From the NCBI GenBank assembly GCA_027451405.1, contig DAIDJM010000003.1:62001-126000 (forward strand): DNA of 64,000 bases. Reading direction: 5' to 3'. The notes beneath the pieces are model-generated. The model had not been told where the DNA came from, did not search any database, and saw only the letters and a program-made list of their open reading frames with translations. The position numbers and the translations under genes are program-made. Below, piece after piece: positions 1 through 64,000 of this stretch (the first letter of the stretch is position 1; the number at the start of each line of letters is the position of its first letter). The DNA is from Acetobacteraceae bacterium. Its GTDB lineage: Bacteria; Pseudomonadota; Alphaproteobacteria; Acetobacterales; Acetobacteraceae.

Positions 1-1
1 G

Positions 2-355
2 CTCGGGGGGTTACTCGCGGGGCTGCGCTGGGCGGCGGCATCCGGGGAGACGGCGCTGCTGACCGTGCCGGGGGATACGCCCTTCATTCCGGAGGACCTC
101 GCGTCGCGGCTGGCGCCGCCGCCTTCGGTCGCCGCCGGTGAGGGGGGCGTGCATCATCTGGTGGCGTGCTGGGATGTGGGCTGCGCCGCCGCGCTCGAGG
201 CCTACCTCACGGGCGGCGGGCGGCGGGTCAGCGCGTTCGGGGAGACCTGTGGAGCGCGGCGCGTGGTGTTCGCGGGCGCGCCCGACCCGTTCTTCAATGT
301 GAATACGCCGGCGGATCTGGCCTGGGCTCGCGCGACCGTGCGCGGTGTGGGATAG
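2..355 (+). CDS. mobA: Molybdenum cofactor guanylyltransferase MobA, C-terminal part (5' truncated by window edge)
   Basis: This is the end of a gene that starts before the window; the frame is open from base 2. MobA transfers GMP from GTP to molybdopterin to make the guanine dinucleotide cofactor in the cytoplasm. The visible part carries the family's PGDTPFIP segment (the acidic metal-binding region of the nucleotidyltransferase fold) and the typical C-terminal DPFFNVNTPADL motif. About the last 117 residues are present and end in a TAG stop. The N-terminal GTP-binding motif is outside the window. MarC follows 27 bases downstream on the same strand, with no obvious functional link. Confidence 0.85.
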   Translation, partial: LGGLLAGLRWAAASGETALLTVPGDTPFIPEDLASRLAPPPSVAAGEGGVHHLVACWDVGCAAALEAYLTGGGRRVSAFGETCGARRVVFAGAPDPFFNVNTPADLAWARATVRGVG

Positions 356-382
356 GGGCGGCCGCCCGCGCCGGAACCTTCA

Positions 383-1021
383 ATGCATTGGTCTGTGGTC
401 AATACGTTTCTCTACGCCCTGGTGGCGCTGGTGGTGATCGTCGATCCGCCGGGGACCGCGGTCGTGTTCGCGGCCATGACACCCAGCGACACGGCGGCGG
501 AGCGCGCCTCGCAGGCGCGGCGCGCCTGCCTGCTCGCGGCATTCGTGCTGGCGGCGTTTGGGCTCGCGGGGGAGAGCCTGCTCGAGGCGCTCGGGATCGG
601 TCTGCCGGCGATGCGGATCGCGGGCGGTGCGTTGCTGTTCCTGACCGCGGCCGACATGGTGACCGGACGGCATGCGCTGCGCTCGACCGAGCCGGAGCGG
701 ATCGCCGCGATCACGACCGAGGAGGATATCGCGATCTTCCCGCTCGGCATTCCGCTGATCGCGGGGCCTGGGGCGATGACCACCATGGTGGTGCTGCATA
801 GCGAGACGCACGCCTCGCCCTGGAAGATCGCGGCGATCGAGGCCGCGGTGATCGTGACGATCGTTTCGCAATATGTCTGTCTGCTCGGAGCGCGGTGGAT
901 CGCGCGGCTCCTGGGCGATACCGGGGCATCGGTCGCGGGGCGGGTGCTGGGCGTGCTGCTGGCGGCGCTGGCCGTGCAGATCGGGGTGGACGGCATCCGG
1001 CAGGCCTTCAGGCTGGGCTGA
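383..1021 (+). CDS. MarC family integral membrane protein
   Basis: A 212-residue hydrophobic protein with about six membrane segments, the size and layout of the MarC/YchE (UPF0056) family. The first helix carries a VIVDPPGTA segment, which matches the conserved early-helix DPxG region, and the middle has the FPLGIPLIAGPGA motif typical of the family. MarC proteins lie in the inner membrane. Their substrate is not established, and the old link to multiple antibiotic resistance has not held up. The ATG start agrees with the first helix beginning a few residues in. The next ORF follows within about 10 bases, so the two may be co-transcribed. Confidence 0.85.
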   Translation: MHWSVVNTFLYALVALVVIVDPPGTAVVFAAMTPSDTAAERASQARRACLLAAFVLAAFGLAGESLLEALGIGLPAMRIAGGALLFLTAADMVTGRHALRSTEPERIAAITTEEDIAIFPLGIPLIAGPGAMTTMVVLHSETHASPWKIAAIEAAVIVTIVSQYVCLLGARWIARLLGDTGASVAGRVLGVLLAALAVQIGVDGIRQAFRLG

Positions 1022-1029
1022 GCCTCGGC

Positions 1030-1278
1030 TTGGAACCGGATTACGCAGCGGCGATCCTGGCGCTGGTCGAGGCGCGCGGGCCGGAGAAATCGATCTGCCC
1101 GTCGGAAGCGGCGCGGGCGGTCGCGCCGGATTGGCGGGCGCATCTGAAGGGCGTGCGCGAGGCTGCGCTGCGCTTGGCTCGCGAGGGGCGGATCGAGGTG
1201 CTGCGGAAAGGGCGGACGGTCGAGACTCTGGATGCGGTGCGGGGGGTGATCCGGCTGCGGATTAAACGGGGAGGGTAA
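1030..1278 (+). CDS. DUF3253 domain small protein
   Basis: A protein of about 82 residues matching the DUF3253 pattern: an N-terminal helix (AAILALVEARGP), the ICPSEAARAV segment, then a winged-helix-like half with an ALRLAREGRIEVLRKG stretch. The fold suggests a small winged-helix domain, but no biochemical role is known to me. No ATG or GTG lies in frame between the marC stop and the conserved region. I chose TTG at 1030, only nine bases after the MarC stop, so the start is uncertain. It is probably translated with marC. Confidence 0.7.
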   Translation: MEPDYAAAILALVEARGPEKSICPSEAARAVAPDWRAHLKGVREAALRLAREGRIEVLRKGRTVETLDAVRGVIRLRIKRGG

Positions 1279-1282
1279 GGGT

Positions 1283-1395
1283 CTTCTTTTTCTGAAGAAA
1301 AAGAAGCAAAAAGACTTTCATCTTATATGGCGGGGCAGTTCAACGAGCTCGTCAAATACGGGAAAGTTTTTTGGTTCTTTTTTTTAAAAAAGAAC
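1283..1395. repeat. AT-rich long inverted-repeat element, copy 1
   Basis: Two AT-rich hairpins face each other across a variable spacer. The left arm is an 11-bp stem of CTTCTTTTTCT and its complement followed by GCAAAAAGACTTT. The right arm is GAAAGTTTTTTGGTTC running into a T-run/A-run stem ending AAAAAAGAAC. The outer arms are imperfect inverted copies of each other. The element lies between convergent genes (DUF3253 and the MoaD-like gene) and could terminate transcription from both sides. Related copies occur near 10471, 16316, 32769, 35891, 45783, 49587 and 50927. Confidence 0.75.
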
Positions 1396-1397
1396 AA

Positions 1398-1694
1398 CTA
1401 CCCGCCGGCGATCGCCCCGACGACCATGAAGCATTCCTTCCCATCGATCACGGCCTGCGGCAAGGGCGTATCGGGCGAGCAGTGCGAAAAATCCTGCTCG
1501 CACGCGAAGAAGCGGATGAAGGGGCGGCGGCGCTGACTGAGCGGATCGCGGATCGTTCCTCGGAGCACGGGATGCGCCGCTTCCAGCGCGTCGAGCAGGG
1601 CGCGCTGGGTGGGCGGCTCGGGGATCGGGAGTGCGATCTCGCGGGGGATGCGGGCGAGCGCGCAGAGGCCGGAGGGGAGTTCGACGCGGATCAC
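1398..1694 (-). CDS. MoaD/ThiS-family small sulfur-carrier-like protein
   Basis: A 98-residue protein ending in [10 protein letters not shown]-terminal Gly-Gly after a beta-grasp-sized domain is the hallmark of MoaD/ThiS carriers, whose last glycine is adenylated and thiocarboxylated. The sequence begins [10 protein letters not shown] with a GTG start at 1694 that overlaps the TGA of the upstream BNR-propeller gene (GTGA), implying translational coupling. The N-terminal half (PSGL..LARI) and the final YxxVxG-like segment fit the fold. No moaE, thiG or E1-like partner lies nearby, so its target is unknown. MoaD-like proteins next to BNR/sialidase-like proteins are, to my recollection, a recurrent but uncharacterised pairing. 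Confidence 0.7.
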
Positions 1695-2806
1695 GGCAGG
1701 GTCTGCGCTTCCACCGACAGCACCGGCGGCAGGTCGCGGGTGATGGCCGACCAGGTCTCGCCGGCATCGGCCGAGGCATAGACCTGGCCGCCGGTGGTGC
1801 CGAAATAGACGCCGCAGGAATCGAGACTGTCGACGGCCATCGCGTCGCGTAGCACGTTCACGTAACAATTTTCCTGCGGTAGGCCGTGGCTCAACGGTTG
1901 CCATTCATGGCCGCCGGTGCGGCTGCGCCAGACGCGGAGCGCGCCGTCGAGCGGGAAATGCTCCTGGTCGCTCTTGATGGGCACGACGTAGATCGTTTCC
2001 GGTTCGTGCGCGTGCACGTCGATCGCGAAGCCGAAATCGGTGGGTAGGTTTCCGCTGACCTCACGCCAGTTCTCGCCGGCATCGTCGGACCGCATCACGT
2101 CCCAGTGTTTCTGCATGAAGAGCGTGTTCGGGCGCGCGCGATGCATGGCGATCCGGTGCACGCAATGACCGACTTCGGCGGTGGGGTTCGGGATCTGGGG
2201 CGAGTGGAGGCCACGATTGATCGGCTGCCAAGTGGCGCCGGCATCGTCGCTGCGGAAGGCGCCGGCGGCGGAGATCGCGACGTAGAGGCGCGCGGGATCG
2301 GCGGGGTCGAGCAGGATCGTGTGCAGGCACATGCCGCCGGCACCCGGCTGCCAGGCGGGGCCGGAACCGTGGCGGCGCAGGCCCGAGATTTCCTGCCAGG
2401 ATTGTCCGCCATCTTTCGAGTGGAACAAGGCGGCGTCCTCGACGCCGGCATAGAGTGCGTCGGGTTCGGTGAGGGACGGCTCGATGTGCCAGATGCGCTT
2501 GAACTCCCACGGGTGGGGCGTGCCGTCATACCATTGATGCGTCCCCGGAACGCCGTCGTAGCGGAGATCGTTGCTGACGGGTGACCAGCTTTTGCCGCCA
2601 TCGTCCGATCGCTGCATGATCTGGCCGAACCAGCTCGAGGATTGCGAGGCGTAGATCCGGCCGGGTTCCGCCGGGGAGCCTTTCATGTGGAAAATTTCCC
2701 AGCCCGCGAAATGCGGGCCGTCGATGTGCCAATCTTTTCGTGCGCCGTCGGCGGTCAGGATGAAGGCGCCCTTGCGCGTGCCGACAAGAAGCCGGACCTG
2801 GGTCAT
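1691..2806 (-). CDS. BNR/Asp-box beta-propeller protein (sialidase-like, exo-alpha-sialidase annotation likely)
   Basis: A 371-residue protein built of repeated Asp-box blades: [32 protein letters not shown] and SADAGETW recur at fairly regular spacing, indicating a beta-propeller. It begins [15 protein letters not shown]; the frame stays open upstream, but this ATG at 2806 is where the recognisable family begins, after a GAAAT leader. No signal peptide is visible, so it is probably cytoplasmic despite resembling sialidases. Catalytic sialidase residues (the Arg triad) are not evident, so an enzymatic claim is weak. It is coupled to the downstream MoaD-like gene by a GTGA overlap. Confidence 0.75.
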
Positions 2807-2862
2807 GGGCGATTTCCTCTGTGTTGATTGGCGCGGAGTGTCACACGGGGGCCGCGCGCGCT

Positions 2863-4059
2863 TCAATCGAGGAGAATGCCGGCGAGGGCTGCAAGGGTGA
2901 CGACGAGCAGGGGCGGGGCGCGCCAGGCGACGAGCAGCACGAAGCCGGTGGCGGCGACAGCGACGTCGGCTCGCGTGCCCACCGCGCTGGTCCAGACCGG
3001 GTTGTAGAGGGCGGCGGCGAGCAGGCCGACCACGGCCGCGTTCACCCCGCGCATGGCGGCCTGGGTGGAGGGACGGGCGCGGAGCGCGTGCCAGAACGGG
3101 AGCACGCCGAGCAGCGCAAGCAGGCCGGGGAGAAAGATCGCGACGAGCGCGATGGCGGCGCCGGCGACGCCGCCGGGGCCGACACTGGCGGCGGCGCCGA
3201 GATAGGCGGCAAAGGTGAAGAGCGGGCCAGGGACGGCTTGGGCCGCGCCGTAGCCGGAAAGGAAGGCGCTCTCGGCGATCCAGCCCGGAGTGACGACGGC
3301 GGTGCGGAGCAGCGGCAGCACCACGTGGCCGCCGCCGAATACGAGCGCGCCGGCGCGGTAGAGCGCGTCGAACAGCGCAACCGCGCCGTTGCGGGTGGGC
3401 AGAAAGGCGAGGGCGAGCAGTAGAACGAACAGGGCGATGCAGATCAGGCCGGTGCGGCGCGGCAGTTTGATCGCGAGCGTGTCGGGGGTGGCGGGCAATG
3501 GCGCGCGGCAGAAGACGAGGCCCGAGAAGACGCCGAGCTCGATGATGCCGATCTGCGAGGCGGCCCCGGGACGGGCGAGCGCGATCATCAGGGCGAGGGT
3601 GGCGATGCTGGCGCGGGCGCGGTCGGGGCAGAGGGTGCGGGCCATGCCGAGCACGGCCTGGGCCACGATCGCGACGGCGGCGAGTTTGAGTCCGTGGAGC
3701 GCGGCGGCGCCCGCGCGTGTGTCGGCGATGTGCGGGGCGCCGTAGGCGAAAGCCAGAAGGAGGACGGCGGAAGGAAGCGTGAAGCCGGCCCAGGCGGCGA
3801 GCGCGCCGCGGAGGCCACCGCGCAGCAGGCCGATCGCGAAGCCGACCTGGCTCGAGGCGGGGCCGGGAAGGAATTGCGCGACCGCGATGAGGTCGGCGTA
3901 GGCGGTTTCGGTGAGCCAGCGGCGGCGCTCGACGAACTCGGCGCGGAAATAGCCGAGATGGGCGATCGGGCCGCCGAAACAGGTGAAGCCGAGGCGGAGA
4001 AAGATCAGCAGGATGTCGCGCGGTCTGGGGGCGGCAGACGCTTGGGCGAGGTCGGGCAC
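2863..4059 (-). CDS. chrA: Chromate transporter, ChrA family, two-domain type
   Basis: A 398-residue membrane protein with two homologous halves, the long-chain CHR arrangement. The first half has the [19 protein letters not shown] motif and the [11 protein letters not shown] motif. The second half repeats the pattern as [11 protein letters not shown] and [17 protein letters not shown]. About ten membrane segments are expected. ChrA proteins export chromate from the cytoplasm, probably driven by the proton gradient. Small single-gene chrA loci are common, and no chrB regulator is visible here. A 600-base gene-poor stretch holding IS remains lies upstream. Confidence 0.9.
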
Positions 4060-4279
4060 GGTCGGAGATTACCGCGTCTCGGGGCCGGGACGCGATGGGG
4101 CGACGGAAAATCCGTTTCGTAATCGCCGCAACCGAGCGAGGTGTTTGGTCCCGAGGTGTGATGGTGCAAATCCGACCCGAGAGGGCGGAGGAGGTGCTAT
4201 GGCAGCACTTCTCCACGGCAGCGCCCGAACGACGCCGGGTGTTCGAGCCGAGCTCCAAGCGGCGAAATGCCGGGAAATC

Positions 4280-4580
4280 GGAATGTGCTGCGTCCCTGCG
4301 ACATGTCATAGGGACGTTTCCCTGCACAATCCATACCGGGATGAACGACAATGGCATGACGGTCGCTGATCTGCCCAGGCACCGCGACCGATACCCCTTG
4401 ATGCAGGCCATATTCGGCGGTCACATCTTCGACCGTTCTGCGAGCACGGATCCAACACCGATTGACCAAGCCGGTATCACTCCTGGACCAACGGCTAGGC
4501 AGAGCGGATGAACCGCACCATCAAAGACGCAACCTCGGAAGCATCTCACTACCAAACGCGTAGACTACAGAAAAAGAAGA
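4280..4580 (+). pseudogene. IS481-family transposase remnant (frameshifts and internal stop)
   Basis: Pieces of an IS481-type DDE transposase can be read in different forward frames. The frame around 4310-4400 gives [14 protein letters not shown] followed by ADLPRHRD, resembling the family's KIHTVLTDNGIQFADMPRHRD region. After a frame change comes IQHRLTKP (about 4450-4475), and after another HSWTNG, a TAG in place of the expected Gln, then AERMNRTIKDAT (about 4478-4540). The gene is therefore decayed. No start, end or terminal inverted repeats could be fixed. The rest of 4060-4680 shows nothing further I can assign. The remnant marks an old insertion between chrA and the TIGR03118 gene. Confidence 0.75.
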
Positions 4581-4680
4581 AACGCTGTGGAATAACCGAA
4601 GCCCGCGTCCGTCTTGGAGACCGCGGGTCCACCCTCGCCGCCGGGCGTGGGCCGGCCCGCGCCAGGACACAGAGGCCTCC

Positions 4681-5745
4681 ATGCATCGTTGCTTATCCGC
4701 CGCGCTCGCGATCGGGCTTGCCGGGCCGGCCGGCGCCGCGTCGATCGTTCAGACCAATCTCGTGTCGGACGGGTCGGTGCCGGCGCCGATCGTCGATCCG
4801 AACCTGGTCAACCCGTGGGGGATCGCGCTTTCGCCGAGCGGGCCGTTCTGGGTGTCGGACAACAATACCGGGCTGACCACGCTCTATAATGGCGAAGGGC
4901 AGATCCAGCCGCTGGTGGTGACGATTCCGCCGCAGGCGGGCGGCGCCGGGCCCTCGGGGCCGACCGGGCAGGTGTTCAACGGGACCGGCGAATTCACGAT
5001 CAGCGCGAACAATGTCAGCGGATCGGCGTTCTTCCTGTTCGCGACCGAGAACGGAACGATCTCGGGATGGAATCCGAATGTCAGTCTCAATTCGGCGATC
5101 ACGGTGATCGACAATTCCGCGTCGCGCGCGGTCTATAAGGGGCTCGCCCTCTACAGCGACATGACGGGGAATTATCTGCTCGCGGCGAATTTCCGCGCCG
5201 GGCTCGTCGAGGTCTATGACGGGTCGTTCCATCTCGTGCGGGCGTTCCGCGATATCGGCAAGGGCGCGGCGGTGCCGGCGATTCCGTCGAGCTACGCGCC
5301 GTTCAACGTCGCCGTGCTGCGCGGGCATATCTATGTCAGCTATGCCGAGGTGGATGCGTCGCGACACGACAATCTGAATCGGCCGGGGGCAGGATTCGTC
5401 GATGAGGTGACGATCGACGGCAGGCTCGTGCGGCGGATCGCGAGCCATGGGCTGCTCGATGCGCCCTGGGGCATGGCGATCGCACCGCATGCCTGGACGA
5501 AATATGCCGGCGCGCTGCTGGTGGGCAATTTCGGCAATGGATGGATCGCCGCCTACGACACCCATACCGGCAAGACACTCGGTTATCTCAAGGCGCCGAA
5601 CGGGTATCTGCTGACGATCCCGGGGCTTTGGGGCCTGATCCAGGGCAATGGCGGTTCCGGCGGCAAGAAGAGCGAGATTTATTTCACGGCCGGGCCCGCG
5701 CATGAGACGCATGGGCTGCTCGGCAGCCTGACCTACGCGCCCTGA
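4681..5745 (+). CDS. TIGR03118 family secreted protein (NHL/propeller-like)
   Basis: A 354-residue protein with a short N-terminal signal sequence ending GPAGAAS. It begins the mature part with QTNLVSDGS and contains LVNPWGIALSPSGPFWVSDN, YKGLALYS, the LLAANFRAGLVEVYDG segment, the SYAPFNV segment and a LDAPWGMAIAP segment near the C-terminus. This order matches the uncharacterised TIGR03118 family, predicted beta-propellers found in bacterial exported proteins. It is likely periplasmic or extracellular; function unknown. The ATG at 4681 is the only start that gives a signal peptide. An ECF sigma/anti-sigma pair lies directly downstream on the same strand and could control it, but no shared promoter motif was established. 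Confidence 0.8.
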   Translation: MHRCLSAALAIGLAGPAGAASIVQTNLVSDGSVPAPIVDPNLVNPWGIALSPSGPFWVSDNNTGLTTLYNGEGQIQPLVVTIPPQAGGAGPSGPTGQVFNGTGEFTISANNVSGSAFFLFATENGTISGWNPNVSLNSAITVIDNSASRAVYKGLALYSDMTGNYLLAANFRAGLVEVYDGSFHLVRAFRDIGKGAAVPAIPSSYAPFNVAVLRGHIYVSYAEVDASRHDNLNRPGAGFVDEVTIDGRLVRRIASHGLLDAPWGMAIAPHAWTKYAGALLVGNFGNGWIAAYDTHTGKTLGYLKAPNGYLLTIPGLWGLIQGNGGSGGKKSEIYFTAGPAHETHGLLGSLTYAP

Positions 5746-5809
5746 CCGGGCCGGAGTAGCGTGCCGGCATGGGTGGTTCGATGGCGGTCCGCCGTTCGCG
5801 GCGGCGCGC

Positions 5810-6343
5810 GTGACGGCATCCCAGGCCGGTTTCCGGGCAGCGCTGGTCGCGGCGCTGCCCGGGTTGCGCCGCTATGCGACCGGGCTCACCGGCAATCGCG
5901 ATGCGGCCGACGAGCTCGTGCAGGATTGTCTGGAGCGGGCGCTGCGGGCCGCGGACACGCTCGAGCGGCCGGAGCGGATGGGCGCCTGGCTGCGGCGCAT
6001 TCTCCACAATCTGTTCATCGACGAGGTGCGGCGGCGGCGCGGCACCGGTTGGCCGGTGGATTTGGCAAGTATTGAAAACGATATTTCATGGAGCGCGTCG
6101 CCGGCGGAGAGTGAGGTGCGGGAACTGGTGCGAGCGGTCCAGGGCTTGAGCCTCGAACACCGGCAGGTGGTGCTGCTGGTGGGCGTGGAGGGGCTCAGCT
6201 ACCGCGAGGTCGCGGCGGAGCTCGGCGTGCCGGTCGGGACCGTGATGTCGCGGCTGGCGCGCGGGCGGGAGCGGCTGCGGGCGGTGCTGGCGGGCGCCTC
6301 GCCGGGCCCGGGCAGCCGGGCGGAGGCGGAGGGCGGCGCATGA
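5810..6343 (+). CDS. ECF RNA polymerase sigma factor
   Basis: A 177-residue sigma-70 family protein of the small ECF class. Region 2 spans about residues 10-75 (RYATGLTGNRDAADELVQD, then MGAWLRRILHNLFIDEVRRR), and region 4 about 105-160 (LSLEHRQVVLLVGVEGLSY, then ELGVPVGTVMSRLARGRERL). There is no region 1.1 or 3. The start is GTG at 5810. The stop overlaps the start of the anti-sigma gene (ATGA), so the pair is translationally coupled. ECF factors direct polymerase to stress or envelope regulons, often including their own promoter. The likely targets here are unknown. Confidence 0.92.
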   Translation: MTASQAGFRAALVAALPGLRRYATGLTGNRDAADELVQDCLERALRAADTLERPERMGAWLRRILHNLFIDEVRRRRGTGWPVDLASIENDISWSASPAESEVRELVRAVQGLSLEHRQVVLLVGVEGLSYREVAAELGVPVGTVMSRLARGRERLRAVLAGASPGPGSRAEAEGGA

Positions 6344-7071
6344 GCGATGCCGCCGGGATCTCCGACCTGGAGCTGCATGCGCTGCTCGACGGCGAGCTGC
6401 CGGAGGCGCGGCGCGCGGCGGTGGCGGCGGCGGTGGCGCGGGAGCCGGCGCTGGCGGCACGGCTGGCGGCATTCGCCGAGGACCGGGCGCGGCTGGCTTC
6501 CGCCTTCCGGGAAGTGGGCGAAGCGCCGCTGCCGGCGGCCTGGATCGCGCGGATCGAGCGGGAAGCGGCGCCGTCGCGCTCGCGGTGGCGCGGGGTGCGA
6601 GGGCCGGCACTCGCGATCGCGGCCTCCGTATTGCTGGTCGTGGGCGGGCTCTGGGCGTGGAGCGGCGGGGCGGGGCCGGGCCCGATTTTGGAGGCGGCAG
6701 TCGCGGCGCGCGCGGGGGATTGGGTGCCGGAACAGAGTTTCGGGGCGAGCGTGCCGGCGGCGCGGCTGCGGGACGCGGTGGGCGATGCGGTGCGTCCGCC
6801 CGATCTCGCGCGGTTCGGTTTCCGGCTGGCGGCGGCGCATGTCTATCGCGGCGGCGGGGCGGAACTCGTCTACCGGCGCGCGAGCGGGGCGGCGCTCACG
6901 ATTTTCCTGCGTAAATCGGACGGGCGGGCGCGGTTCGAGATGCGCCGGCGGGGGGATCTGCGGCTCTGCCTCTGGCAGGACGACGTGGTGGCGGCGGTGG
7001 TGGCCGGCGAGATGAGTGCCGGGGAGATGATGCGGGTGGCCAGCCGGGCGTACGCGGATCTCAACCTCTGA
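6340..7071 (+). CDS. Transmembrane anti-sigma factor
   Basis: A 243-residue protein overlapping the sigma factor stop by four bases. The N-terminus (ISDLELHALLDGELPEARR) is the typical anti-sigma opening that wraps the sigma factor in the cytoplasm, although the His-Cys zinc motif of the ZAS class is not visible. A single membrane segment lies at about residues 87-105 (LAIAASVLLVVGGLWAW), followed by a periplasmic domain of about 135 residues. The arrangement fits a membrane-bound anti-sigma of the ChrR/RsiW-like general type that releases its sigma partner on an envelope signal. The signal sensed is unknown. Confidence 0.85.
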   Translation: MSDAAGISDLELHALLDGELPEARRAAVAAAVAREPALAARLAAFAEDRARLASAFREVGEAPLPAAWIARIEREAAPSRSRWRGVRGPALAIAASVLLVVGGLWAWSGGAGPGPILEAAVAARAGDWVPEQSFGASVPAARLRDAVGDAVRPPDLARFGFRLAAAHVYRGGGAELVYRRASGAALTIFLRKSDGRARFEMRRRGDLRLCLWQDDVVAAVVAGEMSAGEMMRVASRAYADLNL

Positions 7072-7078
7072 CCGGAAA

Positions 7079-7123
7079 GGGAGCCCTGGCGGGTGCAGGG
7101 CGGAGCCCCGCCCGCCGGAGGCC
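7079..7123. repeat. GC-rich hairpin module ending CCGCCGGAGGC
   Basis: A short copy of the GC-rich intergenic repeat: a CCCTGGCGGGTGCAGGG-like stem, GGCGGAGCCCCGCC and the terminal CCGCCGGAGGC. It lies between the convergent stops of the anti-sigma and DUF1329 genes. Confidence 0.65.
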
Positions 7124-7127
7124 TCTT

Positions 7128-8477
7128 TCAGCGGAGCGCGTCGGCGGCCATGGATTCCGGGCTGAAACGATCGGGCGCATGGGGCGGGGTTGTGCGGTAA
7201 TCGCCGCGGCCGTGTTCGAGCACGAAATCGGCGACGTAGCCGCCGAGGAGCAGATCGTAGATGAATTGCGTGCCGGTGACGATCGTCGGCACGTCGCGCA
7301 GCAGCAGCATCGTGCCGTGGCCGTATTTCCAGAGTTTGCCGTTCTCATCCCAGGAATCGCTCGCGAGCACGAGCCAGGTGTCCTCGTCGATATAGAGGCG
7401 GCGGCGCGGGACCACATGGTGCTTGCCGGCGGCGAGCGTGCCCTCGACGATCCAGACGCGGTGGAGTTCGTAGCGCAGCAGGTCGGGGTTTTCGTGACGC
7501 GGGCCGATATAGTCGCGCGGCGCGGCATCGTAGAGGCGCTCGTTGTTGTAGGGCACGAACATCGGGCGCTTGCCGAGAATGCGGAAATCGTAGCGGTCGG
7601 GGCCGCCGAAGAAGAGGTAATATTCGTCGAGCGCCTCCATCCCCTCGGCGTCGGCGTCGGGCGTGTCGTAGGAGAGCGAGGGGGCGCGGCGCACGCGGTG
7701 CTCGCCCGGAATGTAGCGCCAGGCGACATAGGGGTCGCGCGCGGTGTCGAGCGGCTGCCAGGCGATGTAGCCCTCGCCGGCGCGCGAGGGCGGCGCTTCC
7801 TGGAGGCGGCGGGTCTTGAAATAATAGGGGCCGATGCCGGCCGGGGTCGCACCGGGCGCGTAATAAGGAAAATCGGTGATTTCGCGGTAGGCGGCGCTGC
7901 GTTCGACGCTGCCGTCGCCGGCGGCGATATAGGTCGCGATGCGGTCCTCGCGCGCGGCACCCCAGAAAGCCAGCAGATGGTTCCAGACGATTTCGCCGCC
8001 CGAGCGGGGAATCGGGAACGGCACACCGCCGGCCGCGCCCTGCACGCCGTAGGCGATTCCTTCGGGGGCCGGTGCGGCGCGCAGCGCGTTACGGAATGTT
8101 GCCTGATAGACCGCGTCGGGGGCGGTGGCGCTGCGGTGCGTGGGATAGATGTTCATGCGGAAATCGGCATAGTGGCGCAGCAGGGCCAGCGCGCCCTCGG
8201 GCAGAGCCTCTTCATAGGCAGGCGCGTTTGCGGAACTGATGGTGAGGATGGGTTTTTCCTGCCGCAGCCGGTCCGCGCTCGGCACCGTGCCGGTCCAGGG
8301 AGGAATGCGGCCGTCGGGCGTGCCGGCGCGCTCGGCGCCGATCGGGGTGAGGTCGGCGTGCAGCCGCGAGGCTGCCGCTTCGGGCACCGCGGCGGCGGCG
8401 TGGGGCAGGGCGGCGAGACCGAGCGTGCCCGCAGCGGTCCGGAGCAGCGATCGGCGGAGAAGCGGCGGCGTTCGCAT
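7128..8477 (-). CDS. DUF1329 domain exported protein
   Basis: A 449-residue protein. The N-terminus has a twin-arginine-like signal (LRRSLLRTAAGTLGLAAL followed by an AAAA cleavage region), suggesting Tat export to the periplasm. The body matches DUF1329: LTPIGAERAGTPDGRIPPW, then PTHRSATAPDAVYQAT, then RRLYIDEDTWLVLASD. DUF1329 proteins are LolA/LppX-like lipid-handling proteins that usually neighbour DUF1302 outer-membrane proteins, and the pair has been linked to transport of hydrophobic substrates or lipids. Here the DUF1302 gene is divergent rather than downstream. The ATG at 8477 is chosen for the signal; the frame is open further upstream but lacks family similarity. Confidence 0.85.
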   Translation of the reverse strand: MRTPPLLRRSLLRTAAGTLGLAALPHAAAAVPEAAASRLHADLTPIGAERAGTPDGRIPPWTGTVPSADRLRQEKPILTISSANAPAYEEALPEGALALLRHYADFRMNIYPTHRSATAPDAVYQATFRNALRAAPAPEGIAYGVQGAAGGVPFPIPRSGGEIVWNHLLAFWGAAREDRIATYIAAGDGSVERSAAYREITDFPYYAPGATPAGIGPYYFKTRRLQEAPPSRAGEGYIAWQPLDTARDPYVAWRYIPGEHRVRRAPSLSYDTPDADAEGMEALDEYYLFFGGPDRYDFRILGKRPMFVPYNNERLYDAAPRDYIGPRHENPDLLRYELHRVWIVEGTLAAGKHHVVPRRRLYIDEDTWLVLASDSWDENGKLWKYGHGTMLLLRDVPTIVTGTQFIYDLLLGGYVADFVLEHGRGDYRTTPPHAPDRFSPESMAADALR

Positions 8478-10125
8478 TGGCGCCGAGACTAGCAGCAGGG
8501 CCTGGCCGGTCCCAATCGCGCTGCTGGTCTGCGTGGTCTGCCACGCCGCGGCGGCGGCCGATCTCGGTGGCGTGGACGGCGTCGATGTCGAATGGGACAA
8601 TACGCTGCGCGGCACGTTTGCGTTTCGCACCGAGGGTGCCAACGGCTCGCTCCTGTCGGCGATCAACGGCAATGACGGGGACCGCGCCTTCGCCCCCGGG
8701 CCGGTGTCGCAACGGCTCGATCTGTTCTCGGAACTGACCTTGCGCGCGTCCGACTGGGGTTTCTACGCCAGCGGCGATGGGTGGTACGATCCGGCCTATC
8801 AGGGGGCGAGCGCCAACCGGACGGCGTTCGGATTCAATCCGGTGTCGGTCGGTTACGATCAGTTTCCGGCCGCGACCCGGGCGCTCGATGGCGGCATGGC
8901 CGAACTCTATGACGCCTATCTCTCCCTGCGCGACGTCGGCGGACTGCCGCTCAGCCTGCGCCTCGGGCGGCAGACGCAATTATGGGGCGAAAGCCTCTTC
9001 TTCGCTGGCAATGCGATCGCCGGGGCGCAGGGGCCGGTCGACCAGATCAAGGCGCTGAGCGAGCCGCTGGCCGAGACGCAGGAAATCCTGCTGCCCGTGA
9101 CGCAGGCCGATGCGCGGCTCGCGCTCGGTGCGCAGGTCAGTCTCGAGGCCTACTGGCAGTTCGAATGGCGGCGCGACCGGTTGCCGGGAGCGGTCAGCTA
9201 TTTCAGCACACAGGATTATCTCGATGCGGGAGGAGAACGTATTTTTCTGGGCGGGGCGGGCGGCGGCATACCGGCGGGCGGCGGCGGCACCGGGGCGGGG
9301 CCAGGGCCTTATGCCGGCCTGCCGATCCTCTATGCGCCAGCGGCGCCCACGCCACCCGCGCTGCTGCGCACCGCGGACCGGGTGCCGGCGGGGCCCGGCG
9401 CGTTCGGGATCGCGCTGCGCTATTCCGGGGGCGCGTTCGATGCCGGACTCTATGCGCTGCGCAGCGACGCGACGCTGCCGCAGCTTTATTACGTGTGGGG
9501 ACCCAGCGGGACCGCTTCGGGCGGGCGCTATGGTCTCGATTTCCCGCGCGGCATCGGCGTTTTCGGGGCGAGCGTGAGCCGGTCCTGGTCGTCGTTGCAG
9601 CTGGCGGCGGAGGCCTCGGTGCGGACCGATGCGCCGCTCGTGAGCCGGTTTCCGCCGCTGGCGGCGCCGGGAGCGCCGGCCGTGTTCGCACGCGGGACGA
9701 CGCTGCATGCGAATTTGTCGGGCGACCTCGTGCTGTCACCGTCGCGCTGGTGGAATGCGGCGGAGCTGACGGGCGAAGTGGCGGCCAACGCGGTGGCTTC
9801 GGTGACGCGCGATGCCGCGGCGCTGGCGCCGGGGCGCACGCAATCAGCAGCAGCGGCGCGGGCGGTGTTCACGCCGACTTATTACGAGGTCGCGCCGAAT
9901 CTGGATGTTTCGGTGCCACTTGGGATCGGCATCGGGCTCGCGGGGCGCTCCCGGTTCGATGCCGGAATGGCGGCGGGGGTGGGAGATTGCGAGGTGGGGG
10001 TGTCGGCGACATACCGGCGGGTCTGGCAGATAGAAGCGATGTTCACGCATTTTGTCGGTGGCGCGGGACAGCAGAAGCTGGCGGACCGGGATTTCGCGAC
10101 GATCTCCATCAGTCGCACGTTTTGA
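8476..10125 (+). CDS. DUF1302 family outer-membrane protein
   Basis: A protein of roughly 540-550 residues beginning with a hydrophobic signal (ALLVCVV then HAAAAAD). It continues with the DUF1302 pattern: DVEWDNTLRGTFAFR, DGDRAFAPG, LGRQTQLWGESLFFAGNAI and AYWQFEWRRDRLP, ending in SISRTF with a terminal aromatic residue typical of outer-membrane beta-barrels. The start is not clear. No ATG lies just before the signal, and candidates are ATT at 8476, downstream CTG/GTG codons, or an in-frame ATG at 8239 inside the opposite gene. The coding region therefore abuts or overlaps the divergent DUF1329 gene, an odd arrangement. The two products probably act together across the envelope. Confidence 0.8.
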   Translation: MGAETSSRAWPVPIALLVCVVCHAAAAADLGGVDGVDVEWDNTLRGTFAFRTEGANGSLLSAINGNDGDRAFAPGPVSQRLDLFSELTLRASDWGFYASGDGWYDPAYQGASANRTAFGFNPVSVGYDQFPAATRALDGGMAELYDAYLSLRDVGGLPLSLRLGRQTQLWGESLFFAGNAIAGAQGPVDQIKALSEPLAETQEILLPVTQADARLALGAQVSLEAYWQFEWRRDRLPGAVSYFSTQDYLDAGGERIFLGGAGGGIPAGGGGTGAGPGPYAGLPILYAPAAPTPPALLRTADRVPAGPGAFGIALRYSGGAFDAGLYALRSDATLPQLYYVWGPSGTASGGRYGLDFPRGIGVFGASVSRSWSSLQLAAEASVRTDAPLVSRFPPLAAPGAPAVFARGTTLHANLSGDLVLSPSRWWNAAELTGEVAANAVASVTRDAAALAPGRTQSAAAARAVFTPTYYEVAPNLDVSVPLGIGIGLAGRSRFDAGMAAGVGDCEVGVSATYRRVWQIEAMFTHFVGGAGQQKLADRDFATISISRTF

Positions 10126-10140
10126 GCGGAGGGGTTTGGT

Positions 10141-10410
10141 TTAAGGGTGCCTCCGGCGGCCCGGGCTCTGCCTCGCCATCGCGATGCTTGAACCGATGGC
10201 GCACGCGATGGCGAGCCCGCTGGGGCCGAAAGGCCCCAGACCCCATTCTTCAAAAAAGCCGTGTTGGCTGAGACAAGTTTCTGAAGCAACGGAGTCTGGG
10301 GCCTTTTGGCCCCAGGGCTTGCGGCCGGCGCGCCAATGGTTTGAGCGCCAGACGCACGAGAGGCGGAGCCTCTGCCTGCGGGAGGCAACCGCGATGAGGC
10401 GATCGAAACG
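10141..10410. repeat. Inverted pair of GC-rich hairpin modules between convergent genes
   Basis: Two GC-rich modules face each other. One begins GCCTCCGGCGGCCCGGG and runs to GGGGCCGAAAGGCCCC. The other has GGGGCCTTTTGGCCCC followed by degenerate GGCGGAGCCTCTGCC and GGGAGGC. Each GGGGCC..GGCCCC forms a strong hairpin. The pair lies between the DUF1302 and dapD stops and may terminate both. Confidence 0.6.
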
Positions 10411-10470
10411 CAACACGCTCTAAACGCATCAGGCTCTACCGGGTGGGCGGCGCCGCTACCGCTTTCAATC

Positions 10471-10509
10471 GAAAAAGTCTTTTTGGTTCTTTTTCTTCAG
10501 AAAAAGAAC
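10471..10509. repeat. AT-rich inverted-repeat element, single arm (copy 2)
   Basis: One arm of the AT-rich element: GAAAAAGTCTTTTTGGTTC followed by a stem of GTTCTTTTTCTTCAGAAAAAGAAC, 17 bases before the dapD stop. In the dapD direction it reads as a hairpin followed by further T/A runs and could terminate the argB-dapD transcript. Confidence 0.65.
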
Positions 10510-10525
10510 GAAGACTTCCGGCAGC

Positions 10526-11386
10526 CTAGCTCCGCAGCAATTCGTTGATCGCTGTCTTTGCCCGCGTCTGCGCGTCCACGCGCTTGACGATGACGGCGCA
10601 AGCGAGCGACGGGCCTGGCGTGCCGTCCGCGAGCGGGCGGCCGGGAAGCGTGCCGGGGACCACGACCGAGTAGGCGGGGACGCGGCCCTGGTGAGTTTCG
10701 CCGGTTTCGCGGTCGATGATTTTCGTGGATTGGCCGATGAAGACGCCCATCGAGAGCACGGCGCCGCGTTCCACGATGACGCCTTCGGCGACTTCGGAGC
10801 GGGCGCCGATGAAGACGTCGTCTTCGATGACGACCGGGCCGGCCTGCAGCGGTTCGAGCACGCCGCCGATGCCGGCGCCGCCGCTGATATGGACGTTCCG
10901 GCCGATTTGCGCGCAACTGCCGACGGTGGCCCAGGTGTCGATCATGGTTCCGCGATCGATATAGGCGCCCACGTTCACGAAGCAGGGCATCAGCACCACG
11001 TCGGGCGCGACATAGGCGGGACGGCGCACGATGGCGCCGGGGACCGCGCGGAAGCCGGCGGATTCGAAGCTGAGATTGCCCCAGCCGGCGAATTTCAGCG
11101 GGATCTTGTCGAAACAGGGGACGCCGGCGGCGCCGGGCATCACGCTGTTCGCGTTCAGCCGGAACGAGAGCAGGACGGCTTGTTTCAGCCACGCATTGAC
11201 GAGCCAGGCGCCGCCCGCGCGCTCGGCGACGCGCAGTTCGCCGCTGTCGAGCTTGCCGAGCACGGTTTCGACGATCGCGCGATCCTCGCCGCCGGTCGCG
11301 GGCGAGAGGCGGGCGCGTTCCTCCCAGAGCGCCTCGATGCGCGCGCGCAGATCGGCGTAGGGGTCGGGCTGGGGGTGTGCGCTCAT
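10526..11386 (-). CDS. dapD: 2,3,4,5-tetrahydropyridine-2,6-dicarboxylate N-succinyltransferase
   Basis: A 286-residue enzyme of the succinylase lysine/meso-diaminopimelate pathway. It transfers succinyl from succinyl-CoA to tetrahydrodipicolinate in the cytoplasm. The middle and C-terminal parts show the left-handed beta-helix hexapeptide pattern ([20 protein letters not shown], then [16 protein letters not shown]). Length fits the family's 270-290. The ATG at 11386 overlaps the stop of argB (ATGA), so the two genes are coupled. The frame is open far upstream inside argB, but the family start MSAHPQ fixes this choice. The pairing of arginine and lysine/peptidoglycan precursor genes is plausible for this bacterial group. 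Confidence 0.95.
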
Positions 11387-12264
11387 CGGTGGATCAGGGT
11401 TCCGGGGCCGGCTTCGGTGAAGAGTTCGAGCAGGACGGCGTGCGGCACGCGGCCGTCGAGGATCACGCAGCCGCGGGCCCCGAGATGCAGCGCTTCGAGG
11501 CAGTTTTCCACTTTCGGGATCATGCCGCCCGAGATGGTGCCGTCGGCGATCAGGTCGCGGGCTTGTTGCGCCGTCAGATCGGCGATGAGTTTGCCGTCGC
11601 GGTCGAGCACGCCGGGCACGTCGGTGAGCATCAGCAGGCGCGTCGCGTGCAGCGCGCCGGCGAGCGCGCCGGCGGCGTCGTCGGCGTTGATGTTGTAGGT
11701 CTGGCCTTGCTCGTCCTGGCCCACGGGGGCCACGACCGGGATCAGGCCGCTGCCTGTGAGCGCGTGGATGACGCGGACGTCGATCGCGGCCGGTTCGCCG
11801 ACGAAGCCGAGATCGAGCACGCGCTCGACGGCGCTGTCGGGGTCGATGATTGTGCGGGTGAGCTTGCGGGCGCGGATCATGCCGCCGTCGCGGCCGGAGA
11901 TGCCGACCGCTAAGGCGCCCGCGCGGTTGATGAGGTCGGTGACCTGTTTGTTGACCGTGCCGGCGAGAACCATTTCGACCACTTCGACCATGGCGGCGTC
12001 GGTGACGCGCAGGCCGTGCACCCATTCGGATTTGATGGCGAGACGTTCCAGCATGGCGCTGATCTGCGGGCCGCCGCCATGCACCACGACCGGGTTCATG
12101 CCGACCTGCTTGAGCAGCGCCACATCGCGGCCGAAAAGCTGGGCGAGTTCGGGGTCGCCCATGGCGTTGCCGCCATATTTCAGGACCACCGTGGCGCCGG
12201 CGTAGCGGCGGAGATAGGGGAGCGCCTGGGCGAGAATCTGGGCGCGCTGGAGGGCTTCGGTCAT
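11383..12264 (-). CDS. argB: Acetylglutamate kinase
   Basis: A 293-residue amino-acid kinase that phosphorylates N-acetylglutamate in the second step of arginine synthesis. Visible motifs are [11 protein letters not shown] (N-terminal ATP site Lys/Gly), [39 protein letters not shown] and [14 protein letters not shown]. Length is typical. I chose ATG 12264 (MTEAL); an alternative TTG at 12279 would add five residues encoded by the GC-rich repeat (MPAGG). With the ATG start, the repeat-derived GGAGG lies almost against the start codon, so the true initiation site deserves care. It is coupled to dapD by an ATGA overlap. Confidence 0.95.
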
Positions 12265-12265
12265 G

Positions 12266-12441
12266 CCTCCGGCGGGCAAGGGGCTCTACCCCTTGCATCC
12301 CCGCTGGGGCCGGAAGGCCCCAGACCCCTTTTTGTTAGGTTGGTGTGCGGTTTCAACGGACTCGACTCAAAACGGAAAGGGGTCTGGGGCCTTTCGGCCC
12401 CAGCGGGGTCCAGGGGCAGAGCCCCTGGCCGCCGGAGGCGC
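12266..12441. repeat. Inverted pair of GC-rich hairpin modules between divergent genes
   Basis: Two modules point away from each other: CCTCCGGCGGGCAAGGGG through GGGGCCGGAAGGCCCC to 12330, then GGGGCCTTTCGGCCCC through GGGGCAGAGCCCC to CCGCCGGAGGC at 12441. The 45 bases between them are not repeated. The pair fills the gap between the argB and ABC-exporter starts, so the promoters of both genes must lie in or next to it. Confidence 0.7.
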
Positions 12442-12505
12442 GCCGCAGCTATCAGGTAATCTCCGTAACCCGCAACGCTGGAATAACCCCCTGCCTCCCG
12501 ATTCC

Positions 12506-14263
12506 GTGACTCCCGACACCTGGCTCCAGCAGGCCAGCACGCGCAACCTGATGTGGCGGCTCTGGCGCGAGCACATCAGGCGCTACCGCGGGCAGCTCTT
12601 TCTCGTGCTGCTGACGACGGGCGCCATGGCGGCGCTGTCGGCGGCCTATCCGATCGTGATCAAGCACGCGCTCGACCTGTTCGAGGCGCGCGACGAGCGG
12701 ATTCTCTACCAGATCCCGGCGCTGGTGCTGGCGGTCACCTCGGCCAAGGGGGTGAGCCAGTATGCGCAGATCGTGCTGGTGCAGCGGCTGGTGCTGCTGG
12801 TGATCCGGGATCTGCAGAACCGGATGTTCGAGCATCTGGTGCGGGCCGATCTGGCGCGGGTGGAGCGCGAGGCGCCGGCGGGGCTGGCGGCGCGGTTCAC
12901 GACCGATGCGGCGACCATTCGCGAGGCGATGATCCGGGCGGTCAATGCGGTGGGCGACGGGGTGACCGTGGTCGGGCTCGCCGTTTCGATGGTGTTGCTC
13001 GATTGGGAGCTGTCGCTGATCGCGGCCTGTCTCTACCCGATCGCGGCGATCCCGATTCAGCGCGTGGGCAAGCGGGTGCGGCGGGCGTCGGGCGGGATGC
13101 AGGAGCGGATGGGGGCGACCGCGACGCTGCTCACCGAGAGTTTCGCGCAGGCGCGGACGGTGCGGGCCTACCGGCTCGAGAGCGCGGAGGTGAGCCGGGC
13201 GCGGCATACGTTCCAGGCGCTGTTTTTGTCGCTGAACCGGATGATCCGGAGCCGGGCGCGGATCGATCCGTTTCTCGAGGTGCTCGGCGGGGCGGCGGTG
13301 GCGGCGGTGCTCGGGTTTGCCGGATGGCGCGCGGCGCATGGCGGCAACACGCTCGGGAATTTTTCGGGGTTCGTGGCGGCGCTGCTGCTGGCATCAAGGC
13401 CGGTGCGGGCGCTCGGCGCGCTCAACGCGGCGCTGCAGGAGGGGACGGCGGGGCTCGCGCGGGTGTTCGGGGTGATCGACGAGCCGCCGGGGGTGGTGGA
13501 GCGGCCGGGGGCGGCGGCGCTGCCGGCGGGCCAGGGGCATCTCCGGTTCGAGAATGTGCGGTTCGTTTACCCGGATGGGCGCGAGGGGCTCAGGGGGTTG
13601 AGTTTCGAGGCGCGGCCTGGGCTGACGGTGGCGCTGGTGGGACCCTCGGGGGCGGGGAAATCGACGGCGCTGGCGCTGATTCCGCGGCTCTATGACGCGA
13701 CGAGCGGGGCGATCCGGCTGGACGGCGTGGATGTGCGGGACGTGACGCTGGCGAGCCTGCGGGACGCGATCGCCTATGTCGGGCAGGACACGTTGCTGTT
13801 CGATGCGAGTGTCGGGGCGAATATCCGGATGGGGCGGCCGGAGGCGGATCCTGCGGCGATCTGGGCGGCGGCCCGGGCGGCGGCGGCGGCGGATTTCATC
13901 GAGGCCTTGCCGGACGGGATGGATACGCCGGTGGGCACGAATGGCGGGCGGCTGTCGGGCGGGCAGCGGCAGCGGGTGGCGCTGGCGCGGGCTTTGTTGC
14001 GTAACCCGCGGATTTTGCTGCTCGACGAGGCGACGAGCGCGCTGGACGCGGAGAGCGAGGCGGCGGTGCAGCTGGCGCTCGCGCATCTGCGGGCGGGGCG
14101 GACGACCATCATCGTGGCGCACCGGCTCTCCACGGTGCGGGAGGCGGATCTCGTGGTGGCGATGGCGGAGGGCGAGGCGGTGGAAATGGGGACCCATGCC
14201 GCGCTGATGGCGGCGGACGGGCTTTATGCCCGGCTGGTGAAGACGCAGGCTTTCGTGGAGTGA
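12506..14263 (+). CDS. MsbA-like ABC exporter, fused membrane and ATPase domains
   Basis: A half-transporter of about 585 residues. The N-terminal 310 or so residues form six membrane helices (for example GQLFLVLLTTGAMAALSAAY), and the C-terminal 240 form an ATPase. ATPase motifs: Walker A GPSGAGKST, Q-loop YVGQDT, signature LSGGQRQRV, Walker B ILLLDEATSALD and switch His VAHRLST. Size and order match MsbA-type lipid A/lipid flippases, but drug or peptide exporters look alike. GTG at 12506 gives VTPDTWLQQ; ATG at 12551 (MWRLWR) is an alternative. It probably acts as a homodimer in the inner membrane. Confidence 0.85.
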   Translation: MTPDTWLQQASTRNLMWRLWREHIRRYRGQLFLVLLTTGAMAALSAAYPIVIKHALDLFEARDERILYQIPALVLAVTSAKGVSQYAQIVLVQRLVLLVIRDLQNRMFEHLVRADLARVEREAPAGLAARFTTDAATIREAMIRAVNAVGDGVTVVGLAVSMVLLDWELSLIAACLYPIAAIPIQRVGKRVRRASGGMQERMGATATLLTESFAQARTVRAYRLESAEVSRARHTFQALFLSLNRMIRSRARIDPFLEVLGGAAVAAVLGFAGWRAAHGGNTLGNFSGFVAALLLASRPVRALGALNAALQEGTAGLARVFGVIDEPPGVVERPGAAALPAGQGHLRFENVRFVYPDGREGLRGLSFEARPGLTVALVGPSGAGKSTALALIPRLYDATSGAIRLDGVDVRDVTLASLRDAIAYVGQDTLLFDASVGANIRMGRPEADPAAIWAAARAAAAADFIEALPDGMDTPVGTNGGRLSGGQRQRVALARALLRNPRILLLDEATSALDAESEAAVQLALAHLRAGRTTIIVAHRLSTVREADLVVAMAEGEAVEMGTHAALMAADGLYARLVKTQAFVE

Positions 14264-14381
14264 TGGGGGGGAGGAAACGGGCGTTTGCTTCCTGACGCAA
14301 AAGATTCAAGATGACATTGTTCTTGAGTCGCGGCGGCGCCGGCGGTTCTGGCGCTGGTCGGCGGGAGGAGGAGCGCACGTG

Positions 14382-14924
14382 ATGAAGTGGATCTTGTTGG
14401 CGGCCTTGGGACTGGGTGTCAGCTGCGCGGCGGCGCAGGCGGAGGATGATCCGGGCCATGCCGCCCGGGTTTACTGCATGGCCACGGGTGGCGTCGTCGA
14501 GACGCGCGTTCCGACCTACGGCACCAACGGCAACAGCCCGCTGACATTGGCCTATCCGCGCGCCTTCTGCGCCTGGACCAAGGCGGACGGGTCTTCGATA
14601 CACGTTTTGCTGACGACGCTGATCACGAAGAAGCCGACGCTGGCGGCGCTGGCCTATTACGCGAAAGTGCCGTTCAACGGCAGCACCTGCCAGGGCTCGC
14701 CCGGCTCCTGCTACTGCTCGCAACTTGGCGGGACCGATTTGTTCGGCGGCATCAATGCGAGCGGCGGCGGCTGGGTGTTGGTGCGGAACAGTTCGGACGT
14801 GCTGGATGCGTGCATGTTCCCCGACATGTCGAGCATCGATTCCTACGGGCTTTTCTACCACTCGGCGGGCATCATTCGCGGCAAGAACCTCGAGGGTGTT
14901 CTGCGCTTCAAAAATCCGTACTGA
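14382..14924 (+). CDS. Secreted cysteine-rich hypothetical protein
   Basis: I do not recognise this gene. It encodes about 180 residues with a clear signal peptide (MKWILLAALGLGVSCAAAQA, then EDDPG). The mature part has seven or so cysteines, including a dense CQGSPGSCYC cluster at about residues 108-118, suggesting disulfide bonds in the periplasm or outside the cell. Tyrosine- and glycine-rich stretches are common. A strong GGAGGAG Shine-Dalgarno lies before the ATG at 14382; a GTG directly before it is also possible. It stands alone: an exporter gene ends about 120 bases upstream, and a palindromic repeat region lies downstream. Confidence 0.6.
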   Translation: MKWILLAALGLGVSCAAAQAEDDPGHAARVYCMATGGVVETRVPTYGTNGNSPLTLAYPRAFCAWTKADGSSIHVLLTTLITKKPTLAALAYYAKVPFNGSTCQGSPGSCYCSQLGGTDLFGGINASGGGWVLVRNSSDVLDACMFPDMSSIDSYGLFYHSAGIIRGKNLEGVLRFKNPY

Positions 14925-15001
14925 GCGGAAAGCGTAGGGGATGTAGGCCCGGCCTGACCGTTTCCGTTCAGGCCGACATGGCTCTGAGCGCCAGCCGCCC
15001 C

Positions 15002-15050
15002 AGAGCAAAATCCGATCAGATGGAATCATCTGATCGGATGAATCTGCTCT
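15002..15050. repeat. Palindromic repeat with AGAGC/GCTCT outer arms, unit 1
   Basis: A perfect 12-bp inverted repeat (TCCGATCAGATG at 15011-15022, complement at 15027-15038) with a 4-base loop sits inside a wider frame that opens AGAGC and closes GCTCT. The layout resembles alphaproteobacterial intergenic palindromic units; its role is not known. Confidence 0.75.
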
Positions 15051-15070
15051 AGGAAATCAATAACGACAGC

Positions 15071-15126
15071 AACTTACGCCGATCTGACTGAAGCGCTGGC
15101 GCTTCAGTCAGATCGGCTGTTGCTCT
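15071..15126. repeat. Palindromic repeat, unit 2 (19-bp stem)
   Basis: A perfect 19-bp inverted repeat (15078-15096 and 15099-15117) with a 2-base loop, flanked by AGCAAC and GTTGCTCT arms. The core GATC..GATC motif and the GCTCTAG end resemble unit 1. It ends at the 3' end of the following minus-strand gene and may terminate it. Confidence 0.75.
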
Positions 15127-15364
15127 AGGCGTGGCCGGCTTGGGTGAGACATTCGTTGCTGGTTTCGCGGAGCAGGGCGGCGAAGAGCATCAGGGCGTCG
15201 GCGGCGCCGCGATCCTGGAGTGTGCCGGCGAGGAACTGGACGGCGAAGAGGTCGGCCTGGTCGGCGACGATCAGGGCGGCCTGGCGGAGCGCCTGACGGG
15301 AGAGGTGGATCTGCAGCTCGTCGGAGAGCCGGTTCCATTCGGGCAGGTCGGGGGTGGGCCGCAT
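15125..15364 (-). CDS. Small hypothetical protein, 79 residues
   Basis: I do not recognise a family. The 79-residue product starts MRPTPDLPEWNRLSDELQ and looks entirely helical, with alanine/leucine-rich helices (LRQAALIVADQADLFAVQFL and ALMLFAALLRE), so it may be a small helical-bundle protein. No signal peptide is present. It lies 24 bases downstream of the rRNA methyltransferase stop in the same direction and may share its transcript. The coding bias is good and the opposite frame has no recognisable protein, which supports a real gene. Its 3' end touches a strong palindrome. Confidence 0.55.
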   Translation of the reverse strand: MRPTPDLPEWNRLSDELQIHLSRQALRQAALIVADQADLFAVQFLAGTLQDRGAADALMLFAALLRETSNECLTQAGHA

Positions 15365-15388
15365 ACGAGGATATTGCCCCGGCAGTGG

Positions 15389-16153
15389 TTAAGGGGCGGT
15401 TCCGTCGCGCGAGAGTTCGTAAAGGGCAACGGTGGCGGCGGCGCTCACATTGAGGCTTTCCATCGTGCCGGGCATCGAGAGGCCGGCGGTTTCGTCGCAG
15501 GTTTCGCGGGTGAGGCGACGCAGGCCGTCGCCTTCGGCGCCGAGGACGAGCGCGATGCGGCGGTTGCGGTAGGACTCGCCGCGGAGCGGGGGAGCGTTGG
15601 CGGCGAGGCCGACCGTCCAGAGGCCAGCGGCTTTGAGCGCGACCAGTGTGCGGGCGAGGTTGACGGCGCGGATCATGGGCATGGTTTCAAGCGCGCCGGC
15701 GGCGGCACGGGCCAGCGCGCCGGTTTCCTCGGGCGAGTGGCGGTCCTGGACGATCACGCCGGCGGCGGCGAACGCGGCGGCGGAGCGGAGGATGGCGCCG
15801 ACATTGCGGGGGTCGGTGACCTGGTCGAGCACGAGCACGGGGCCGGGTCGCTCGAGCAGGGCCTGGAGCGTGGGCGGCGAGAGCGGGTCGGCGAGGAGCG
15901 CGATGCCCTGATGGACCGCGTCGCGGCCCAGCATCTGGTCGAGGCGGGCGCGGTCGATGCGCTCCGGGGCGACGGGCCAGGGGCGTGGGGCGGCGGCGGT
16001 GAGCGTGGCTTCGGCTTCCTCGGTGAGGACGAGGCGGCGCAGGAGCCGGTTGGGGTTGGCGAGCGCCGCCGCGACCGGATGAAGGCCATAGAGCCAGAGG
16101 GATTTTCCCGGGGTGGGGGTGGGCCGCGGCGTATGGTGGCGATGGGGGCGCAT
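15389..16153 (-). CDS. rlmB: TrmH/SpoU-family 23S rRNA 2'-O-methyltransferase (RlmB-like)
   Basis: A 254-residue SPOUT methyltransferase that uses SAM to methylate ribose, most likely the conserved 23S rRNA G2251 position. The N-terminal substrate-binding domain opens LWLYGLHPVAAALANP. The catalytic domain shows motif 1 LDQVTDPRNVGAILRS, motif 2 ALVLGAEGDGLRRL and motif 3 SMPGTMESLNVSAAATVALY, which form the trefoil knot. I chose ATG 16153; an upstream ATG at 16207 would add residues without family character. The tRNA-Tyr gene lies just upstream on the other strand. Other TrmH-family rRNA targets cannot be ruled out. Confidence 0.88.
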   Translation of the reverse strand: MRPHRHHTPRPTPTPGKSLWLYGLHPVAAALANPNRLLRRLVLTEEAEATLTAAAPRPWPVAPERIDRARLDQMLGRDAVHQGIALLADPLSPPTLQALLERPGPVLVLDQVTDPRNVGAILRSAAAFAAAGVIVQDRHSPEETGALARAAAGALETMPMIRAVNLARTLVALKAAGLWTVGLAANAPPLRGESYRNRRIALVLGAEGDGLRRLTRETCDETAGLSMPGTMESLNVSAAATVALYELSRDGTAP

Positions 16154-16223
16154 GGGTTGGGCGGCTAAAGCGCAGAAGGCGCGTTGACAAGCGGGAAGCC
16201 CGGGCATAGGCGAGGGGGCCTGT

Positions 16224-16310
16224 GGAGGGGTGCCCGAGTGGCTAAAGGGGACGGACTGTAAATCCGTTGCTGTAATGGCTACGTTGGTTCGAATCCAACC
16301 CCCTCCACCA
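16224..16310 (+). tRNA. tRNA-Tyr(GTA)
   Basis: The 7-bp acceptor pairs GGAGGGG with CCCCTCC, followed by a discriminator A and an encoded CCA. The anticodon GTA is at 16258-16260 in the loop of an ACGGACT..AATCCGT arm. The T arm has GGTTCGAATCC. The 87-base length comes from a long variable arm, as expected for a bacterial class II tRNA-Tyr. Confidence 0.97.
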
Positions 16311-16315
16311 GGTTC

Positions 16316-16428
16316 GTTCTTTTTTGAAAAAAAGAACCAAAAAACTTTCTCGCATTAGGACGGAGGTGGTTTCAGCACCGTCCTAATTCGAAAAAGTCTT
16401 TTTGGTTCTTTTTCTTCAGAAAAAGAAC
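16316..16428. repeat. AT-rich long inverted-repeat element, copy 3
   Basis: Runs opposite to copy 1: GTTCTTTTTTGAAAAAAAGAAC then CCAAAAAACTTTC, a spacer containing its own palindrome (TTAGGACGG and CCGTCCTAA), then AAAAAGTCTTTTTGGTTC and a CTTCAG hairpin. It lies immediately after tRNA-Tyr and before the stop of the opposing secreted-protein gene, so it could terminate both. Confidence 0.75.
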
Positions 16429-16475
16429 AAAGAATCGCAGGCCGGGTTCCCCCGGCCTGCGATGGATTGCAAGGC

Positions 16476-17561
16476 TCAGCCGCCGTTCTGGCAGACGCTG
16501 AACTTATGACCCTGGAACGATTGGTTGTAGGGGATGGACGCGCTCTTGGGTGCGCCGAAATAGGTCGGCATGACCATGTCCTGCAGGTGCCAGACCCTGC
16601 CGTTCAGCGTGTAGTTGTAGTCGCCGTAATTGGCATCCACTTCAATCGGGTCGCCGACCTCGTAGATTTGGTTACGGTTGCCGTTGGTGCCGCAGGAGGC
16701 GGGCACGCTGGTGTTGTTGGTGAGCGGATCGTCGAGCCACTCGCCAACTTCGTGGCTCAGCGCCGAGACGTCCTGGCTGAAGGCGAGCGTGCTGCCGCTG
16801 TTGCTGATATAGGTGAAGTGCGAGTAGGCCTGCGTTCCGGTGTAGGAATGATAGCCGCCGATGCAGCATTGGCTCGTGCCGCTGTTGCCCGAGAGGTAGG
16901 TCTGGGTGGTGACGAAGATCGGCAGCGAGTTGGCCGGAATACCGAGCGAGGTCAGCATCCCCGTGAATTTCGGATCGATCCAGTTGATGTTGGCGACGAT
17001 CACTTTCACGCCGAACTCGGTCGCTACGGTGCCTTCGTTGGTCGGCACAGTGAGGCTTTGCACGGGCTTGACGGTCGGCGTGCCGAGCAGCGTGTGAGAA
17101 TTCGTGTAGGTCTTGACCTTGCCCCAGAGATTGGCGCGCTGATAGGCGTCTTCGTATTGCGTGTTGCCGACGTTGGTGCCGCCCTGGATGTAATCTATGC
17201 CGGCGTTGAAGATCGGGCTTGCGAGCGTGTTCTGGACGGGCGATTTGCCGGTGTAGTCGGCGGCGGTCGGGTCAGTCGTCGTGGAACCGTAGGTCAGCTT
17301 GATGGGGATGATGTAGACCGGGATCGTGGTCGTCGTGTTGGCGCTCGGCGCCTTACCCGCGAACGTCGCGTGGTAGAGGGTGCCGTTATAAGTCCATTTG
17401 AAGGTGAAGGTCGGGATTCCGCCGAGCGGCCGGACGATGGAGAGCGGCTCGTGGCGGTTGATGCCATGCACGAAATAGGGGTGCACACCCGTAGTGTCGT
17501 TGGCGAATGCGCCGGACGCCGCGAGCAGCGTCGCGCCGGCGAGAAGGATGGATTGACGCAT
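16476..17561 (-). CDS. Secreted protein with SHEVGEWxxDP motif, putative zincin-like
   Basis: A 361-residue exported protein: the signal peptide is MRQSILLAGATLLAASGAFA, then NDTT. Around residue 270 it has ALSHEVGEWLDDP, resembling the SHExxExxxDP motif seen in some exported proteins of suspected metallopeptidase type, but the classical HExxH second histidine is replaced by Glu-Trp. A cysteine pair in QCCIGGYH precedes it, and the C-terminus has further cysteines. The composition is Thr/Asn/Tyr-rich, unlike its Ala/Arg-rich neighbours, as is common for secreted proteins. The function is not proven. It stands alone between tRNA-Tyr and the F0 operon. Confidence 0.65.
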   Translation of the reverse strand: MRQSILLAGATLLAASGAFANDTTGVHPYFVHGINRHEPLSIVRPLGGIPTFTFKWTYNGTLYHATFAGKAPSANTTTTIPVYIIPIKLTYGSTTTDPTAADYTGKSPVQNTLASPIFNAGIDYIQGGTNVGNTQYEDAYQRANLWGKVKTYTNSHTLLGTPTVKPVQSLTVPTNEGTVATEFGVKVIVANINWIDPKFTGMLTSLGIPANSLPIFVTTQTYLSGNSGTSQCCIGGYHSYTGTQAYSHFTYISNSGSTLAFSQDVSALSHEVGEWLDDPLTNNTSVPASCGTNGNRNQIYEVGDPIEVDANYGDYNYTLNGRVWHLQDMVMPTYFGAPKSASIPYNQSFQGHKFSVCQNGG

Positions 17562-17662
17562 GTTTCCTCACAAAAAATGGGGTCCAAACGGACCGTGAGG
17601 AAACCGTGCCCCATGCCAAACGATGCGGCAAGGGGCGGGATGAGAAAAACGTAATTCCGCTG

Positions 17663-18151
17663 TCAGGCCGCGCGCAGGGCTCGAGGCAACTCGGAGATCG
17701 CTCGTTCCACGAGGGCGGCGTCGGCTGAGGCATCCACGTCGCTCGCCAGCACGCGTTCGGCCGCTGCGGTTGCGATGTCGGTCGCGAGCCGTCGCATATC
17801 GGTGAGCGCCGCGCGTTCGGCCGCGGCGATGCGGTCGAGCGCCATGCGCTCGCGGCGTTTGGCGGAGGCTTCGGCTTCGGCGAGTGTCGCTTCGGCAACG
17901 CGCGCGGCTTCGGCATGCGCGCGCTCGAGCACGCGCTTCGATTCGGCGAGCGCCTCGTCACGCTCGGCGCGGGCCTGCGCGAGCATCGATTCGGCTTCTT
18001 CCCGCAGGCGCTGCGCTTCCTCGATTTCGGCGCGGACAACGGCGGCGCGCGCGTCGAGTGCGGCGGCGATCGCGCGCCAGATCCGGCGCGCGACGAGCAC
18101 GACGAAAACGAGGAACGGGATCAGGACCCAGGTTTCGGGATTGCGCAGCAT
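17663..18151 (-). CDS. atpF: ATP synthase F0 subunit b
   Basis: A 162-residue subunit with one N-terminal membrane helix (TWVLIPFLVFVVLVARRIW) and a long Ala/Glu/Arg-rich helix that forms the peripheral stalk. It is the last gene of the operon reading atpI-atpB-atpE-atpF'-atpF on the minus strand, starting nine bases after the b' stop. Together with b' it makes the heterodimeric stator typical of alphaproteobacteria and photosynthetic bacteria, tethering F1 to subunit a. F1 genes are not in the window, as usual for the split ATP synthase loci of this class. Confidence 0.93.
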   Translation of the reverse strand: MLRNPETWVLIPFLVFVVLVARRIWRAIAAALDARAAVVRAEIEEAQRLREEAESMLAQARAERDEALAESKRVLERAHAEAARVAEATLAEAEASAKRRERMALDRIAAAERAALTDMRRLATDIATAAAERVLASDVDASADAALVERAISELPRALRAA

Positions 18152-18159
18152 TGTCGTGT

Positions 18160-18735
18160 TCAGGCTCCGGCCAGTCCGCGTTCGGTCAGCACGGCCGAGA
18201 CGGCCTGGCGCACTTTGCCGTCGCCGGCGCGTCGCCCGGCGAGCCGTGCCACGACCGCGTCGGCGGTTTCGGTGGCCACGCTGCCGAGCGCACGCATGGC
18301 CGATTGACGGGCGGCGTCGATCGCGGATTCGCTTTCAGCGAGGCGTTTCTCGAGGGCTGCGTTCATTTCGGCCGCGCGGCGGGCGGCCTCTTCCTTGGCG
18401 CGGCGGGTGGCGTCCGCGATTTCCGCCTGGGCTTCGGCGAGCGCGCGGGCGCGGGCGATGCGCAATTCCTGCGCGGTCTGATCGGCGTCCTGCTTGGCGA
18501 GGCGGGCGCGCTCGAGGTCGGCGCCGATCGCGCGGGCGCGGCTGGCGAGGATCTCGCCGACCGGCGGCAGGAAGTAACGCGACAGCAACAGATAGAAGAG
18601 CACGAAGATGATCGCGCCCCACACCACCTGCGCCAGCAGCAGCGGGTTCTTGAAGTCGAGCTGCGGCATGCCCTCGGCCTGGGCCGCCTGGGTCCAGGCG
18701 AGGGCAAGCGCGAGCGCCAGGAAGGCGCGCGTCAT
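18160..18735 (-). CDS. atpF': ATP synthase F0 subunit b'
   Basis: A 191-residue stator subunit. A signal-like hydrophobic N-terminus (AFLALALALAWTQAAQA) is followed by GMPQLDFKNP, a membrane helix (LLAQVVWGAIIFVLFYLLL) and RYFLPPVGEIL, then about 130 residues of coiled coil. The MPQLDF..P motif and longer N-terminus are typical of b' rather than b. The ATG shares its base with the atpE stop end (18735), so it is tightly coupled to atpE and nine bases ahead of atpF. Confidence 0.93.
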   Translation of the reverse strand: MTRAFLALALALAWTQAAQAEGMPQLDFKNPLLLAQVVWGAIIFVLFYLLLSRYFLPPVGEILASRARAIGADLERARLAKQDADQTAQELRIARARALAEAQAEIADATRRAKEEAARRAAEMNAALEKRLAESESAIDAARQSAMRALGSVATETADAVVARLAGRRAGDGKVRQAVSAVLTERGLAGA

Positions 18736-18962
18736 CAGACGGCGTAGAGCAGCAGGAACGCGATGAGCAGCGCGTAGAGGGCGACCGATTCCGTCAGCGC
18801 GAAGCCGAGGAACGCCATCGGGAAGACCTGCTCGCGCGAGGCGGGGTTGCGCGACACGCTGGAAATCAGCGCCGCAAAGATGTTGCCGATGCCGGCGCCG
18901 ACGCCAGCCAGGCCGATCACCGCGAGACCGGCGCCGATTACTTTCGCGGAAGCCACATCCAT
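18735..18962 (-). CDS. atpE: ATP synthase F0 subunit c
   Basis: A 75-residue hairpin of two membrane helices. Helix 1 has the glycine-rich [14 protein letters not shown] motif. The polar loop has SRNPASREQ (the RNP family signature). Helix 2 has [14 protein letters not shown], whose Glu is the proton-carrying carboxylate. The Glu with no sodium-binding Gln/Ser set suggests proton coupling. The ring of these subunits rotates against subunit a in the inner membrane. It lies 43 bases downstream of atpB and overlaps b' by one base. Confidence 0.96.
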
Positions 18963-19005
18963 CGTTCGAGTTCCTTGCGTGTAGAGAGGAGGAAAAGGGA
19001 AAGCC

Positions 19006-19737
19006 TCAGTGCAGATGTTCGGCGTCGTGCAGGTAGAGGCAGGTGAGGATGGCGAAGACGTAGGCCTGCAGCAGGGCGACGAGGAGCTCGAAGCCGGAGA
19101 GCAGGACGTTCAGGACGAATGGTCCGACCGCGACGATGCCGGTGGCGACGCCCGCGCTCGAGAGCAGGATCACGAAGCCACCGAACACCACCATCATCGC
19201 GTGGCCGGCGACCATGTTGGCGAACAGACGCACCGAGAGGCTGATGATGCGCGAGAGGTAGGAGATCACCTCGATCGGGACCAGCAGCGGCGCGAGCCAG
19301 ATCGTGACGCCGGGCGGCATGAAATAGCTGAAGAAATGCCAGCCATGGCGCTGGATGCCGACCACGGTGACCATGATCACGACCATCAGCGCGAGCGCCA
19401 GCGTGATCGCGATGTGGCTCGTGTAGGTGAAGCCGTAGGGCACCAGGCCGATCAGGTTCCCCATCAGAATGAACGCGAAGAGCGTGAAGACGAAGGGGAA
19501 GTAACGGGTGCCTTCGGGGCCGATCTGCTCGACCGCCATGTCATGTACGAAACTGTAGAGCATTTCGGCGGCGGCCTGGAGCCGGCCGGGGACCACGGCG
19601 GCGGGTCGGGAGCCGTAATACAGCAGGGCGATGGTGAGGGCGGCGCCGAGCGCCATGAAGACATTGGCCTGGGTGAAATTGACCGACGCGCCGAGCAGTC
19701 CGAGGGCCGGATGCAGCGTGAACTGCTCCAGCGGCAT
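19006..19737 (-). CDS. atpB: ATP synthase F0 subunit a
   Basis: A 243-residue membrane protein forming the proton half-channels. Key motifs are [14 protein letters not shown], the essential-Arg helix [15 protein letters not shown] and the C-terminal helix [22 protein letters not shown] chose ATG 19737 ([10 protein letters not shown]); upstream in-frame codons overlap atpI and lack family similarity. Length is standard. The proton passes via the Arg in SVRLFAN and the Glu of subunit c. It follows atpI with a 43-base gap. Confidence 0.95.
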
Positions 19738-19780
19738 GATCTTCACAGCCTCGCTCGCCGCCACGCCAACCCCCGCACCA

Positions 19781-20083
19781 TCAACGGGGCGGTGCCGTGC
19801 TCCGCCCCACCACCCGCCAAACATTCAACACGCCCGCGACCGCGCCCATCAGCACGAAGACCACCAGAAAGAGGGGTTTCGTGTGCAGCCGCCGATCGAG
19901 GAACCAGCCGATCCCGAGCCCGACCATGAGTGCCGAGACCAGCTCGACACCGACGCGGAGCGCCGATCCCAGCCCCTCCGGAAGTTGCTGGCGGCGGGGC
20001 ACGTCGGGTTGCTCGAGCCCCTGCCGGGCTCGCGCTGCCTGGAGCCGCGCCTCGAAGCCATCGTCGCCGGAAGCCAATTCCAC
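19781..20083 (-). CDS. atpI: AtpI/AtpZ family ATP synthase accessory protein
   Basis: A 100-residue protein with a charged N-terminal third (RLQAARARQGLEQPDVP) and two membrane helices (GVELVSALMVGLGIGWFLD and LFLVVFVLMGAVAGVLNVW). This is the AtpI pattern, proposed to help c-ring assembly or Mg/Ca uptake. It is first in the F0 operon, so the promoter is expected in 20084-20300. Confidence 0.88.
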   Translation of the reverse strand: MELASGDDGFEARLQAARARQGLEQPDVPRRQQLPEGLGSALRVGVELVSALMVGLGIGWFLDRRLHTKPLFLVVFVLMGAVAGVLNVWRVVGRSTAPPR

Positions 20084-20300
20084 CTCCTGTTGCGCCGCAA
20101 TGACGCCGGCAGAGGCGGGCGCTTGCTAGAAGGCGGAACGCCTAGAGTCAACGGGGTTGCGGCCTGTCTCCGGCGTGTCGCGATTGCCTGCGGCGGGCAG
20201 GTGCCGCCTCCCCGCCGTAGGCTGCTCGGCACCGCGGGCCTGCCGGCCGCGCCGAACCGGCTGTCGCGGCCGGCCGGGCGATGCCCTCCCTCCCGGCGCT

Positions 20301-20747
20301 TCAGGGAGCCGGGCGGGACGGTGAAGCGAGCGGCGGCAGAGCGGGGGGCGCCTGAGAGAGTGGCATCCGCACTTCCAGCCCCGGCGCCTTGGCGGTGTTG
20401 CGGTCATCCATCGCCTGCGGGCTGGAGCCGGGCACGTAGCCGTCCCCGAACCAGGGATAGTTCAGGCTCATTAGCGCGGGGGTCACGTGGGTCGAGGGCG
20501 TTTTCGGGGCGGTGGGCGGGGTGAGATTGTCATCCGGCACCGGGGCCGGGGTGCCCGGTTCCGGTGGCCGCCTGGCGGCGGTCGCGACGGCGAACGGGTC
20601 GCGCTGCCTGCGGTGCCGGTGGTGGCGCGCCGGGCTTGGATGGGGCGGCCGCTGGGGGGTGGTTCGGGCGGTGGCCGTGCCCGCCGCGGTGGAAAGCGCC
20701 AGCAGCGCGACCAGGAGATGCCGGCCTTGAGGCGAATGGGTAAACAT
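20301..20747 (-). CDS. Secreted proline-rich hypothetical protein
   Basis: A 148-residue product with a signal-like start (MFTHSPQGRHLLVALLALST, then AAGTATA) followed by a Pro/Thr/Arg/His-rich, probably disordered chain. One more ordered patch near the middle reads PALMSLNYPWFGDGYVPGSS. No family is recognised. ATG 20747 is chosen for the signal; TTG 20759 is an alternative. The 217 bases between it and atpI show no further gene. The extreme Pro content and low complexity make a real gene likely but not certain. Confidence 0.45.
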   Translation of the reverse strand: MFTHSPQGRHLLVALLALSTAAGTATARTTPQRPPHPSPARHHRHRRQRDPFAVATAARRPPEPGTPAPVPDDNLTPPTAPKTPSTHVTPALMSLNYPWFGDGYVPGSSPQAMDDRNTAKAPGLEVRMPLSQAPPALPPLASPSRPAP

Positions 20748-20921
20748 GATGGGGACCAACGCGCGCGCCGCGCGGCTGTTTCGCTACGCGCCGTGCGGGG
20801 GCTCGTTTGGTGCCGCTTGATTGCCGGGGGCGGGGCGTTTCATTCAGAAGCGGCGGAGGGTGGGCGATGGCGGAGCGCAAATTCCCGCCTTTCTCGCCTT
20901 CGCGCCGCAGGAGGAGAGAGC

Positions 20922-21260
20922 GTGGTATACGGCTTCGATCAGTGCCGGATGTGCGGAAAGAAGATCTCGATAGACGACCATATCACGTTGCAGGATTGGG
21001 AGATGGCGCAGCGGCGCCAACTTATGCCGGAGAAGGAGTGGCGCCGCCGCGGTTTTCTCTCCGCGCCTACAAAGTGGCAACTGGACCACCCTTGGGTCGG
21101 TTGTTGTCCGGCCTGCGGCGTCAAGCAATTCAAGAAACATTGGGGGTCGAACCGGAAGGTTCTCGTGGCACTGGGCGCGATTGTCGTCTTTTCGGCCATC
21201 ACCTGGTGGGTGTTTTCCTACGCGCCTTACAACGGGATCGGGCCGGGTCACCTCGGCTGA
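20922..21260 (+). CDS. Small zinc-ribbon membrane protein, hypothetical
   Basis: About 112 residues. Two cysteine knuckles, CRMC (about residues 9-12) and CCPAC (about 65-69), could bind one zinc. A C-terminal membrane helix (VLVALGAIVVFSAITWWVF) follows, leaving a short GIGPGHLG tail. The GTG start at 20922 is preceded by a good GGAGGAGAG ribosome-binding site; longer frames upstream are G-rich noise. The function is unknown. It precedes the acyl-CoA ligase cluster by 85 bases, but operon membership is unproven. Confidence 0.65.
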   Translation: MVYGFDQCRMCGKKISIDDHITLQDWEMAQRRQLMPEKEWRRRGFLSAPTKWQLDHPWVGCCPACGVKQFKKHWGSNRKVLVALGAIVVFSAITWWVFSYAPYNGIGPGHLG

Positions 21261-21345
21261 GCGTCCGCAGTCGGGTTTGACGTTTGGGGCAAATACCCTA
21301 ACTCTGGGCACGTAACGGGGCGCCCGTCCCCGGGGGAAACGTGCG

Positions 21346-23001
21346 ATGAACCAGCTCGCGCCGCCGCCGCGCCCGTGGGAGCGTTTCTATCCGCCCGAAT
21401 GTGTCGGCGGGCCGATCCGGACCGGCCTCGTGACCGGGTTGCTCGATGAGGCGGCATCGGCCTGGGCGGGGCGGCCCGCGATCGATTACCGGGACCGGAA
21501 GATCGGGTTTGCCGCGCTGGCCGAGGCCGCCGACCGGCTGGCGGCGGGGCTGCTGGCGCTCGGGCTGCGTCCCGGCGAGCGGGTGGCGCTGCTGTTGCCC
21601 AACACGCTCTGGCACAGCGTGGCCTTCTTCGCGGCGCTCAAGGCGGGGCTCACGCTCGTTCATCTGAGCCCGCTCGATGCGCCGCGCGAGATCGTCTTCA
21701 AGCTCGAGGATAGCGGCGCGCGCACGCTGATCACGACCGATCTCGCCGGCATGGACGATGCGGCCGCGAAACTGCTGGCGACCGGGAAGATCGACCGGCT
21801 GCTTGTGGGCGAGGATGCGCGCTGGGGTGGACCGGCCGCGCCGGCGCCGGCCGGCTCGGCGCAGATCGTCTCGCTCTCCGCGCTGCTCGACGGCCGCGCG
21901 CCGGGCCAGTATCCGGCGATGCGCGAGCAGGATGTGGCGCTCCTGCAATATACCGGCGGCACGACCGGCGCGCCCAAAGGGGCGATGCTCACGCATGCCA
22001 ATCTCACGGCGGCGACGCGCATCTACCAATCCTGGCGGGACGGGTTTTCCGAGACCGGCACGCAGCGCGTGATCGCGGTGCTGCCGATGTTCCATGTCTA
22101 TGCGCTCGGCGTGATCCTGCTGCTCAACATCGCCGACGGCAACGAAATCCTGTTGCGGCCACGATTCGATGTGGCCGCGACGCTCGACGATATCGAGAGG
22201 AAGCGCGCGACGAGCTTCCCGGCGGTGCCGACCATGCTCATCGCCCTGCTGAACGAGCCGGGAGCGGCGGGGCGGGATTTCTCCTCGCTGCAGGTGGTGG
22301 GATCGGGGGGCGCGCCGCTGCCGGTCGAGGTCGGGGCCAAGATCGAGCGCATGGTGGGGTCGCGGCTGCGCACCGGATGGGGCATGACCGAGACCGCGGC
22401 GGTGGGCACGCGCGTGCCGCAGGGGGTGCCCTATCGGCCCGGACTGATCGGCGTGCCGCTGCCCGGGATCGACATGCGGATCGTCTCGCTCGACGATCCG
22501 GCGCGCCCGCTCGGACCCGGCGAGCGCGGCGAGATCGCCATCCGCGGGCCCAATGTGTTCGGCGGCTACTGGAACCGTCCGGAAACGGCCAATTGTTTTG
22601 TGGATGGGTGGTTTCTGACCGGCGATATCGGGTCGATGGACGGGAGCGGGCTGTTTTCGATCGCCGACCGGAAGAAGCGGATGATCATCTCGGGCGGCTT
22701 CAACGTTTATCCGGCGATGATCGAGAATGCGATCCATGAGCATCCGGCGGTTGGCGAGGTAATCGTCATTGGGGTTCCCGACGAATACCGGGGCGAGGCG
22801 GCGAAGGCGTTCGTGGCATTGCGAGCGGGGGCCAATCCGTTCACGCTCGATGAGCTGCGCGCCTTCCTTTCCGACCGGCTGGGCCGCCACGAACTGCCGG
22901 CGCATTTGGAAATTCGCGAGAGCCTGCCCAAAAGCCCGGTGGGCAAGCTGCTGGCGAGCGTGTTGATCGAGGAAGAGCGCGCCCGCGCCGGCGCCGCCTG
23001 A
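21346..23001 (+). CDS. Acyl-CoA ligase (AMP-forming, long-chain type)
   Basis: A 551-residue adenylate-forming enzyme that activates a carboxylic acid with ATP and CoA. Motifs: P-loop YTGGTTGAPKG (about residue 206), LPMFHVYALG, GSGGAPLP, the GWGMTETAAVG core, YWNRPE, the hinge TGDIGSMD..ADRKKRMIISGG, and the C-terminal catalytic Lys in PKSPVGKLL. Similarity is to FadD-type long-chain or pimeloyl/dicarboxyl ligases. Two acyl-CoA dehydrogenase genes follow at once, so the substrate is probably an acid degraded by beta-oxidation. The ATG at 21346 has a GGGGGAAA leader. Confidence 0.9.
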   Translation: MNQLAPPPRPWERFYPPECVGGPIRTGLVTGLLDEAASAWAGRPAIDYRDRKIGFAALAEAADRLAAGLLALGLRPGERVALLLPNTLWHSVAFFAALKAGLTLVHLSPLDAPREIVFKLEDSGARTLITTDLAGMDDAAAKLLATGKIDRLLVGEDARWGGPAAPAPAGSAQIVSLSALLDGRAPGQYPAMREQDVALLQYTGGTTGAPKGAMLTHANLTAATRIYQSWRDGFSETGTQRVIAVLPMFHVYALGVILLLNIADGNEILLRPRFDVAATLDDIERKRATSFPAVPTMLIALLNEPGAAGRDFSSLQVVGSGGAPLPVEVGAKIERMVGSRLRTGWGMTETAAVGTRVPQGVPYRPGLIGVPLPGIDMRIVSLDDPARPLGPGERGEIAIRGPNVFGGYWNRPETANCFVDGWFLTGDIGSMDGSGLFSIADRKKRMIISGGFNVYPAMIENAIHEHPAVGEVIVIGVPDEYRGEAAKAFVALRAGANPFTLDELRAFLSDRLGRHELPAHLEIRESLPKSPVGKLLASVLIEEERARAGAA

Positions 23002-23013
23002 GGGAGTGCCGTC

Positions 23014-24222
23014 ATGGATCTGCGCCTGACCCGGGAAGAGATCGCGTTCCGGGATGAAATCCGGACATTCCTGTGCGAAAACATACCAGAAGCGATCCGC
23101 AACCGGATCGCCGAGGGGAGGCATGTCGGGCGCGAGGATTACGTGACCTGCCAGCGCATCCTGAATGCGCACAAGCTCGCGACGCCGAACTGGCCGGTCG
23201 CGTGGGGCGGGCGCGACTGGACGCCGATGCAGCGCTATATTTTCGGCGAGGAAGTGCAGTCCAACAACGTGCCAGATCCGCTGCCGTTCAATGTGGCGAT
23301 GGTCGGGCCCGTGATCATTGCGTTCGGCACCGAGGCGCAAAAGCAGCGTCTTCTGCCGCCGACGGCCAATCTCGATATCTGGTGGTGTCAGGGGTTCTCG
23401 GAGCCGGGGGCGGGGTCCGATCTCGCCAGCCTCAAAACCCGTGCAGTGCGCGACGGCGATGCGTGGGTGATCAACGGGCAGAAGACCTGGACCACCATGG
23501 CGCAGTGGGCGAACTGGATTTTCCTGCTCGCGCGGACCAATCCCGAAGCGCGCAAGCCGCAGGAAGGGATTTCGTTTTTTCTCGTCGACATGTCGACGCC
23601 CGGGATCACCGTGCGGCCGATCCAGTTGCTCGATGGCGGGCACGAGGTGAACGAGGTCTTTTTCGACAATGTCCGCGTGCCGGCGGACGCGCTCGTGGGC
23701 ACCGAACATCGCGGCTGGGATTGCGCGAAGTTCCTGCTGGCGAACGAACGTAGCAACATCGCGCGGGTCGGCATTTCGAAATCACGCCTTCGCCGGATCC
23801 GCGCGCTCGCCCGTGCGGTGCCGGCGGGCGATGGGTCGCTGTGGGACGACGAGGATTTCCGGCACCGGGTGTTGCAGGTGGAGATCGATCTCAAGGCGCT
23901 GGAGATGACGCAGCTCCGGGTGATCGCGAGCGAACGCGAGGGAAGCCGGACGCCCAATCCGGCCTCCTCGATCCTGAAGATCAAGGGGTCGGAGATCCAG
24001 CAGGCGACGACGGAGCTCGCGCTGGAAATCGCGGGTCCCTTCGCGTTGCCGTATCACGATCCGGAGGCGGAATACCCGGACGGGGCCAACGATCTGCCGG
24101 AAGGGTTCGGCTGGGCGGATACAGCGGCGCCGACTTATTTCAACTACCGCAAAACGTCGATCTATGGCGGCAGCAACGAGATCCAGCGAAATATCATCGC
24201 GAAGATGGTGCTCGGCTTGTAA
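23014..24222 (+). CDS. Acyl-CoA dehydrogenase, large-subunit type (PimC-like)
   Basis: A 402-residue FAD flavoprotein that oxidises acyl-CoA to the trans-2-enoyl form. It has QGFSEPGAGSDLASL, the ATG-like substrate-loop region NGQKTWTTMAQWANW, and the C-terminal YGGSNEIQRNIIAKMVLGL. Length and the WPVAWGGRDWT segment fit the large subunit of pimeloyl-CoA dehydrogenase-like enzymes. It begins 12 bases after the ligase stop. The second dehydrogenase 65 bases downstream completes a heteromeric pair like PimCD, probably acting with the ligase in breakdown of a medium-chain or dicarboxylic acid. Confidence 0.88.
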   Translation: MDLRLTREEIAFRDEIRTFLCENIPEAIRNRIAEGRHVGREDYVTCQRILNAHKLATPNWPVAWGGRDWTPMQRYIFGEEVQSNNVPDPLPFNVAMVGPVIIAFGTEAQKQRLLPPTANLDIWWCQGFSEPGAGSDLASLKTRAVRDGDAWVINGQKTWTTMAQWANWIFLLARTNPEARKPQEGISFFLVDMSTPGITVRPIQLLDGGHEVNEVFFDNVRVPADALVGTEHRGWDCAKFLLANERSNIARVGISKSRLRRIRALARAVPAGDGSLWDDEDFRHRVLQVEIDLKALEMTQLRVIASEREGSRTPNPASSILKIKGSEIQQATTELALEIAGPFALPYHDPEAEYPDGANDLPEGFGWADTAAPTYFNYRKTSIYGGSNEIQRNIIAKMVLGL

Positions 24223-24230
24223 TTTTGTCC

Positions 24231-24271
24231 GCCTCCGGCGGGCAGGGGCTCTGTCCCTGGGCGCTGGAGGC
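24231..24271. repeat. GC-rich module inside the ligase/dehydrogenase operon
   Basis: CCGCCTCCGGCGGGCAGGGGC..GTCCCTGG..GGAGGCGG lies in the 65-base gap between two co-oriented dehydrogenase genes, showing that the repeat can sit within a likely operon. Confidence 0.6.
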
Positions 24272-24287
24272 GGACCAGGAAACTCCC

Positions 24288-25442
24288 ATGAACTTCGAAC
24301 TGACCGACGAACAACGCCTCCTGCGCGATAGCGTGGACCGTCTGATTGGCCCTGCTTACGACGATCTTGCCCATCGCCGCCGTATCGCGGCCGAGCCGCC
24401 GGGCTATAGCCGCGAGCTGTGGGCCAAATATGCCGAACTTGGGCTTCTGGCTCTGCCCTTTTCCGAAGAGGAGGGGGGGTTCGGGGGCGGTCCGGTCGAG
24501 ACCATGCTGGTGATGGAGGCGATCGGGCGAGGGCTCGCGCTCGAGCCTTACCTGGCGACGGTCGTGCTCTGCGGCAATCTGATCCGGCTTGGGGCGAGCG
24601 CGGCGCAGCGGGAGGCGCTCGTTCCGGCGATCGCCGATGGTTCGCTGACGCTTGCCTTCGCGCATCTGGAACGGCAGGCCCGCTACGATTTGTTCGACGT
24701 GGGCACCTATGCGCGGCGGCAGGGCAGCGGGTTCGTGCTCGAGGGCGAGAAGAGCGTCGTGCTGTATGGCGATTCGGCCACGAAACTGATCGTCACCGCC
24801 CGCACGGAAGGCAGCCGGCGCGATCCCCAGGGAATCACATTGTTTCTGGTCGATGCGGATGCGCCGGGTGTTTCCCGGCGGGGTTTCGCGACGCAGGATG
24901 GGCAGCGCGGGGCCGCGATTTCGTTCGGCAGCGTGGCCGTGACGGAGAGTGCGGCGATCGGCACGGTCGGCGGGGCGGGGCCGCTCATCGAGCAGGTGGC
25001 CGATATCGCCATCGCCGCGATCGCGGCCGAGGCGGTGGGGGCGGCGGCGGCGCTGCATGCGCTCACGCTCGACTATCTCAAGACGCGCAAGCAGTTTGGC
25101 GTGCCGATCGGTAGTTTTCAGGTGTTGCAACACCGTGCGGTGGATATGTTCACCGCGCTCGAGCAGGCGCGAAGCATGGAATATTACGCCGCCATGATGG
25201 CCGCGGAGACGGATGCGCCGGCGCGGCGGAGCGCGATCAGCGCGGCCAAGGTGCAGATCAACAAGTCGGCGCGGTTCATCGGGCAGCAGGCGGTGCAGTT
25301 GCACGGCGGCATCGGCGTGACCATGGAGTATCGGGCGGGCCACTATTTCAAGCGGCTCACGATGATCGAGCAGGCCTTCGGCGATACGCCCTATCATTTG
25401 CGCCGCCTCGATGCAGGCGGTGGATGGCTGGATGCGGCCTGA
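24288..25442 (+). CDS. Acyl-CoA dehydrogenase, small-subunit type (PimD-like)
   Basis: A 384-residue protein: MNFELTDEQRLLRDSVDRL is the standard dehydrogenase N-terminus. It then has the ALPFSEEEGGFGGGPVETM segment, a TRKQFGVPIGSFQVLQHR FAD/dimer segment and the C-terminal QLHGGIGVTMEY motif. The typical SEP-type loop is weaker than in the first dehydrogenase, as in small subunits of heterotetrameric pairs. ATG 24288 is the first methionine giving this family start; the frame upstream is the shadow of the preceding gene. It overlaps the potassium-channel gene by 11 bases. Confidence 0.88.
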   Translation: MNFELTDEQRLLRDSVDRLIGPAYDDLAHRRRIAAEPPGYSRELWAKYAELGLLALPFSEEEGGFGGGPVETMLVMEAIGRGLALEPYLATVVLCGNLIRLGASAAQREALVPAIADGSLTLAFAHLERQARYDLFDVGTYARRQGSGFVLEGEKSVVLYGDSATKLIVTARTEGSRRDPQGITLFLVDADAPGVSRRGFATQDGQRGAAISFGSVAVTESAAIGTVGGAGPLIEQVADIAIAAIAAEAVGAAAALHALTLDYLKTRKQFGVPIGSFQVLQHRAVDMFTALEQARSMEYYAAMMAAETDAPARRSAISAAKVQINKSARFIGQQAVQLHGGIGVTMEYRAGHYFKRLTMIEQAFGDTPYHLRRLDAGGGWLDAA

Positions 25443-26409
25443 TTCCGGCGACGAACGGCGGGCGCGCCCCCGTCTCGCGCGGCTGCCGCCGCGTGAGCGC
25501 GTGGCGCGCATCCGATATGGCAAATCGGTCTATACCAAGAAGGGCATCGGCCGGTTCGACCTTCGCGATCCTTACCATGTCGCGGTGACGCTGACCTGGC
25601 CGCAATTCTTCGCGGCGCTGCTCGGTCTCTATCTCGGCGTCAACCTGATTTTCGCGACGCTCTACACGCTGGTGCCGGGCTCGATCGCGAATGCCCATCC
25701 CTACAGTTTCGTCGACGCCTTCTATTTCAGTTTCGAGACACTTGCAACGGTCGGATATGGCGAGATGTTTCCCGCCAGCGCCTATGGCCATATCGTGGCC
25801 TGTGCGGAAATCGTCTGCGGGCTGAGTTTCACGGCGATCCTCACTGGGCTCACCTTCGTGCGTTTCTCGCGGCCGCGCGCCAAATTCCTGTTTGCCGACC
25901 GTCCAGTGGTCACCATGCACAATGGCGTGCCGACGTTGATGTTGCGGGTGGCGAACGGCCGCGCCGCGGTGCTGACCGATGCGCGGGTGAAGCTCAACGC
26001 GCTGCTGTCTTACCGGACGCCCGAGGGGGGACGTTTCCGCAGCGCGCAGGAATTGCGGCTGACGCGCGCTCACGTGCCGATTTTTCCGCTCACCTGGACG
26101 CTGTTCCATCCGCTCGACGCGGCGAGCCCGCTGCGGGGGCTGGACCCGGCCAAGGCGCTGGAGCTGGACTCGCGGCTATACGTCTCGCTGACCGCCTACG
26201 ATCCGCACCTCGCCACCACCGTGCAGGATGTGCGCGATTACGATCCGGCCGATATTCTGTTCGGTATGCGTTACAGCGACGTGGTGTTCGCTGCCGAGGA
26301 CGGCACCCCGGTCGCCGATTTGACGCGCATCAGCGCGGTCGAACCCGATCTCGGCGCGGCACCGCCGGAGTCCGGCTGGACGGAGACCGAGGCAATCGAG
26401 GAGGCGTAA
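25432..26409 (+). CDS. KirBac-type inward-rectifier potassium channel
   Basis: A 325-residue channel. TM1 spans about residues 54-80 (LTWPQFFAALLGLYLGVNLI) and the pore helix and filter about 95-112 with TVGYGEM, the K+ selectivity signature. TM2 is about 118-145, then a long C-terminal beta-rich cytoplasmic domain (FLFADRPVVTMHNGVPTLML, SRLYVSLTAYD) matching Kir. The N-terminal YTKKGIGRFDLRDPYH slide-helix region is also characteristic. ATG 25432 lies within the end of the dehydrogenase gene (overlap 11); 25411 is an alternative. The link to fatty acid genes is positional only. Confidence 0.9.
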   Translation: MRPDSGDERRARPRLARLPPRERVARIRYGKSVYTKKGIGRFDLRDPYHVAVTLTWPQFFAALLGLYLGVNLIFATLYTLVPGSIANAHPYSFVDAFYFSFETLATVGYGEMFPASAYGHIVACAEIVCGLSFTAILTGLTFVRFSRPRAKFLFADRPVVTMHNGVPTLMLRVANGRAAVLTDARVKLNALLSYRTPEGGRFRSAQELRLTRAHVPIFPLTWTLFHPLDAASPLRGLDPAKALELDSRLYVSLTAYDPHLATTVQDVRDYDPADILFGMRYSDVVFAAEDGTPVADLTRISAVEPDLGAAPPESGWTETEAIEEA

Positions 26410-26425
26410 GCCCGGGAGCAGCGAT

Positions 26426-26476
26426 GGGGTTGGGGGCCTTCCGGCCCAAGCCGGCAGAGCCCGGGCCGGCGGAGGC
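26426..26476. repeat. GC-rich hairpin module, degenerate
   Basis: GGGGTTGGGGGCCTTCCGGCCC..AGCCCGGGCCGGCGGAGGCG between the convergent channel and methyltransferase stops. The terminal motif is altered to GGCCGGCGGAGGC. Confidence 0.55.
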
Positions 26477-26479
26477 GCC

Positions 26480-27541
26480 TCACCGCGCGAAGGTCGCCAC
26501 CATTTCCAGCCGCTGCGACCAGAGAAACTGGTCGATCGGCACGGCCTGTTCCAGCCGGTAGCCGGCCTCGCGGAGCGCGGCTGCGTCGCGGGCGAGCGTG
26601 TTCGGGTTGCAGCTCACATAGACGATCCGGCGCACATTGGAGGCGGCCAGGGCCGGCATCTGCGGCGCAGCGCCGGCATGTGGCGGGTCGAGCACCACCA
26701 GGTCGGCGGCCGCCAGCGCCTTCGCGGTGAGCGGCGCGCGCGCGAGGTCACGCTGCTCGACAGCGACGCGGGTGCCGCCGGCCGCCTCCCGGAGCGCCGC
26801 GAAGGAAGCCGGATCGCCCTCGAACGCCTGAACCGGCGCATGGGCTGCCAGCGGAAAGCTCAGCGTGCCGATCCCGGCATAGAGTTCCACGATGCGGCGC
26901 GCCCTGGCCGGCACGGCGGCGAGCACCGCGTCGCGGATGGCGTTCTCACCCTCGCGGCTGGCCTGCAGGAAGGCGCCGGGGGGCGGGGTCACGGCGTGGC
27001 CGGCGAACATCTGGCGGGGGCGGGCGAGCTGGACCGCGGTCTCGGGCGAGGCCTTGCCGGTCGCGGTCGCGATGCGGGGAATGCGGTGTTCGGTGGCGAA
27101 GGCCGCGAGGCGGGTGCGGTCGCGGGCGGTGACTGGCGCATCGAGGCGGAGAAGCAGGTCGGGGCCGCTATCGAGCCGGTTTGCGATCAGCGATCCGTCC
27201 CGGCGCAGCGCGTCGAGGCGTTCCAGCAGCGGGCGGAGCTTCGGGACGAGCGCAAACAGGTCCGGGTCCAGGACGAGGCAGCTCGCGAGGTCGGTGACCG
27301 CATGGGAGCGGGGCGGGTGAAGGCCCAGCGCCACGCCGGCCGAGGTCCGCCGGATGGCGAAATCCATCCGGCGGCGCGCATGCGGGGGTGTGCGGACCAA
27401 AGGGGCGAGCGGGGCGTCCGGATAGCCCGCGCGGGCCAGCGCGTCGGCGGCGAAGCGCGTTTTGCGGGCCACGTAGTCGGCATCGGGCATATCGAGCAGC
27501 GAGCAGCCGCCGCAGGGCCCGAAATGGGGGCAGATCGCCAA
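26480..27541 (-). CDS. TrmA/RlmD-family RNA 5-methyluridine methyltransferase
   Basis: A 353-residue SAM-dependent enzyme that methylates uridine C5 in 23S rRNA or tRNA. The N-terminus has the iron-sulfur cluster ligands CPHFGPCGGC (Cys at about residues 4, 10 and 13), with a further Cys expected near SCLVLD. The methyltransferase core shows VELYAGIGTLSFPLA (SAM motif I), DPPHAG and the catalytic YVSCNPNTLARD. The TRAM RNA-binding domain of larger homologues is missing, as in the short RumA-like proteins of alphaproteobacteria. RlmC, RlmD and TrmA specificities cannot be separated by eye. Confidence 0.9.
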   Translation of the reverse strand: MAICPHFGPCGGCSLLDMPDADYVARKTRFAADALARAGYPDAPLAPLVRTPPHARRRMDFAIRRTSAGVALGLHPPRSHAVTDLASCLVLDPDLFALVPKLRPLLERLDALRRDGSLIANRLDSGPDLLLRLDAPVTARDRTRLAAFATEHRIPRIATATGKASPETAVQLARPRQMFAGHAVTPPPGAFLQASREGENAIRDAVLAAVPARARRIVELYAGIGTLSFPLAAHAPVQAFEGDPASFAALREAAGGTRVAVEQRDLARAPLTAKALAAADLVVLDPPHAGAAPQMPALAASNVRRIVYVSCNPNTLARDAAALREAGYRLEQAVPIDQFLWSQRLEMVATFAR

Positions 27542-27607
27542 GGGAGCGGGCGACGGGTTGCGCGCGATGGCGCTCGGTTCACGCCCCGAGACGGGGGGTG
27601 CCGGGCC

Positions 27608-29170
27608 TCAGACCGCTTCGCTCTGCGCCGCGGATTGCCGGCGGGGCAGCAGCATGAAGGCCGGCACGTCATCGCCGAACCCGAGCACCGAAGGACCGAG
27701 ATCGTCGTCGCGGCGGCGGGGGCGGCGATCCTCCGGACGGGGCGCCGCGTCGCGGCGGGACTCGGGCTCGGGGCGAGGGCGTTCCGCGGCGCGGGGCTTT
27801 TCCGCGGGCCGGGGTTTTTCGGCGGCGCGGGGCTTTTCGGCGGCGCGGGAGCCGCCACGGCGCTCGGTGTCGGAGGCGGCGCGGCGGCCGCGGCCTCGGC
27901 TCGGTTTGCCTTCGGCCCACTCGACCGTGTCGAGCCCGTCCACATCGATGCGCGGAATGGGTTTGCCGATCAGTTTCTCGATCGCCTCCACGGCCAGACG
28001 GTCTTCCGGTTCGGCGAGCGTGTAGGCGTGGCCTTCGCGGCCGGCGCGACCGGTGCGGCCGATCCGGTGGACGTAATCCTCGGCGTGGTGCGGCACATCG
28101 AAATTGAAGACGTGGCTCAGGCCGCCGATATCGATGCCGCGGGCCGCGACGTCGCTGCAGACGAGCAGCCGGATCTCGCCGGCCTTGAATTTCTCGAGCG
28201 TGGCGAAGCGGGTCGACTGGCTGAGATCGCCATGCAGCACGCCGACCGAGAAGCCGTGGCGCGAGAGCGATTTGAAGAGAATGTCGGCGTCGCGCTTGCG
28301 GTTGCAGAAGATGAGCGCGTTCTGCACGTCTTCCGAGCGGATCAGGCGGCGCAGCGCCTCGCGCTTGTCGTGCTGCGCGACCAGCGCCATGCCGGCGACG
28401 ATGGTGGGGGCGACGCTGGCAGCGCGCGAGACCGTGATGGTCTTCGGATTTTGCAGGAAGGCGTCGGCCAGCCTGCGGATTTCCGGCGCCATCGTGGCGG
28501 AGAAGAACAGCGTCTGGCGGTTCTTGGGCAGCAGGCCGACAATGCGTTCCACATCAGGAATGAAGCCCATATCGAGCATCCGGTCGGCTTCGTCGATGAC
28601 GAGCACGCGGGTGTCGGTGAGCAACAGGCCGCCGCGCTCGAACAGATCGATCAGCCGGCCTGGCGTCGCGATCAGCACGTCGACGCCGCGCATCAGCGCG
28701 TCCTTCTGGTCGGTCATGCTTTCGCCGCCGATCAGCAGCGCGTGTGTCAGTTTCGTGTGCTTGCCGTAGAGAACGAAGTTTTCGGCGACCTGCAGCGCGA
28801 GTTCCCGGGTCGGCTCGAGGATCAGCGAGCGTGGCATCCGGGCGCGGGCGCGCGAGCCGGCAAGGATATCGAGCATCGGCAGCGTGAAGCCCGCGGTCTT
28901 TCCGGTGCCGGTCTGGGCGACGCCGAGCACGTCGCGGCCGGCGAGCACGACCGGGATCGCCTGGGCCTGGATCGGGGTCGGGTGGAGGTAGCCCTTCTCG
29001 GCGATGGCGCGGAGGATGGGCTCGGAGAGGCCGGTATCGGCGAAGAGAGGCGCGGGGCTCTCTGGCGCCACTTCGGGCGCCGCCTCAGGCACGGGTTCGG
29101 GGGCCGGCGGGGCCGGCGCGTCGTGCTGTACGTATTCGTTCGCCAGTTCGGCGGTCTGATCGATCAACAA
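27608..29170 (-). CDS. rhlE: DEAD-box RNA helicase, RhlE type
   Basis: A 520-residue ATP-dependent RNA helicase for rRNA or mRNA remodelling. Motifs in order: Q-motif HPTPIQAQAIP, I AQTGTGKT, Ia PTREL, Ib TPGR, II IDEADRMLDMGF, III FSAT, and VI HRIGRTGRAG. The 55 or so N-terminal residues are Ala/Pro/Glu-rich. The C-terminal 110 are a basic disordered tail with repeated KPRAAE/KPRPAE units, likely an RNA-binding extension. Such tails vary between species. It is followed by a methyltransferase gene and transcribed with it perhaps; the 66-base gap shows no terminator. Confidence 0.92.
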   Translation of the reverse strand: MLIDQTAELANEYVQHDAPAPPAPEPVPEAAPEVAPESPAPLFADTGLSEPILRAIAEKGYLHPTPIQAQAIPVVLAGRDVLGVAQTGTGKTAGFTLPMLDILAGSRARARMPRSLILEPTRELALQVAENFVLYGKHTKLTHALLIGGESMTDQKDALMRGVDVLIATPGRLIDLFERGGLLLTDTRVLVIDEADRMLDMGFIPDVERIVGLLPKNRQTLFFSATMAPEIRRLADAFLQNPKTITVSRAASVAPTIVAGMALVAQHDKREALRRLIRSEDVQNALIFCNRKRDADILFKSLSRHGFSVGVLHGDLSQSTRFATLEKFKAGEIRLLVCSDVAARGIDIGGLSHVFNFDVPHHAEDYVHRIGRTGRAGREGHAYTLAEPEDRLAVEAIEKLIGKPIPRIDVDGLDTVEWAEGKPSRGRGRRAASDTERRGGSRAAEKPRAAEKPRPAEKPRAAERPRPEPESRRDAAPRPEDRRPRRRDDDLGPSVLGFGDDVPAFMLLPRRQSAAQSEAV

Positions 29171-29337
29171 AGCATCTCAGTCTGAGCAAGGGTGGGGCGG
29201 TCTGGAGATCCGCCGCGGACGGCGACGCTCGCGTCGCTCCGCCACAGAGGGCGTATCTGGAACCAAACCCGTAAAGTCAAGGTTTACTGCCCAGGCGCGC
29301 CCAAAAATCGGGTGCCCGTGGCGCTTGGAGGACGGAA

Positions 29338-31155
29338 ATGACGCCGGAATCGCCGCTCGCGATCGAGGATTACGCGCTGATCGGAGACTGTCTGACCGGC
29401 GCGCTCGTGGGCCGGAACGGTTCGATCGACTGGTTGTGCCTGCCCCGATTCGATAGCGACGCGTGCTTCGCGGCGCTTCTGGGCGACAGCGGGAACGGGC
29501 GGTGGAAAATCGCGCCGGCTGCGGGGGGACGCGGGATACGGCGCTACCGCGAGGGCACGATGATCCTGGAGACGCGCTTCCAGGGCGAGGCCGGCGAGGT
29601 TTGCGTCACCGACTTCATGGCCGCCGGCGGCGAGAACAGCCATATCGTGCGGATTGTGGAGGGCGTGCGCGGGCGGGTGCCGATGCGCATGGAATGCGCG
29701 CTGCGCTTCAATCATGGGCGCACCGTGCCCTGGGTGACGCGGCTCGAGGGCGAGCGGGGCGTCTGCGCGATCGCGGGACCGGACCAGGTGGTGCTGCGCA
29801 CGCCGGTCGCGGTGCATGGGCACGAATACACGACGGTGGCGGAATTCGACGCGAACGAGGGCGAGCGGCTCGTCTTCACGCTGTCACACAGCCCGTCGCA
29901 CCTGCCGCGGCCGGCAGCGATCGACGCAGCGGCGGCGATGGCCGACACCGAGCGGCGCTGGCGGGAATTCGCCGCGCGCAACACCTATCGCGGTCAATGG
30001 ACGCCGTTCGTGGACCGGTCGCTGCTGACGCTGCGGGCGCTGACCTACCGGCCGACCGGGGGCATCGTCGCGGCGCCCACGAGTTCGTTACCGGAACAGA
30101 TCGGCGGCAGCCGGAACTGGGATTACCGGTTCTGCTGGCTGCGCGACGCGACCTTGACGCTGTTTGCGCTGATGCGCGCGGGATACACCGAAGAGGCGGC
30201 TGCGTGGCGCGATTGGCTGCACCGGGCGGTCGCCGGCAGCCCGGCGCAAATCCAGATTCTCTACGGCCTGCTTGGCGAGCGGCGGATTGAGGAGTGGGAA
30301 GTGGACTGGCTCCCGGGATATGAGGGCAGCCGGCCGGTGCGCATCGGCAATGCGGCGGCGGGGCAGGTCCAGCTCGACGTGTTCGGCGAGGTGCAGGAAT
30401 GTCTCCATCAGGCGCGGCGCCATCGCCTCGCGGCCGCGTCGACGGCGTGGGATTTGCAGCGCGGGATCGTCAAGCATCTCGCGGAAATCTGGATGAATCC
30501 GGATGAAGGCATGTGGGAGGTGCGCGGCGGGGCGAAGAATTTCACCTTCAGCAAGATCATGGCCTGGGTTGCGCTGGACCGCATGATCCGCGACGCCGAG
30601 GCGTTCGATCTGCCGGGACCGGTCGAGCGCTGGCGTGCGCTGCGGCGGGAGATTTTCGAGACCGTGATGCGGCACGGCATCGATCGCGAACGCGGCTGCT
30701 TCGTGCAGGAATTCGGCGGGCATGAGCTCGATGCCAGTCTGCTGCTGATTCCCACCGTGGGCTTCCTGCCGCCGAACGATCCGCATGTTCGCGCGACGGT
30801 TCAGGCGGTGGAACGCGAATTGCTGGATGACGGGCTGGTGCGACGCTACCGCGCGGGCAATCAGGCTGACGGCCAGCACGGGGAGGAGGGTGTCTTTCTC
30901 GCCTGCTCGTTCTGGCTGGTGGATGTCTACGCGATGCAGGGGCGGGCCCGGGAAGCCGAGGCGCTGCTGGAGCGGCTGTTATCCCTCTGCAATGATGTCG
31001 GGCTGCTCAGCGAGGAGTATGACCCGCGGGCGAGACGGCTGGTCGGCAATTTTCCGCAGGCCTTCTCGCACGTGGCCCTCGTGCTCTCCGCGATGCAGTT
31101 GACCGAGGGGGGACGGCGCGCCGCACCTCCCGGAGAACATGCCAAAGCGGCCTAG
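29338..31155 (+). CDS. Glycoside hydrolase family 15 protein (glucoamylase/trehalase-like)
   Basis: A 605-residue GH15 enzyme. It begins IEDYALIGDCLTGALVGRNG then SIDWLCLPRFDSDACFAALLG, the usual N-terminal beta-sandwich domain. The (alpha/alpha)6 barrel follows with SRNWDYRFCWLRDATLTLFA and GMWEVRGGAKNFTFSKIMAW (general-acid Glu region), and near the end LLSEEYDPRARRLVGNFPQA (second catalytic Glu). No signal peptide, so cytoplasmic. Bacterial relatives include trehalases and glucoamylases acting on stored glucans. The downstream RaiA-like gene starts 14 bases on, so they may be co-transcribed, possibly as stress/stationary-phase genes. Confidence 0.9.
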   Translation: MTPESPLAIEDYALIGDCLTGALVGRNGSIDWLCLPRFDSDACFAALLGDSGNGRWKIAPAAGGRGIRRYREGTMILETRFQGEAGEVCVTDFMAAGGENSHIVRIVEGVRGRVPMRMECALRFNHGRTVPWVTRLEGERGVCAIAGPDQVVLRTPVAVHGHEYTTVAEFDANEGERLVFTLSHSPSHLPRPAAIDAAAAMADTERRWREFAARNTYRGQWTPFVDRSLLTLRALTYRPTGGIVAAPTSSLPEQIGGSRNWDYRFCWLRDATLTLFALMRAGYTEEAAAWRDWLHRAVAGSPAQIQILYGLLGERRIEEWEVDWLPGYEGSRPVRIGNAAAGQVQLDVFGEVQECLHQARRHRLAAASTAWDLQRGIVKHLAEIWMNPDEGMWEVRGGAKNFTFSKIMAWVALDRMIRDAEAFDLPGPVERWRALRREIFETVMRHGIDRERGCFVQEFGGHELDASLLLIPTVGFLPPNDPHVRATVQAVERELLDDGLVRRYRAGNQADGQHGEEGVFLACSFWLVDVYAMQGRAREAEALLERLLSLCNDVGLLSEEYDPRARRLVGNFPQAFSHVALVLSAMQLTEGGRRAAPPGEHAKAA

Positions 31156-31169
31156 GGAGGGCTGGGACC

Positions 31170-31727
31170 ATGGATCGTCCGCTGGAAATCGCCTTTCACC
31201 ATGCGCCCGCGAGCGACTGGGCCGAGCAGCAGATCCGCGAGCATGTGGACAAGCTGGCGCGGCGCTTCCCGCATCTCACCGGCTGCCGCGTGTCGGTCGA
31301 GGGGCTGCACCATCAGCACCAGCACGGCAACGTCTATGACGTGCATGTCGTGCTGTCGGTGCCGGGCCGCGACCTTGCCGTGTCGCACGAGCCGAAACAT
31401 CTGAAGGAAAAGGCGGCGCATACCGATCTCGCGGCATCGATCCGGGAAGCGTTCCGCGCAGCGGAGCGGCAGTTGCTGGACTACAAAGGCCGGCTTTCGG
31501 AAGATACCACGCCGCCGAGCGGCTCGGCGCTTGCCGGACGCATCGAGCAACTGCCTGCGGGCGCCGATCACGGATATCTCGCGAATGCGGCCGGCGCGCT
31601 GCTCTATTTCCATCGCGACAGCGTGACGAACGGCAGGTTCGAGGCGCTGCGGGTCGGGGACGTGGTTCACTATGTCGAGGAGGAGGGAGACGCGGGCCCG
31701 GTGGCGGCGAAGATCCGGGTTCCTTAG
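31170..31727 (+). CDS. HPF/RaiA ribosome-associated protein fused to a cold-shock-like domain
   Basis: A 185-residue protein. Residues 1-105 resemble the HPF/RaiA fold that binds the 30S subunit in the decoding channel (LEIAFHHAPASDWAEQQIRE, then ASIREAFRAAERQLLDYKGR). After a short linker, residues 125-185 resemble a cold-shock/OB domain (GYLANAAGALLYFHRDSV, then FEALRVGDVVHYVEEEGDAG). The expected long-HPF dimerisation domain is absent. This fusion type is known in some proteobacteria and could combine ribosome hibernation with RNA binding. It lies 14 bases after the GH15 stop with an AGGGAGG ribosome site. Confidence 0.8.
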   Translation: MDRPLEIAFHHAPASDWAEQQIREHVDKLARRFPHLTGCRVSVEGLHHQHQHGNVYDVHVVLSVPGRDLAVSHEPKHLKEKAAHTDLAASIREAFRAAERQLLDYKGRLSEDTTPPSGSALAGRIEQLPAGADHGYLANAAGALLYFHRDSVTNGRFEALRVGDVVHYVEEEGDAGPVAAKIRVP

Positions 31728-31756
31728 GCGGCGCGATTGGGTTCGGGCGCGAATCC

Positions 31757-31790
31757 GGGGGCCCGCGTTTTGCCTCTGCCCGCCGGAGGC
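31757..31790. repeat. GC-rich module, short copy
   Basis: GGGGGCCCGCGTTTTGCCTC then TGCCCGCCGGAGGC, between the convergent RaiA-like and phosphotriesterase-like stops. Confidence 0.55.
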
Positions 31791-31797
31791 CCTTGGA

Positions 31798-32757
31798 TCA
31801 GGCGAGCCCAGCGAAGTAGCGGCGGGGGTTGTCGCTGATGATGTGGTCGAGATCCTGTGTCGCGACGCCCATCTCGCGCAGCGCGGGGAAGATCCGCTCG
31901 AACAGATGGGTCATGGTCCAGTTCGGCAGGATGTGTTTCACCTGCTCCGGCGAGCCGACGCCGGGCACGCCGCCGAGCCAGCAATTGACGGTGTCGTGGG
32001 ACACCATCACGCGGTCGCGGAAGCCGGCATCGACGAGCTTTTTCAGATTTCTCATACGATTTTCGTCGCTGTTGAATACCTCGATTCCGAAACGGTCGAA
32101 GCCGACATAGGCGCCGCGTTCGGCGAGCGCGCGCTGGTAGGCGTGGTCGTCGCGGCCGCAGGAATGGCCGACGAGCAGACGGTGCGCGGCGAGGCCCTCG
32201 GATGTGACGATATCGATTTGCTCGTGGCCGCAGGTGCAGTTCTCGGTATGGGAGAGAATGGGCACGCCGGTGATTTTCGCAGCCCGGGCGCCGGCGGTCA
32301 GCAGCTTGCGCTCATAGGCGCTCACATGGCCGTCACCGGTCGCCACCTTGACGAGGCCGGGCCGGATACCGCTGCCGCCCACGCCATCCTCGATCTCGCG
32401 GACATAGATCTCGGTGATCGCCTCGACATCGAGATGGCTGAAGGTGAAGGCGATGCCCTGCGCCTCGAAATAGCCGCCCACGGCGCAGACGAGATCGATG
32501 CCGCTCCGCTGGGACACTTCGGCGATGAAGGTGACGTCACGCCCGAGATCCATGGGACAGGGATCGACCACGGTGCGCACGCCATAGGCGTGCAGTTGCT
32601 GGAACGCATCCACCACGCGGGCGAGCGCTTCGTCGCGCACGAAGCGCGGCATGCGGTTATCCATGAACCAGCCCGGATAGCCGATCAGCACATGCTCGTG
32701 GATCAGCGTGCGGCCGAGCTTCTCGGTGTCGCGTTTGCCTAGGACGGTTTGAACCAC
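31798..32757 (-). CDS. Phosphotriesterase-family metal-dependent hydrolase/lactonase
   Basis: A 319-residue TIM-barrel hydrolase. Metal ligands are visible: H-x-H in LIHEHVLIG near the N-terminus, a likely carboxylated Lys in GLVKVATG, His in LSHTEN and VGHSCGRDD, and Asp in VSHDTVN. This matches the phosphotriesterase-like lactonase group rather than the true organophosphatase. Substrates may be lactones such as acyl-homoserine lactones, but this is not shown. The GTG or ATG start at 32757 gives MVQTVLGKRD. It is flanked by an AT-rich element upstream and stands alone. Confidence 0.85.
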   Translation of the reverse strand: MVQTVLGKRDTEKLGRTLIHEHVLIGYPGWFMDNRMPRFVRDEALARVVDAFQQLHAYGVRTVVDPCPMDLGRDVTFIAEVSQRSGIDLVCAVGGYFEAQGIAFTFSHLDVEAITEIYVREIEDGVGGSGIRPGLVKVATGDGHVSAYERKLLTAGARAAKITGVPILSHTENCTCGHEQIDIVTSEGLAAHRLLVGHSCGRDDHAYQRALAERGAYVGFDRFGIEVFNSDENRMRNLKKLVDAGFRDRVMVSHDTVNCWLGGVPGVGSPEQVKHILPNWTMTHLFERIFPALREMGVATQDLDHIISDNPRRYFAGLA

Positions 32758-32768
32758 GAAGGGATTTC

Positions 32769-32879
32769 CTTCTTTTTCTGAAGAAAAAGAAGCAAAAAGA
32801 CTTTGCGCATCAGGACGAGGGGGCAGCAGCTTCGTCCTGACGCGTCAAAGTTTCTTGGTTCTCCTTTTCAAAGAAGAAC
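32769..32879. repeat. AT-rich long inverted-repeat element, copy 4
   Basis: CTTCTTTTTCTGAAGAAAAA..GCAAAAAGACTTT, a spacer palindrome (ATCAGGACGA..TCGTCCTGA), then AAAGTTTCTTGGTTCTCCTT..AAGAAGAAC. It lies just upstream of the phosphotriesterase gene start and downstream of the S10 peptidase stop. Confidence 0.75.
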
Positions 32880-32886
32880 AGCTTTT

Positions 32887-34545
32887 TTACTTGCTTGCCA
32901 GATTGTCGGTTCCCTGAATGAAGGCCGCCACGTTGTCGTGCAGCTTCGTCAGCGCGGCGGTATGGGCGTAGACCATGTGACCCGACTCGTAGAACGCGTA
33001 GGAGATGTTCTTCTGCAGCCGCCGTTCCATCGGCAGATGCTTCATCTCATAGACACCCTCGAAGAAGGGGGTTGCCAGGTCGTAATAGCCGGCATTCAGC
33101 ATCACTTTGAGTTTCGGGTTGTATTTCATGGCCGAAGCGAGATCCGGCATCACATTCACCGGGCCGGCATCGCCGCCCGCGTCGCCCGGCTCGTCATGCC
33201 TCCAGTCCCATTGATGCACGTCGATTTCGGGCTTGTAGCTCTGGCCCTGGCCGTAATGCAGCGTACGCCGGACATAGTCGTTGAAGGCGCTCACATACGC
33301 CGAGCTGATCGCTGCCGATTGCGGATCGTAGTCGGCCTCCTTGCTCAGCGGGTCCATGCTGGGCCCGGAGAAGCGGGTGTCGAGCCGGCCGGTGGTGGTG
33401 TCGGTATCGTCCTGCAGCATCTTCTCGAATTCGCCGCCGCTGATGCGCAGATCGGCCTTCAGCAGGTATTTCAGCGGCAGGCCGGTGAAGTCGTGGAGCT
33501 TCTGCGCGATCGCCTGGCGCTTGTCGTCGGGCAAGGCAGCGCCTTGCGCGAGTGCCAGCGCATAATCGCCGATTGCGAAATCCTCGACCTGCTTGAGGAA
33601 GGCCTGAAGGTCGTTCGGCTGCTGCGGCAGCTTGTGATGGTAATAGGCGGTGGCGGCATAGGTCGGCAGCGCCAGCTCGTAGGGCTGATCGACGCCCGGA
33701 TTGCCTTCGGGTGAGTCGGGGCTGAAGTCGAAATTCAAGATCTGCGAGAGCAGCACGACGCCGTTGAAATCCACCGAGCGGTCGGTCTCGAGGATGTTGA
33801 TGAGGTTGGCGCTCCGCGTGGTCCCGTAGCTCTCGCCGAACAGATATTTGGGCGAGTTCCAGCGGCCGAACTTGCCGAGGAAGGTTTCGATGAAATCCGC
33901 GAAGGCGTGGGCGTCCTGATCGACGCCCCAGAAGGATTTTTCCTTGGCGGCGCCGGCGATGCGGCCAAAGCCGGTGCCCGGCGCGTCGATGAAGACGAGG
34001 TCGGCGACATCGAGCAGGCTGCTGTCGTTGTTCACGAGCTTGTAGGGGGCGGCGGGCGTGTGCTGGTCGTCTAGCGTGAGGACGCGCTTCGGGCCGAAGG
34101 CGCCCATGTGCAGCCACACGGTCGACGAGCCGGGACCGCCATTATAGAGAAACAAAATCGGCCGCTGCGCCGGATCGGCTCCCTGCTTGAAATAGGCGAC
34201 ATAGAACATGTTCGCCTCGGCCTCCGGCTCCTTGTCCTTGCTGTCCGGATCGGTCTTGGGCGCATCGTCCCAGCCCTTCGGATGCACGACGATCGTGCCC
34301 GCGACGGCCCGATAATTCACCACCTGGCCGCCGATCGTGACGCTGCCGGTGCTTTCCTTCTGCTCGGGCTTGAAGATGCCGGATTTGGCGGGCTCGGTGT
34401 CGCTCGCCTCGGGCTTGTCCGGGGCCGCCTGCTCGGTGCCGGGCTTGCCGGGCTTCTTGCTGTCGTCATCCGCATGGGCAGGCAGCACGAGCGCGGCAGT
34501 GCCGAGCAGCAGCAGCGCCGCAAGGCCGGTCTTCTTCAGGGTCAT
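32887..34545 (-). CDS. Serine carboxypeptidase, S10 family, secreted
   Basis: A 552-residue alpha/beta-hydrolase peptidase with an N-terminal signal ([18 protein letters not shown], then DDDS) and a charged Lys/Pro/Glu linker. Catalytic Ser lies in [10 protein letters not shown], preceded by [19 protein letters not shown] (oxyanion region). The Asp is likely in [11 protein letters not shown] and the His in ESGHMVYAH, in the correct order. It cleaves C-terminal residues, and S10 enzymes work best at acid pH, which would suit an acidophile's periplasm (inference). It stands alone, and the AT-rich element after its stop may terminate it. Confidence 0.9.
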
Positions 34546-34650
34546 GCGCGATCCGTAGGTTGTTCGGTGACCGCCTCTCTAGCCGCGATCCGCGCCGCCC
34601 GCCAAACCGGCGGCTGGAATTGCCCGCGCCGCCGTCATATCTCCTGCGCC

Positions 34651-35574
34651 ATGCCTGCGGACCCGTATCAGACCCTCGGCGTCGCCCGCGACGCGTCGCC
34701 CGAGCAGATCCGCGCGGCCTTTCGCACGCTGGCCAAAAAGCACCACCCGGATCTCAACCCCGGCGACAAGGCCGCTGAGGAAAAGTTCAAATCGATCGGC
34801 GCCGCGCACGACCTGCTCTCCGATCCCGAACGCCGGGCCCGCTTCGATCGCGGGGAGATTGATGCGGCCGGCCAGGAACGGGCCGAACGCTACAGCTACC
34901 GGCATCACGCGGATGCGGCGGCCGGCGCGCGGTATCGGCCCGGCATGCCGCCCGAGGAGGACCCGGCTTTCGCCGACATTTTCGCCGACCTGTTCCGGCG
35001 CGGCGGCGGCGCGGCCTCGGGCCGCGGGCCGATGCGGGGGCAGGACCAGCATTACCGGCTGGAGGTCAGTTTCGCGGAGGCGGCGCTGGGCGCGCAGAAG
35101 CGGCTCACGCTGCCGGATGGGCGCACGCTGGACGTGGCGATCCCGCCGGGGCTCGAGGACGGGCAGTTGCTGCGGCTGCGCGGGCAGGGGGGCGCTGGAT
35201 GGAACGGGGCGCCGGCCGGGGACGCGCTGATCGAGGTCCATGTGGCGCCGCACCCGTTCTTCCAGCGCGAGGGGCGCGATCTGCGGCTCGACCTTCCGGT
35301 GACCGCGGCGGACGCGATCCTGGGCGCGAAAATCCCGGTTCCCACGCTGACCGGCAGCGTCACGCTGACCATCCCGCGCCACTCGAATCACGGCCGCGTC
35401 CTGCGCCTGCGCGGCAAAGGGCTGCCCGCCGAGGGCGGTCAGCCCGCCGGCGACCTCTATGCACGGCTCGTCCTGGTGACCGGCAAACCCGACGCCGAAC
35501 TCGAGGCGGCGTTGCGCGCCTGGTCCGAGCGGCACCGGGACGATCCGCTGCCCCAGCCGGGGTCGCTGTCATGA
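34651..35574 (+). CDS. cbpA: DnaJ-class co-chaperone CbpA
   Basis: A 307-residue J-protein. The J-domain is at residues 5-70 with the HPD motif ([18 protein letters not shown]). A Gly/charged linker follows, then two beta-barrel substrate-binding domains ([39 protein letters not shown]). The DnaJ zinc-finger domain is absent, which marks the CbpA type. It stimulates DnaK. The family start MPADPYQTL fixes ATG 34651; upstream frame is noise. It overlaps cbpM (ATGA), the classic CbpA-CbpM pair, in which CbpM inhibits CbpA by binding the J-domain. Confidence 0.93.
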
Positions 35575-35879
35575 TCGGGCCCGACGCGATCCTGCGGGAA
35601 ATCCCGGGTCTGACCCGCCCGGAGCTGGACCTGTTCCTCGCCCAGGGCTGGGTGCGCGCGGAGATGGGGGTGACCCCCGGGTTCAATCCCGTGGACGTCG
35701 CCCGGATCCGCCTGATCGTTGAACTCCGCGGCGCGCTGGCGATCGACGACACAACGCTTCCCGTCATCCTCTCGTTGCTGGACCAGCTCTACACCACCCG
35801 CCGCCAGCTCCGCCGCGTGCTGACCGAAGCGGAGCCGGCGTTGCGGGATCGGTTGTTGCAGGTGCTGACCGAAGTCTAG
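35571..35879 (+). CDS. cbpM: CbpM-family modulator of CbpA
   Basis: A 102-residue mostly helical protein ([37 protein letters not shown], then [19 protein letters not shown]). The MerR-like helical character and ATGA overlap with cbpA identify it as the CbpM modulator, which keeps CbpA inactive until it is degraded. Length is typical at about 100 residues. Confidence 0.85.
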
Positions 35880-35890
35880 GGAAGAGAGGA

Positions 35891-36114
35891 GTCTTTTTTC
35901 GGAAGAACAAAGAAGCGAAAAGACGGTTCCGATTTTACAACGGGACGTTTGAAGGCCTGGTCGTCGGATGGGACCGGCCGGAGGCTTGCCGCGGATTGGG
36001 GTCGAGGACCATCTCACGGGGATTCGCTTCGCGGATTTGATTCGTATGAGACGAGGCGGTTGAACCGCCTCGCCCCACACGCGAAAGTTTTGAGTTCTCT
36101 TCTTAGAAAAGAAC
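35891..36114. repeat. AT-rich inverted-repeat element, degenerate copy 5
   Basis: GTCTTTTTTCGGAAGAACAA..GCGAAAAGACGG at the left and CGAAAGTTTTGAGTTCTCTT..AAAAGAAC at the right, about 130 bases apart, in an otherwise gene-free 3' region of cbpM. The intervening DNA has GATTCG/CGAAGC-type palindromes (CGGTTG..CAACCG-like) and no credible gene. Confidence 0.5.
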
Positions 36115-36124
36115 CGGTTTTTCC

Positions 36125-36277
36125 TTACGCCACGACATTGAGTGCGTGGCCCGACGATGCCGGCGGGCTGTTATCGTGATCGCCGTCGGAATCGGTGGGC
36201 GCGGCTGACGCCGGCGGTGGCGGGGGCGGCGGGGCATAGAGCGCCGACGCGGTGCCGATAGGGGAGAGCAAGCTCAT
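36125..36277 (-). CDS. Tiny proline-rich protein, 50 residues, hypothetical
   Basis: An ATG at 36277 with a GAGG ribosome site opens 51 codons (MSLLSPIGTASALYAPPPP, then PPPASAA...) ending HALNVVA and a TAA at 36125. The Pro run and Ser/Asp content look like a short linker or exported peptide. The position, directly outside the left border of the tRNA-Val element, suggests a host gene close to the insertion site. No family is recognised; it may not be translated. Confidence 0.35.
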   Translation of the reverse strand: MSLLSPIGTASALYAPPPPPPPASAAPTDSDGDHDNSPPASSGHALNVVA

Positions 36278-36349
36278 GACAGGACCTCATGGAAAGAGAA
36301 CGGTCCCGTCTATCCGTCTGGGCGTAAACAAATCGTTGCCCGGCCGTGG

Positions 36350-36400
36350 AGGTGGTGGGTGCGACAGGGATTGAACCTGTGACCCCCGCCGTGTGAAGGC
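36350..36400. repeat. attL-type duplication: 51-bp copy of the tRNA-Val 3' end
   Basis: A 51-bp direct repeat identical to 41910-41960. It matches the 3' end of tRNA-Val(CAC), from the CCA through the T arm, variable loop and into the anticodon arm, on the minus strand; the tRNA 5' half is missing here. It is the left boundary of the integrated element. Confidence 0.93.
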
Positions 36401-36514
36401 TGGTCCTGGGGCTTGCGGGTGTTTTCTGGCTTTCGCGCGGCTTTGATTTCCTCTCGTGCTGGTCGCGAGTTTCCTTGTTTCAGTGTGACCGAGCTTGTTG
36501 CGGTTTGCCCGCTT

Positions 36515-36554
36515 GTGGTAGCTATGTGGTAGCTAGACCCGAGCTAGCTACCAC
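36515..36554. promoter_or_regulatory. Tandem arm-type sites GTGGTAGCTA (left end), with inverted copy
   Basis: GTGGTAGCTA occurs twice with one T between (36515-36535), followed by an inverted copy TAGCTACCAC (36545-36554). The tandem pair recurs exactly at 41847-41867. Short repeats near both att ends, just upstream of int, are expected of integrase arm-type or excisionase binding sites; they may also overlap the int promoter. Confidence 0.7.
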
Positions 36555-36569
36555 CGGGAGGGCGCCACG

Positions 36570-37847
36570 ATGGGCGAGCGGAGCGAAATAACCATGACGG
36601 CGGTGAAGGCTCTGGGGCCGGGGCAGACTATCTGGGACGGTGCCGTGAGGGGCTTTTGTGCCCGCCGGCAGAAGAACGCTGTCACTTACGCGGTCAAATT
36701 CCGGACGCGGGACGGTCGCCAGCGGTGGGCGACGATTGGCACGCACGGTTCGCCTTGGACCCCCGACACGGCGCGGAAAGAGGCGAGGCGGCTGCTCGGG
36801 GAAGTGGTGACCGGGGCCGATCCGGTGGCGGAGAAAAAAGAGGCAAGGAAGGCTCCGACCGTGGCGGAGCTTTGCCGCGATTATCTCGACGATGCCGAGG
36901 CCGGGCGGCTTCTGGTGCGCGGCGGCAAGCCGAAAAAGCCGCTGACGCTCGCGAGCGATCGGGGCCGGATCGAGGGGCATATTATCCCGCTGCTCGGCAC
37001 GATGAAGGTTCGGGCTGTCACGCGGAAAGATGTGGATGCCTTCATGCACAAGGTCGCCGAAGGCGCGAGCGTTAAGCCGGCGGCGAAAACCAAGCCGCGC
37101 GGCGTCTCGAAATTACGTGGCGGGCGAGGGGTGGCGACCCGCACCGTTGGGCTCCTGGGCGCAATCTTCTCTTATGCCGTGGAGAAGGGGATGCGCGCTG
37201 ACAATCCGGCCCACCGCGTGCGCAAATTCGCTGAGAACCGGCGAGAACGCCGGCTGAGCGACGACGAATATGCGTTGCTTGCAACGGCGACCAACGCGGC
37301 CGAGGCGGCGAAGGTTTGGGCGCCATCGGTGGCGTGCCTTAGGTTCCTGACCTTGACCGGCTGGCGCTCCGGCGAGGCGCTGGCGCTGCGCTGGTCCGAT
37401 ATCGACACGGTGCGCCGGGTGGCGATCCTCGCGGACACGAAATCCGGGCGCTCTGTCCGGCCGCTGAGCCACGCCGCGCTCGACGTGCTGCGGACTGCGC
37501 CACGCATCGGCAAGAGCGAGCTGGTCTTTCCGGCGAGCAAGGGCGAAGGAGCCATGTCGGGCTTCAAGAAGTTTGTCCGGCGAATCGTGGCGCTTGGCGG
37601 CTTGCCACTGGACGTGACTCCACACGTGTTGCGGCACTCGTTCGTGAGCCTTGGCGCCGACCTGGGGCTTTCCGAGCCGACGATTGCCGCGCTGGTCGGA
37701 CACCGGGGGCAGTCTATCACGTCGCGATACACGCATTTTGCGGATGCCCCGTTGCTTGCGGCTGCCGATGCGGTGGCGAACGAGACGCTGCGCCGCATGG
37801 GCGAGGCTCGCAGCGCGGAGGTGGTGCAGTTGCGGGAAGCGATCTGA
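36570..37847 (+). CDS. int: Tyrosine-recombinase integrase
   Basis: A 425-residue phage-type integrase. The N-terminal DUF4102-like arm-binding domain (WDGAVRGFCARRQKNAVTYA, then GDGR-like QRWATIG) is followed by a core-binding domain and the catalytic domain with R266 (TGWRSGEA), K291 (ADTKSGR), H352 and R355 (HVLRHSF), H378 (GHRG) and nucleophile Y387 (SRYTH). All catalytic residues are present, so it should be active. It starts at 36570, 170 bases from the left att, downstream of the arm-type sites. P4-like integrases of this kind use tRNA 3' ends as attB, as here. Confidence 0.95.
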   Translation: MGERSEITMTAVKALGPGQTIWDGAVRGFCARRQKNAVTYAVKFRTRDGRQRWATIGTHGSPWTPDTARKEARRLLGEVVTGADPVAEKKEARKAPTVAELCRDYLDDAEAGRLLVRGGKPKKPLTLASDRGRIEGHIIPLLGTMKVRAVTRKDVDAFMHKVAEGASVKPAAKTKPRGVSKLRGGRGVATRTVGLLGAIFSYAVEKGMRADNPAHRVRKFAENRRERRLSDDEYALLATATNAAEAAKVWAPSVACLRFLTLTGWRSGEALALRWSDIDTVRRVAILADTKSGRSVRPLSHAALDVLRTAPRIGKSELVFPASKGEGAMSGFKKFVRRIVALGGLPLDVTPHVLRHSFVSLGADLGLSEPTIAALVGHRGQSITSRYTHFADAPLLAAADAVANETLRRMGEARSAEVVQLREAI

Positions 37848-37950
37848 GACGAACCCAGCCACCGACAATCGGGCTCAGATTTAATTTGTGCCGAGGGTTT
37901 TTGTTCGACCAATAGGGGGCCGCGCAATGTTCTGAATTGGAGAACACACG

Positions 37951-38229
37951 TTGGCACCCGAAAAAAAACACCGCAGCGGTTACGCGGAAGCCACGCTGCC
38001 GGTGACACTCACCGACGACACGCGACTTCGCCGCCGCGCTCTGGCTGAAGCCCTTACAGCCGCCGGCTTTCCCATTAGCGACGCCACTCTCGCGACGAAG
38101 GCGACTCGCGGCGGCGGCCCACCGTTTCAAAGTTTCGGCCGAATCCCGCTCTATAAGTGGGGTGACGCTCTCGCCTGGGCCGAAGGGCGCCTTTCCGCGC
38201 TGCGCCGCTCAACATCCGAAGCCGCATAA
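37951..38229 (+). CDS. AlpA/excisionase-like DNA-binding protein
   Basis: A 92-residue protein with a TTG start and a GGAG ribosome site (leader ATTGGAGAAC). The central part (LAEALTAAGFPISDATLATK, then GGGPPFQSFGRIPLYKWGDA) fits the AlpA/MerR-like winged-helix pattern, with the GxGPxFxxxGR..Y..DxxxW signature of excisionases and directionality factors. It lies behind int, as in P4-like elements, where such proteins activate int or excision. The assignment rests on motif shape only. Confidence 0.7.
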   Translation: MAPEKKHRSGYAEATLPVTLTDDTRLRRRALAEALTAAGFPISDATLATKATRGGGPPFQSFGRIPLYKWGDALAWAEGRLSALRRSTSEAA

Positions 38230-38364
38230 AGAAACGCCGGCCCTGACGCGCAGGAGCCGGCGGCGTGTTGCTGAAATCGCTTGAGTTGGCGGCGGTCAGG
38301 TAGCACGCGCGGCAGCGAGTTTCCAGCGGTTTGGGGCCGGGCTTCTCGATTTGGAGAACCTGCC

Positions 38365-39249
38365 TTGTCATACCCCTTTAGACCACATGCGGCAGAACTC
38401 GCCGCGCGCCTGAGCTTGCATCGAGCCGGGCGTTCCTGGCGCGGCGATTGCCCAATCTGCGGCTACGCTGGCGCTTTCGTGCTGGACCAACGTGACGGTC
38501 GCACCCTTGCGTGGTGCGCGTCGTGTCAGGACCGCGCCGGGATCGCGGCGATTATCCGTGGCACTCGCCCGATTTCCGGCCCACCAGCGGGCGAATTGGT
38601 TCCGGCTGCCGTGTCTGAAACTGCGCGGCAAAAACAAGCCCAGGAGCACGCCTTGGCGCTTTGGCGCGGGGCTGAGTCGGTGATCCGCACGCCGGCGCAA
38701 CTCTATCTGCGCGCTCGAAACATTGGGCACATCGCGCAGTCGGCGGCGTTGCGGTTTCGGGGCGATTGTTCGCACCCGGCCGACAGAGCGCGCCGGCCTG
38801 CCATGATCGCATTGGTGCTGGGTCCGCACGGGGAGCCGTTGGGCGTTCATCGCACCTATCTCGACAATAACGGCCGAAAGGCTGCGATCGAGCCCCAGAA
38901 GGCGAGCGTCGGGCCCGTGTGGGGCGGAGCCATCCGGCTCGATCCAGAGGCGGCCGAGCTTGTGATCGGCGAAGGAATCGAAACGTCCGCCAGCGCGGGG
39001 CTGCTGCTGAACCTACCGGCCTGGGCCGCAATATCGGCCGGCAATCTGGCGCGCGGCCTGGTGCTGCCGCCTGACGTGCGGGCCGTAGTGATTGCGGCGG
39101 ACAATGACGCTCCGGGAATTGCCGCAGCGGAACAAGCGGCAGAACGCTGGAAGGCCGAAGGCCGGCGCGTGCGGATTGTCAAACCTGACCGGCCCGGCGC
39201 CGATTTCGCGGACCTGCTCGCCGAGCGCGGAGGGCGGACCGATGCCTGA
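38365..39249 (+). CDS. Zinc-finger/Toprim protein (primase-type)
   Basis: A 294-residue protein. Residues 26-54 contain CPIC and CASC pairs (C29, C32, C51, C54), a CHC2-like zinc finger of primases. Residues 198-275 carry a Toprim core: VIGEGIETSASAG (E203) and VIAADNDAPG (D246, D248), the metal-binding acidic residues. This layout matches Toprim-containing replication proteins of phages and satellites. The start is TTG 38365 with a GGAG site (leader ATTTGGAGAAC), chosen because the zinc finger follows at once. It overlaps the DUF3631 gene by 8 bases. It probably primes element DNA synthesis. Confidence 0.82.
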   Translation: MSYPFRPHAAELAARLSLHRAGRSWRGDCPICGYAGAFVLDQRDGRTLAWCASCQDRAGIAAIIRGTRPISGPPAGELVPAAVSETARQKQAQEHALALWRGAESVIRTPAQLYLRARNIGHIAQSAALRFRGDCSHPADRARRPAMIALVLGPHGEPLGVHRTYLDNNGRKAAIEPQKASVGPVWGGAIRLDPEAAELVIGEGIETSASAGLLLNLPAWAAISAGNLARGLVLPPDVRAVVIAADNDAPGIAAAEQAAERWKAEGRRVRIVKPDRPGADFADLLAERGGRTDA

Positions 39250-40762
39250 CGCCAGCGGCTTTTCCGACCACGCCCCACCGCCAGAGAGCGACGAAGCGGC
39301 GATTGCGCGCCTCGCCGCCTTGGCTCCCCTCGAATACGACCGGGTGCGCGAAACCCAAGCCGAGCGCATGGGCGTTCGGGTGGCGACGCTGGACAAGCAA
39401 GTTAGCGCCGCACGCCACGAGGCGGCTGGCGAGACGACCCTGCAAGGCCGCGCCTTAAAGATCGAGCCCCCCGAGCCCTGGCCGGAGCCCGTTGACGGGG
39501 TGAAACTGCTGGATGCGCTCGCCGCGTTCTACGGGCGGCACGCGAGCTTGCCCGCCCATGGTGCGACGATTCTCACGCTCTGGTCGGCGCACACATTCTG
39601 CTTTGAGGCTGCCCGCCATACGCCGCGCCTGGCGATCACGAGCGCGGAAAAGGGGAGCGGCAAAACGACCATTTTAGATCTTGTGGCGATGACATGCTGC
39701 AAACCGCTCTCCGCGAGTAGCCTGACCTCTGCTGCCATGTTTCGCAGCGTGGAAATCGCCAAGCCAACGCTTCTAATCGACGAAGCCGACCTTTTTCTGA
39801 ACGAAGCCCAGGACGTGCGCGCGATACTCAACGCGGGCAACAAGCACGGTGGGCAGGTTATCCGCTGCGTTGGGGACGATTCTGAACCGCGCGCCTTCTC
39901 GGTTCATGCGCCCGCTGCAGTGGCGGCAATCGGGCGGCTCCCGGACACGCTCACGGATCGTTCCGTCCGGCTGGTTATGCAGCGTGCCACCGCCGTCGAG
40001 CGGCCCGCACGGATCACCGTCGAGACCGAGAGGGCCGGAGCAATGCTGGCCCGAAAGGCCGCACGCTGGGCCGCCGATCACGCGGACCTGAATCAAGACC
40101 CGGCGATGCCGGCGGCGCTCGCGAACCGGCAGGCGGATAATTGGCGCATCCTTTTCGCGATTGCCCAGCGGGCCGGTGGTGACTGGCCGGCGCGAGTTGA
40201 AGCCGCCGCGCTGGCGGAAACGGGTGGCGACGCGGCAGAGAGTTTGGGCGTGGCGCTGCTTCGGGACTTGCGCGCGATTTACCAACAGGCCGCGCGGGAT
40301 CGTCTCACCACGGCCGAAATCGTCCGCGAGCTTGTCGGGATGGAAGATCGGCCCTGGCCCGAGATGCCGGGAACCGGGAAGGCGATCACGGCCGCTTGGT
40401 TCACGCGGCGGGTAAAACAATACGGCGCCGATCGGACGCAATGGAGTGAGGGAGGGGGCCGGGTTTGGGGCTTCAAACTGGCCAGTTTCGGGGACGCTTT
40501 CGCCCGATACCTGCCCGACTCGCCAGAACCCCCGCCGCAAACTGGTGAACTGGTGAAATCGCAGCGCGGGACTACAAACTTTCCAAAACCCGAACTGGTG
40601 AGCCCTCCCCCCTTCACCACTTCCAAACTGGTGAAGCCTGAGCCCTTCACCACTTTGGAATCGCAAAAAAGCCAGGTTTCTCTAGGCGAACACCACTTCA
40701 CCAGTTTTTCCGGGGGGTCGGGGGTTAGCGATAGGTCGGGACCATGGCGGGGTGAAGTTTGA
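39242..40762 (+). CDS. DUF3631-domain ATPase/helicase-like replication protein
   Basis: A 506-residue protein. A P-loop lies at residues 134-142 (SAEKGSGKT) and Walker B at 177-183 (LLIDEAD). Then come RLPDTLTDRSVRLVMQRA and the DUF3631 region (ALANRQADNWRILFAIAQRA, then FGDAFARYLPD). DUF3631 proteins are often annotated as phage helicase or replication factors and commonly follow Toprim genes. The C-terminal 70 residues (after about residue 433) are low-complexity (ELVK, ELVS, PFTT, HHFT units) because the DNA there contains iteron-like repeats. It overlaps the upstream Toprim gene by 8 bases, suggesting coupling. Function beyond ATP binding is inference. Confidence 0.85.
   Translation: MPDASGFSDHAPPPESDEAAIARLAALAPLEYDRVRETQAERMGVRVATLDKQVSAARHEAAGETTLQGRALKIEPPEPWPEPVDGVKLLDALAAFYGRHASLPAHGATILTLWSAHTFCFEAARHTPRLAITSAEKGSGKTTILDLVAMTCCKPLSASSLTSAAMFRSVEIAKPTLLIDEADLFLNEAQDVRAILNAGNKHGGQVIRCVGDDSEPRAFSVHAPAAVAAIGRLPDTLTDRSVRLVMQRATAVERPARITVETERAGAMLARKAARWAADHADLNQDPAMPAALANRQADNWRILFAIAQRAGGDWPARVEAAALAETGGDAAESLGVALLRDLRAIYQQAARDRLTTAEIVRELVGMEDRPWPEMPGTGKAITAAWFTRRVKQYGADRTQWSEGGGRVWGFKLASFGDAFARYLPDSPEPPPQTGELVKSQRGTTNFPKPELVSPPPFTTSKLVKPEPFTTLESQKSQVSLGEHHFTSFSGGSGVSDRSGPWRGEV
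40539..40707. repeat. Iteron-like array, consensus AAACTGGTGAA, seven copies
   Basis: Direct copies start at 40539, 40548, 40593 and 40625; inverted copies (TTCACCACTTT/TTCACCAGTTT type) lie at 40613, 40645 and 40697. The cores ACTGGTGA and TCACCAGT or TCACCACT are nearly constant. They are inside the 3' end of the DUF3631 gene. Repeats of this size, in both orientations next to a primase/helicase cluster, resemble replication-origin iterons of P4-type satellites. Function not shown. Confidence 0.8.
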
Positions 40763-41226
40763 GCCGCTCCGCTGCTGCCATCCTGGCGCGGGCCGAAGCC
40801 GCCGGGGTGACCGTGCAAGCCGCTGGGGATCGGCTGCGCCTCACTGCCCCGGCGCGGCCGTCTCTGGCGCTGCTGCACGAGATTGCCGGCGTAAAAGCGG
40901 AACTGCTCGCGCTGCTCGCCGACCGCGAAGCCGAGTGCGCGGAGCGGGCGGCAATCGCGGCCGAGCCCCGGCTACCCCCGGCCGGGAGCCCGGAAAGGGC
41001 GGAAGCCGACGCGCGGCAGGCGAAAACGGTGGCGGGGCTGCTGCGGGCTGCCCGCAGGCTGCCGCCGACATGGCGAGCCGCTGAGAAATCCCGTCCGCCG
41101 CCGGGGGCTGAGTGCGCCGCGTGCGGTGGTGGCGCCTGGTGGTCGGCGGCGGGCTGGGTTTGGCGGTGCCGGCGCTGCCATGAGCCTCCTGCCGGGGAGC
41201 CGGCCCTAACCGCGCCGAAAGGCTGA
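40759..41226 (+). CDS. TubC-docking-like and zinc-ribbon protein
   Basis: A 155-residue product starting at TTG 40759, overlapping the DUF3631 stop (TTGA). Residues 1-55 (ILARAEAAGVTVQAAGDRLR, then LHEIAGVKAELLALLADRE) look like the TubC N-terminal docking domain, known from modular synthases and also seen in small mobile-element proteins. A Glu/Ala-rich middle follows, then a C-terminal zinc ribbon (CAACGGGAWW, then WRCRRC). Its partner is unknown. Translational coupling to the ATPase suggests a replication-related role. Confidence 0.6.
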   Translation: MSRSAAAILARAEAAGVTVQAAGDRLRLTAPARPSLALLHEIAGVKAELLALLADREAECAERAAIAAEPRLPPAGSPERAEADARQAKTVAGLLRAARRLPPTWRAAEKSRPPPGAECAACGGGAWWSAAGWVWRCRRCHEPPAGEPALTAPKG

Positions 41227-41265
41227 GCGCCACCGTATGACCGTCAACCGGTTGGACCGGCGCTG

Positions 41266-41710
41266 GCGCGCGAGAGGCAGGTTTCGGAGAGGTATCGCGC
41301 GCCCGCGCGCGAGGGGCGGCTGAAAACAATCAATCCGAGCGGTGAGCAAGACTAACCTCGCGCAAGCGCCCGCGAGGGGCCGCTGCGACAGATACGCGCG
41401 CGCGAGAGCCGTCCGGATGGTCCTGATGCGTTGGTCCCTCAAGGTCGCTGTTCTCAGGGAAATCACGGAAACCGGAGCGGGGCGGCGCCCTGACGCTCGG
41501 ATCACTGAAAAGGTGCTGCGCGATACGCGCGCACGCGCGCGCGTGAGGCGTTCGGATCGTTCGGATCGCCTTGGTGCTGGCCCTGGTGCTGGCCCCGTCG
41601 CGCCGGTCCCTCAGCGCGCCTGCCAGCAGGGAAAGCGTAAGAGCCCGCCCAGGGCGCTCTCGCGCTCGGAAGCCGCCAGCTACGCGCGCACGCGCGGGAG
41701 AGGCGGCTTG
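41266..41710. repeat. CG-rich repeat array in the element's right end
   Basis: Runs of alternating CG recur at 41266-41274, 41305-41313, 41391-41406, 41522-41546 and 41691-41712. Shared context is GATACGCGCG before and GCGCGCGAG or GCGAGAGG after. The surrounding 41227-41846 shows no recognisable gene on either strand. It could be a control or origin region of the element; copy number and spacing are judged by eye. Confidence 0.55.
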
Positions 41711-41846
41711 GGCGACGCTGCTAACACCGGGAGACCAGAGAGCCTCTGGCCCGCTCCGGGGCGGCTCGACCCCGTTCATAGCAACGGGGCTGAACGGGCC
41801 CAACCGCACCCGCTGCCGCCACTGTCCGGGGGCTTTCGGGCGGCTC

Positions 41847-41867
41847 GTGGTAGCTATGTGGTAGCTA
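41847..41867. promoter_or_regulatory. Tandem arm-type sites GTGGTAGCTA (right end)
   Basis: An exact repeat of the left pair: GTGGTAGCTA, one T, GTGGTAGCTA, 43 bases before the right att copy. The same order at both ends (direct, not inverted) fits paired arm sites flanking the core of an integrase-type att system. Confidence 0.75.
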
Positions 41868-41909
41868 CGACTTCCGGCCCTTGGTGGCTTGGCCCGTAAC
41901 CCATTGAAA

Positions 41910-41960
41910 AGGTGGTGGGTGCGACAGGGATTGAACCTGTGACCCCCGCCGTGTGAAGGC
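41910..41960. repeat. attR-type duplication within the intact tRNA-Val
   Basis: The right copy of the 51-bp direct repeat. It is continuous with the intact tRNA-Val(CAC) on the minus strand, so integration restores the tRNA 3' end. Divergence from the left copy begins exactly after GTGTGAAGGC. Confidence 0.93.
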
Positions 41961-41987
41961 GATGCTCTACCGCTGAGCTACGCACCC
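41913..41987 (-). tRNA. tRNA-Val(CAC)
   Basis: On the minus strand the 5' GGGTGCG pairs with CGCACCC, followed by A and an encoded CCA (41913-41915). The anticodon arm is CGCC/GGCG around loop TTCACAC, with anticodon CAC. The T arm contains GGTTCAATCCC. 75 bases including CCA. Its 3' part is the attachment site of the integrative element. Confidence 0.95.
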
Positions 41988-42137
41988 GGGGCCATGCGGT
42001 GGCTCCCGACTAAGCGTCCGCGCTCGGCTGCGCAAGCCCCGCTGCGCAAGCCCCCCTGCGCAATCCCCTGGGGCCTCTCGACAGATCGGGCGCGGCTGCC
42101 ACATAGCGGGGCATTGCCTGCCACGGAGGTCTGGGCC

Positions 42138-42755
42138 GTGCGGAGTGCGCTGGCGACCCTTGCGATGCTCGGTGCCGCGCAGGCCGCGGCGGCGGACCTC
42201 GATGCCGGGCGGGTGGCCCCGCCGGGGCTCTATGCGGTGGAGCCCGATCGGACATCGATCGCCTTCCACCTGCATTTCCTGGGGTTTTTGGGGGTCAACG
42301 GGCAGTTTCCGGGGGCCACGGGCACGCTCCGGCTCGAGCCTGGCCGGCCGTCCCAATCCATGCTGGCGGTATCGGTGCCGGTGGGGTCGGTGCATGTGGC
42401 GAGTGCCTTGTTCGCGTCGCGGTTGCGGTCGCGGGCCTGGCTCGACGCCGCCGATTTTCCAGAGATGCGGTTCCGCTCGACCGCGGTGCGCCTCACGGGA
42501 CCCGGCCGGGCGGAGGTCGAGGGTAGGCTGACCCTGCGGGGGGTGACCCGGCCGCTCACGCTCGAGGCGACGCTGCATGAGGCGGCGGCCGATCCGACGA
42601 CCGGGCGAACCGTGCTCGATTTCGCCGCGACCGGCCATTTGCGGCGCAGCGATTTCGGCATCGCGCCGTCCGCGCCGTTCGTGCAGGACGATGTGCGGCT
42701 GACGCTCGACGCGGTATTCGAGCATGAAGGCTTCGAGAGGGCGGGGACATGGTGA
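42138..42755 (+). CDS. YceI-family lipid-binding-like periplasmic protein
   Basis: A 205-residue exported protein. The GTG start at 42138, preceded by CGGAGGT, gives a signal peptide VRSALATLAMLGAAQAAAAD. The mature part has the YceI lipocalin-like pattern: YAVEPDRTSIAFHLHFLGF, then LRLEPGRPSQSM, LDAADFPEMRFRSTAVRLTG and EGRLTLRGVTRPLTLEATLH. Family members bind isoprenoid or fatty chains in the periplasm and often respond to base or stress. Upstream frame to 41994 overlaps the tRNA-Val region and is not part of the protein. It overlaps the next gene by 7 bases. Confidence 0.85.
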   Translation: MRSALATLAMLGAAQAAAADLDAGRVAPPGLYAVEPDRTSIAFHLHFLGFLGVNGQFPGATGTLRLEPGRPSQSMLAVSVPVGSVHVASALFASRLRSRAWLDAADFPEMRFRSTAVRLTGPGRAEVEGRLTLRGVTRPLTLEATLHEAAADPTTGRTVLDFAATGHLRRSDFGIAPSAPFVQDDVRLTLDAVFEHEGFERAGTW

Positions 42756-43417
42756 CGGTCGCGGTCGCGGGGGGAGGCACCTTTCCCGTGCGGCGGATTT
42801 ATTGCGTGGGCCAGAATTACCGCGCGCATGCGCGGGAGATGGGCGGCGATCCGGACCGCGAGTTTCCGTTCTTTTTCGCCAAGCCGGCCGACGCGATCGT
42901 GCCGAGCGGGGGAACCGTGCCCTATCCGCCGATGACCGCGCAACTCGAGCACGAGGTGGAGCTGGTGGTGGCGATCGGCGCGGACGGCGTCGAGGTCGAG
43001 CCCGAGGCGGCGCCGGCGATGATCTTCGGCTATGCGGTCGGGCTCGATCTGACGCGGCGCGACCTGCAGGCGGCGGCGAAGAAGGCCGGGCGGCCCTGGG
43101 ACATGGCGAAAGGGTTCGACCACTCGGCGCCGCTCGGGCCGCTTCTGCCGGCGGCCGAGGCCGGGCCGATGCATGCCGGCGCGATCTGGCTCGAAGTCAA
43201 TGGCGCGCGCCGGCAATCGAGCGACATCTCCGAGCTGATCTGGAAGGTTCCCGAGATCGTGGCGGAGCTTTCGCGCTATGTCGGGCTTTCGCGGGGCGAC
43301 CTGATCTTCACCGGCACGCCGGAGGGGGTGGGGCCGGTGGTGGCGGGGGACCGGCTGCTCGCGCATATCGACGGGCTTCCGGAACTCGGCATCGCGATCG
43401 TGAACGGGCGGGGCTGA
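42749..43417 (+). CDS. Fumarylacetoacetate hydrolase family protein
   Basis: A 222-residue FAH-fold enzyme. Opening motifs RRIYCVGQNYRAHAREMGGD and EFPFFFAKPADAIV are followed by LEHEVELVVAIG, the metal-binding acidic cluster (E..E), and FTGTPEGVGPVVAGDRLLA at the end. FAH-family enzymes cleave C-C bonds in acylpyruvate or fumarylpyruvate intermediates of aromatic breakdown; exact substrate unknown. It is coupled to YceI by a 7-base overlap. Size fits the small acylpyruvase-like branch. Confidence 0.9.
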   Translation: MVTVAVAGGGTFPVRRIYCVGQNYRAHAREMGGDPDREFPFFFAKPADAIVPSGGTVPYPPMTAQLEHEVELVVAIGADGVEVEPEAAPAMIFGYAVGLDLTRRDLQAAAKKAGRPWDMAKGFDHSAPLGPLLPAAEAGPMHAGAIWLEVNGARRQSSDISELIWKVPEIVAELSRYVGLSRGDLIFTGTPEGVGPVVAGDRLLAHIDGLPELGIAIVNGRG

Positions 43418-43501
43418 TCAGTTCCCGTTCTGAAACGGCAGGCGGGCCGAGCGGATTTCCGGCAGGGCTGAACAAAGGGGGCGGCGCGGCGTTGGTGACG
43501 T

Positions 43502-45775
43502 GTGAGCGCCGATGCCAGCGAGTTACGCGAGACCGTTTCGCTTCCGGCGGGGCCGGGCCGCTCGGTCCGAACACGGCTCAACCGCTGCCGGGTCTGGCCT
43601 GGATATCACATCGCGCATGCCGGGCGGAGCGTGCTGATCGCGGGCGCGCAGGGCTGGATCGAGCGAGGGCTCGAAGGCTTCTTTTGCCACCAGACGCGGT
43701 TTCTCTCGCGGCTCATGCTCCGCGTCGAGGGCCGGACACCGCGGCCGGTGACGGCTGTGACGGCGGCGCATCACACGATCTGCGGCTACCATCTCGCGGA
43801 GAGCCCGGCGGGACGCGCGGCCGAGCCCGCGGGGGAGGAGACGCCGCCTTCCGCAAGCGAAATCGTTCATAAGGGGATCGAAATCCAGCTCAATGCGTTC
43901 GTCGCCGGCGGGCTGCATGCGGATCTGATCGTCACCAACCATGCGCCGGCGCCCGCGCGGGTGACGCTGGCCCTGGCGCTGGCGGCCGATTTCGCCGATC
44001 TCGAGGAGGCGAGGGCCGGCAAGCGGCAGCAGACCGCGCCGATCGAGCGAGCTTGGTCGCCGGCCGAGGGCGGCGGCGCGTTGCGCCTGCGCTACCGGCA
44101 TCCCGCGCTCGATCTTCTCTCCTGCATCGAGCTGCGCGACGCGGGAGAGGTGGTGGATAGCGGAGAGACGCTGACCTTCGCGCTCGATCTGCCGCCGCAT
44201 GCGCCGCGCCTCGTCAGCCTGGAGATCGTTCCATATATCGACGGAACCCCGATCCGGCCGGAGCGCGGACGCGACGGCGCATGGTGCGGGGCGCATGACA
44301 GCACGGACGCGTGGTGGGAGAGCTGCGCGGAGATTTCGGTATCGAACGCGGCGGTGCAATCGGCCTGGGATCAGGCGGTTTCCGATTTGAATTCGATGCA
44401 GTTGCGGGAGGGCGAGGGGGCGGCATCCTATATGATGATCGCCGGAATCCCGAGCTACACGGGGTTGTTCGGGCGCGACACGCTGGTGGCGGGGTTGCAG
44501 TCGGCGATGCTGAACCCGCTGACGCTGCGCGGCGTGCTGGAGGTGGTGCCGCGCTTCAATGCGACCGAGCGCGATGACGATCTCGACGCGGAGCCTGGCC
44601 GCGTGCTGCACCAGCGGCAACTCGGGCCGCTCGCGAAACTGAACAAGACGCCGTTTCTGCATTACTACGGGGACGCGTCCGCATCGCCTTTGTTCCTGCT
44701 CGCGGCCGCGGCCGATCTTGCGCACACCGGCGATCTCGGGTTTTTCCGGGCGCAGCGCGACAAGTTGCTCGGCACCTTGGATTGGATCCGCCGCAACCGG
44801 GATGAAGCGGGCTTTCACCCCTATCAGACACGCTCGACGCGCGGCGTGAAAAACCAAAGCTGGAAGGATTCGGCCGAAGCCGTGCTCTATCCCGACGGGA
44901 GCATGGTCAAAGCGCCGATCGCGATGGCGGGCATCCAGGCACTGACCTATGCGGCGCTCTCGGCGCTTGGGCTGGCGTTCGGCGAATCGGGCGAGGCCGA
45001 TCTGGCCGCGGAACTGGGCGAGGAAGCCCGGGCACTGAAGCGCCGCTTCAACGAAGCTTTCTGGATGGAGGACGCGGCGTTCTACGCGATCGCGCTCGAT
45101 CCGGAGCACCAGCCGGTGCGATCGGTCGCGTCCGATCCCGGGCTTTGTCTTGCTTACGGCATCGTCGATCCGGGCCGGGCCCGGCCGGTCGCGGACCGAT
45201 TGCTGTCGCCGGAATTCTTCACGGGATGGGGCATTCGTACGCTCTCGGCGGAGCATCCCGCCTATAATCCGCTCGCGTATCATCTGGGCGCGGTCTGGCC
45301 GGCGATGAATGCGATCACGGCGTTCGGTCTCCAGCGGCATGGTTTCTCGAAGCATGCGGCGACGCTCGCAGAAGCGCTTTTTGCCGCGGCAGGATTGTTC
45401 GAATACGACCGGCTGCCGGAAGTGTTCGGCGGGCACGCCCGGGACCCGCGGCATCCCCATCCGGGGCTCTATCCGGGCGCCTGCTCGCCGCAGGCCTGGT
45501 CGTCGAGCGCGGTCATTTTCCTCGTGCGTACGCTGCTCGGGGTGCAGCCGCTCGCGACGCGCCGGACGCTGATCGTCGATCCCGCGCTGCCGGCCTGGCT
45601 GCCGCAGCTTACCCTTCGCGATGTGCAGTGTGGCGACGCGCGCGCGACGCTGCGATTCGAACGGTGCCAGGATGGAACAACGGCATTCGACGTGATCACC
45701 GCGCCGGGGATACGGGTGGTGCGGCCGCCGGAGTCCGAGCCGGGGCAGGATCGGGTTGCTTTCTGGTTTCGGTGA
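43502..45775 (+). CDS. Glycogen-debranching-type amylo-alpha-1,6-glucosidase
   Basis: A 757-residue protein. It has an N-terminal GDE domain (HAGRSVLIAGAQGWIERGLE, then GFFCHQTRFLSRL) and a large (alpha/alpha)6-like C-terminal domain with IPSYTGLFGRDTLVAGLQSA, NQSWKDSAEAVLYPDGS and YHLGAVWPAMNAI. The GRDT and NQSWKDS motifs are typical of bacterial debranching-type and trehalose/glucan-processing proteins. No signal peptide, so cytoplasmic. The start is GTG at 43502. The AT-rich element after the stop may terminate it. Together with the GH15 gene at 29.3 kb it suggests glucan turnover. Confidence 0.85.
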   Translation: MSADASELRETVSLPAGPGRSVRTRLNRCRVWPGYHIAHAGRSVLIAGAQGWIERGLEGFFCHQTRFLSRLMLRVEGRTPRPVTAVTAAHHTICGYHLAESPAGRAAEPAGEETPPSASEIVHKGIEIQLNAFVAGGLHADLIVTNHAPAPARVTLALALAADFADLEEARAGKRQQTAPIERAWSPAEGGGALRLRYRHPALDLLSCIELRDAGEVVDSGETLTFALDLPPHAPRLVSLEIVPYIDGTPIRPERGRDGAWCGAHDSTDAWWESCAEISVSNAAVQSAWDQAVSDLNSMQLREGEGAASYMMIAGIPSYTGLFGRDTLVAGLQSAMLNPLTLRGVLEVVPRFNATERDDDLDAEPGRVLHQRQLGPLAKLNKTPFLHYYGDASASPLFLLAAAADLAHTGDLGFFRAQRDKLLGTLDWIRRNRDEAGFHPYQTRSTRGVKNQSWKDSAEAVLYPDGSMVKAPIAMAGIQALTYAALSALGLAFGESGEADLAAELGEEARALKRRFNEAFWMEDAAFYAIALDPEHQPVRSVASDPGLCLAYGIVDPGRARPVADRLLSPEFFTGWGIRTLSAEHPAYNPLAYHLGAVWPAMNAITAFGLQRHGFSKHAATLAEALFAAAGLFEYDRLPEVFGGHARDPRHPHPGLYPGACSPQAWSSSAVIFLVRTLLGVQPLATRRTLIVDPALPAWLPQLTLRDVQCGDARATLRFERCQDGTTAFDVITAPGIRVVRPPESEPGQDRVAFWFR

Positions 45776-45782
45776 GGGAAGG

Positions 45783-45936
45783 CTTCTTTTTCTGAAGAAA
45801 AAGAAGCAAAAAGACTTTGTCTGTCTGACCCGGACCTTGCTTCAGTCCCCCCTATGCGACTCGCATCGGGCGTGTTGCCGCAAGGTCCAGGATAAAACAG
45901 ACGAAAGTTTTTTGGTTCTTTTTTTCAAAAAAGAAC
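45783..45936. repeat. AT-rich long inverted-repeat element, copy 6
   Basis: CTTCTTTTTCTGAAGAAAAA..GCAAAAAGACTTTGTCTG at the left, a 90-base spacer with ACCTTG..CAAGGT pairing, then CAGACGAAAGTTTTTTGG..CAAAAAAGAAC. It lies between the convergent debranching and purB stops; the match of TTGTCTG to CAGACGAA extends the inverted arms to about 40 bases. Confidence 0.8.
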
Positions 45937-45940
45937 AAGC

Positions 45941-47275
45941 CTATGCGCCGAACACGCGCAGGAAGATCGTGTCGACATGCCGGAGTTGGGCGCGCGAATC
46001 CATGGCCGCGTCTAGGTCCGCCTCGCTGAGGCGGCTGGTGACTTCCGGATCGGCTTCGAGCCGGTCGCGGAAGGGGCGTTCGGCGTCCGTGCCGAGCGTT
46101 TCCCAGGCGGCCATCGCGTGGCGTTGCACGATCCGGTAGGCGTCCTCGCGCGAGAGGCCGGATTTGGCCAGCGCCAGCAGCACTTCGCCGCTCTGCACGA
46201 CGCCGCCGAGCGATTCCACGTTGGCTTCCATGCGGTCTGGGTAGATGACGAGTTTCTCGATCATGCCGGCGAGGCGCGCGAGGGCGAAATCGAGCGTCAC
46301 GGTGGCGTCCGGGGCGATCGCGCGTTCGACGGAGCTGTGGCTGATGTCGCGCTCGTGCCAGAGAGCGACGTTTTCGAGGGCGGGGGTGACGGCGCTGCGC
46401 ACGAGGCGCGCGAGGCCGGTTAGGTTTTCCGAGAGCACCGGGTTGCGTTTGTGGGGCATCGCGCTGCTGCCCTTCTGCCCGGGATGGAAGAATTCCTCGG
46501 CTTCGCGGATCTCGGAACGTTGCAGATGGCGAATTTCGGTGGCCAGGCGCTCGATGGCGCTGGCGGTCACGGCGAGCGTGCAGAAGAAAGCGGCGTGGCG
46601 GTCGCGCGGGATCACTTGCGTCGCGATCGTCTCCGGTTCGAGACCGAGTTTTTGCGCGACATAGGCTTCGACCTTTGGATCGATATGGGCATAGGTGCCG
46701 ACCGCGCCGGAGAGGGTGCAGGTGCTGATCTCGTGGCGCGCGGCCTCGAGCCGGGCGCGGTTGCGGGCGAATTCCGCGTAGTGGCCGGCCAGCTTGAGGC
46801 CGAAAGTGGTGGGCTCGGCGTGGATGCCGTGGCTGCGTCCGATCGTGAGCGTGTGCTTGTGTTCGAGCGCGCGGCGCCTCAGCGCGGTCATGACCGCGTC
46901 GAGGTCGGCGAGCAGCAGGTCGGCGGCGGCGCGGAGTTGCAGCGCGAGCGTGGTGTCGAGGATGTCGCTGCTGGTCAGGCCGAGGTGCACGTAGCGCGCC
47001 GGTTCGCCGATCTTCTCGGCGAGCCAGGTCAGGAAGGCGATGACGTCGTGGCGGGTTTCGCGCTCGATCTCGTCGATGCGGGCGAGGTCGGCGGGGCCGA
47101 TTGCGGCGAGCGCCGGGGCGCCGCGGTCGCGGATCTGGGCTGCGGCCTCGCGCGGGATCTGGCCGAGCTCGGCCATGGCTTCGGCGGCGAGCGCCTCGAT
47201 TTCGAACCAGAGGCGGAAGCGGTTCTCGGGCGACCAGATGGCGGCCATTTCGGGGCGGGTGTAGCGGGGGACCAT
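45941..47275 (-). CDS. purB: Adenylosuccinate lyase
   Basis: A 444-residue lyase of purine synthesis, acting in the SAICAR-to-AICAR step and in adenylosuccinate cleavage. Motifs: VHLGLTSSDILDTTLALQL, TIGRSHGIHAEPTTFGLKLA and the signature loop GSSAMPHKRNPVLSENL, which carries the catalytic Ser. Length and start (MVPRYTRPEMAAIW) fit the bacterial type-2 PurB. It lies alone, with the TerC-like gene divergent upstream; 55 bases separate the two starts, so the promoters overlap. Confidence 0.97.
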   Translation of the reverse strand: MVPRYTRPEMAAIWSPENRFRLWFEIEALAAEAMAELGQIPREAAAQIRDRGAPALAAIGPADLARIDEIERETRHDVIAFLTWLAEKIGEPARYVHLGLTSSDILDTTLALQLRAAADLLLADLDAVMTALRRRALEHKHTLTIGRSHGIHAEPTTFGLKLAGHYAEFARNRARLEAARHEISTCTLSGAVGTYAHIDPKVEAYVAQKLGLEPETIATQVIPRDRHAAFFCTLAVTASAIERLATEIRHLQRSEIREAEEFFHPGQKGSSAMPHKRNPVLSENLTGLARLVRSAVTPALENVALWHERDISHSSVERAIAPDATVTLDFALARLAGMIEKLVIYPDRMEANVESLGGVVQSGEVLLALAKSGLSREDAYRIVQRHAMAAWETLGTDAERPFRDRLEADPEVTSRLSEADLDAAMDSRAQLRHVDTIFLRVFGA

Positions 47276-47330
47276 GGGACTCCGGCGCCTTGGGTGAGGG
47301 TCGGGCGCCGGGTAGCACGGAGGGGGAGCG

Positions 47331-47933
47331 GTGACACTGGGGTTAGGGCCGGCATCGGTGGCGCTGGCTCAGGTGGTGCTGATCGACGTCACGCTGGCCG
47401 GCGACAACGCGATCGTGGTGGGGCTCGCGGTCGCTGGGCTTGCGGGGCGGCAGCGGGCCGCCGCGATCGGGCTCGGGATCTTTCTCGCAACCGCGATCCG
47501 GGTGGTGCTGGCGCTGCTGGCGCTGCGGCTGCTGCAGGTGATCGGGCTGACGCTGGCGGGCGGCCTTTTGCTGCTCTGGGTGTGCTGGCGGATGTTCCGC
47601 GAGCTGCGTGCGCAGCCGGCGGCGGCGCCGGGGCGGCAGCATAAGACGCTCTGGGCCGCAGTCTTGCAGATCGCGTTGGCCGATCTGTCGATGAGCCTCG
47701 ACAACGTCCTGGCGGTGGCGGGCGCGGCGCGGCAGCACCCCTACATATTGGTGGCGGGACTGGGGCTCAGCGTGGTGCTGATGGGGGCGGCGGCGGGGGC
47801 GCTCGCGCGATTGCTGGAACGGCAGCGCTGGATCGCGTGGCTGGGGCTGGCGGTCGTGACCTTCGTGGCGCTGCGCATGATCTGGGAGGGCAGCGTCCAG
47901 ATCGCGGCTGCCAAAGATTTCCGCGCTTTCTAA
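47331..47933 (+). CDS. TerC/YjbE-family integral membrane protein
   Basis: A 200-residue protein with about six membrane helices. The first carries VVLIDVTLAGDNAIVVGLAV and the fifth-helix region carries LADLSMSLDNVLAVAGAA, the paired DxxxAxDNA and DxxxSxDNV acidic motifs of the TerC/YjbE family, which may move metal ions such as manganese. The start is GTG at 47331. A GC-rich module follows the stop and precedes kynA. Confidence 0.85.
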   Translation: MTLGLGPASVALAQVVLIDVTLAGDNAIVVGLAVAGLAGRQRAAAIGLGIFLATAIRVVLALLALRLLQVIGLTLAGGLLLLWVCWRMFRELRAQPAAAPGRQHKTLWAAVLQIALADLSMSLDNVLAVAGAARQHPYILVAGLGLSVVLMGAAAGALARLLERQRWIAWLGLAVVTFVALRMIWEGSVQIAAAKDFRAF

Positions 47934-47937
47934 CGGC

Positions 47938-47995
47938 GGGGGTCTGGGGCCCTATGGCCCAGCGGGTGCAGGGCGAGGCCCTGCCCGCCGGAGGC
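47938..47995. repeat. GC-rich module supplying the kynA Shine-Dalgarno
   Basis: GGGGTCTGGGGCCCTATGGC..CCCAG..GCAGGGCGAGGCCCTGC then CCGCCGGAGGC. The GGAGG at 47990-47994 lies five bases before the kynA ATG, an ideal ribosome-binding position, so this copy is likely used for kynA translation. Confidence 0.75.
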
Positions 47996-47999
47996 GAGC

Positions 48000-48827
48000 A
48001 TGAGCGACTCCCGCGCCGCGGATGAGGCCATCGACTGGCAGCCCGCCCAGACCTACGCCGGTTATCTCGACCTGGACCGTCTGCTCGGCGCGCAGCACCC
48101 GCGGTCGGGCGATCGCGACGAGATGCTGTTCATCATCGTGCATCAGGCGTCCGAACTCTGGCTGAAATTGTTTCTCCATGAGATCGGCGGGGCGATGCAG
48201 GGGATCGCCGCCGACGCGCTGGACGATGCGCTGAAGGTCCTGGCACGGGTGGGGCGCGTGCAGGCGCAGCTCATCGAGGGCTGGGACGTGCTGGCGACCA
48301 TGACGCCGGCGGAATATGCGCGGCTGCGGCCGCATCTGGGGACGAGCAGCGGGTTTCAGTCGGCGCAGTATCGCGAGCTGGAGTTCCGGTTGGGCAACAA
48401 AGACGCCCGGCTGGCGGAGGTGCACCGGCGCGATGCGGGGGCCTATGCGCGGCTGCAGACGGCGCTCCGCGAGGCTTCGCTATACGATCTGGCGCTCGGG
48501 CTTCTGGCGCGGCGGGGGTTTGCGATCCCGGAGGCGGCGCTCGCGCGGGATTGGCGCGCGGCCTATGCGCCCTGCGCCGACGTCGAGGCGGCCTGGCTCG
48601 CGATCTATCGGGACCCGGAAAAATATTGGGATCTCTACGATCTGGCCGAGAAGCTCGTCGATCTCGAGGACCGGTTGCAGCAATGGCGTTTCCGGCATTG
48701 GCGCACGGTGCAGCGCATCATCGGGACGAAGAGTGGAACCGGGGGGAGTTCGGGGGCGCCCTATCTGGCGCGCGCGCTCGACCTGCGGCTGTTTCCGGAG
48801 CTTTGGACGTTGCGGGCGCGCCTTTGA
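48000..48827 (+). CDS. kynA: Tryptophan 2,3-dioxygenase
   Basis: A 275-residue haem enzyme that opens the indole ring of L-tryptophan to give N-formylkynurenine, the first step of the kynurenine pathway. Motifs: TYAGYLDLDRLLGAQHP, LFIIVHQASELWLKLFLHEI (substrate-binding His), FQSAQYRELEFRLGNK and RHWRTVQRIIGTKSGTGGSS (proximal-haem His region, RHxRTVxRxIG). Length is typical. The expected kynB and kynU partners are not seen nearby, so the pathway is completed elsewhere or is lost. The ATG at 48000 uses the repeat-derived GGAGG. Confidence 0.95.
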   Translation: MSDSRAADEAIDWQPAQTYAGYLDLDRLLGAQHPRSGDRDEMLFIIVHQASELWLKLFLHEIGGAMQGIAADALDDALKVLARVGRVQAQLIEGWDVLATMTPAEYARLRPHLGTSSGFQSAQYRELEFRLGNKDARLAEVHRRDAGAYARLQTALREASLYDLALGLLARRGFAIPEAALARDWRAAYAPCADVEAAWLAIYRDPEKYWDLYDLAEKLVDLEDRLQQWRFRHWRTVQRIIGTKSGTGGSSGAPYLARALDLRLFPELWTLRARL

Positions 48828-49070
48828 ACCGCGCCTGGAAAATGGCGCCGGATAGACTCGACGGTTGCGAAGCCTTTCCTCCGACCCTCATCGGAGGGTG
48901 GGAGGCGGCCGCCCTGCTGCTGCATCCGCCGCGGAACACGGCGACGTTGCCGCTGGCGCCGATCGACCTGCTGCGCTTCCTTGTCTAGGAGCACCGGATG
49001 CCGCGGCTCATCGATCTGTCGCCGGCCTACGCCTGAGCGCAGGTGGCGCGAAAAATGCTCGGCTCCGCGC
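48828..49070. other. Gene-poor stretch after kynA, possible vestige of a kyn gene
   Basis: No complete gene is seen. One short frame (48842-48988) gives 48 residues of unclear nature. At 48999 an AGGAG-preceded ATG opens MPRLIDLSPAYA and stops at once (TGA, 49035). The opening resembles the start of kynurenine formamidase-type proteins (xRLIDLSPx), which would be the next step after kynA. This is weak, as only about ten residues are available. Confidence 0.3.
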
Positions 49071-49586
49071 ATGAGCCCTGCCCCGAGCGCGCCCATCGAG
49101 ACCATCACCGTGACCGCGCCGCGGCCGGCGGCGCACCGCGCGGGCTGGCGGTTGCTGCTCTCGGAACTCAATCCCCTGCAATATCTGCCGGTGGTGGGCA
49201 CGATCTACCGGGCGGTGACCGGGGATACGATCCCCGATACCGTGCGCGAAGCGGGGTCGCTGGTGGTGAGCGGGCTCACCGGCGGGCCGGTGGGGCTCGG
49301 GATCTCGCTCGCGGCGATGGCGGTGGAACGCATCACGGGGATCGATCCGGAAGCGATCGGGGAGCGCCTGCTGCACGAGGCGGGCGTCGGGGGATCGCCG
49401 CCGCTGTCGCGGCCGGAGGCGATGTTGCCCAGAAAGAACCTTCCGCGGTCAGAGGAGTGGACGCGGGCGCAGCTTGCGGCTTACGGCGTGACCTCGGGGC
49501 CGGGCGGCGAGTTGCGGCGCGGCGGGGAAAGCGGGGCGGATGTGTTGAACGGGCTCGAGCTGGGGAGGTTGCAGGCCATCGCATAG
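49071..49586 (+). CDS. Hypothetical protein, 171 residues
   Basis: I do not recognise this gene. ATG 49071 gives MSPAPSAPIETITVTAPRPA, then an ordered part with SELNPLQYLPVVGTIYRAVT, GDTIPDTVREAGSLVVSGLT and GPVGLGISLAAMAVERITGI. The second half contains two or three hydrophobic or amphipathic helices and a Glu/Arg-rich end. No signal or zinc motif is visible. ITVTAPRP and the VVGTIYRAVTGD segment suggest a conserved family of this bacterial group, but no function can be stated. An AT-rich element follows the stop. Confidence 0.6.
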   Translation: MSPAPSAPIETITVTAPRPAAHRAGWRLLLSELNPLQYLPVVGTIYRAVTGDTIPDTVREAGSLVVSGLTGGPVGLGISLAAMAVERITGIDPEAIGERLLHEAGVGGSPPLSRPEAMLPRKNLPRSEEWTRAQLAAYGVTSGPGGELRRGGESGADVLNGLELGRLQAIA

Positions 49587-49667
49587 ACTTTTTCGGATTA
49601 GACGGAGCGGTCGGACCGCTTGGTCTCATGCGAGAAAGTTTTTTGGTTCTTTTTTTCAAAAAAGAAC
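49587..49667. repeat. AT-rich inverted-repeat element, copy 7, overlapping a gene end
   Basis: A left arm remnant (GACTTTTTCGG) and a full right arm (GAAAGTTTTTTGGTTC, then a T-run/A-run hairpin ending AAAGAAC). The minus-strand stop of the DUF815 gene (TGA, 49656-49658) falls inside the right hairpin, so the element forms the last codons of that gene. Confidence 0.7.
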
Positions 49668-50501
49668 ATCTTGTTTCCCCAACAAATCCTGCATGAACTG
49701 CCAGGCGACCCGGCCCGAGCGGGCGCCGCGCGTGACCGCCCAGGCGTTGGCCTGCGCGTGCAGCGTCTCCGGCGTGATCGTGAGGCCAAACGAGGCCGCG
49801 TAGGAATCGATCATCGCGAAATAGGTTGCCTGGTCGCACCCATGGAAGCCGAGCCAAAGGCCGAAGCGGTCGGACAGCGAGACTTTTTCTTCGATCGCTT
49901 CGGCGGGATGGATCGCGGTCGAGCGTTCGTTCTCGATCATCTCGCGCGGCATCAAATGCCGGCGGTTGCTGGTCGCGTAGAACAGCACGTTGGGCGGCGC
50001 GCCCTCGATGCCGCCGTCGAGGACGGATTTGAGCGCCTTGTAGTCGCGATCCTCGCGCTCGAAGGAGAGATCGTCGCAGAACAGGATGGCGCGGCGGGTC
50101 CAGGCGCGGAGCCGCGCGAGCAGCGTGGGCAGCGAGGCGAGTTCGTCGCGATGGATCTCGACGAGGGCCAGGGCGTGCGGACTTTCCTCGTTGACGGCCG
50201 CGTGCACCGCTTTGACGAGCGAGGATTTGCCCATGCCGCGGGCGCCCCAGAGCATGGCGTGGTTGGCGGGGCGGCCGGCGGCGAACTGGCGCGTGTTGGC
50301 GAGGAGCGTGGCGCTTGCCTGGTCGATGCCGCGGAGCTGGGCGAGCGGCACGCGGGCGACCTGGGGCACCGGGCGGAGCATGCCGGGGGTCGCTTCCCAG
50401 ACGAAGGCGTCGGCCGCCGCCTCGGGGATCGGCGCCGGCGGGGCGGGGGCCAAGCGCTCGAGCGCCTCGGCGATGCGGGTCAGCGGGTCGGGGAGGGGCA
50501 T
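49656..50501 (-). CDS. DUF815-family AAA-type ATP-binding protein
   Basis: A 281-residue ATPase. Walker A is GARGMGKSSLVKAVH, Walker B is ILFCDDLSFE, then LFYATSNRRHLMPREMIENE (sensor-like) and KVSLSDRFGLWLGFHGC. The N-terminal third resembles a leader with DPLTRIAEALERL. DUF815 proteins are AAA family members of unknown role, common next to yajC or lipoprotein genes. The ATG at 50501 gives the family start. The last nine residues (KQDVLF end) lie within the AT-rich element, so the C-terminus may be altered. The divergent yajC starts 72 bases away. Confidence 0.85.
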   Translation of the reverse strand: MPLPDPLTRIAEALERLAPAPPAPIPEAAADAFVWEATPGMLRPVPQVARVPLAQLRGIDQASATLLANTRQFAAGRPANHAMLWGARGMGKSSLVKAVHAAVNEESPHALALVEIHRDELASLPTLLARLRAWTRRAILFCDDLSFEREDRDYKALKSVLDGGIEGAPPNVLFYATSNRRHLMPREMIENERSTAIHPAEAIEEKVSLSDRFGLWLGFHGCDQATYFAMIDSYAASFGLTITPETLHAQANAWAVTRGARSGRVAWQFMQDLLGKQDVLF

Positions 50502-50573
50502 CGGGCGGCTTGACGGTCGGGGGGGGCAAACTATGGTCCGGCCCGACCTCAAGGCAATCCGAAGCGAGCGACG

Positions 50574-50918
50574 ATGAACCTGATCTCCCCCGCCTATGCC
50601 CAGGCCGCCGGCGGCGGCCTTGCCTCCGGGCTCGGCTCGTTCCTGCCGCTCATCCTGATTTTCGTGGTGTTCTACTTCATCATGCTGCGGCCGCAGCAGC
50701 AGCAGCAGAAGGCGCTGAAGGCGAAGATCGCGGCGCTGAAGAAAGGCGACCGGGTGCTGACCGCCGGCGGGATCGTGGGGAACGTGACGCGGGTGCGGGA
50801 GGGGGTGAACGAAATCGAAGTGGAAATCGCGCCGAACGTGCGGGTGAGCGTGGTGCGGGAGACGATTTCCAACGTGCTGACCCCGGGGGCGCCGGCGGCG
50901 GCGAACGATACGAAGTAG
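50574..50918 (+). CDS. yajC: Sec translocon auxiliary subunit YajC
   Basis: A 114-residue protein. One membrane helix (FLPLILIFVVFYFIMLRPQQ) sits after a short N-terminal segment (NLISPAYAQAAGGG). The family signature RPQQQQQKALKAKI and the GDRVLTAGGIVGNVTRVREG cytoplasmic domain follow. YajC associates with SecDF and supports protein translocation. secDF would be expected downstream but an AT-rich element and a peroxidase gene follow instead. It has a glutamine run in the linker. Confidence 0.95.
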   Translation: MNLISPAYAQAAGGGLASGLGSFLPLILIFVVFYFIMLRPQQQQQKALKAKIAALKKGDRVLTAGGIVGNVTRVREGVNEIEVEIAPNVRVSVVRETISNVLTPGAPAAANDTK

Positions 50919-50926
50919 GGTTTTTC

Positions 50927-51077
50927 GTTCTTTTTTGAAAAAAAGAACCAAAAAACTTTGGCGAGTTGCCGGGACCTTGAGCGAGCGAGCCTGATGCGGT
51001 TCGCATCGGCGCGTCGTTGCCGACGGCACGCACAAAAGTAGAAAGTCTTTTTGCTTCTTTTTCTTCAGAAAAAGAAG
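50927..51077. repeat. AT-rich long inverted-repeat element, copy 8
   Basis: GTTCTTTTTTGAAAAAAAGAAC..CCAAAAAACTTT, a spacer holding GCGATGC-type inverted bits, then AGTCTTTTTGCTTCTTTTTC..TTCAGAAAAAGAAG. It follows yajC by nine bases and is the same orientation as copy 3. Confidence 0.75.
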
Positions 51078-51213
51078 AGAGACCCTCCTTCGTTCCGGGC
51101 GCTTGATCCAGGTCAATCGCCCAAGCCGCGATTCATGAAACTCTACGCCTGACCGGGGTTCGTCTCCGTGCGCCGACGCACGGAAGCGAGGCTGGCCGGT
51201 GAGGAGGTGCATG

Positions 51214-52257
51214 ATGGCGCGGCCACGATACGCCTTCGGCTGTCTTCCGCTTTTCCTGCTCCTGGCAGGCCCCGCGTTTGCCCAGGACGATCTCCTGACG
51301 AGGGCGCGGCAGCAGTTTCAGCCCATTCCGTCCTCTCCGCCGGCTTTGCCCGGGAATCCGGCAAGCGATGCGAAGGTCGCACTCGGCAAGATGCTCTATT
51401 TCGATCCGAGACTGTCCGCCAGCCACGATATCAGTTGCAATTCCTGTCACAATATCGGCCTGGGCGGTGCGGATGGTGAGTCGACCTCGCTCGGCCACCG
51501 GTGGCAGCATGGCGGACGCAATGCGCCCACGGTCCTGAATGCGGTGTTCAACAAGGCGCAGTTCTGGGACGGGCGGGCCAAGGATCTCGAAGCGCAGGCC
51601 GGCGGTCCGATGGTCAATCCGGTCGAGATGGCGAGCCCCGCGGCGCATGTCCCCCAGCAGCTCAAGGGCATTCCGGGCTACCGGCCGTATTTCGCGGCCG
51701 CTTTTCCGGGCGATCCCGATCCGATCACGCTTGCCAACGTGCAGAAGGCGATCGCGGTCTTCGAGGCCACGCTGATCACGCCGGATGCGCCGTTCGACCG
51801 GTTTCTGAAGGGCGACAGGAGCGCGCTCTCGCCGGCGCAGAAAGCCGGGCTGACCCTGTTCATGGATAAGGGCTGTTCGACCTGCCACAACGGCGTGAAT
51901 GTCGGCGGCGGGATGTATGCGCCCTTCGGTGTGGTCGAGAAGCCGGGGGCGAATTACCTGCCCCGGGGTGACAAGGGCCGCTTCATGGTGACCAAGACGG
52001 CGAGCGACGAATATGTGTTCAAGGTTCCCACGTTGCGGAACATTGCGCTGACGGCACCCTATTTCCACACGGGTCAGGCCTGGGATTTGCGGGAGGCCGT
52101 GGGGGTGATGGGCACGAGCCAGCTCGGCGTGACGCTGACGGATGACGAGACCGACAAGATCGTGGCGTTTCTGGGAAGCCTGACCGGCAAGCAGCCGAAT
52201 ATCGTCTATCCCATTCTGCCGCCGAGCGTGGGAACGACGCCTCAGCCGCAGCCGTGA
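51214..52257 (+). CDS. Dihaem cytochrome c peroxidase, periplasmic
   Basis: A 347-residue exported protein. Signal peptide FGCLPLFLLLAGPAFAQ. Two haem-attachment motifs are present: CNSCHN (N-terminal) and CSTCHN (C-terminal), plus conserved LGKMLYFDPRLS, NAPTVLNAVFNKAQFWDGRA and VPTLRNIALTAPYFHTG. It reduces hydrogen peroxide with electrons from a c-type cytochrome. ATG 51214 is used because of the GAGGAGG site; ATG 51211 or GTG 51199 are alternatives. The YajC gene upstream is separated by the AT-rich element. Confidence 0.92.
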   Translation: MARPRYAFGCLPLFLLLAGPAFAQDDLLTRARQQFQPIPSSPPALPGNPASDAKVALGKMLYFDPRLSASHDISCNSCHNIGLGGADGESTSLGHRWQHGGRNAPTVLNAVFNKAQFWDGRAKDLEAQAGGPMVNPVEMASPAAHVPQQLKGIPGYRPYFAAAFPGDPDPITLANVQKAIAVFEATLITPDAPFDRFLKGDRSALSPAQKAGLTLFMDKGCSTCHNGVNVGGGMYAPFGVVEKPGANYLPRGDKGRFMVTKTASDEYVFKVPTLRNIALTAPYFHTGQAWDLREAVGVMGTSQLGVTLTDDETDKIVAFLGSLTGKQPNIVYPILPPSVGTTPQPQP

Positions 52258-52498
52258 GTCGTTCGCCATGTCCGGATTACCGGACATGGCGAATTCGCAC
52301 CAAACCTACCCAGAGCCGGCGAGACAGTTGCTGTTGGCTTGTTCCGGCTCGCAAAAAGACGAGGGTTGCCGCGCGCGGTGATCAGGCGCTGGCGATGGAC
52401 GCGGTATTTGAAGGGCGTGAAGACGTGCCAGCCGCCGCGGATGAGCGCCGCCAGGCCGCGAGCAGCCACCAGAGAGGGTGACTGGTAAGCGTGGACAT

Positions 52499-52553
52499 GG
52501 AGGCCTTCCGGCCCCAGCGGAGTGCAGGGGCAAAGCCCCTGCCCGCCGGAGGC
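52499..52553. repeat. GC-rich module between peroxidase and sodB
   Basis: GGAGGCCTTCCGGCCCCAGC, then GCAGGGGCAAAGCCCCTGC and CCGCCGGAGGC. It is oriented with its GGAGG towards sodB's 3' end, so there is no start nearby. The 240 bases between the peroxidase stop and the module hold no credible gene. Confidence 0.65.
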
Positions 52554-52565
52554 GCGTTGAAGCCC

Positions 52566-53168
52566 TCAAGCCGCCGAAAGCTGAGCCTCGGCATATTCAT
52601 AGTTCGCCAGCCGATCCAGATAGTTCTGCGCGTAATCCGGGCGGCGGTTGCGGAAATCGAGGTAGTAGCTGTGCTCCCAGACGTCGAGCGCGAGCAGGAC
52701 GCGGCCCTCGCCCGTCGCGAGCGGGTTGGAGCCGTTCGGGGTTTTGGTGATTTTCAGTTTACCGTCCGGGCCGAGCACGAGCCAGGCCCAGCCGGAGCCG
52801 AACTGGCCGATCGCGGCCTGCTTGAAGTCGGCCTTGAATTTTTCGGTGCCGCCGAGGTCGGCGTCGATCTTCTGTTGCAGCTTGCCGGGGATCTTGCCGC
52901 CATTGGGCGAGAGCTGCTGCCAGAAGATGATGTGGTTCCAGTGCTGGCCGGCATTGTTGAAGACGGGGCCCGGCTCGTTCGCTTTCATCCTGACGATCTC
53001 GTCAAGCGATTTGCCCTGGAGCGAGGGGTCTTTTTCCACGAAGCCGTTCAGTGCGGTGACGTAGGCCTGGTGGTGCTTGCCGTGGTGCAGTTCCAGGGTT
53101 TCCTGGCACATGCCGGCGCCGGCGAGGGCGTTGGTGCTGTAGGGCAGGGGAGGAAGTTCGAAAGCCAT
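52566..53168 (-). CDS. sodB: Iron/manganese superoxide dismutase (Fe-type)
   Basis: A 200-residue cytoplasmic SOD. It has FELPPLPYSTNALA, the first metal-ligand region TLELHHGKHHQAYV (His), FNNAGQHWNHIIFWQQLS (second His), FGSGWAWLVL and DVWEHSYYLDFRNRRPDY (Asp and His metal ligands). The AGQxxNH and DVWEHxY residues point to Fe-type or cambialistic use. ATG 53168 has a GGAG site at a better distance than ATG 53174. It removes superoxide, fitting the aerobic lifestyle suggested by the neighbouring peroxidase gene. Confidence 0.96.
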   Translation of the reverse strand: MAFELPPLPYSTNALAGAGMCQETLELHHGKHHQAYVTALNGFVEKDPSLQGKSLDEIVRMKANEPGPVFNNAGQHWNHIIFWQQLSPNGGKIPGKLQQKIDADLGGTEKFKADFKQAAIGQFGSGWAWLVLGPDGKLKITKTPNGSNPLATGEGRVLLALDVWEHSYYLDFRNRRPDYAQNYLDRLANYEYAEAQLSAA

Positions 53169-53228
53169 GGGCATGCTCCGTTCTCGGGCGCGTGGGCGCC
53201 GGGGGGCGTTTGAACGCGCTGCGCTGCT

Positions 53229-54035
53229 ATGGGGGCGGGCGGGGTGCGTCAAGCGCGGGGGGAAGCGGTGAGCGGGCTCGAGGCGCGGGTGCGGCGGGCC
53301 GATCCGGACCGGTTTCTCTGTGCCTTGTTCGCGCCGGCGGCGCGACGGAGGGATTTGCTGCTGCTCTATGCGCTCAATCACGAATTGGCGCGCGCGGCCG
53401 AGGTCACGCGCGAGCCAGGGCTCGCCATGATCCGGCTGGCCTGGTGGCGGGAGGTGATCGCGGGGGAACGGCGAGAGCATGAGCTGGCGGCGCCGCTTGG
53501 GGAGGCAATCGGGGCGGGTCGGCTGGATCGCGCGCTGCTGCTCGCGCTTGTCGAGGCGCGGGAGGCTGAACTCGAGGCGCCTTCCGGGGTCGGGGAATGG
53601 CTGGCGCGGCTGGAGGCGGGGCCGGGCACGCTGGCGGTGGCGGCGGGGCGGGTGCTGGGCGGTGATGGGGCGGTGCTGGAACGGCTGCGGGCGCTGGGGG
53701 CCGGGTATGGCGGCGCAGGGGCGTTGCGGAGCGTCGCGTTCTGGGCGGCGCAGGGACGATGTTTGTTGCCGGCAGCGGCTTTGGCGGCCGCCGGGCTGAG
53801 CGCGGATTCGGTCATCGAGCGGCCGGGGCTCGTGGTGGCGCGGGGTGTGGCCGAGGCGCTGGCGGTGCCGTTGCGCGAGCGGCTCGGGACGGCGGCGCCG
53901 CTCGGTGGGGTGGTGGCGGCGGGGTTGCCGGCGGTTCTGGCGCGGCGGGATCTGCGGGCGCCGGCGAGGATGCGGCCGCGGGGCATTGGGGATCGGGCGC
54001 GCGTGTTGGCGGCAGCCATGCGCGGGCGCGCCTAA
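53229..54035 (+). CDS. Squalene/phytoene synthase-like protein (NDUFAF6-like branch)
   Basis: A 268-residue helical protein with the trans-isoprenyl synthase layout. DPDRFLCALFAPAARRRDLL and LLYALNHELARAAEVTREPG are followed by LAMIRLAWWREVIAG. This matches the branch related to the mitochondrial complex I assembly factor NDUFAF6 more than true HpnC/HpnD, since the DxxxD prenyl-phosphate motifs are not obvious. The enzymatic role is doubtful. The ATG at 53229 is taken; GTG 53268 is an alternative. It has a GC-rich module downstream. Confidence 0.7.
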   Translation: MGAGGVRQARGEAVSGLEARVRRADPDRFLCALFAPAARRRDLLLLYALNHELARAAEVTREPGLAMIRLAWWREVIAGERREHELAAPLGEAIGAGRLDRALLLALVEAREAELEAPSGVGEWLARLEAGPGTLAVAAGRVLGGDGAVLERLRALGAGYGGAGALRSVAFWAAQGRCLLPAAALAAAGLSADSVIERPGLVVARGVAEALAVPLRERLGTAAPLGGVVAAGLPAVLARRDLRAPARMRPRGIGDRARVLAAAMRGRA

Positions 54036-54039
54036 GTAA

Positions 54040-54097
54040 CGGAGTCTGGGGCCCACGGCCCCAGCGGGTCCAGGGCGGCGCCCTGGCCGCCGGAGGC
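54040..54097. repeat. GC-rich module before the slipin gene
   Basis: GGAGTCTGGGGCCCACGGCC..CCAGCGGGTCCAGGGCGGCG..CCCTGG then CCGCCGGAGGCGAAAGG. The GGAGG sits about 20 bases before the slipin ATG, farther than an ideal ribosome site; a second GAACGAGG lies closer. Confidence 0.65.
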
Positions 54098-54113
54098 GAA
54101 AGGAACGAGGTCG

Positions 54114-54863
54114 ATGCTGGCGATCCTGATCGTGGTGCTTGTGCTGGCCCTTCTCATCACCGCGCGTTCCATCCGGATCACGCCGGAATGGCGCCGCGCG
54201 GTGGTGCTGCGGCTCGGGCGGTTTCACGCGGTGAAGGGACCGGGGCTCTATCTGCTCTGGCCGATCGATACGGTGGCCATGGTGATCGATCTGCGGATCC
54301 AGACCACCAGCATCACCGCCGAGCAGGCGCTGACGCGGGATACGGTCGCGGTGGGGGTCGATGCGATCGTGTTCTGGCAGGTGGTCGATCCGCGCGCGGC
54401 GGCCGTGAACATCATCGATTACGCGCAGGCGGTGGAACGCGTGTCGCAGACATCCCTGCGCGAGATGATCGGCGGCACGGCCCTGGCGACCTTGTTGTCG
54501 GACCGACACGACGCCGACCTGGCGCTGCAGAAGGCGATCGCCGCCAAAACCGTCGATTGGGGAGTCGCGGTGCGCAGCGTGGAGATCCGGGACGTGGCGA
54601 TTCCGGCGGCGTTGCAGGATGCGATGAGCCGGCAGGCGCAGGCCGAGCGGGAGCGCGATGCGCGGGTGACGCTCGCGTCGGCCGAAGCGGCGATCGCGGC
54701 GGAAGTGGAGGCGGCAGCGGCGATTTATGCGCAGAATCCGGTGGCGCTGCGGCTTCGGCAGATGAATTTGCTTTACGAAATGAACAAGGAGCGCGGCACG
54801 ACGGTGCTGATTCCGACCGACATGGCCGAGGCGCTGGGACGAGCCGTCCGCGACGGGACGTGA
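54114..54863 (+). CDS. Slipin/SPFH-domain (stomatin-like) protein
   Basis: A 249-residue membrane-anchored protein: one N-terminal hydrophobic segment (LAILIVVLVLALLITA) and an SPFH domain (RAVVLRLGRFHAVKGPGLYL, then TRDTVAVGVDAIVFWQVVD, and SLREMIGGTALATLLSDR), with a coiled-coil C-terminal region (AMSRQAQAERERDARVTLAS). Prokaryotic slipins organise membrane microdomains and often pair with an NfeD-like protein, not seen here. ATG 54114. Confidence 0.92.
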   Translation: MLAILIVVLVLALLITARSIRITPEWRRAVVLRLGRFHAVKGPGLYLLWPIDTVAMVIDLRIQTTSITAEQALTRDTVAVGVDAIVFWQVVDPRAAAVNIIDYAQAVERVSQTSLREMIGGTALATLLSDRHDADLALQKAIAAKTVDWGVAVRSVEIRDVAIPAALQDAMSRQAQAERERDARVTLASAEAAIAAEVEAAAAIYAQNPVALRLRQMNLLYEMNKERGTTVLIPTDMAEALGRAVRDGT

Positions 54864-54887
54864 GAGGGTGGGGGGTGGGTCGAGGCG

Positions 54888-54942
54888 TGCCTCCGGCGGC
54901 CCGGGCGCTGTCCGGGACAGGCTGGGGCCGGAAGGCTCCGGG
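54888..54942. repeat. GC-rich module between slipin and histidine kinase stops
   Basis: TGCCTCCGGCGGCCCGGG, then CTGTCCGGGACAG and GCTGGGGCCGGAAGGCTCCG. It lies between convergent genes. Confidence 0.6.
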
Positions 54943-54956
54943 AGCGCTACGACGCG

Positions 54957-55966
54957 CTAGTTTGAATGCGCCGGCTCGGCTGCGCGGAGCGGGATGACGA
55001 GTTCGGCGGTGAGGCCGGTCGGCGCATAGTCGAAGTCTACCGTGCCGCCGAGCGTGTAGGTGGCCGTGGCGCGAATGAGCTGCGTGCCATAGCCGGTGTC
55101 GGTGGGCGGGGTCACCGCCGGGCCGCCGCTCTCGATCCAATGGAGCCGGATCGCGCGGCTCGCGTCGTCGATGCGCCAGCCGACCCGCAGCCCGCCGCCG
55201 GCGACGGACAGGCCGCCATATTTCGCCGCGTTCGTTGCCATTTCGTGCAGAACCAGACTGAGCGCCGTGATCGCGCGAGGTTCGAGATCGACCGGCGCGC
55301 CAGGCTCGATCACGACGGTCTCCGCACAGCCCATATGGGGCGTGAGCAGGCACGTGATCACGTCGGCCAGCGCGGTCTTCTTCTGCGCCGTGAAGGCAAG
55401 ATCGTGCGCTTCCACCAGGGCCTCGAAACGGCCGAGGAAGGCGTCGCGATATTCCTCGGCCGAGCGCCCGTGCGTGGGCGTCTGCCGGGCGATCGCGCCC
55501 GCCAGGCTGAACAAATTCCGTACCCGGTGGCGGAGTTCGCCGGCGAGCGATTGCTGGGCGGCCTCGTCGCGGCGGCGTTCGGTCACGTCCACGATCAACA
55601 GCAACATCGCGTGGCTGGCATTGTCGGGATGACACAAGGTGCGGGCGGTCACCAGCATCGTCCTGCGGCCGAGCTGCGGAAACTCGTGCTCGACCTCATA
55701 ATCGATCACCGCCGCGGCCTTCGGGATCACCTGCGCCAGCAACGAACGCAACTCGGGAATGTCCCACTGCCCGTTGCCCAGACGATAGAAAGGTTGCCCA
55801 CCGTTTCGTATCGTTCGACCTGGAAGCTCTCGAGGAAGGCGCGGTTCACGGCCTGTACGCAAAGACTCTCGTCGAGCACGAGCATCGGATCGCTGACCGT
55901 ATCGACGATTCCCTGCGCCTGGATGTGACTGGTACGCAGGATCCGGTAGAGATCCTCGACGTTCAT
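54957..55966 (-). pseudogene. HWE-family histidine kinase with PAS domain, split by a one-base deletion
   Basis: The gene reads as two frames. The first (start ATG 55966) holds a PAS domain (MNVEDLYRILRTSHIQ, VDTVSDPMLVLDESLC, FQVERYETVG). The second continues QPFYRLGNGQWDIPEL..VEHEFPQLGRRTML and then the HWE kinase core: H-box ELRHRVRNLFSLAG, N-box LHEMATNAAKYG, the HWIESGG motif and GYGTQLI. A single missing base in a GTGGG run near 55800 (after ETVG) breaks the frame. Either the gene is disrupted in this strain or this is a sequencing error. HWE kinases are orphan sensor kinases common in alphaproteobacteria. Confidence 0.85.
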
Positions 55967-56271
55967 TTCCCCGCCTCCCTGCGATTTCCGTTTTGGGAAA
56001 GAACCGGTCACGCCGGACGAGGGCGCGATCACACGCGTGTCACGAAAGGGCTATCTCACGAAAAGTTTAATCTGGAGAGGCCTAGCCGGAATAGATTACA
56101 CCGACCCCCTATATCGCGGGACACACGCTGTCAAAGGCAGCGCCGCGGGGCAGCCCTTCATGGTCGCCCGGAGAGGCTGCGGAGAATCTCCGCGAAAGCG
56201 GCGATGGGCATGTCCGCGGCGTTCTTCGACCGAACGCCGGCCGGCGGCCAAGGCGTATGCGGTCGTGGGCG
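55967..56271. other. Gene-free stretch between HWE kinase and murJ
   Basis: About 305 bases with no gene that I can support on either strand; the frames here are shadows. An AT-rich patch at about 56040-56110 (CACGAAAAGTTTAATCTGG, TATATCGCGG) could hold the kinase promoter. Confidence 0.4.
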
Positions 56272-57816
56272 TCAGGCCTGGCGGAAGCGGGCGAAGCGGC
56301 GACGTAACGTTCCGGCCGTGTCGTAGATGCCCAGGCGCTGGGCCAGCGCGCCATAGGCGGCGAGTCCGGTCGCGATCAGGACGGCGAGGACGGCGACCGG
56401 CACGTGCGCGCCCGGCGCGCGGATCAGAATCAGCCGGAGCACCAGCACCGCGGCGCCCATGGCGAGGGTCGCGATCGCCATGCGGGCCAAGCGCGAGGCG
56501 AGCAGGCGGTCAGGCGCGAAATGGCCGCGGCGCCGAAGCAGCGCCGCCAGCAGCACGGCGTTGACGGTGGCGGCGATCGTGGTGGCGAGAGGTGGGCCCA
56601 CATGTTTGAGCGGGCCCATCAGGGCGAGGTTGAGCGCCAGGTTGAGCCCCAGCACGAGAAGCCCGGTTTTCACCGGCGTCGATGTGTCGCCGCGGGCGAA
56701 GAAGCCGGGGGCGAGGATTTTGACCAGCACGAAAGCGGGCAGGCCGGCGGCATAGGCGGCGAGCGACTGGGCGGCCAGGCTCGCCTCATGATGCGTGAAG
56801 GCGCCGCGGGCGAACAGAACCTGCATGATGGGATCGGCAAGGATCGCGAGCGCCAGCGAAGCGGGCAGGGTGAGGACGAGGCCGTATTCGATGGCGCGGT
56901 TGAGGCTGGTGCGGGCGCCCGCCTCGTCGCCGGCGGCGGCCTGGCGCGAGAGCAGGGGAAGCAGCGCCGTGCCGACCGCGGTGCCGAGCACGCCGAGCGG
57001 GAGCTGGTTTACGCGGTCGGCGTAATAAAGCAGCGAGACCGAGCCGGCCGGCAGCAGGCTCGCGATGAACGTGTCCATCGTCAGGTTGAGCTGCGTGACG
57101 CCGGCGCCGATCAGGCCCGGCGCCATCCGGCGCATCAGCAGCCGCATCTGCGGCGTGAGGCGCGGCCGGGGCAGGTGCAGGTGCAGGCCGCTACGCCAGA
57201 CCGCCCAATAGAGCAGCAGCAATTGCGCGACACCGGAGGCCGAAATGCCCCAGGCGAGCGCGTGGCCGATCGTGGGGACGTAGGGTGCGAGCGCGAACAT
57301 CGCGGCGATGGCGAAGGCGTTGTAGAGCAGCGGCGCCGCGGCGGCGGCGACGAAACGATCGAGCGCGTTGAGCACGCCGGAGAGCAGGGCGGCGAGGCAG
57401 ATCAGGATCAGATACGGGAACGCAATGCGCGAGAGCGCGACGGTGAGCGCGAATTTCGCCGGGTCGCGCGCGAAGCCGGCGGCGATCACGTGCAGAATCT
57501 GCGGCATGAAGAGTTCGCCCGCGAGCGTCAGCGCGAGCAGCCAGAAGGCGAGGACGGCGGCGGCTTCCTCGGCGAAACGCTGAGCGGTGGGGCGGCCTTC
57601 GCGCTCGAGCAGGTTGGCGAAGACCGGGATGAAGGCGGCGTTGAAGGCGCCTTCGCCGAACAGGCGGCGGAACAGATTGGGCAGGCGGTTGGCGACGAAG
57701 AACGCGTCCGCGATCGGGCCGGCGCCGAGAAAGGCGGCGATCAGCATGTCGCGGGCGAACCCGGTGACGCGGCTGCCGGCGGTCCAGGCGCCGACCGTGA
57801 CGGCGGATCTCAGCAT
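56272..57816 (-). CDS. murJ: Lipid II flippase MurJ
   Basis: A 514-residue MOP-superfamily transporter with about 14 membrane helices. N-terminal motif GSRVTGFARDMLIAAFLGAG, then PNLFRRLFGEGAFNAAFIPV (typical MurJ), and later LLPLLSRQAAAGDEAG and LPAFVLVKILAPGFFARGDT. MurJ flips lipid II across the inner membrane for peptidoglycan synthesis and is essential. ATG 57816 gives MLRSAVTVG; upstream frame runs into the GC-rich repeat. The gene ends about 305 bases upstream of the HWE kinase start. gpsA lies beyond the repeat block upstream. Confidence 0.95.
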   Translation of the reverse strand: MLRSAVTVGAWTAGSRVTGFARDMLIAAFLGAGPIADAFFVANRLPNLFRRLFGEGAFNAAFIPVFANLLEREGRPTAQRFAEEAAAVLAFWLLALTLAGELFMPQILHVIAAGFARDPAKFALTVALSRIAFPYLILICLAALLSGVLNALDRFVAAAAAPLLYNAFAIAAMFALAPYVPTIGHALAWGISASGVAQLLLLYWAVWRSGLHLHLPRPRLTPQMRLLMRRMAPGLIGAGVTQLNLTMDTFIASLLPAGSVSLLYYADRVNQLPLGVLGTAVGTALLPLLSRQAAAGDEAGARTSLNRAIEYGLVLTLPASLALAILADPIMQVLFARGAFTHHEASLAAQSLAAYAAGLPAFVLVKILAPGFFARGDTSTPVKTGLLVLGLNLALNLALMGPLKHVGPPLATTIAATVNAVLLAALLRRRGHFAPDRLLASRLARMAIATLAMGAAVLVLRLILIRAPGAHVPVAVLAVLIATGLAAYGALAQRLGIYDTAGTLRRRFARFRQA

Positions 57817-57828
57817 GCGGCGTTTTGC

Positions 57829-58056
57829 CGCCGGCCGGCAGGGGCTTTGCCCTTGCACCCCACCCGGGCTCCGCCCTGGACCCGCTGGGGCCCGAAGGCC
57901 CCAGAGCCCGCTCTCGCTGGGCTCGCCTGCTGGTCCGTCATCGTCTGGACGTAGCCGTCACGCGTGCAGATGGTAACGATTTCCTCCGGGAATGGGGTCT
58001 GGGGCCTTTCGGCCCCCGTGGGGGGCAGGGGCAAAGCCCCTGCCCGCCGGAGGCCA
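57829..58056. repeat. Inverted pair of GC-rich modules between gpsA and murJ
   Basis: Two modules face away from each other: GCCGGCAGGGGCTTTGCCCT..GGGGCCCGAAGGCCCC and GGGGCCTTTCGGCCCCCG..GGGGCAAAGCCCC..CCGCCGGAGGC. A non-repeated 60-base spacer separates them. It is the longest intact copy in the window. Confidence 0.7.
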
Positions 58057-58059
58057 TGC

Positions 58060-58998
58060 CTACTCATCCCGCGCGGGCCGCGCCAGGAGTGCGGCGATCG
58101 CCTCGGGCAAAGTCATGCGGCCTGCCAGCAAATCCGCGACCGCGCGGCAGATCGGCAGGTCGACCTGCGGTGCCCGCGCATGGAGGGCCGCCGCGGTCGC
58201 GATGCCCTCGATGGTGGGGGAATCGGGGCCGAGCAGCGCGGTGACGGGCTCGCCGCGGCCGAGCGCGAGGCCGGCGGCGAAATTGCGGCTCGTTGCGCTG
58301 CTGCAGGTGAGGACCAGGTCGCCGAGGCCGGACAGGCCGGCGACGGTTTCGGCGCGGCCCCCCAAGGCCGTGGCAAGGCGCGCGATTTCCGCAAGGCCGC
58401 GGGTGATGAGCGCCGCGCGGGCATTCTCGCCGAGCCCGGCGCCGGTGACGGCGCCGGCGGCGATCGCGATCACGTTCTTCGTGGCGCCGCCGACCTGGGC
58501 GCCGATCGCATCTTCCTGTCCGTAGAGCCGCAACGCGCCGCCACCGAGCGCGGTCAGAATGTCGCGGCGGAAATCCGGCGTGGCGCCGGCCACGACGGAG
58601 GCGGCCGGCAGGCCGGCCGCGATTTCGCTGGCGAAATTGGGGCCGGTGAGGATGGCGGCCGGCGCCGAGGGGTGGAGCTCGGCGGCGATTTCGAGCGGCA
58701 GACGGCCGGTCGTTCGCTCCACGCCCTTGCAGCCGAGCAGGAGCGGCGGCGGGGCGGGGAGTGCGGCCAGCACGCGCCGCAATTGCTGCATCGGAACGGC
58801 GATCAGCAGCAGGTCGGGGCTTTCCGGCACCTCCGTGGCGAGAGAAAGATGCGCGGGAAGAACGACACCCGGCAGGCGTGGATTTTCGCCGCGGATCGGC
58901 CGGCGGCTGACGAGCGTGACATCGCGGCCCAACCGCCGCGCGTGCAGCGCGAGCGCGGTACCCCAGGCGCCGGCGCCGAGGATGGCGATCCTATTCAT
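58060..58998 (-). CDS. gpsA: Glycerol-3-phosphate dehydrogenase [NAD(P)+]
   Basis: A 312-residue cytoplasmic enzyme that reduces dihydroxyacetone phosphate to glycerol-3-phosphate, the start of phospholipid synthesis. The Rossmann motif is AILGAGAWGTALALHARRLG. The substrate Lys is in LLGCKGVERTTG, and the ATKNVIAIAAGAVTGAGLGENA region (second catalytic Lys) and LSGLGDLVLTCSS follow. Length is a little short of the usual 330. It overlaps rlmJ by 8 bases. Confidence 0.95.
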   Translation of the reverse strand: MNRIAILGAGAWGTALALHARRLGRDVTLVSRRPIRGENPRLPGVVLPAHLSLATEVPESPDLLLIAVPMQQLRRVLAALPAPPPLLLGCKGVERTTGRLPLEIAAELHPSAPAAILTGPNFASEIAAGLPAASVVAGATPDFRRDILTALGGGALRLYGQEDAIGAQVGGATKNVIAIAAGAVTGAGLGENARAALITRGLAEIARLATALGGRAETVAGLSGLGDLVLTCSSATSRNFAAGLALGRGEPVTALLGPDSPTIEGIATAAALHARAPQVDLPICRAVADLLAGRMTLPEAIAALLARPARDE

Positions 58999-59809
58999 CC
59001 GCGAGCCGGAACAGTCTCGCCGCCTCGCCGGGCTCGCGGTTGCCGAGCCGGGCGAGCAGGGCGTCGAGGATCGGCGGAAGCGTGGTGTCGTGGCCGAAGG
59101 GCGGGTTCACGATGACGAGGCCGCAACCATTGAGGCGGGCGGGGTCGCGCGGGTCGCGCAGATGGAATTCCGCCACCACGATGTCGGAGATCGCGGCGGC
59201 CTGCAGCGCGGCGTGGAACGCGCGGACCGGCGGCATGTGTTTGATGGGATACCAGGCGGCGATGACGGCATCGCGGAGGCGGGCGATGCCGCGCGCGATG
59301 CCGGCTGCGACCTGCGTGAATTCATCGGGCATTTCGTAGGGCGGGTCGATCAGCACCAGCGCGCGGCGCTCGGGCGGGGGAAGCAGGGCGCCGAGCGCTT
59401 CGTAGCCGTCGCGATGATGAACCGCCACTTGCCTGTCCCGTGCGAAACGCCGGCGCAAGGTCGCGAAATCTTCCGGATGACGCTCGCAGACGGCCATACG
59501 GTCGGCATCGCGCAGCCGCGCGCGGAGCAGGGCAGGGGAGCCCGGATAGAGGCCAAGCTGCTGCACCAGCGCAACATAATCCGCGAGTGCGGCGGGCGGG
59601 TCCTCGAGCAGGCGCAAAATGCCGTCGCGGTATTCGCCGGTACGGTTGGGCGCCTCCGCCGCGAGATCGGTGAAGCCTGGTCCGGCATGGGTGTCGATCA
59701 GGAAGAGGGGTTTGGCCTTTTTCTGCAGATGGGCGAGCAAGTCGAGCAGGATGGCGTGCTTGACGCAATCGGCGAAATTGCCGGCGTGGAACGCGTGTCG
59801 GTAGTTCAT
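58991..59809 (-). CDS. rlmJ: 23S rRNA (adenine-2030-N6)-methyltransferase RlmJ
   Basis: A 272-residue SAM-dependent methyltransferase. The N-terminus MNYRHAFHAGNFADCVKHAI is the family signature. IDTHAGPGF and LVLIDPPYEMPDEF (the N6-methyltransferase DPPY motif) are also present. ATG 59809; the end overlaps gpsA, so the two are coupled. It modifies A2030 of 23S rRNA. Confidence 0.93.
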   Translation of the reverse strand: MNYRHAFHAGNFADCVKHAILLDLLAHLQKKAKPLFLIDTHAGPGFTDLAAEAPNRTGEYRDGILRLLEDPPAALADYVALVQQLGLYPGSPALLRARLRDADRMAVCERHPEDFATLRRRFARDRQVAVHHRDGYEALGALLPPPERRALVLIDPPYEMPDEFTQVAAGIARGIARLRDAVIAAWYPIKHMPPVRAFHAALQAAAISDIVVAEFHLRDPRDPARLNGCGLVIVNPPFGHDTTLPPILDALLARLGNREPGEAARLFRLADE

Positions 59810-59834
59810 GCCCGGAAGCGCAGGGATTGGAGGG

Positions 59835-60653
59835 TCAGACGCCGTATTTTCTGAACCAGGCCAGCGCCATCGCCCAGGCTTCCTGCGCGTCGGTGGGGTG
59901 GTAGCTCGGGCGGTAATCGGCGTGGAAGCCGTGGCCGGCATCCGGGAAGATCCGGATCTCGACCGTCTGGCCGGCCTCGCGGGCGCGGGCGGCGGCCTGC
60001 TGGACGTCGCGCGGGTCGATGCTGTCGTCGCGCCCGCCATAGAGGCCGAGCAGCGGGCATTTCAGTTGCGAAGCCAGATCGAGCGGCGTCTTCGGCTGGA
60101 TCGGGGACGTCTCGCCCGCAACCGGGCCATAGAACGCCACGGCGGCGCGGAGATCGGGATTGTGCTCGGCATAGAGCCAGGTGTCGCGGCCGCCGCGGCA
60201 GAAGCCCATCACGCCGAGACGCCGTGCATCGCCGCCATGGGAGCTGGCCCAGGCGGCGGCATGGTCGAGATCGTCGAGCAGGGTGGCGTCGGGCGCTTTG
60301 AGGATGACGTCGCTGATGATGCGCCGGACGTCGTGCATGCGGGAGAGGTCCGCGAGCCGCGCGTAGAGCTCGGGCGCGACCGCGAGATAGCCCTGCTTGG
60401 CGAGGCGGCGGCAGACATCCTTGATGTATTCGTGAACGCCGAAGATTTCCTCGATGACGAGGATGGTGGGATGGGGGCCAGGCGTGTCGGGTTGGGCCGC
60501 ATAGCCGGGGAGCGCGCCGTCACGGACCGGGATGCGGACCTCGCCCGCGCGCAGCCCGGCGGTGTCGGTGTGGATGGGCGCCGCCTCGGCCCGCGGAACG
60601 GCGAGGGTGAAGCCGGACATCAGGCTGGTCATGACAAAGGCTCGGCGGTGCAT
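59835..60653 (-). CDS. Dienelactone hydrolase family protein, exported
   Basis: A 272-residue alpha/beta hydrolase with a signal-like N-terminus (MHRRAFVMTSLMSGFTLAVP, then RAEA; a Tat-like RR precedes it). Motifs: ILVIEEIFGVHEYIKDVCRR, the Cys nucleophile in VMGFCRGGRDTW, and later GRDDSIDPRDV (Asp) and DAGHGFHADY (His). The Cys-Asp-His triad is that of dienelactone hydrolases, which open dienelactones in chlorocatechol breakdown; other esters are possible. It lies 25 bases upstream of rlmJ. Confidence 0.88.
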   Translation of the reverse strand: MHRRAFVMTSLMSGFTLAVPRAEAAPIHTDTAGLRAGEVRIPVRDGALPGYAAQPDTPGPHPTILVIEEIFGVHEYIKDVCRRLAKQGYLAVAPELYARLADLSRMHDVRRIISDVILKAPDATLLDDLDHAAAWASSHGGDARRLGVMGFCRGGRDTWLYAEHNPDLRAAVAFYGPVAGETSPIQPKTPLDLASQLKCPLLGLYGGRDDSIDPRDVQQAAARAREAGQTVEIRIFPDAGHGFHADYRPSYHPTDAQEAWAMALAWFRKYGV

Positions 60654-60692
60654 AAGAAGCTCCTCGGGGTCGGCGCGCCGCGCTGAAGAAAT

Positions 60693-60753
60693 GGGGTCCG
60701 GGGCCCTATGGCCCCAGTGGGGTGCAGGGGCAAAGCCTCTGCCCGCCGGAGGC
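60693..60753. repeat. GC-rich module before icd stop
   Basis: GGGGTCCGGGGCCCTATGGC..CCCAGTGGGGTGCAGGGGCAAAG..CCTCTGCCCGCCGGAGGC. It lies between co-oriented icd and dienelactone hydrolase genes. Confidence 0.65.
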
Positions 60754-60758
60754 AGGCT

Positions 60759-61979
60759 TCAGACGTTCGCCATCGCCGATTGCAGCGCGTCGTCGATCGC
60801 GCCCAGGAAATCCTCGGTATTCAGGTAGGGCTGATCGGGTCCGATCAGCACCGCCAGATCCTTGGTCATCTTCCCGCTTTCGACGGTTTCGATACAGACG
60901 CGCTCGAGTTCCTCGGCGAAGCGCGTGACCTCGGGCGTATCGTCGAAGCGGCCGCGATAGATCAGGCCGCGTGTCCAGGCGAAGATTGACGCGATCGGGT
61001 TGGTGCTCGTGGGCCGGCCCTTCTGGTGTTCGCGGTAGTGCCGCGTCACGGTGCCGTGCGCGGCTTCGCTTTCCACCGTCCGGCCGTCGGGGCTCATGAG
61101 CACGCTGGTCATGAGGCCGAGCGAGCCGAAGCCCTGCGCGACCACGTCGCTTTGCACGTCGCCGTCGTAATTCTTGCACGCCCAGAGATAGCCGCCGGAC
61201 CATTTGAGCGCGCAGGCGACCATGTCGTCGATTAGGCGGTGCTCGTAGAGCAGGCCGCTTCGCTCGAATTCGGCGCGGAACTCGCGGTCGTAGATCTCCT
61301 GGAAGACGTCCTTGAACATGCCGTCATAGGCTTTGAGGATCGTGTTCTTGGTGGAGAGATAGACCGGATAGTTGCGTGCGAGGCCGTAATTGAAGCTGGC
61401 GCGGGCGAAGCCTTCGATCGAGGCGCGGGTGTTGTGGATCGCCATGGCGACGCCCGGGCCTTGGAAATCGTGCAGCTCGAAGCGCATTTCCTCGCCGCCG
61501 TCCGCCGGCTCGTAGACGAGGCTCACGCGCCCGGGGCCGGGGATTTTGGTTTCGGCCGCGCGATACTGGTCGCCGTAGGCGTGACGGCCGATCACGATCG
61601 GCTGGCTCCAGTGCGGCACCAGGCGCGGCACGTTGCGGCAGATGATCGGCTCGCGGAAGATGGTGCCGTCGAGGATGTTGCGGATGGTTCCGTTCGGGCT
61701 GCGATACATCCGCTTGAGGTTGAATTCGCTTACCCGCGCCTCGTCGGGGGTGATGGTCGCGCATTTCACGCCCACGCCGTATTGCGCGATCGCGCGGGCG
61801 GCATCGACCGTCACCTGATCGTCGGTCTGGTCGCGGTATTCTATGCCGAGGTCATAATACTTGAGGTCGATATCCAGATACGGCAGGATCAGCCGATCCT
61901 TGATGAAGCCCCAGATGATCCGGGTCATTTCGTCGCCGTCGAGTTCGACGACCGGAGTTTTCACCTTGATTTTCGCCAT
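60759..61979 (-). CDS. icd: NADP-dependent isocitrate dehydrogenase
   Basis: A 406-residue TCA-cycle enzyme making 2-oxoglutarate and NADPH. N-terminus [20 protein letters not shown]. Substrate motifs [19 protein letters not shown] (Ser and Arg binding isocitrate) and [20 protein letters not shown] (metal-binding Asp). The NADP motif is in [18 protein letters not shown]. Length and sequence type match the eukaryote-like homodimeric NADP-IDH found in alphaproteobacteria, not the E. coli type. ATG 61979. Confidence 0.97.
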
Positions 61980-62078
61980 TATGTCCTCAATTGGCACGCA
62001 CAGCCGCTGCCCGCCCTGGGGCGGGAGACGGACCAGGGGTCACAATCGCACCACCGCCCCGCCCCCGCAAGGGCAGGA

Positions 62079-62960
62079 TCACCCCCCGAAGAACCGCAGG
62101 AACCAGTCCAGCACTTCCTCCGGCGCTTCCTCGTTCACGTAGTGGCCGGAGCGCACCGGCCCGCCGCGCACATCCTCGGCCCGCGCCCGCCAGACCGCCA
62201 GCGGGTCGGCGAAGCGCCGCCCCACCCGACTGCGCGCCCCCCACAGCACCAGCAGCGGCATCGCCAGCTTCCGGCCCAGATCGGCGGTGTCCAGCTCGCA
62301 ATCGATGGTGGCGGCGGCGCGATAGTCCCCGCACGAGCCGCGGATGGTCTTCTCGTTGAAACATCGCACATATTCGGCCCACACCTCGGGCGGGATATGC
62401 CCCAGATCGGCGGTCAGCTTCAGCAGCTTCTTGCGCATGTACCAATCCGCCGGCACCGCGCCCATCATCCGCTCGGGGAAATCGGACGGCTGGGCCATGA
62501 ACGGCCAGTGCCAGCCGTCCAGCGCCCCCTGCTTGTCCATCGCCGCCCACATGTCCAGCGTCGGCACGATGTCCAGCACCGCCGCCCGCAGCACCTTGTC
62601 CGGGTGATCGAGGCACATCCGGTGCACCGTGCGCGCCCCGCGGTCATGCCCGGCGACGAAGAACTGGCGGAAGCCCAGCGCCGCCATCACCTCCACCTGG
62701 TCCTGCGCCATGGCGCGGAAGGAATAATTGGAATGATCCGGCAGTTCCTCCGGCGCCGAGCTGTCGCCATAGCCGCGCAGATCCGCCGCGACCACGTGGA
62801 ACCGCTCGGCCAGGGCCGGCGCCACCTTGTGCCAGGCGGCGTTGGTCAGCGGATTGCCGTGCAGCAGCAAAAGCGGCGGGCCGGAGCCGCCGTGGCGCAG
62901 CCGGATGCGCGCGCCCGAGGTTTCGATATCGGTCATCGTGAAGCCGGGCATGATCGCCAT
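62079..62960 (-). CDS. Alpha/beta hydrolase, haloacetate dehalogenase-like
   Basis: A 293-residue alpha/beta hydrolase. The oxyanion motif is LLLLHGNPLTNAAWHKVAP and the nucleophile is Asp in FVAGHDRGARTVHRMCLDHP. AADLRGYGDSSAPEEL precedes it, and the His lies in PVRSGHYVNEEAPEEVL. GHDRGxR..HRM..DHP is the fluoroacetate or haloacetate dehalogenase signature; the enzyme would replace halide by hydroxyl. The substrate is not proven, and epoxide or ester hydrolases share the fold. It starts one base after the D-2-hydroxyacid dehydrogenase stop. Confidence 0.85.
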   Translation of the reverse strand: MAIMPGFTMTDIETSGARIRLRHGGSGPPLLLLHGNPLTNAAWHKVAPALAERFHVVAADLRGYGDSSAPEELPDHSNYSFRAMAQDQVEVMAALGFRQFFVAGHDRGARTVHRMCLDHPDKVLRAAVLDIVPTLDMWAAMDKQGALDGWHWPFMAQPSDFPERMMGAVPADWYMRKKLLKLTADLGHIPPEVWAEYVRCFNEKTIRGSCGDYRAAATIDCELDTADLGRKLAMPLLVLWGARSRVGRRFADPLAVWRARAEDVRGGPVRSGHYVNEEAPEEVLDWFLRFFGG

Positions 62961-62961
62961 C

Positions 62962-63942
62962 TCAGCGGCGCCCCACCACGTCGGGGTTCATCACCCGGAT
63001 CGGCTTGCCGTCGAGGAACGCCAGCGCGTTCTCGATGCTCTGCGGGTAGAACTGCGCCCAGACCTCGGCCACGCCGTAGCCCAGATGCGGGGTCATCACC
63101 GTGTTGGGGGCGTGGCGCAGCGGATGGTCCGCCGGCAGCGGCTCGGTATCATAGACGTCGAGGCCGGCGCGGATCCGCCCGGCATGAAGTGCTGCCAGCA
63201 GCGCCGCCTCGTCCACCAGCGGCCCGCGCGAGGTGTTGACCAGCACCGCCCCGGGCTTCATGCGCGCGATCTCGGCCGTGCCGATGATCCCGCGCGAGCG
63301 CGCCGAGAGCACCAGATGCAGGGTGATCGCATCGGACCGCGCGATCAGCTCGTCCTTGGGCACCAGCAGCGCGCCCTCGGCGGCAGCCTTCTCGGCGGTG
63401 AGATTCTGGCTCCAGGCCAGCACCTCCATCCCCAGCGCGCGGCCGTAGCGGGCCATGCGGGCGCCGATCCGGCCCAGGCCGATCACCCCCAGCACCTTGC
63501 CCTCGGCCACGTGACCCACCGGCACCCCCTGCTGGAAGCGCCCAGCGCGAAGATTGGCATCCCCCACCGGCAGGCCGCGCAGGGCGGAGAGCAGCAGGGC
63601 CAGCGCGACCTCGGCGGTAGCGGCCGAACCCGGCCCGCTTTCGGTGTTGCAGCACAGGATTCCCTGGGCGGTCGCGGTGGCCAGATCGAGCGACAGGGTG
63701 CGCCCCGACGTGGTGCCCAGCATCCTGAGCTTCGGCAGGCGCTTGAGCACCGTGCCGGTGAAATGGGTGCGCTCGCGCATCGCCAGCAGGATGTCGAACT
63801 CGGCCAGCGCGGCGGCGGCGGCGTCCTCGGTGGCGAAGGCGTCAGCGAAGAAGGTGAGCTCGGCGCGCGCTTGCAGTGGCGTCCAGTCGGCGGAGCCGCG
63901 GGCCACGCCCTGCCAGTCGTCCAGAACCGCGATCTTGACCAT
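62962..63942 (-). CDS. D-2-hydroxyacid dehydrogenase family protein
   Basis: A 326-residue NAD(P)-dependent enzyme. The NAD motif is GVIGLGRIGARMARYGRALG, with MKPGAVLVNTSRGPLVDEAA and LDVYDTEPLPADHPLRHAPN before the catalytic His in VMTPHLGYG. It has the usual two Rossmann-like domains. Such enzymes reduce 2-oxoacids such as glyoxylate or hydroxypyruvate to D-2-hydroxyacids. The N-terminus MVKIAVLDDWQGVA fits the phosphoglycerate dehydrogenase-like group. The adjacent dehalogenase may feed 2-hydroxyacids (inference). Confidence 0.92.
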   Translation of the reverse strand: MVKIAVLDDWQGVARGSADWTPLQARAELTFFADAFATEDAAAAALAEFDILLAMRERTHFTGTVLKRLPKLRMLGTTSGRTLSLDLATATAQGILCCNTESGPGSAATAEVALALLLSALRGLPVGDANLRAGRFQQGVPVGHVAEGKVLGVIGLGRIGARMARYGRALGMEVLAWSQNLTAEKAAAEGALLVPKDELIARSDAITLHLVLSARSRGIIGTAEIARMKPGAVLVNTSRGPLVDEAALLAALHAGRIRAGLDVYDTEPLPADHPLRHAPNTVMTPHLGYGVAEVWAQFYPQSIENALAFLDGKPIRVMNPDVVGRR

Positions 63943-64000
63943 GGGGATCCTCCCGGTGGGGGTTTGGCCACAGGGTGCGGCGGGCGCGCCGGGCGCGCAA
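63943..64000. other. Window end, upstream of D-2-hydroxyacid dehydrogenase
   Basis: GGATCCTCCCGGTGG in the first bases reads as a GGGAGG ribosome site on the minus strand. No further gene can be identified in the last 58 bases. Confidence 0.4.

Follow-up and report, generated by a model that had tools for sequence, protein, structure and literature searches.

A 5,560-bp element occupies the tRNA-Val(CAC) gene on contig DAIDJM010000003.1 of an Acetobacteraceae bacterium (GCA_027451405.1), within the 64-kb stretch of DNA analysed here (the window), and its borders are formed by a perfect 51-bp repeat. We consider it likely that this element is a minimal integrative replicon built on the plan of the Gram-negative PICIs and of the PICMIs, the excised circle of which would be copied by a primase and a DUF3631 protein via iterons located in the DUF3631 gene itself, and which would be carried by another element, most likely a helper phage. 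This placement among minimal PICI-like or PICMI-like islands follows from the gene order int-xis-pri-rep-ori, with the whole set transcribed rightward, together with the presence of a terminase small subunit gene in one sibling element. In our view, the iterons found in the tail of DUF3631 genes are a more novel point than the size of the element.

Borders, attachment site and integrase

The earlier note on this DNA had described a perfect 51-bp duplication of the tRNA-Val(CAC) 3′ end as bounding the segment, the left copy being the truncated tRNA and the right copy being continuous with the intact one. Both statements held: the right copy lies in the intact gene, the sole tRNA-Val of the 64-kb window, and the element's own genome has one further perfect match, which is exactly the left copy. 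The features are the following (window coordinates):

36350–36400, no strand: attL core, truncated duplicate of the tRNA-Val(CAC) 3′ end, 51/51 identity to 41910–41960
36515–36535, plus strand: left arm sites, two copies of GTGGTAGCTA at 36515 and 36526, 11 bp apart
36570–37847, plus strand: tyrosine integrase, 425 aa, PF00589 (Phage_integrase) and PF13356 (Arm-DNA-bind_3), both above cut-off
37951–38229, plus strand: predicted excisionase/AlpA-type regulator, 92 aa, TTG start; homologues across the family, AF2 model
38365–39249, plus strand: primase gene with zinc finger CPIC..CASC, DUF7146 and Toprim_3 (PF23639, PF13362); phrog_510 DNA primase, 1.5e-44
39242–40762, plus strand: DUF3631 (RepAM-type) AAA+ predicted initiator/helicase, PF12307 over cut-off
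40537–40706, no strand: putative origin within the DUF3631 coding tail, 7 iterons (4 direct, 3 inverted) of CTTCACCA/TGGTGAAG type
40759–41226, plus strand: TubC_N-like protein, 155 aa, C-terminal zinc-ribbon-like cysteines, PF18563 weak; overlaps the DUF3631 stop
41227–41846, no strand: GC-rich stretch with palindromic CG clusters, apparently non-coding, its ORF without family match
41847–41867, plus strand: right arm sites, two copies of GTGGTAGCTA at 41847 and 41858, 11 bp apart
41910–41960, no strand: attR core inside tRNA-Val, 51/51 identity to 36350–36400, repeat spacing 5560
41913–41987, minus strand: tRNA-Val(CAC) (ARAGORN), restored at the element's right end

The integrase is intact, as had been proposed: besides its two Pfam domains, the catalytic residues R266, K291, H352, R355, H378 and Y387 are invariant in the 10 relatives compared, and its pN/pS is 0.36. 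The tandem pairs that had been noticed near both ends account for all exact forward copies of GTGGTAGCTA in the 64 kb, and the arm-site pair recurs, diverged, in relatives L054 and L139. The integrase would recombine a 48–51-bp core within the tRNA-Val(CAC) gene. The product of the adjoining gene (37951–38229) would direct excision and probably induction too. It had been called AlpA/excisionase-like and, while matching nothing in PHROGs and nothing above cut-off in Pfam, it has homologues in 62 of 397 family genomes; the closest solved structures to its AF2 model (pLDDT 80) are excisionases, RdfS being the best PDB match, with weak E-values, and these structural matches weakly suggest the AlpA-type assignment.

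Gene content and size

The remainder of the gene content also agrees with what had been claimed. In the Toprim gene both DUF7146 and Toprim_3 were matched; its ORF is open from 38281, and by inspection translation more likely starts from the TTG at 38365, which is preceded by GGAGAAC. The DUF3631 gene scores 102 bits against PF12307 (cut-off 24) and has, by inspection, a Walker A (EKGSGKTT) and a Walker B (LLIDEAD) motif. The TubC-like gene stands in part, its homologues coming after DUF3631 in L060, L057, L187 and L056, whereas its TubC_N score falls under the cut-off (21.2 vs 26 bits). No packaging or transfer gene was matched among the element ORFs tested (Pfam, PHROGs), in line with the earlier note, and PADLOC found no defence gene among three window proteins. 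An ORF at 41342–41899 has no family in Pfam or PHROGs and was judged non-coding; the GC-rich right-end stretch was also considered as a structured origin and set aside, its fold z being only −1.6.

The element had further been called unusually small, which cannot be maintained, given that sibling L185 has 5,442 bp and that the PICMIs of Vibrionaceae average 6.7 kb (PMC10803314). It is the smallest DUF3631-bearing element with both ends found in this analysis and its right end has 620 bp without recognisable genes, as might be expected if a larger prophage or island were decaying and only an immobile remnant were left. We regard such a remnant as very improbable: the five genes are all intact, the att copies are identical even though the left one is free of tRNA constraint, pN/pS against L054 is 0.36–0.58 (with dS near saturation), and L185 reaches its still smaller size without a DUF3631 module.

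Relatives, siblings and signs of mobility

Other genomes have relatives at this tRNA, with integrase identities of 66–69%; those at the same tRNA core are L139 (48/48), L054 (47/48 on both sides) and L060. The cores of L054 lie 11,746 bp apart, and at its contig end the right core continues into 53 nt of the element's own left end, giving a right-end/core/left-end junction. Such a junction is of the type expected from a circle or a tandem, and an assembly path error could produce it as well, since the assembly k-mer may have been shorter than the 57-nt repeat. Apart from this junction and a 25-nt repeat in L183, no contig-terminal repeats, which would be a sign of circularity, were seen in the relatives' small contigs. 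In G009, the same core bounds an island of ~38.7 kb, an observation that bears on a trait of Gram-negative PICIs, whose attachment sites temperate prophages never use.

Siblings of 5.4–11.7 kb are found at tRNA-Val, -Arg, -Ala and -Lys, with replication modules and cargo (restriction-modification, toxin-antitoxin) swapped among them; the cargo of L054 is restriction-modification. A search of relatives for the empty tRNA-Val locus had been suggested, and empty sites were obtained for sibling L185, where the distance from left flank to tRNA is 176 nt in G701 and 29 nt in G1140, both congeners of the sibling's host, vs 5.4 kb in G680. For the window element, none of the flanking genes (DnaJ, CbpM, YceI and neighbours) was matched next to tRNA-Val when the 3-kb loci of the relatives were searched, and for sibling L177 (tRNA-Arg) the lack of a conserved right flank meant that a clean empty site was not obtained. 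The integrase lineage at one tRNA in several genomes, the empty sites of a sibling, the circle- or tandem-type junction in a relative and the intact integrase together uphold the mobile island of the earlier note.

Comparison with known systems and mode of transfer

The plan of Gram-negative PICIs, a rightward int-alpA-pri-rep-ori with iterons at the rep end (PMC6092414), is closely approached. As in these islands, e.g., EcCICFT073, the integrase gene is at the left, followed by an AlpA-type gene, a primase and an initiator, all rightward, in a defined chromosomal site with direct repeats; iterons with AT-richer spacers are located at the rep 3′ end, here by sequence only, and terS is present in sibling L181. 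The element differs in having a DUF3631 initiator and not the PICI pri-rep, iterons within the coding sequence rather than downstream of the ORF, and none of the genes for interference, capsid or TerS that could be recognised (Pfam, PHROGs). With the PICMIs, of which complete examples are reported in Vibrio alone (PMC10803314), it shares the core functions int-alpA-prim, a size of ~5–7 kb and the absence of packaging and capsid remodelling genes; unlike them, it resides at tRNA-Val and not beside fis, uses another primase and initiator, and has no gene overlapping int.

Actinobacterial integrative elements with RepAM (pMEA300 type) likewise combine an integrase with a DUF3631 replication protein, whereas no FtsK/SpoIIIE/TraB-type transfer gene was found among our element's tested ORFs and its primase is of the Toprim type, not a Prim-Pol. 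P4-like satellites resemble it in their tyrosine integrase, AlpA/Vis-type gene and primase-helicase function; in contrast to the P4 alpha-type fusion, the primase and the AAA+ protein are two genes of other families here, and no capsid-size or head gene was matched (Pfam, PHROGs). ICEs and IMEs are set apart by the lack of any relaxase or type IV secretion match in the element ORFs tested (Pfam, PHROGs). Finally, the tmRNA-linked Pseudomonas islands moved by a jumbo phage (PMC12595487) also lack transfer genes and have a tyrosine integrase, direct repeats and restriction-modification cargo, the last of these here in relative L054, but they use another integration site, and our element is mostly a replication module without recognised defence cargo.

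Since packaging and conjugation genes of its own are absent, transport by another element would be needed; a helper phage taking it up as concatemers is the most likely vehicle, as suggested by the plan, the PICMI precedent and the Terminase_2 TerS of sibling L181. The satellite proposed by the earlier note, in the strict sense of an element dependent on a helper phage, is what we infer from the gene plan and this TerS. The element could instead have no phage helper, as a hitchhiking island or a cryptic plasmid of the integrative kind that excises, replicates at a low, plasmid-like level and is mobilised passively (by generalised transduction, by a gene transfer agent, or through an unseen oriT on which a conjugative plasmid acts). 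We judge this rather unlikely, at roughly one chance in five. It would fit the absence of terS and capsid genes from the element, a draft genome in which no helper phage was seen (one weak terminase match only), and the occurrence of DUF3631 modules on circular plasmids, including a Streptomyces plasmid that encodes DUF3631 together with an integrase, and on actinobacterial integrative elements; it sits less well with the sibling's terminase small subunit, the phage-satellite-like plan, and the spread of PICMIs by phage without a packaging gene (PMC10803314). Under the preferred phage-carried reading, an integrase, an excisionase, a primase, an initiator and an origin taking up almost no extra space would represent the minimal needs of a mobile island, and the known satellite-like islands would gain a further lineage, one in which replication modules and defence cargo can be exchanged.

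Iterons in the DUF3631 coding tail

The replication module that had been proposed is upheld and can be sharpened to primase, DUF3631 initiator and iterons. Within the 64 kb, no 7-mer cluster is denser than that of the putative origin, which was matched by 0 of 200 synonymous shuffles; its AT-richer stretches lie between the iterons at about 40569–40592 and 40653–40700 (GC 0.46). Across the family, tail iterons occur in 48 of 70 DUF3631 genes vs 3 of 140 internal control segments. The protein model has a C-terminal winged helix (~residues 357–423) and a disordered tail (430–506). Of 348 columns compared with the iteron triplet, the one with the strongest covariation (rank 1, z 9.6) belongs to the winged helix; at less than 55% identity, the winged helix supplies all of the three highest columns. 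The window element's own DUF3631 sequence was excluded from this test because it has an atypical recognition segment (DRTQWS) and iterons (CTTCACCA) that deviate from the common form, CCGNNACA. The window iteron presumably resembles that of P4, a likeness that was not used in the argument.

Tail iterons and covariation suggest that DUF3631 reads iterons and that its gene contains the origin, in place of the earlier prediction of a rolling-circle initiator. Its winged helix would bind the iterons of the 3′ coding tail, and the AAA+ motifs suggest that the protein would then melt the AT-richer stretches between them and load as a helicase, copying the excised circle in a two-gene module with the Toprim primase. 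DUF3631 is known as RepAM, to which the autonomous replication of pMEA300 is due, and its prediction as a rolling-circle initiator was based on nick-site resemblance (PMC3218068); the tail repeats would then have another role, e.g., operon repression. This we hold to be improbable, in view of the Walker motifs, the adjoining Toprim primase, iteron clusters resembling PICI origins, and structural matches of the model, whose AAA+ core is of low confidence, to NrS-1 helicase, SaPI PriRep1, AAV Rep and MCM; as AAV Rep illustrates, a protein that nicks may also match helicases. Sequence searches of the PDB gave no relatives of either the primase or the DUF3631 protein; in IMG/VR, a single-sequence search with the latter gave no close relatives, and only an alignment query succeeded.

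For the family as a whole, we think it probable that DUF3631 proteins are iteron-reading AAA+ initiators with the origin embedded in their own 3′ coding tail, so that initiator and origin move as one gene, that the variable bases of CCGNNACA can be read from two spots on the winged helix, and that the device is common to phage satellites, phages, plasmids and actinobacterial integrative elements. For this domain of unknown function in phages, plasmids and islands, a role, a DNA site to bind and a recognition code open to testing would thereby be proposed, and the code, if true, would predict incompatible elements and allow origins to be found from sequence alone. In this proposed code, the recognition-helix residue is N or D with GCT, T or S with GTC, GTA or GCA, Q with GAA, TCT or GGT, and K with GGA, and two wing residues are suggested as the second reading spot; a change from N to T in the recognition helix would, if the code is true, be expected to shift the preference from CCGCTACA to CCGTCACA.

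A Compact Island at tRNA-Val(CAC)

The island in the window is real. It is bounded by a repeat of 51 bases, all identical between 36350-36400 and 41910-41960 (spacing 5,560), whose right copy forms the 3′ end of an intact tRNA-Val(CAC) at 41913-41987; the repeat, tRNA and gene set described in an earlier note on this DNA are thus borne out. Across the 3.37 Mb and 67 contigs of the organism's own genome, the complete tRNA has one perfect match and the 51-nt fragment one further match, corresponding to the left end. The element carries the following genes:

Integrase, with an arm-binding domain detected by family search
Excisionase-like second gene, without a Pfam match above cut-off
Primase gene, zinc-finger/DUF7146/Toprim, best PHROG match DNA primase
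DUF3631 gene, next after the primase gene
Short gene after DUF3631, with a TubC_N match below threshold and a C-terminal cysteine cluster

The six catalytic residues that the earlier note named in the integrase are invariant across ten relatives. The second gene has a homologue in 62 of 397 host-family genomes, and the best PDB matches of its AlphaFold model (pLDDT 80) include the RdfS, GIsul2 and TorI excisionases, with weak E-values. The TubC_N-like gene follows DUF3631 in several relatives too. Pfam and PHROG family searches found no packaging, capsid or relaxase match among the element's proteins, in line with the earlier claim that packaging and transfer genes are absent, and those proteins that were scanned for defence functions gave no match. 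Integrase, primase and DUF3631 appear constrained, because their pN/pS values against the relative L054 are 0.36, 0.52 and 0.58, respectively; these values call for caution, since synonymous substitution is nearly saturated. Both the excisionase and the primase gene start with TTG and have almost the same leader (TTGGAGAAC, 5-6 bases, TTG; 37930-37953 and 38347-38367).

Tandem GTGGTAGCTA pairs are found at 36515/36526 and 41847/41858, with no other exact copy on that strand in the 64 kb. A similar double motif, 11 bp apart, occupies equivalent positions in the relatives L054 (both ends), L139 (left) and L060 (right, more diverged), and this conservation of position in diverged elements supports the reading of the pairs as putative integrase arm sites. 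The last gene is separated from the right arm sites by a GC-rich, apparently non-coding stretch (41227-41846) with four clusters of alternating CG palindromes (~41295, 41394, 41525 and 41683); the stretch may serve in packaging or regulation.

Relatives and Mobility

The integrase search retrieved three relatives on genome contigs (67-73% identity over the matched part), all from metagenome-assembled proteobacteria. L139 has a 48-nt core identical to that of the window element, L060 terminates at tRNA-Val(CAC), and L054 carries the 48-nt core at both sides, 11,746 bp apart. Past the right core of L054, 53 nt equal the element's own left end, to two bases short of the contig end; this junction would be the expected product of a circle or tandem; alternatively, the assembler may have taken a wrong path through the 57-nt repeat.

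Further elements found by excisionase-gene search or by DUF3631, bounded by exact repeats of the tRNA 3′ end
L185, 5,442 bp, tRNA-Val, excisionase gene
L177, 6,809 bp, tRNA-Arg CCG, excisionase gene
L176, 7,663 bp, tRNA-Arg CCG, excisionase gene
L181, 9,057 bp, tRNA-Arg CCG, excisionase gene
L174, 10,528 bp, tRNA-Arg CCG, excisionase gene
L052, 7,642 bp, tRNA-Arg CCT, DUF3631
L059, 7,777 bp, tRNA-Ala, DUF3631
L132, 9,998 bp, tRNA-Lys, DUF3631

The site of L185 is unoccupied in two congeners, where the left flank is separated from the tRNA and its right flank by no more than 176 nt (G701) and 29 nt (G1140). The window island, read as mobile in the earlier note, is most likely so. Its own draft genome gave a single, weak terminase match. 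The host-family genome G009 has a larger island at the same tRNA-Val site: on its contig C7 the 3′ end of the tRNA-Val gene recurs as a perfect 53-nt copy at a distance of 38.7 kb (2698-2772 and 41412-41464). An excisionase homologue also lies on an 11,187-bp contig (L183, G308:C388) whose ends share a 25-nt direct repeat; the molecule may be a circle of ~11.16 kb.

Integrase and excisionase are constant across the elements, and the middle module varies.

Middle modules and cargo
Window element, Toprim + DUF3631
L054, Toprim + DUF3631; cargo MmeI-type Type IIG restriction-modification and a PIN-domain gene
L060, DUF3631, no recognised Toprim gene; cargo BrnT
L139, AAA_25 protein; cargo RelE
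L181, 871-residue primase/helicase

A Terminase_2 small subunit lies within the repeats of L181. Near the right end of both tRNA-Val elements, L060 (5678-6121) and L185 (11393-11872), a DUF5681 gene occupies the position corresponding to that subunit, and by this analogy DUF5681 may have a packaging role. The window element is a stripped-down form of these elements and a new lineage within a known kind.

PICMIs have int, alpA and prim as their core and a mean size of 6.7 kb in Vibrionaceae; they carry no known packaging-redirection gene, and a virulent phage moves them in the form of concatemers (PMC10803314). The window element agrees with both the PICI and the PICMI plan, but not with the fis site of PICMIs, and its dependence on a phage is putative; for these reasons it is termed PICI-like here rather than a PICI.

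A Likely Origin Inside the DUF3631 Gene

More interesting than the island itself are a likely replication origin within the DUF3631 gene and its proposed readable code. In the last part of the DUF3631 frame (40537-40706), TGGTGA occurs seven times (six as TGGTGAA; four direct, three inverted), the densest 7-mer cluster in the 64 kb. Repeated amino acids do not account for it, none of 200 synonymous shuffles reaching the cluster. Relatives show a similar arrangement at the same place with other repeats, among them CCGTCACA (L051), CCGCTACA (L055), CGCCACA (L060) and CGCAACA (L131). In a set of 70 DUF3631 genes with tails of at least 120 nt, taken from viral contigs as well as bacterial genomes, the tail exceeded all 200 shuffles in 48, versus 3 of 140 internal segments of matching length from these genes (21/30 versus 2/60 after thinning to <50% identity). 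In some short-tail genes the cluster sits just downstream. These repeats suggest that the origin likely lies inside the gene.

The DUF3631 protein RepAM is responsible for the autonomous replication of pMEA300 but had been predicted to begin rolling-circle replication (PMC3218068). The window protein has Walker A and Walker B motifs; its model, of low confidence in the AAA+ core, has the NrS-1 helicase region as top structural match; SaPI PriRep1 and AAV Rep follow closely, and realignment adds MCM. Taken with the neighbouring primase gene and the iterons, these features favour an SF3/MCM-like initiator-helicase at an iteron origin, which would bind the iterons, as repeats, covariation and homology suggest, melt the DNA there and load as helicase.

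Sixty-four genes carry the motif C-NNN-AC in at least three copies. Across 348 columns, NNN covaries most strongly with the residue two positions ahead of the usual arginine, in the presumed recognition segment of the winged helix (z 9.6), followed by two wing columns, in a test that removes shared ancestry only in part. Below 55% identity the same three columns come first (z 7.3, 5.3 and 5.2; next column 3.2); on thinning to 16 sequences the test loses power, and a wing column still ranks first. N or D pairs with GCT (16/19), Q with GAA/TCT/GGT, K with GGA (3/4), and T/S in most cases with GTC, GTA or GCA. Genes with GCT are not more closely related to one another than the full set is (median identity 0.39 in both). 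The triplet is likely readable from the protein as a code. The window protein, left out of this test, has Q at the key position and lacks the next arginine; a matching departure is seen in its iteron (CTTCACCA).

The circular 14-kb Streptomyces longwoodensis plasmid NZ_CP108973 encodes an integrase, an HTH gene, DUF3631 (11347-12792) and Prim-Pol; CGCTAC occurs 12 times at and directly after the DUF3631 gene end, and the helix residue is N, the one paired with GCT. The tail-iteron device is present in phages too, since the DUF3631 gene of Pseudomonas phage Phipami28 (PV029746, 19740-21290) has its own tail iterons, of the CCGCGACA type.
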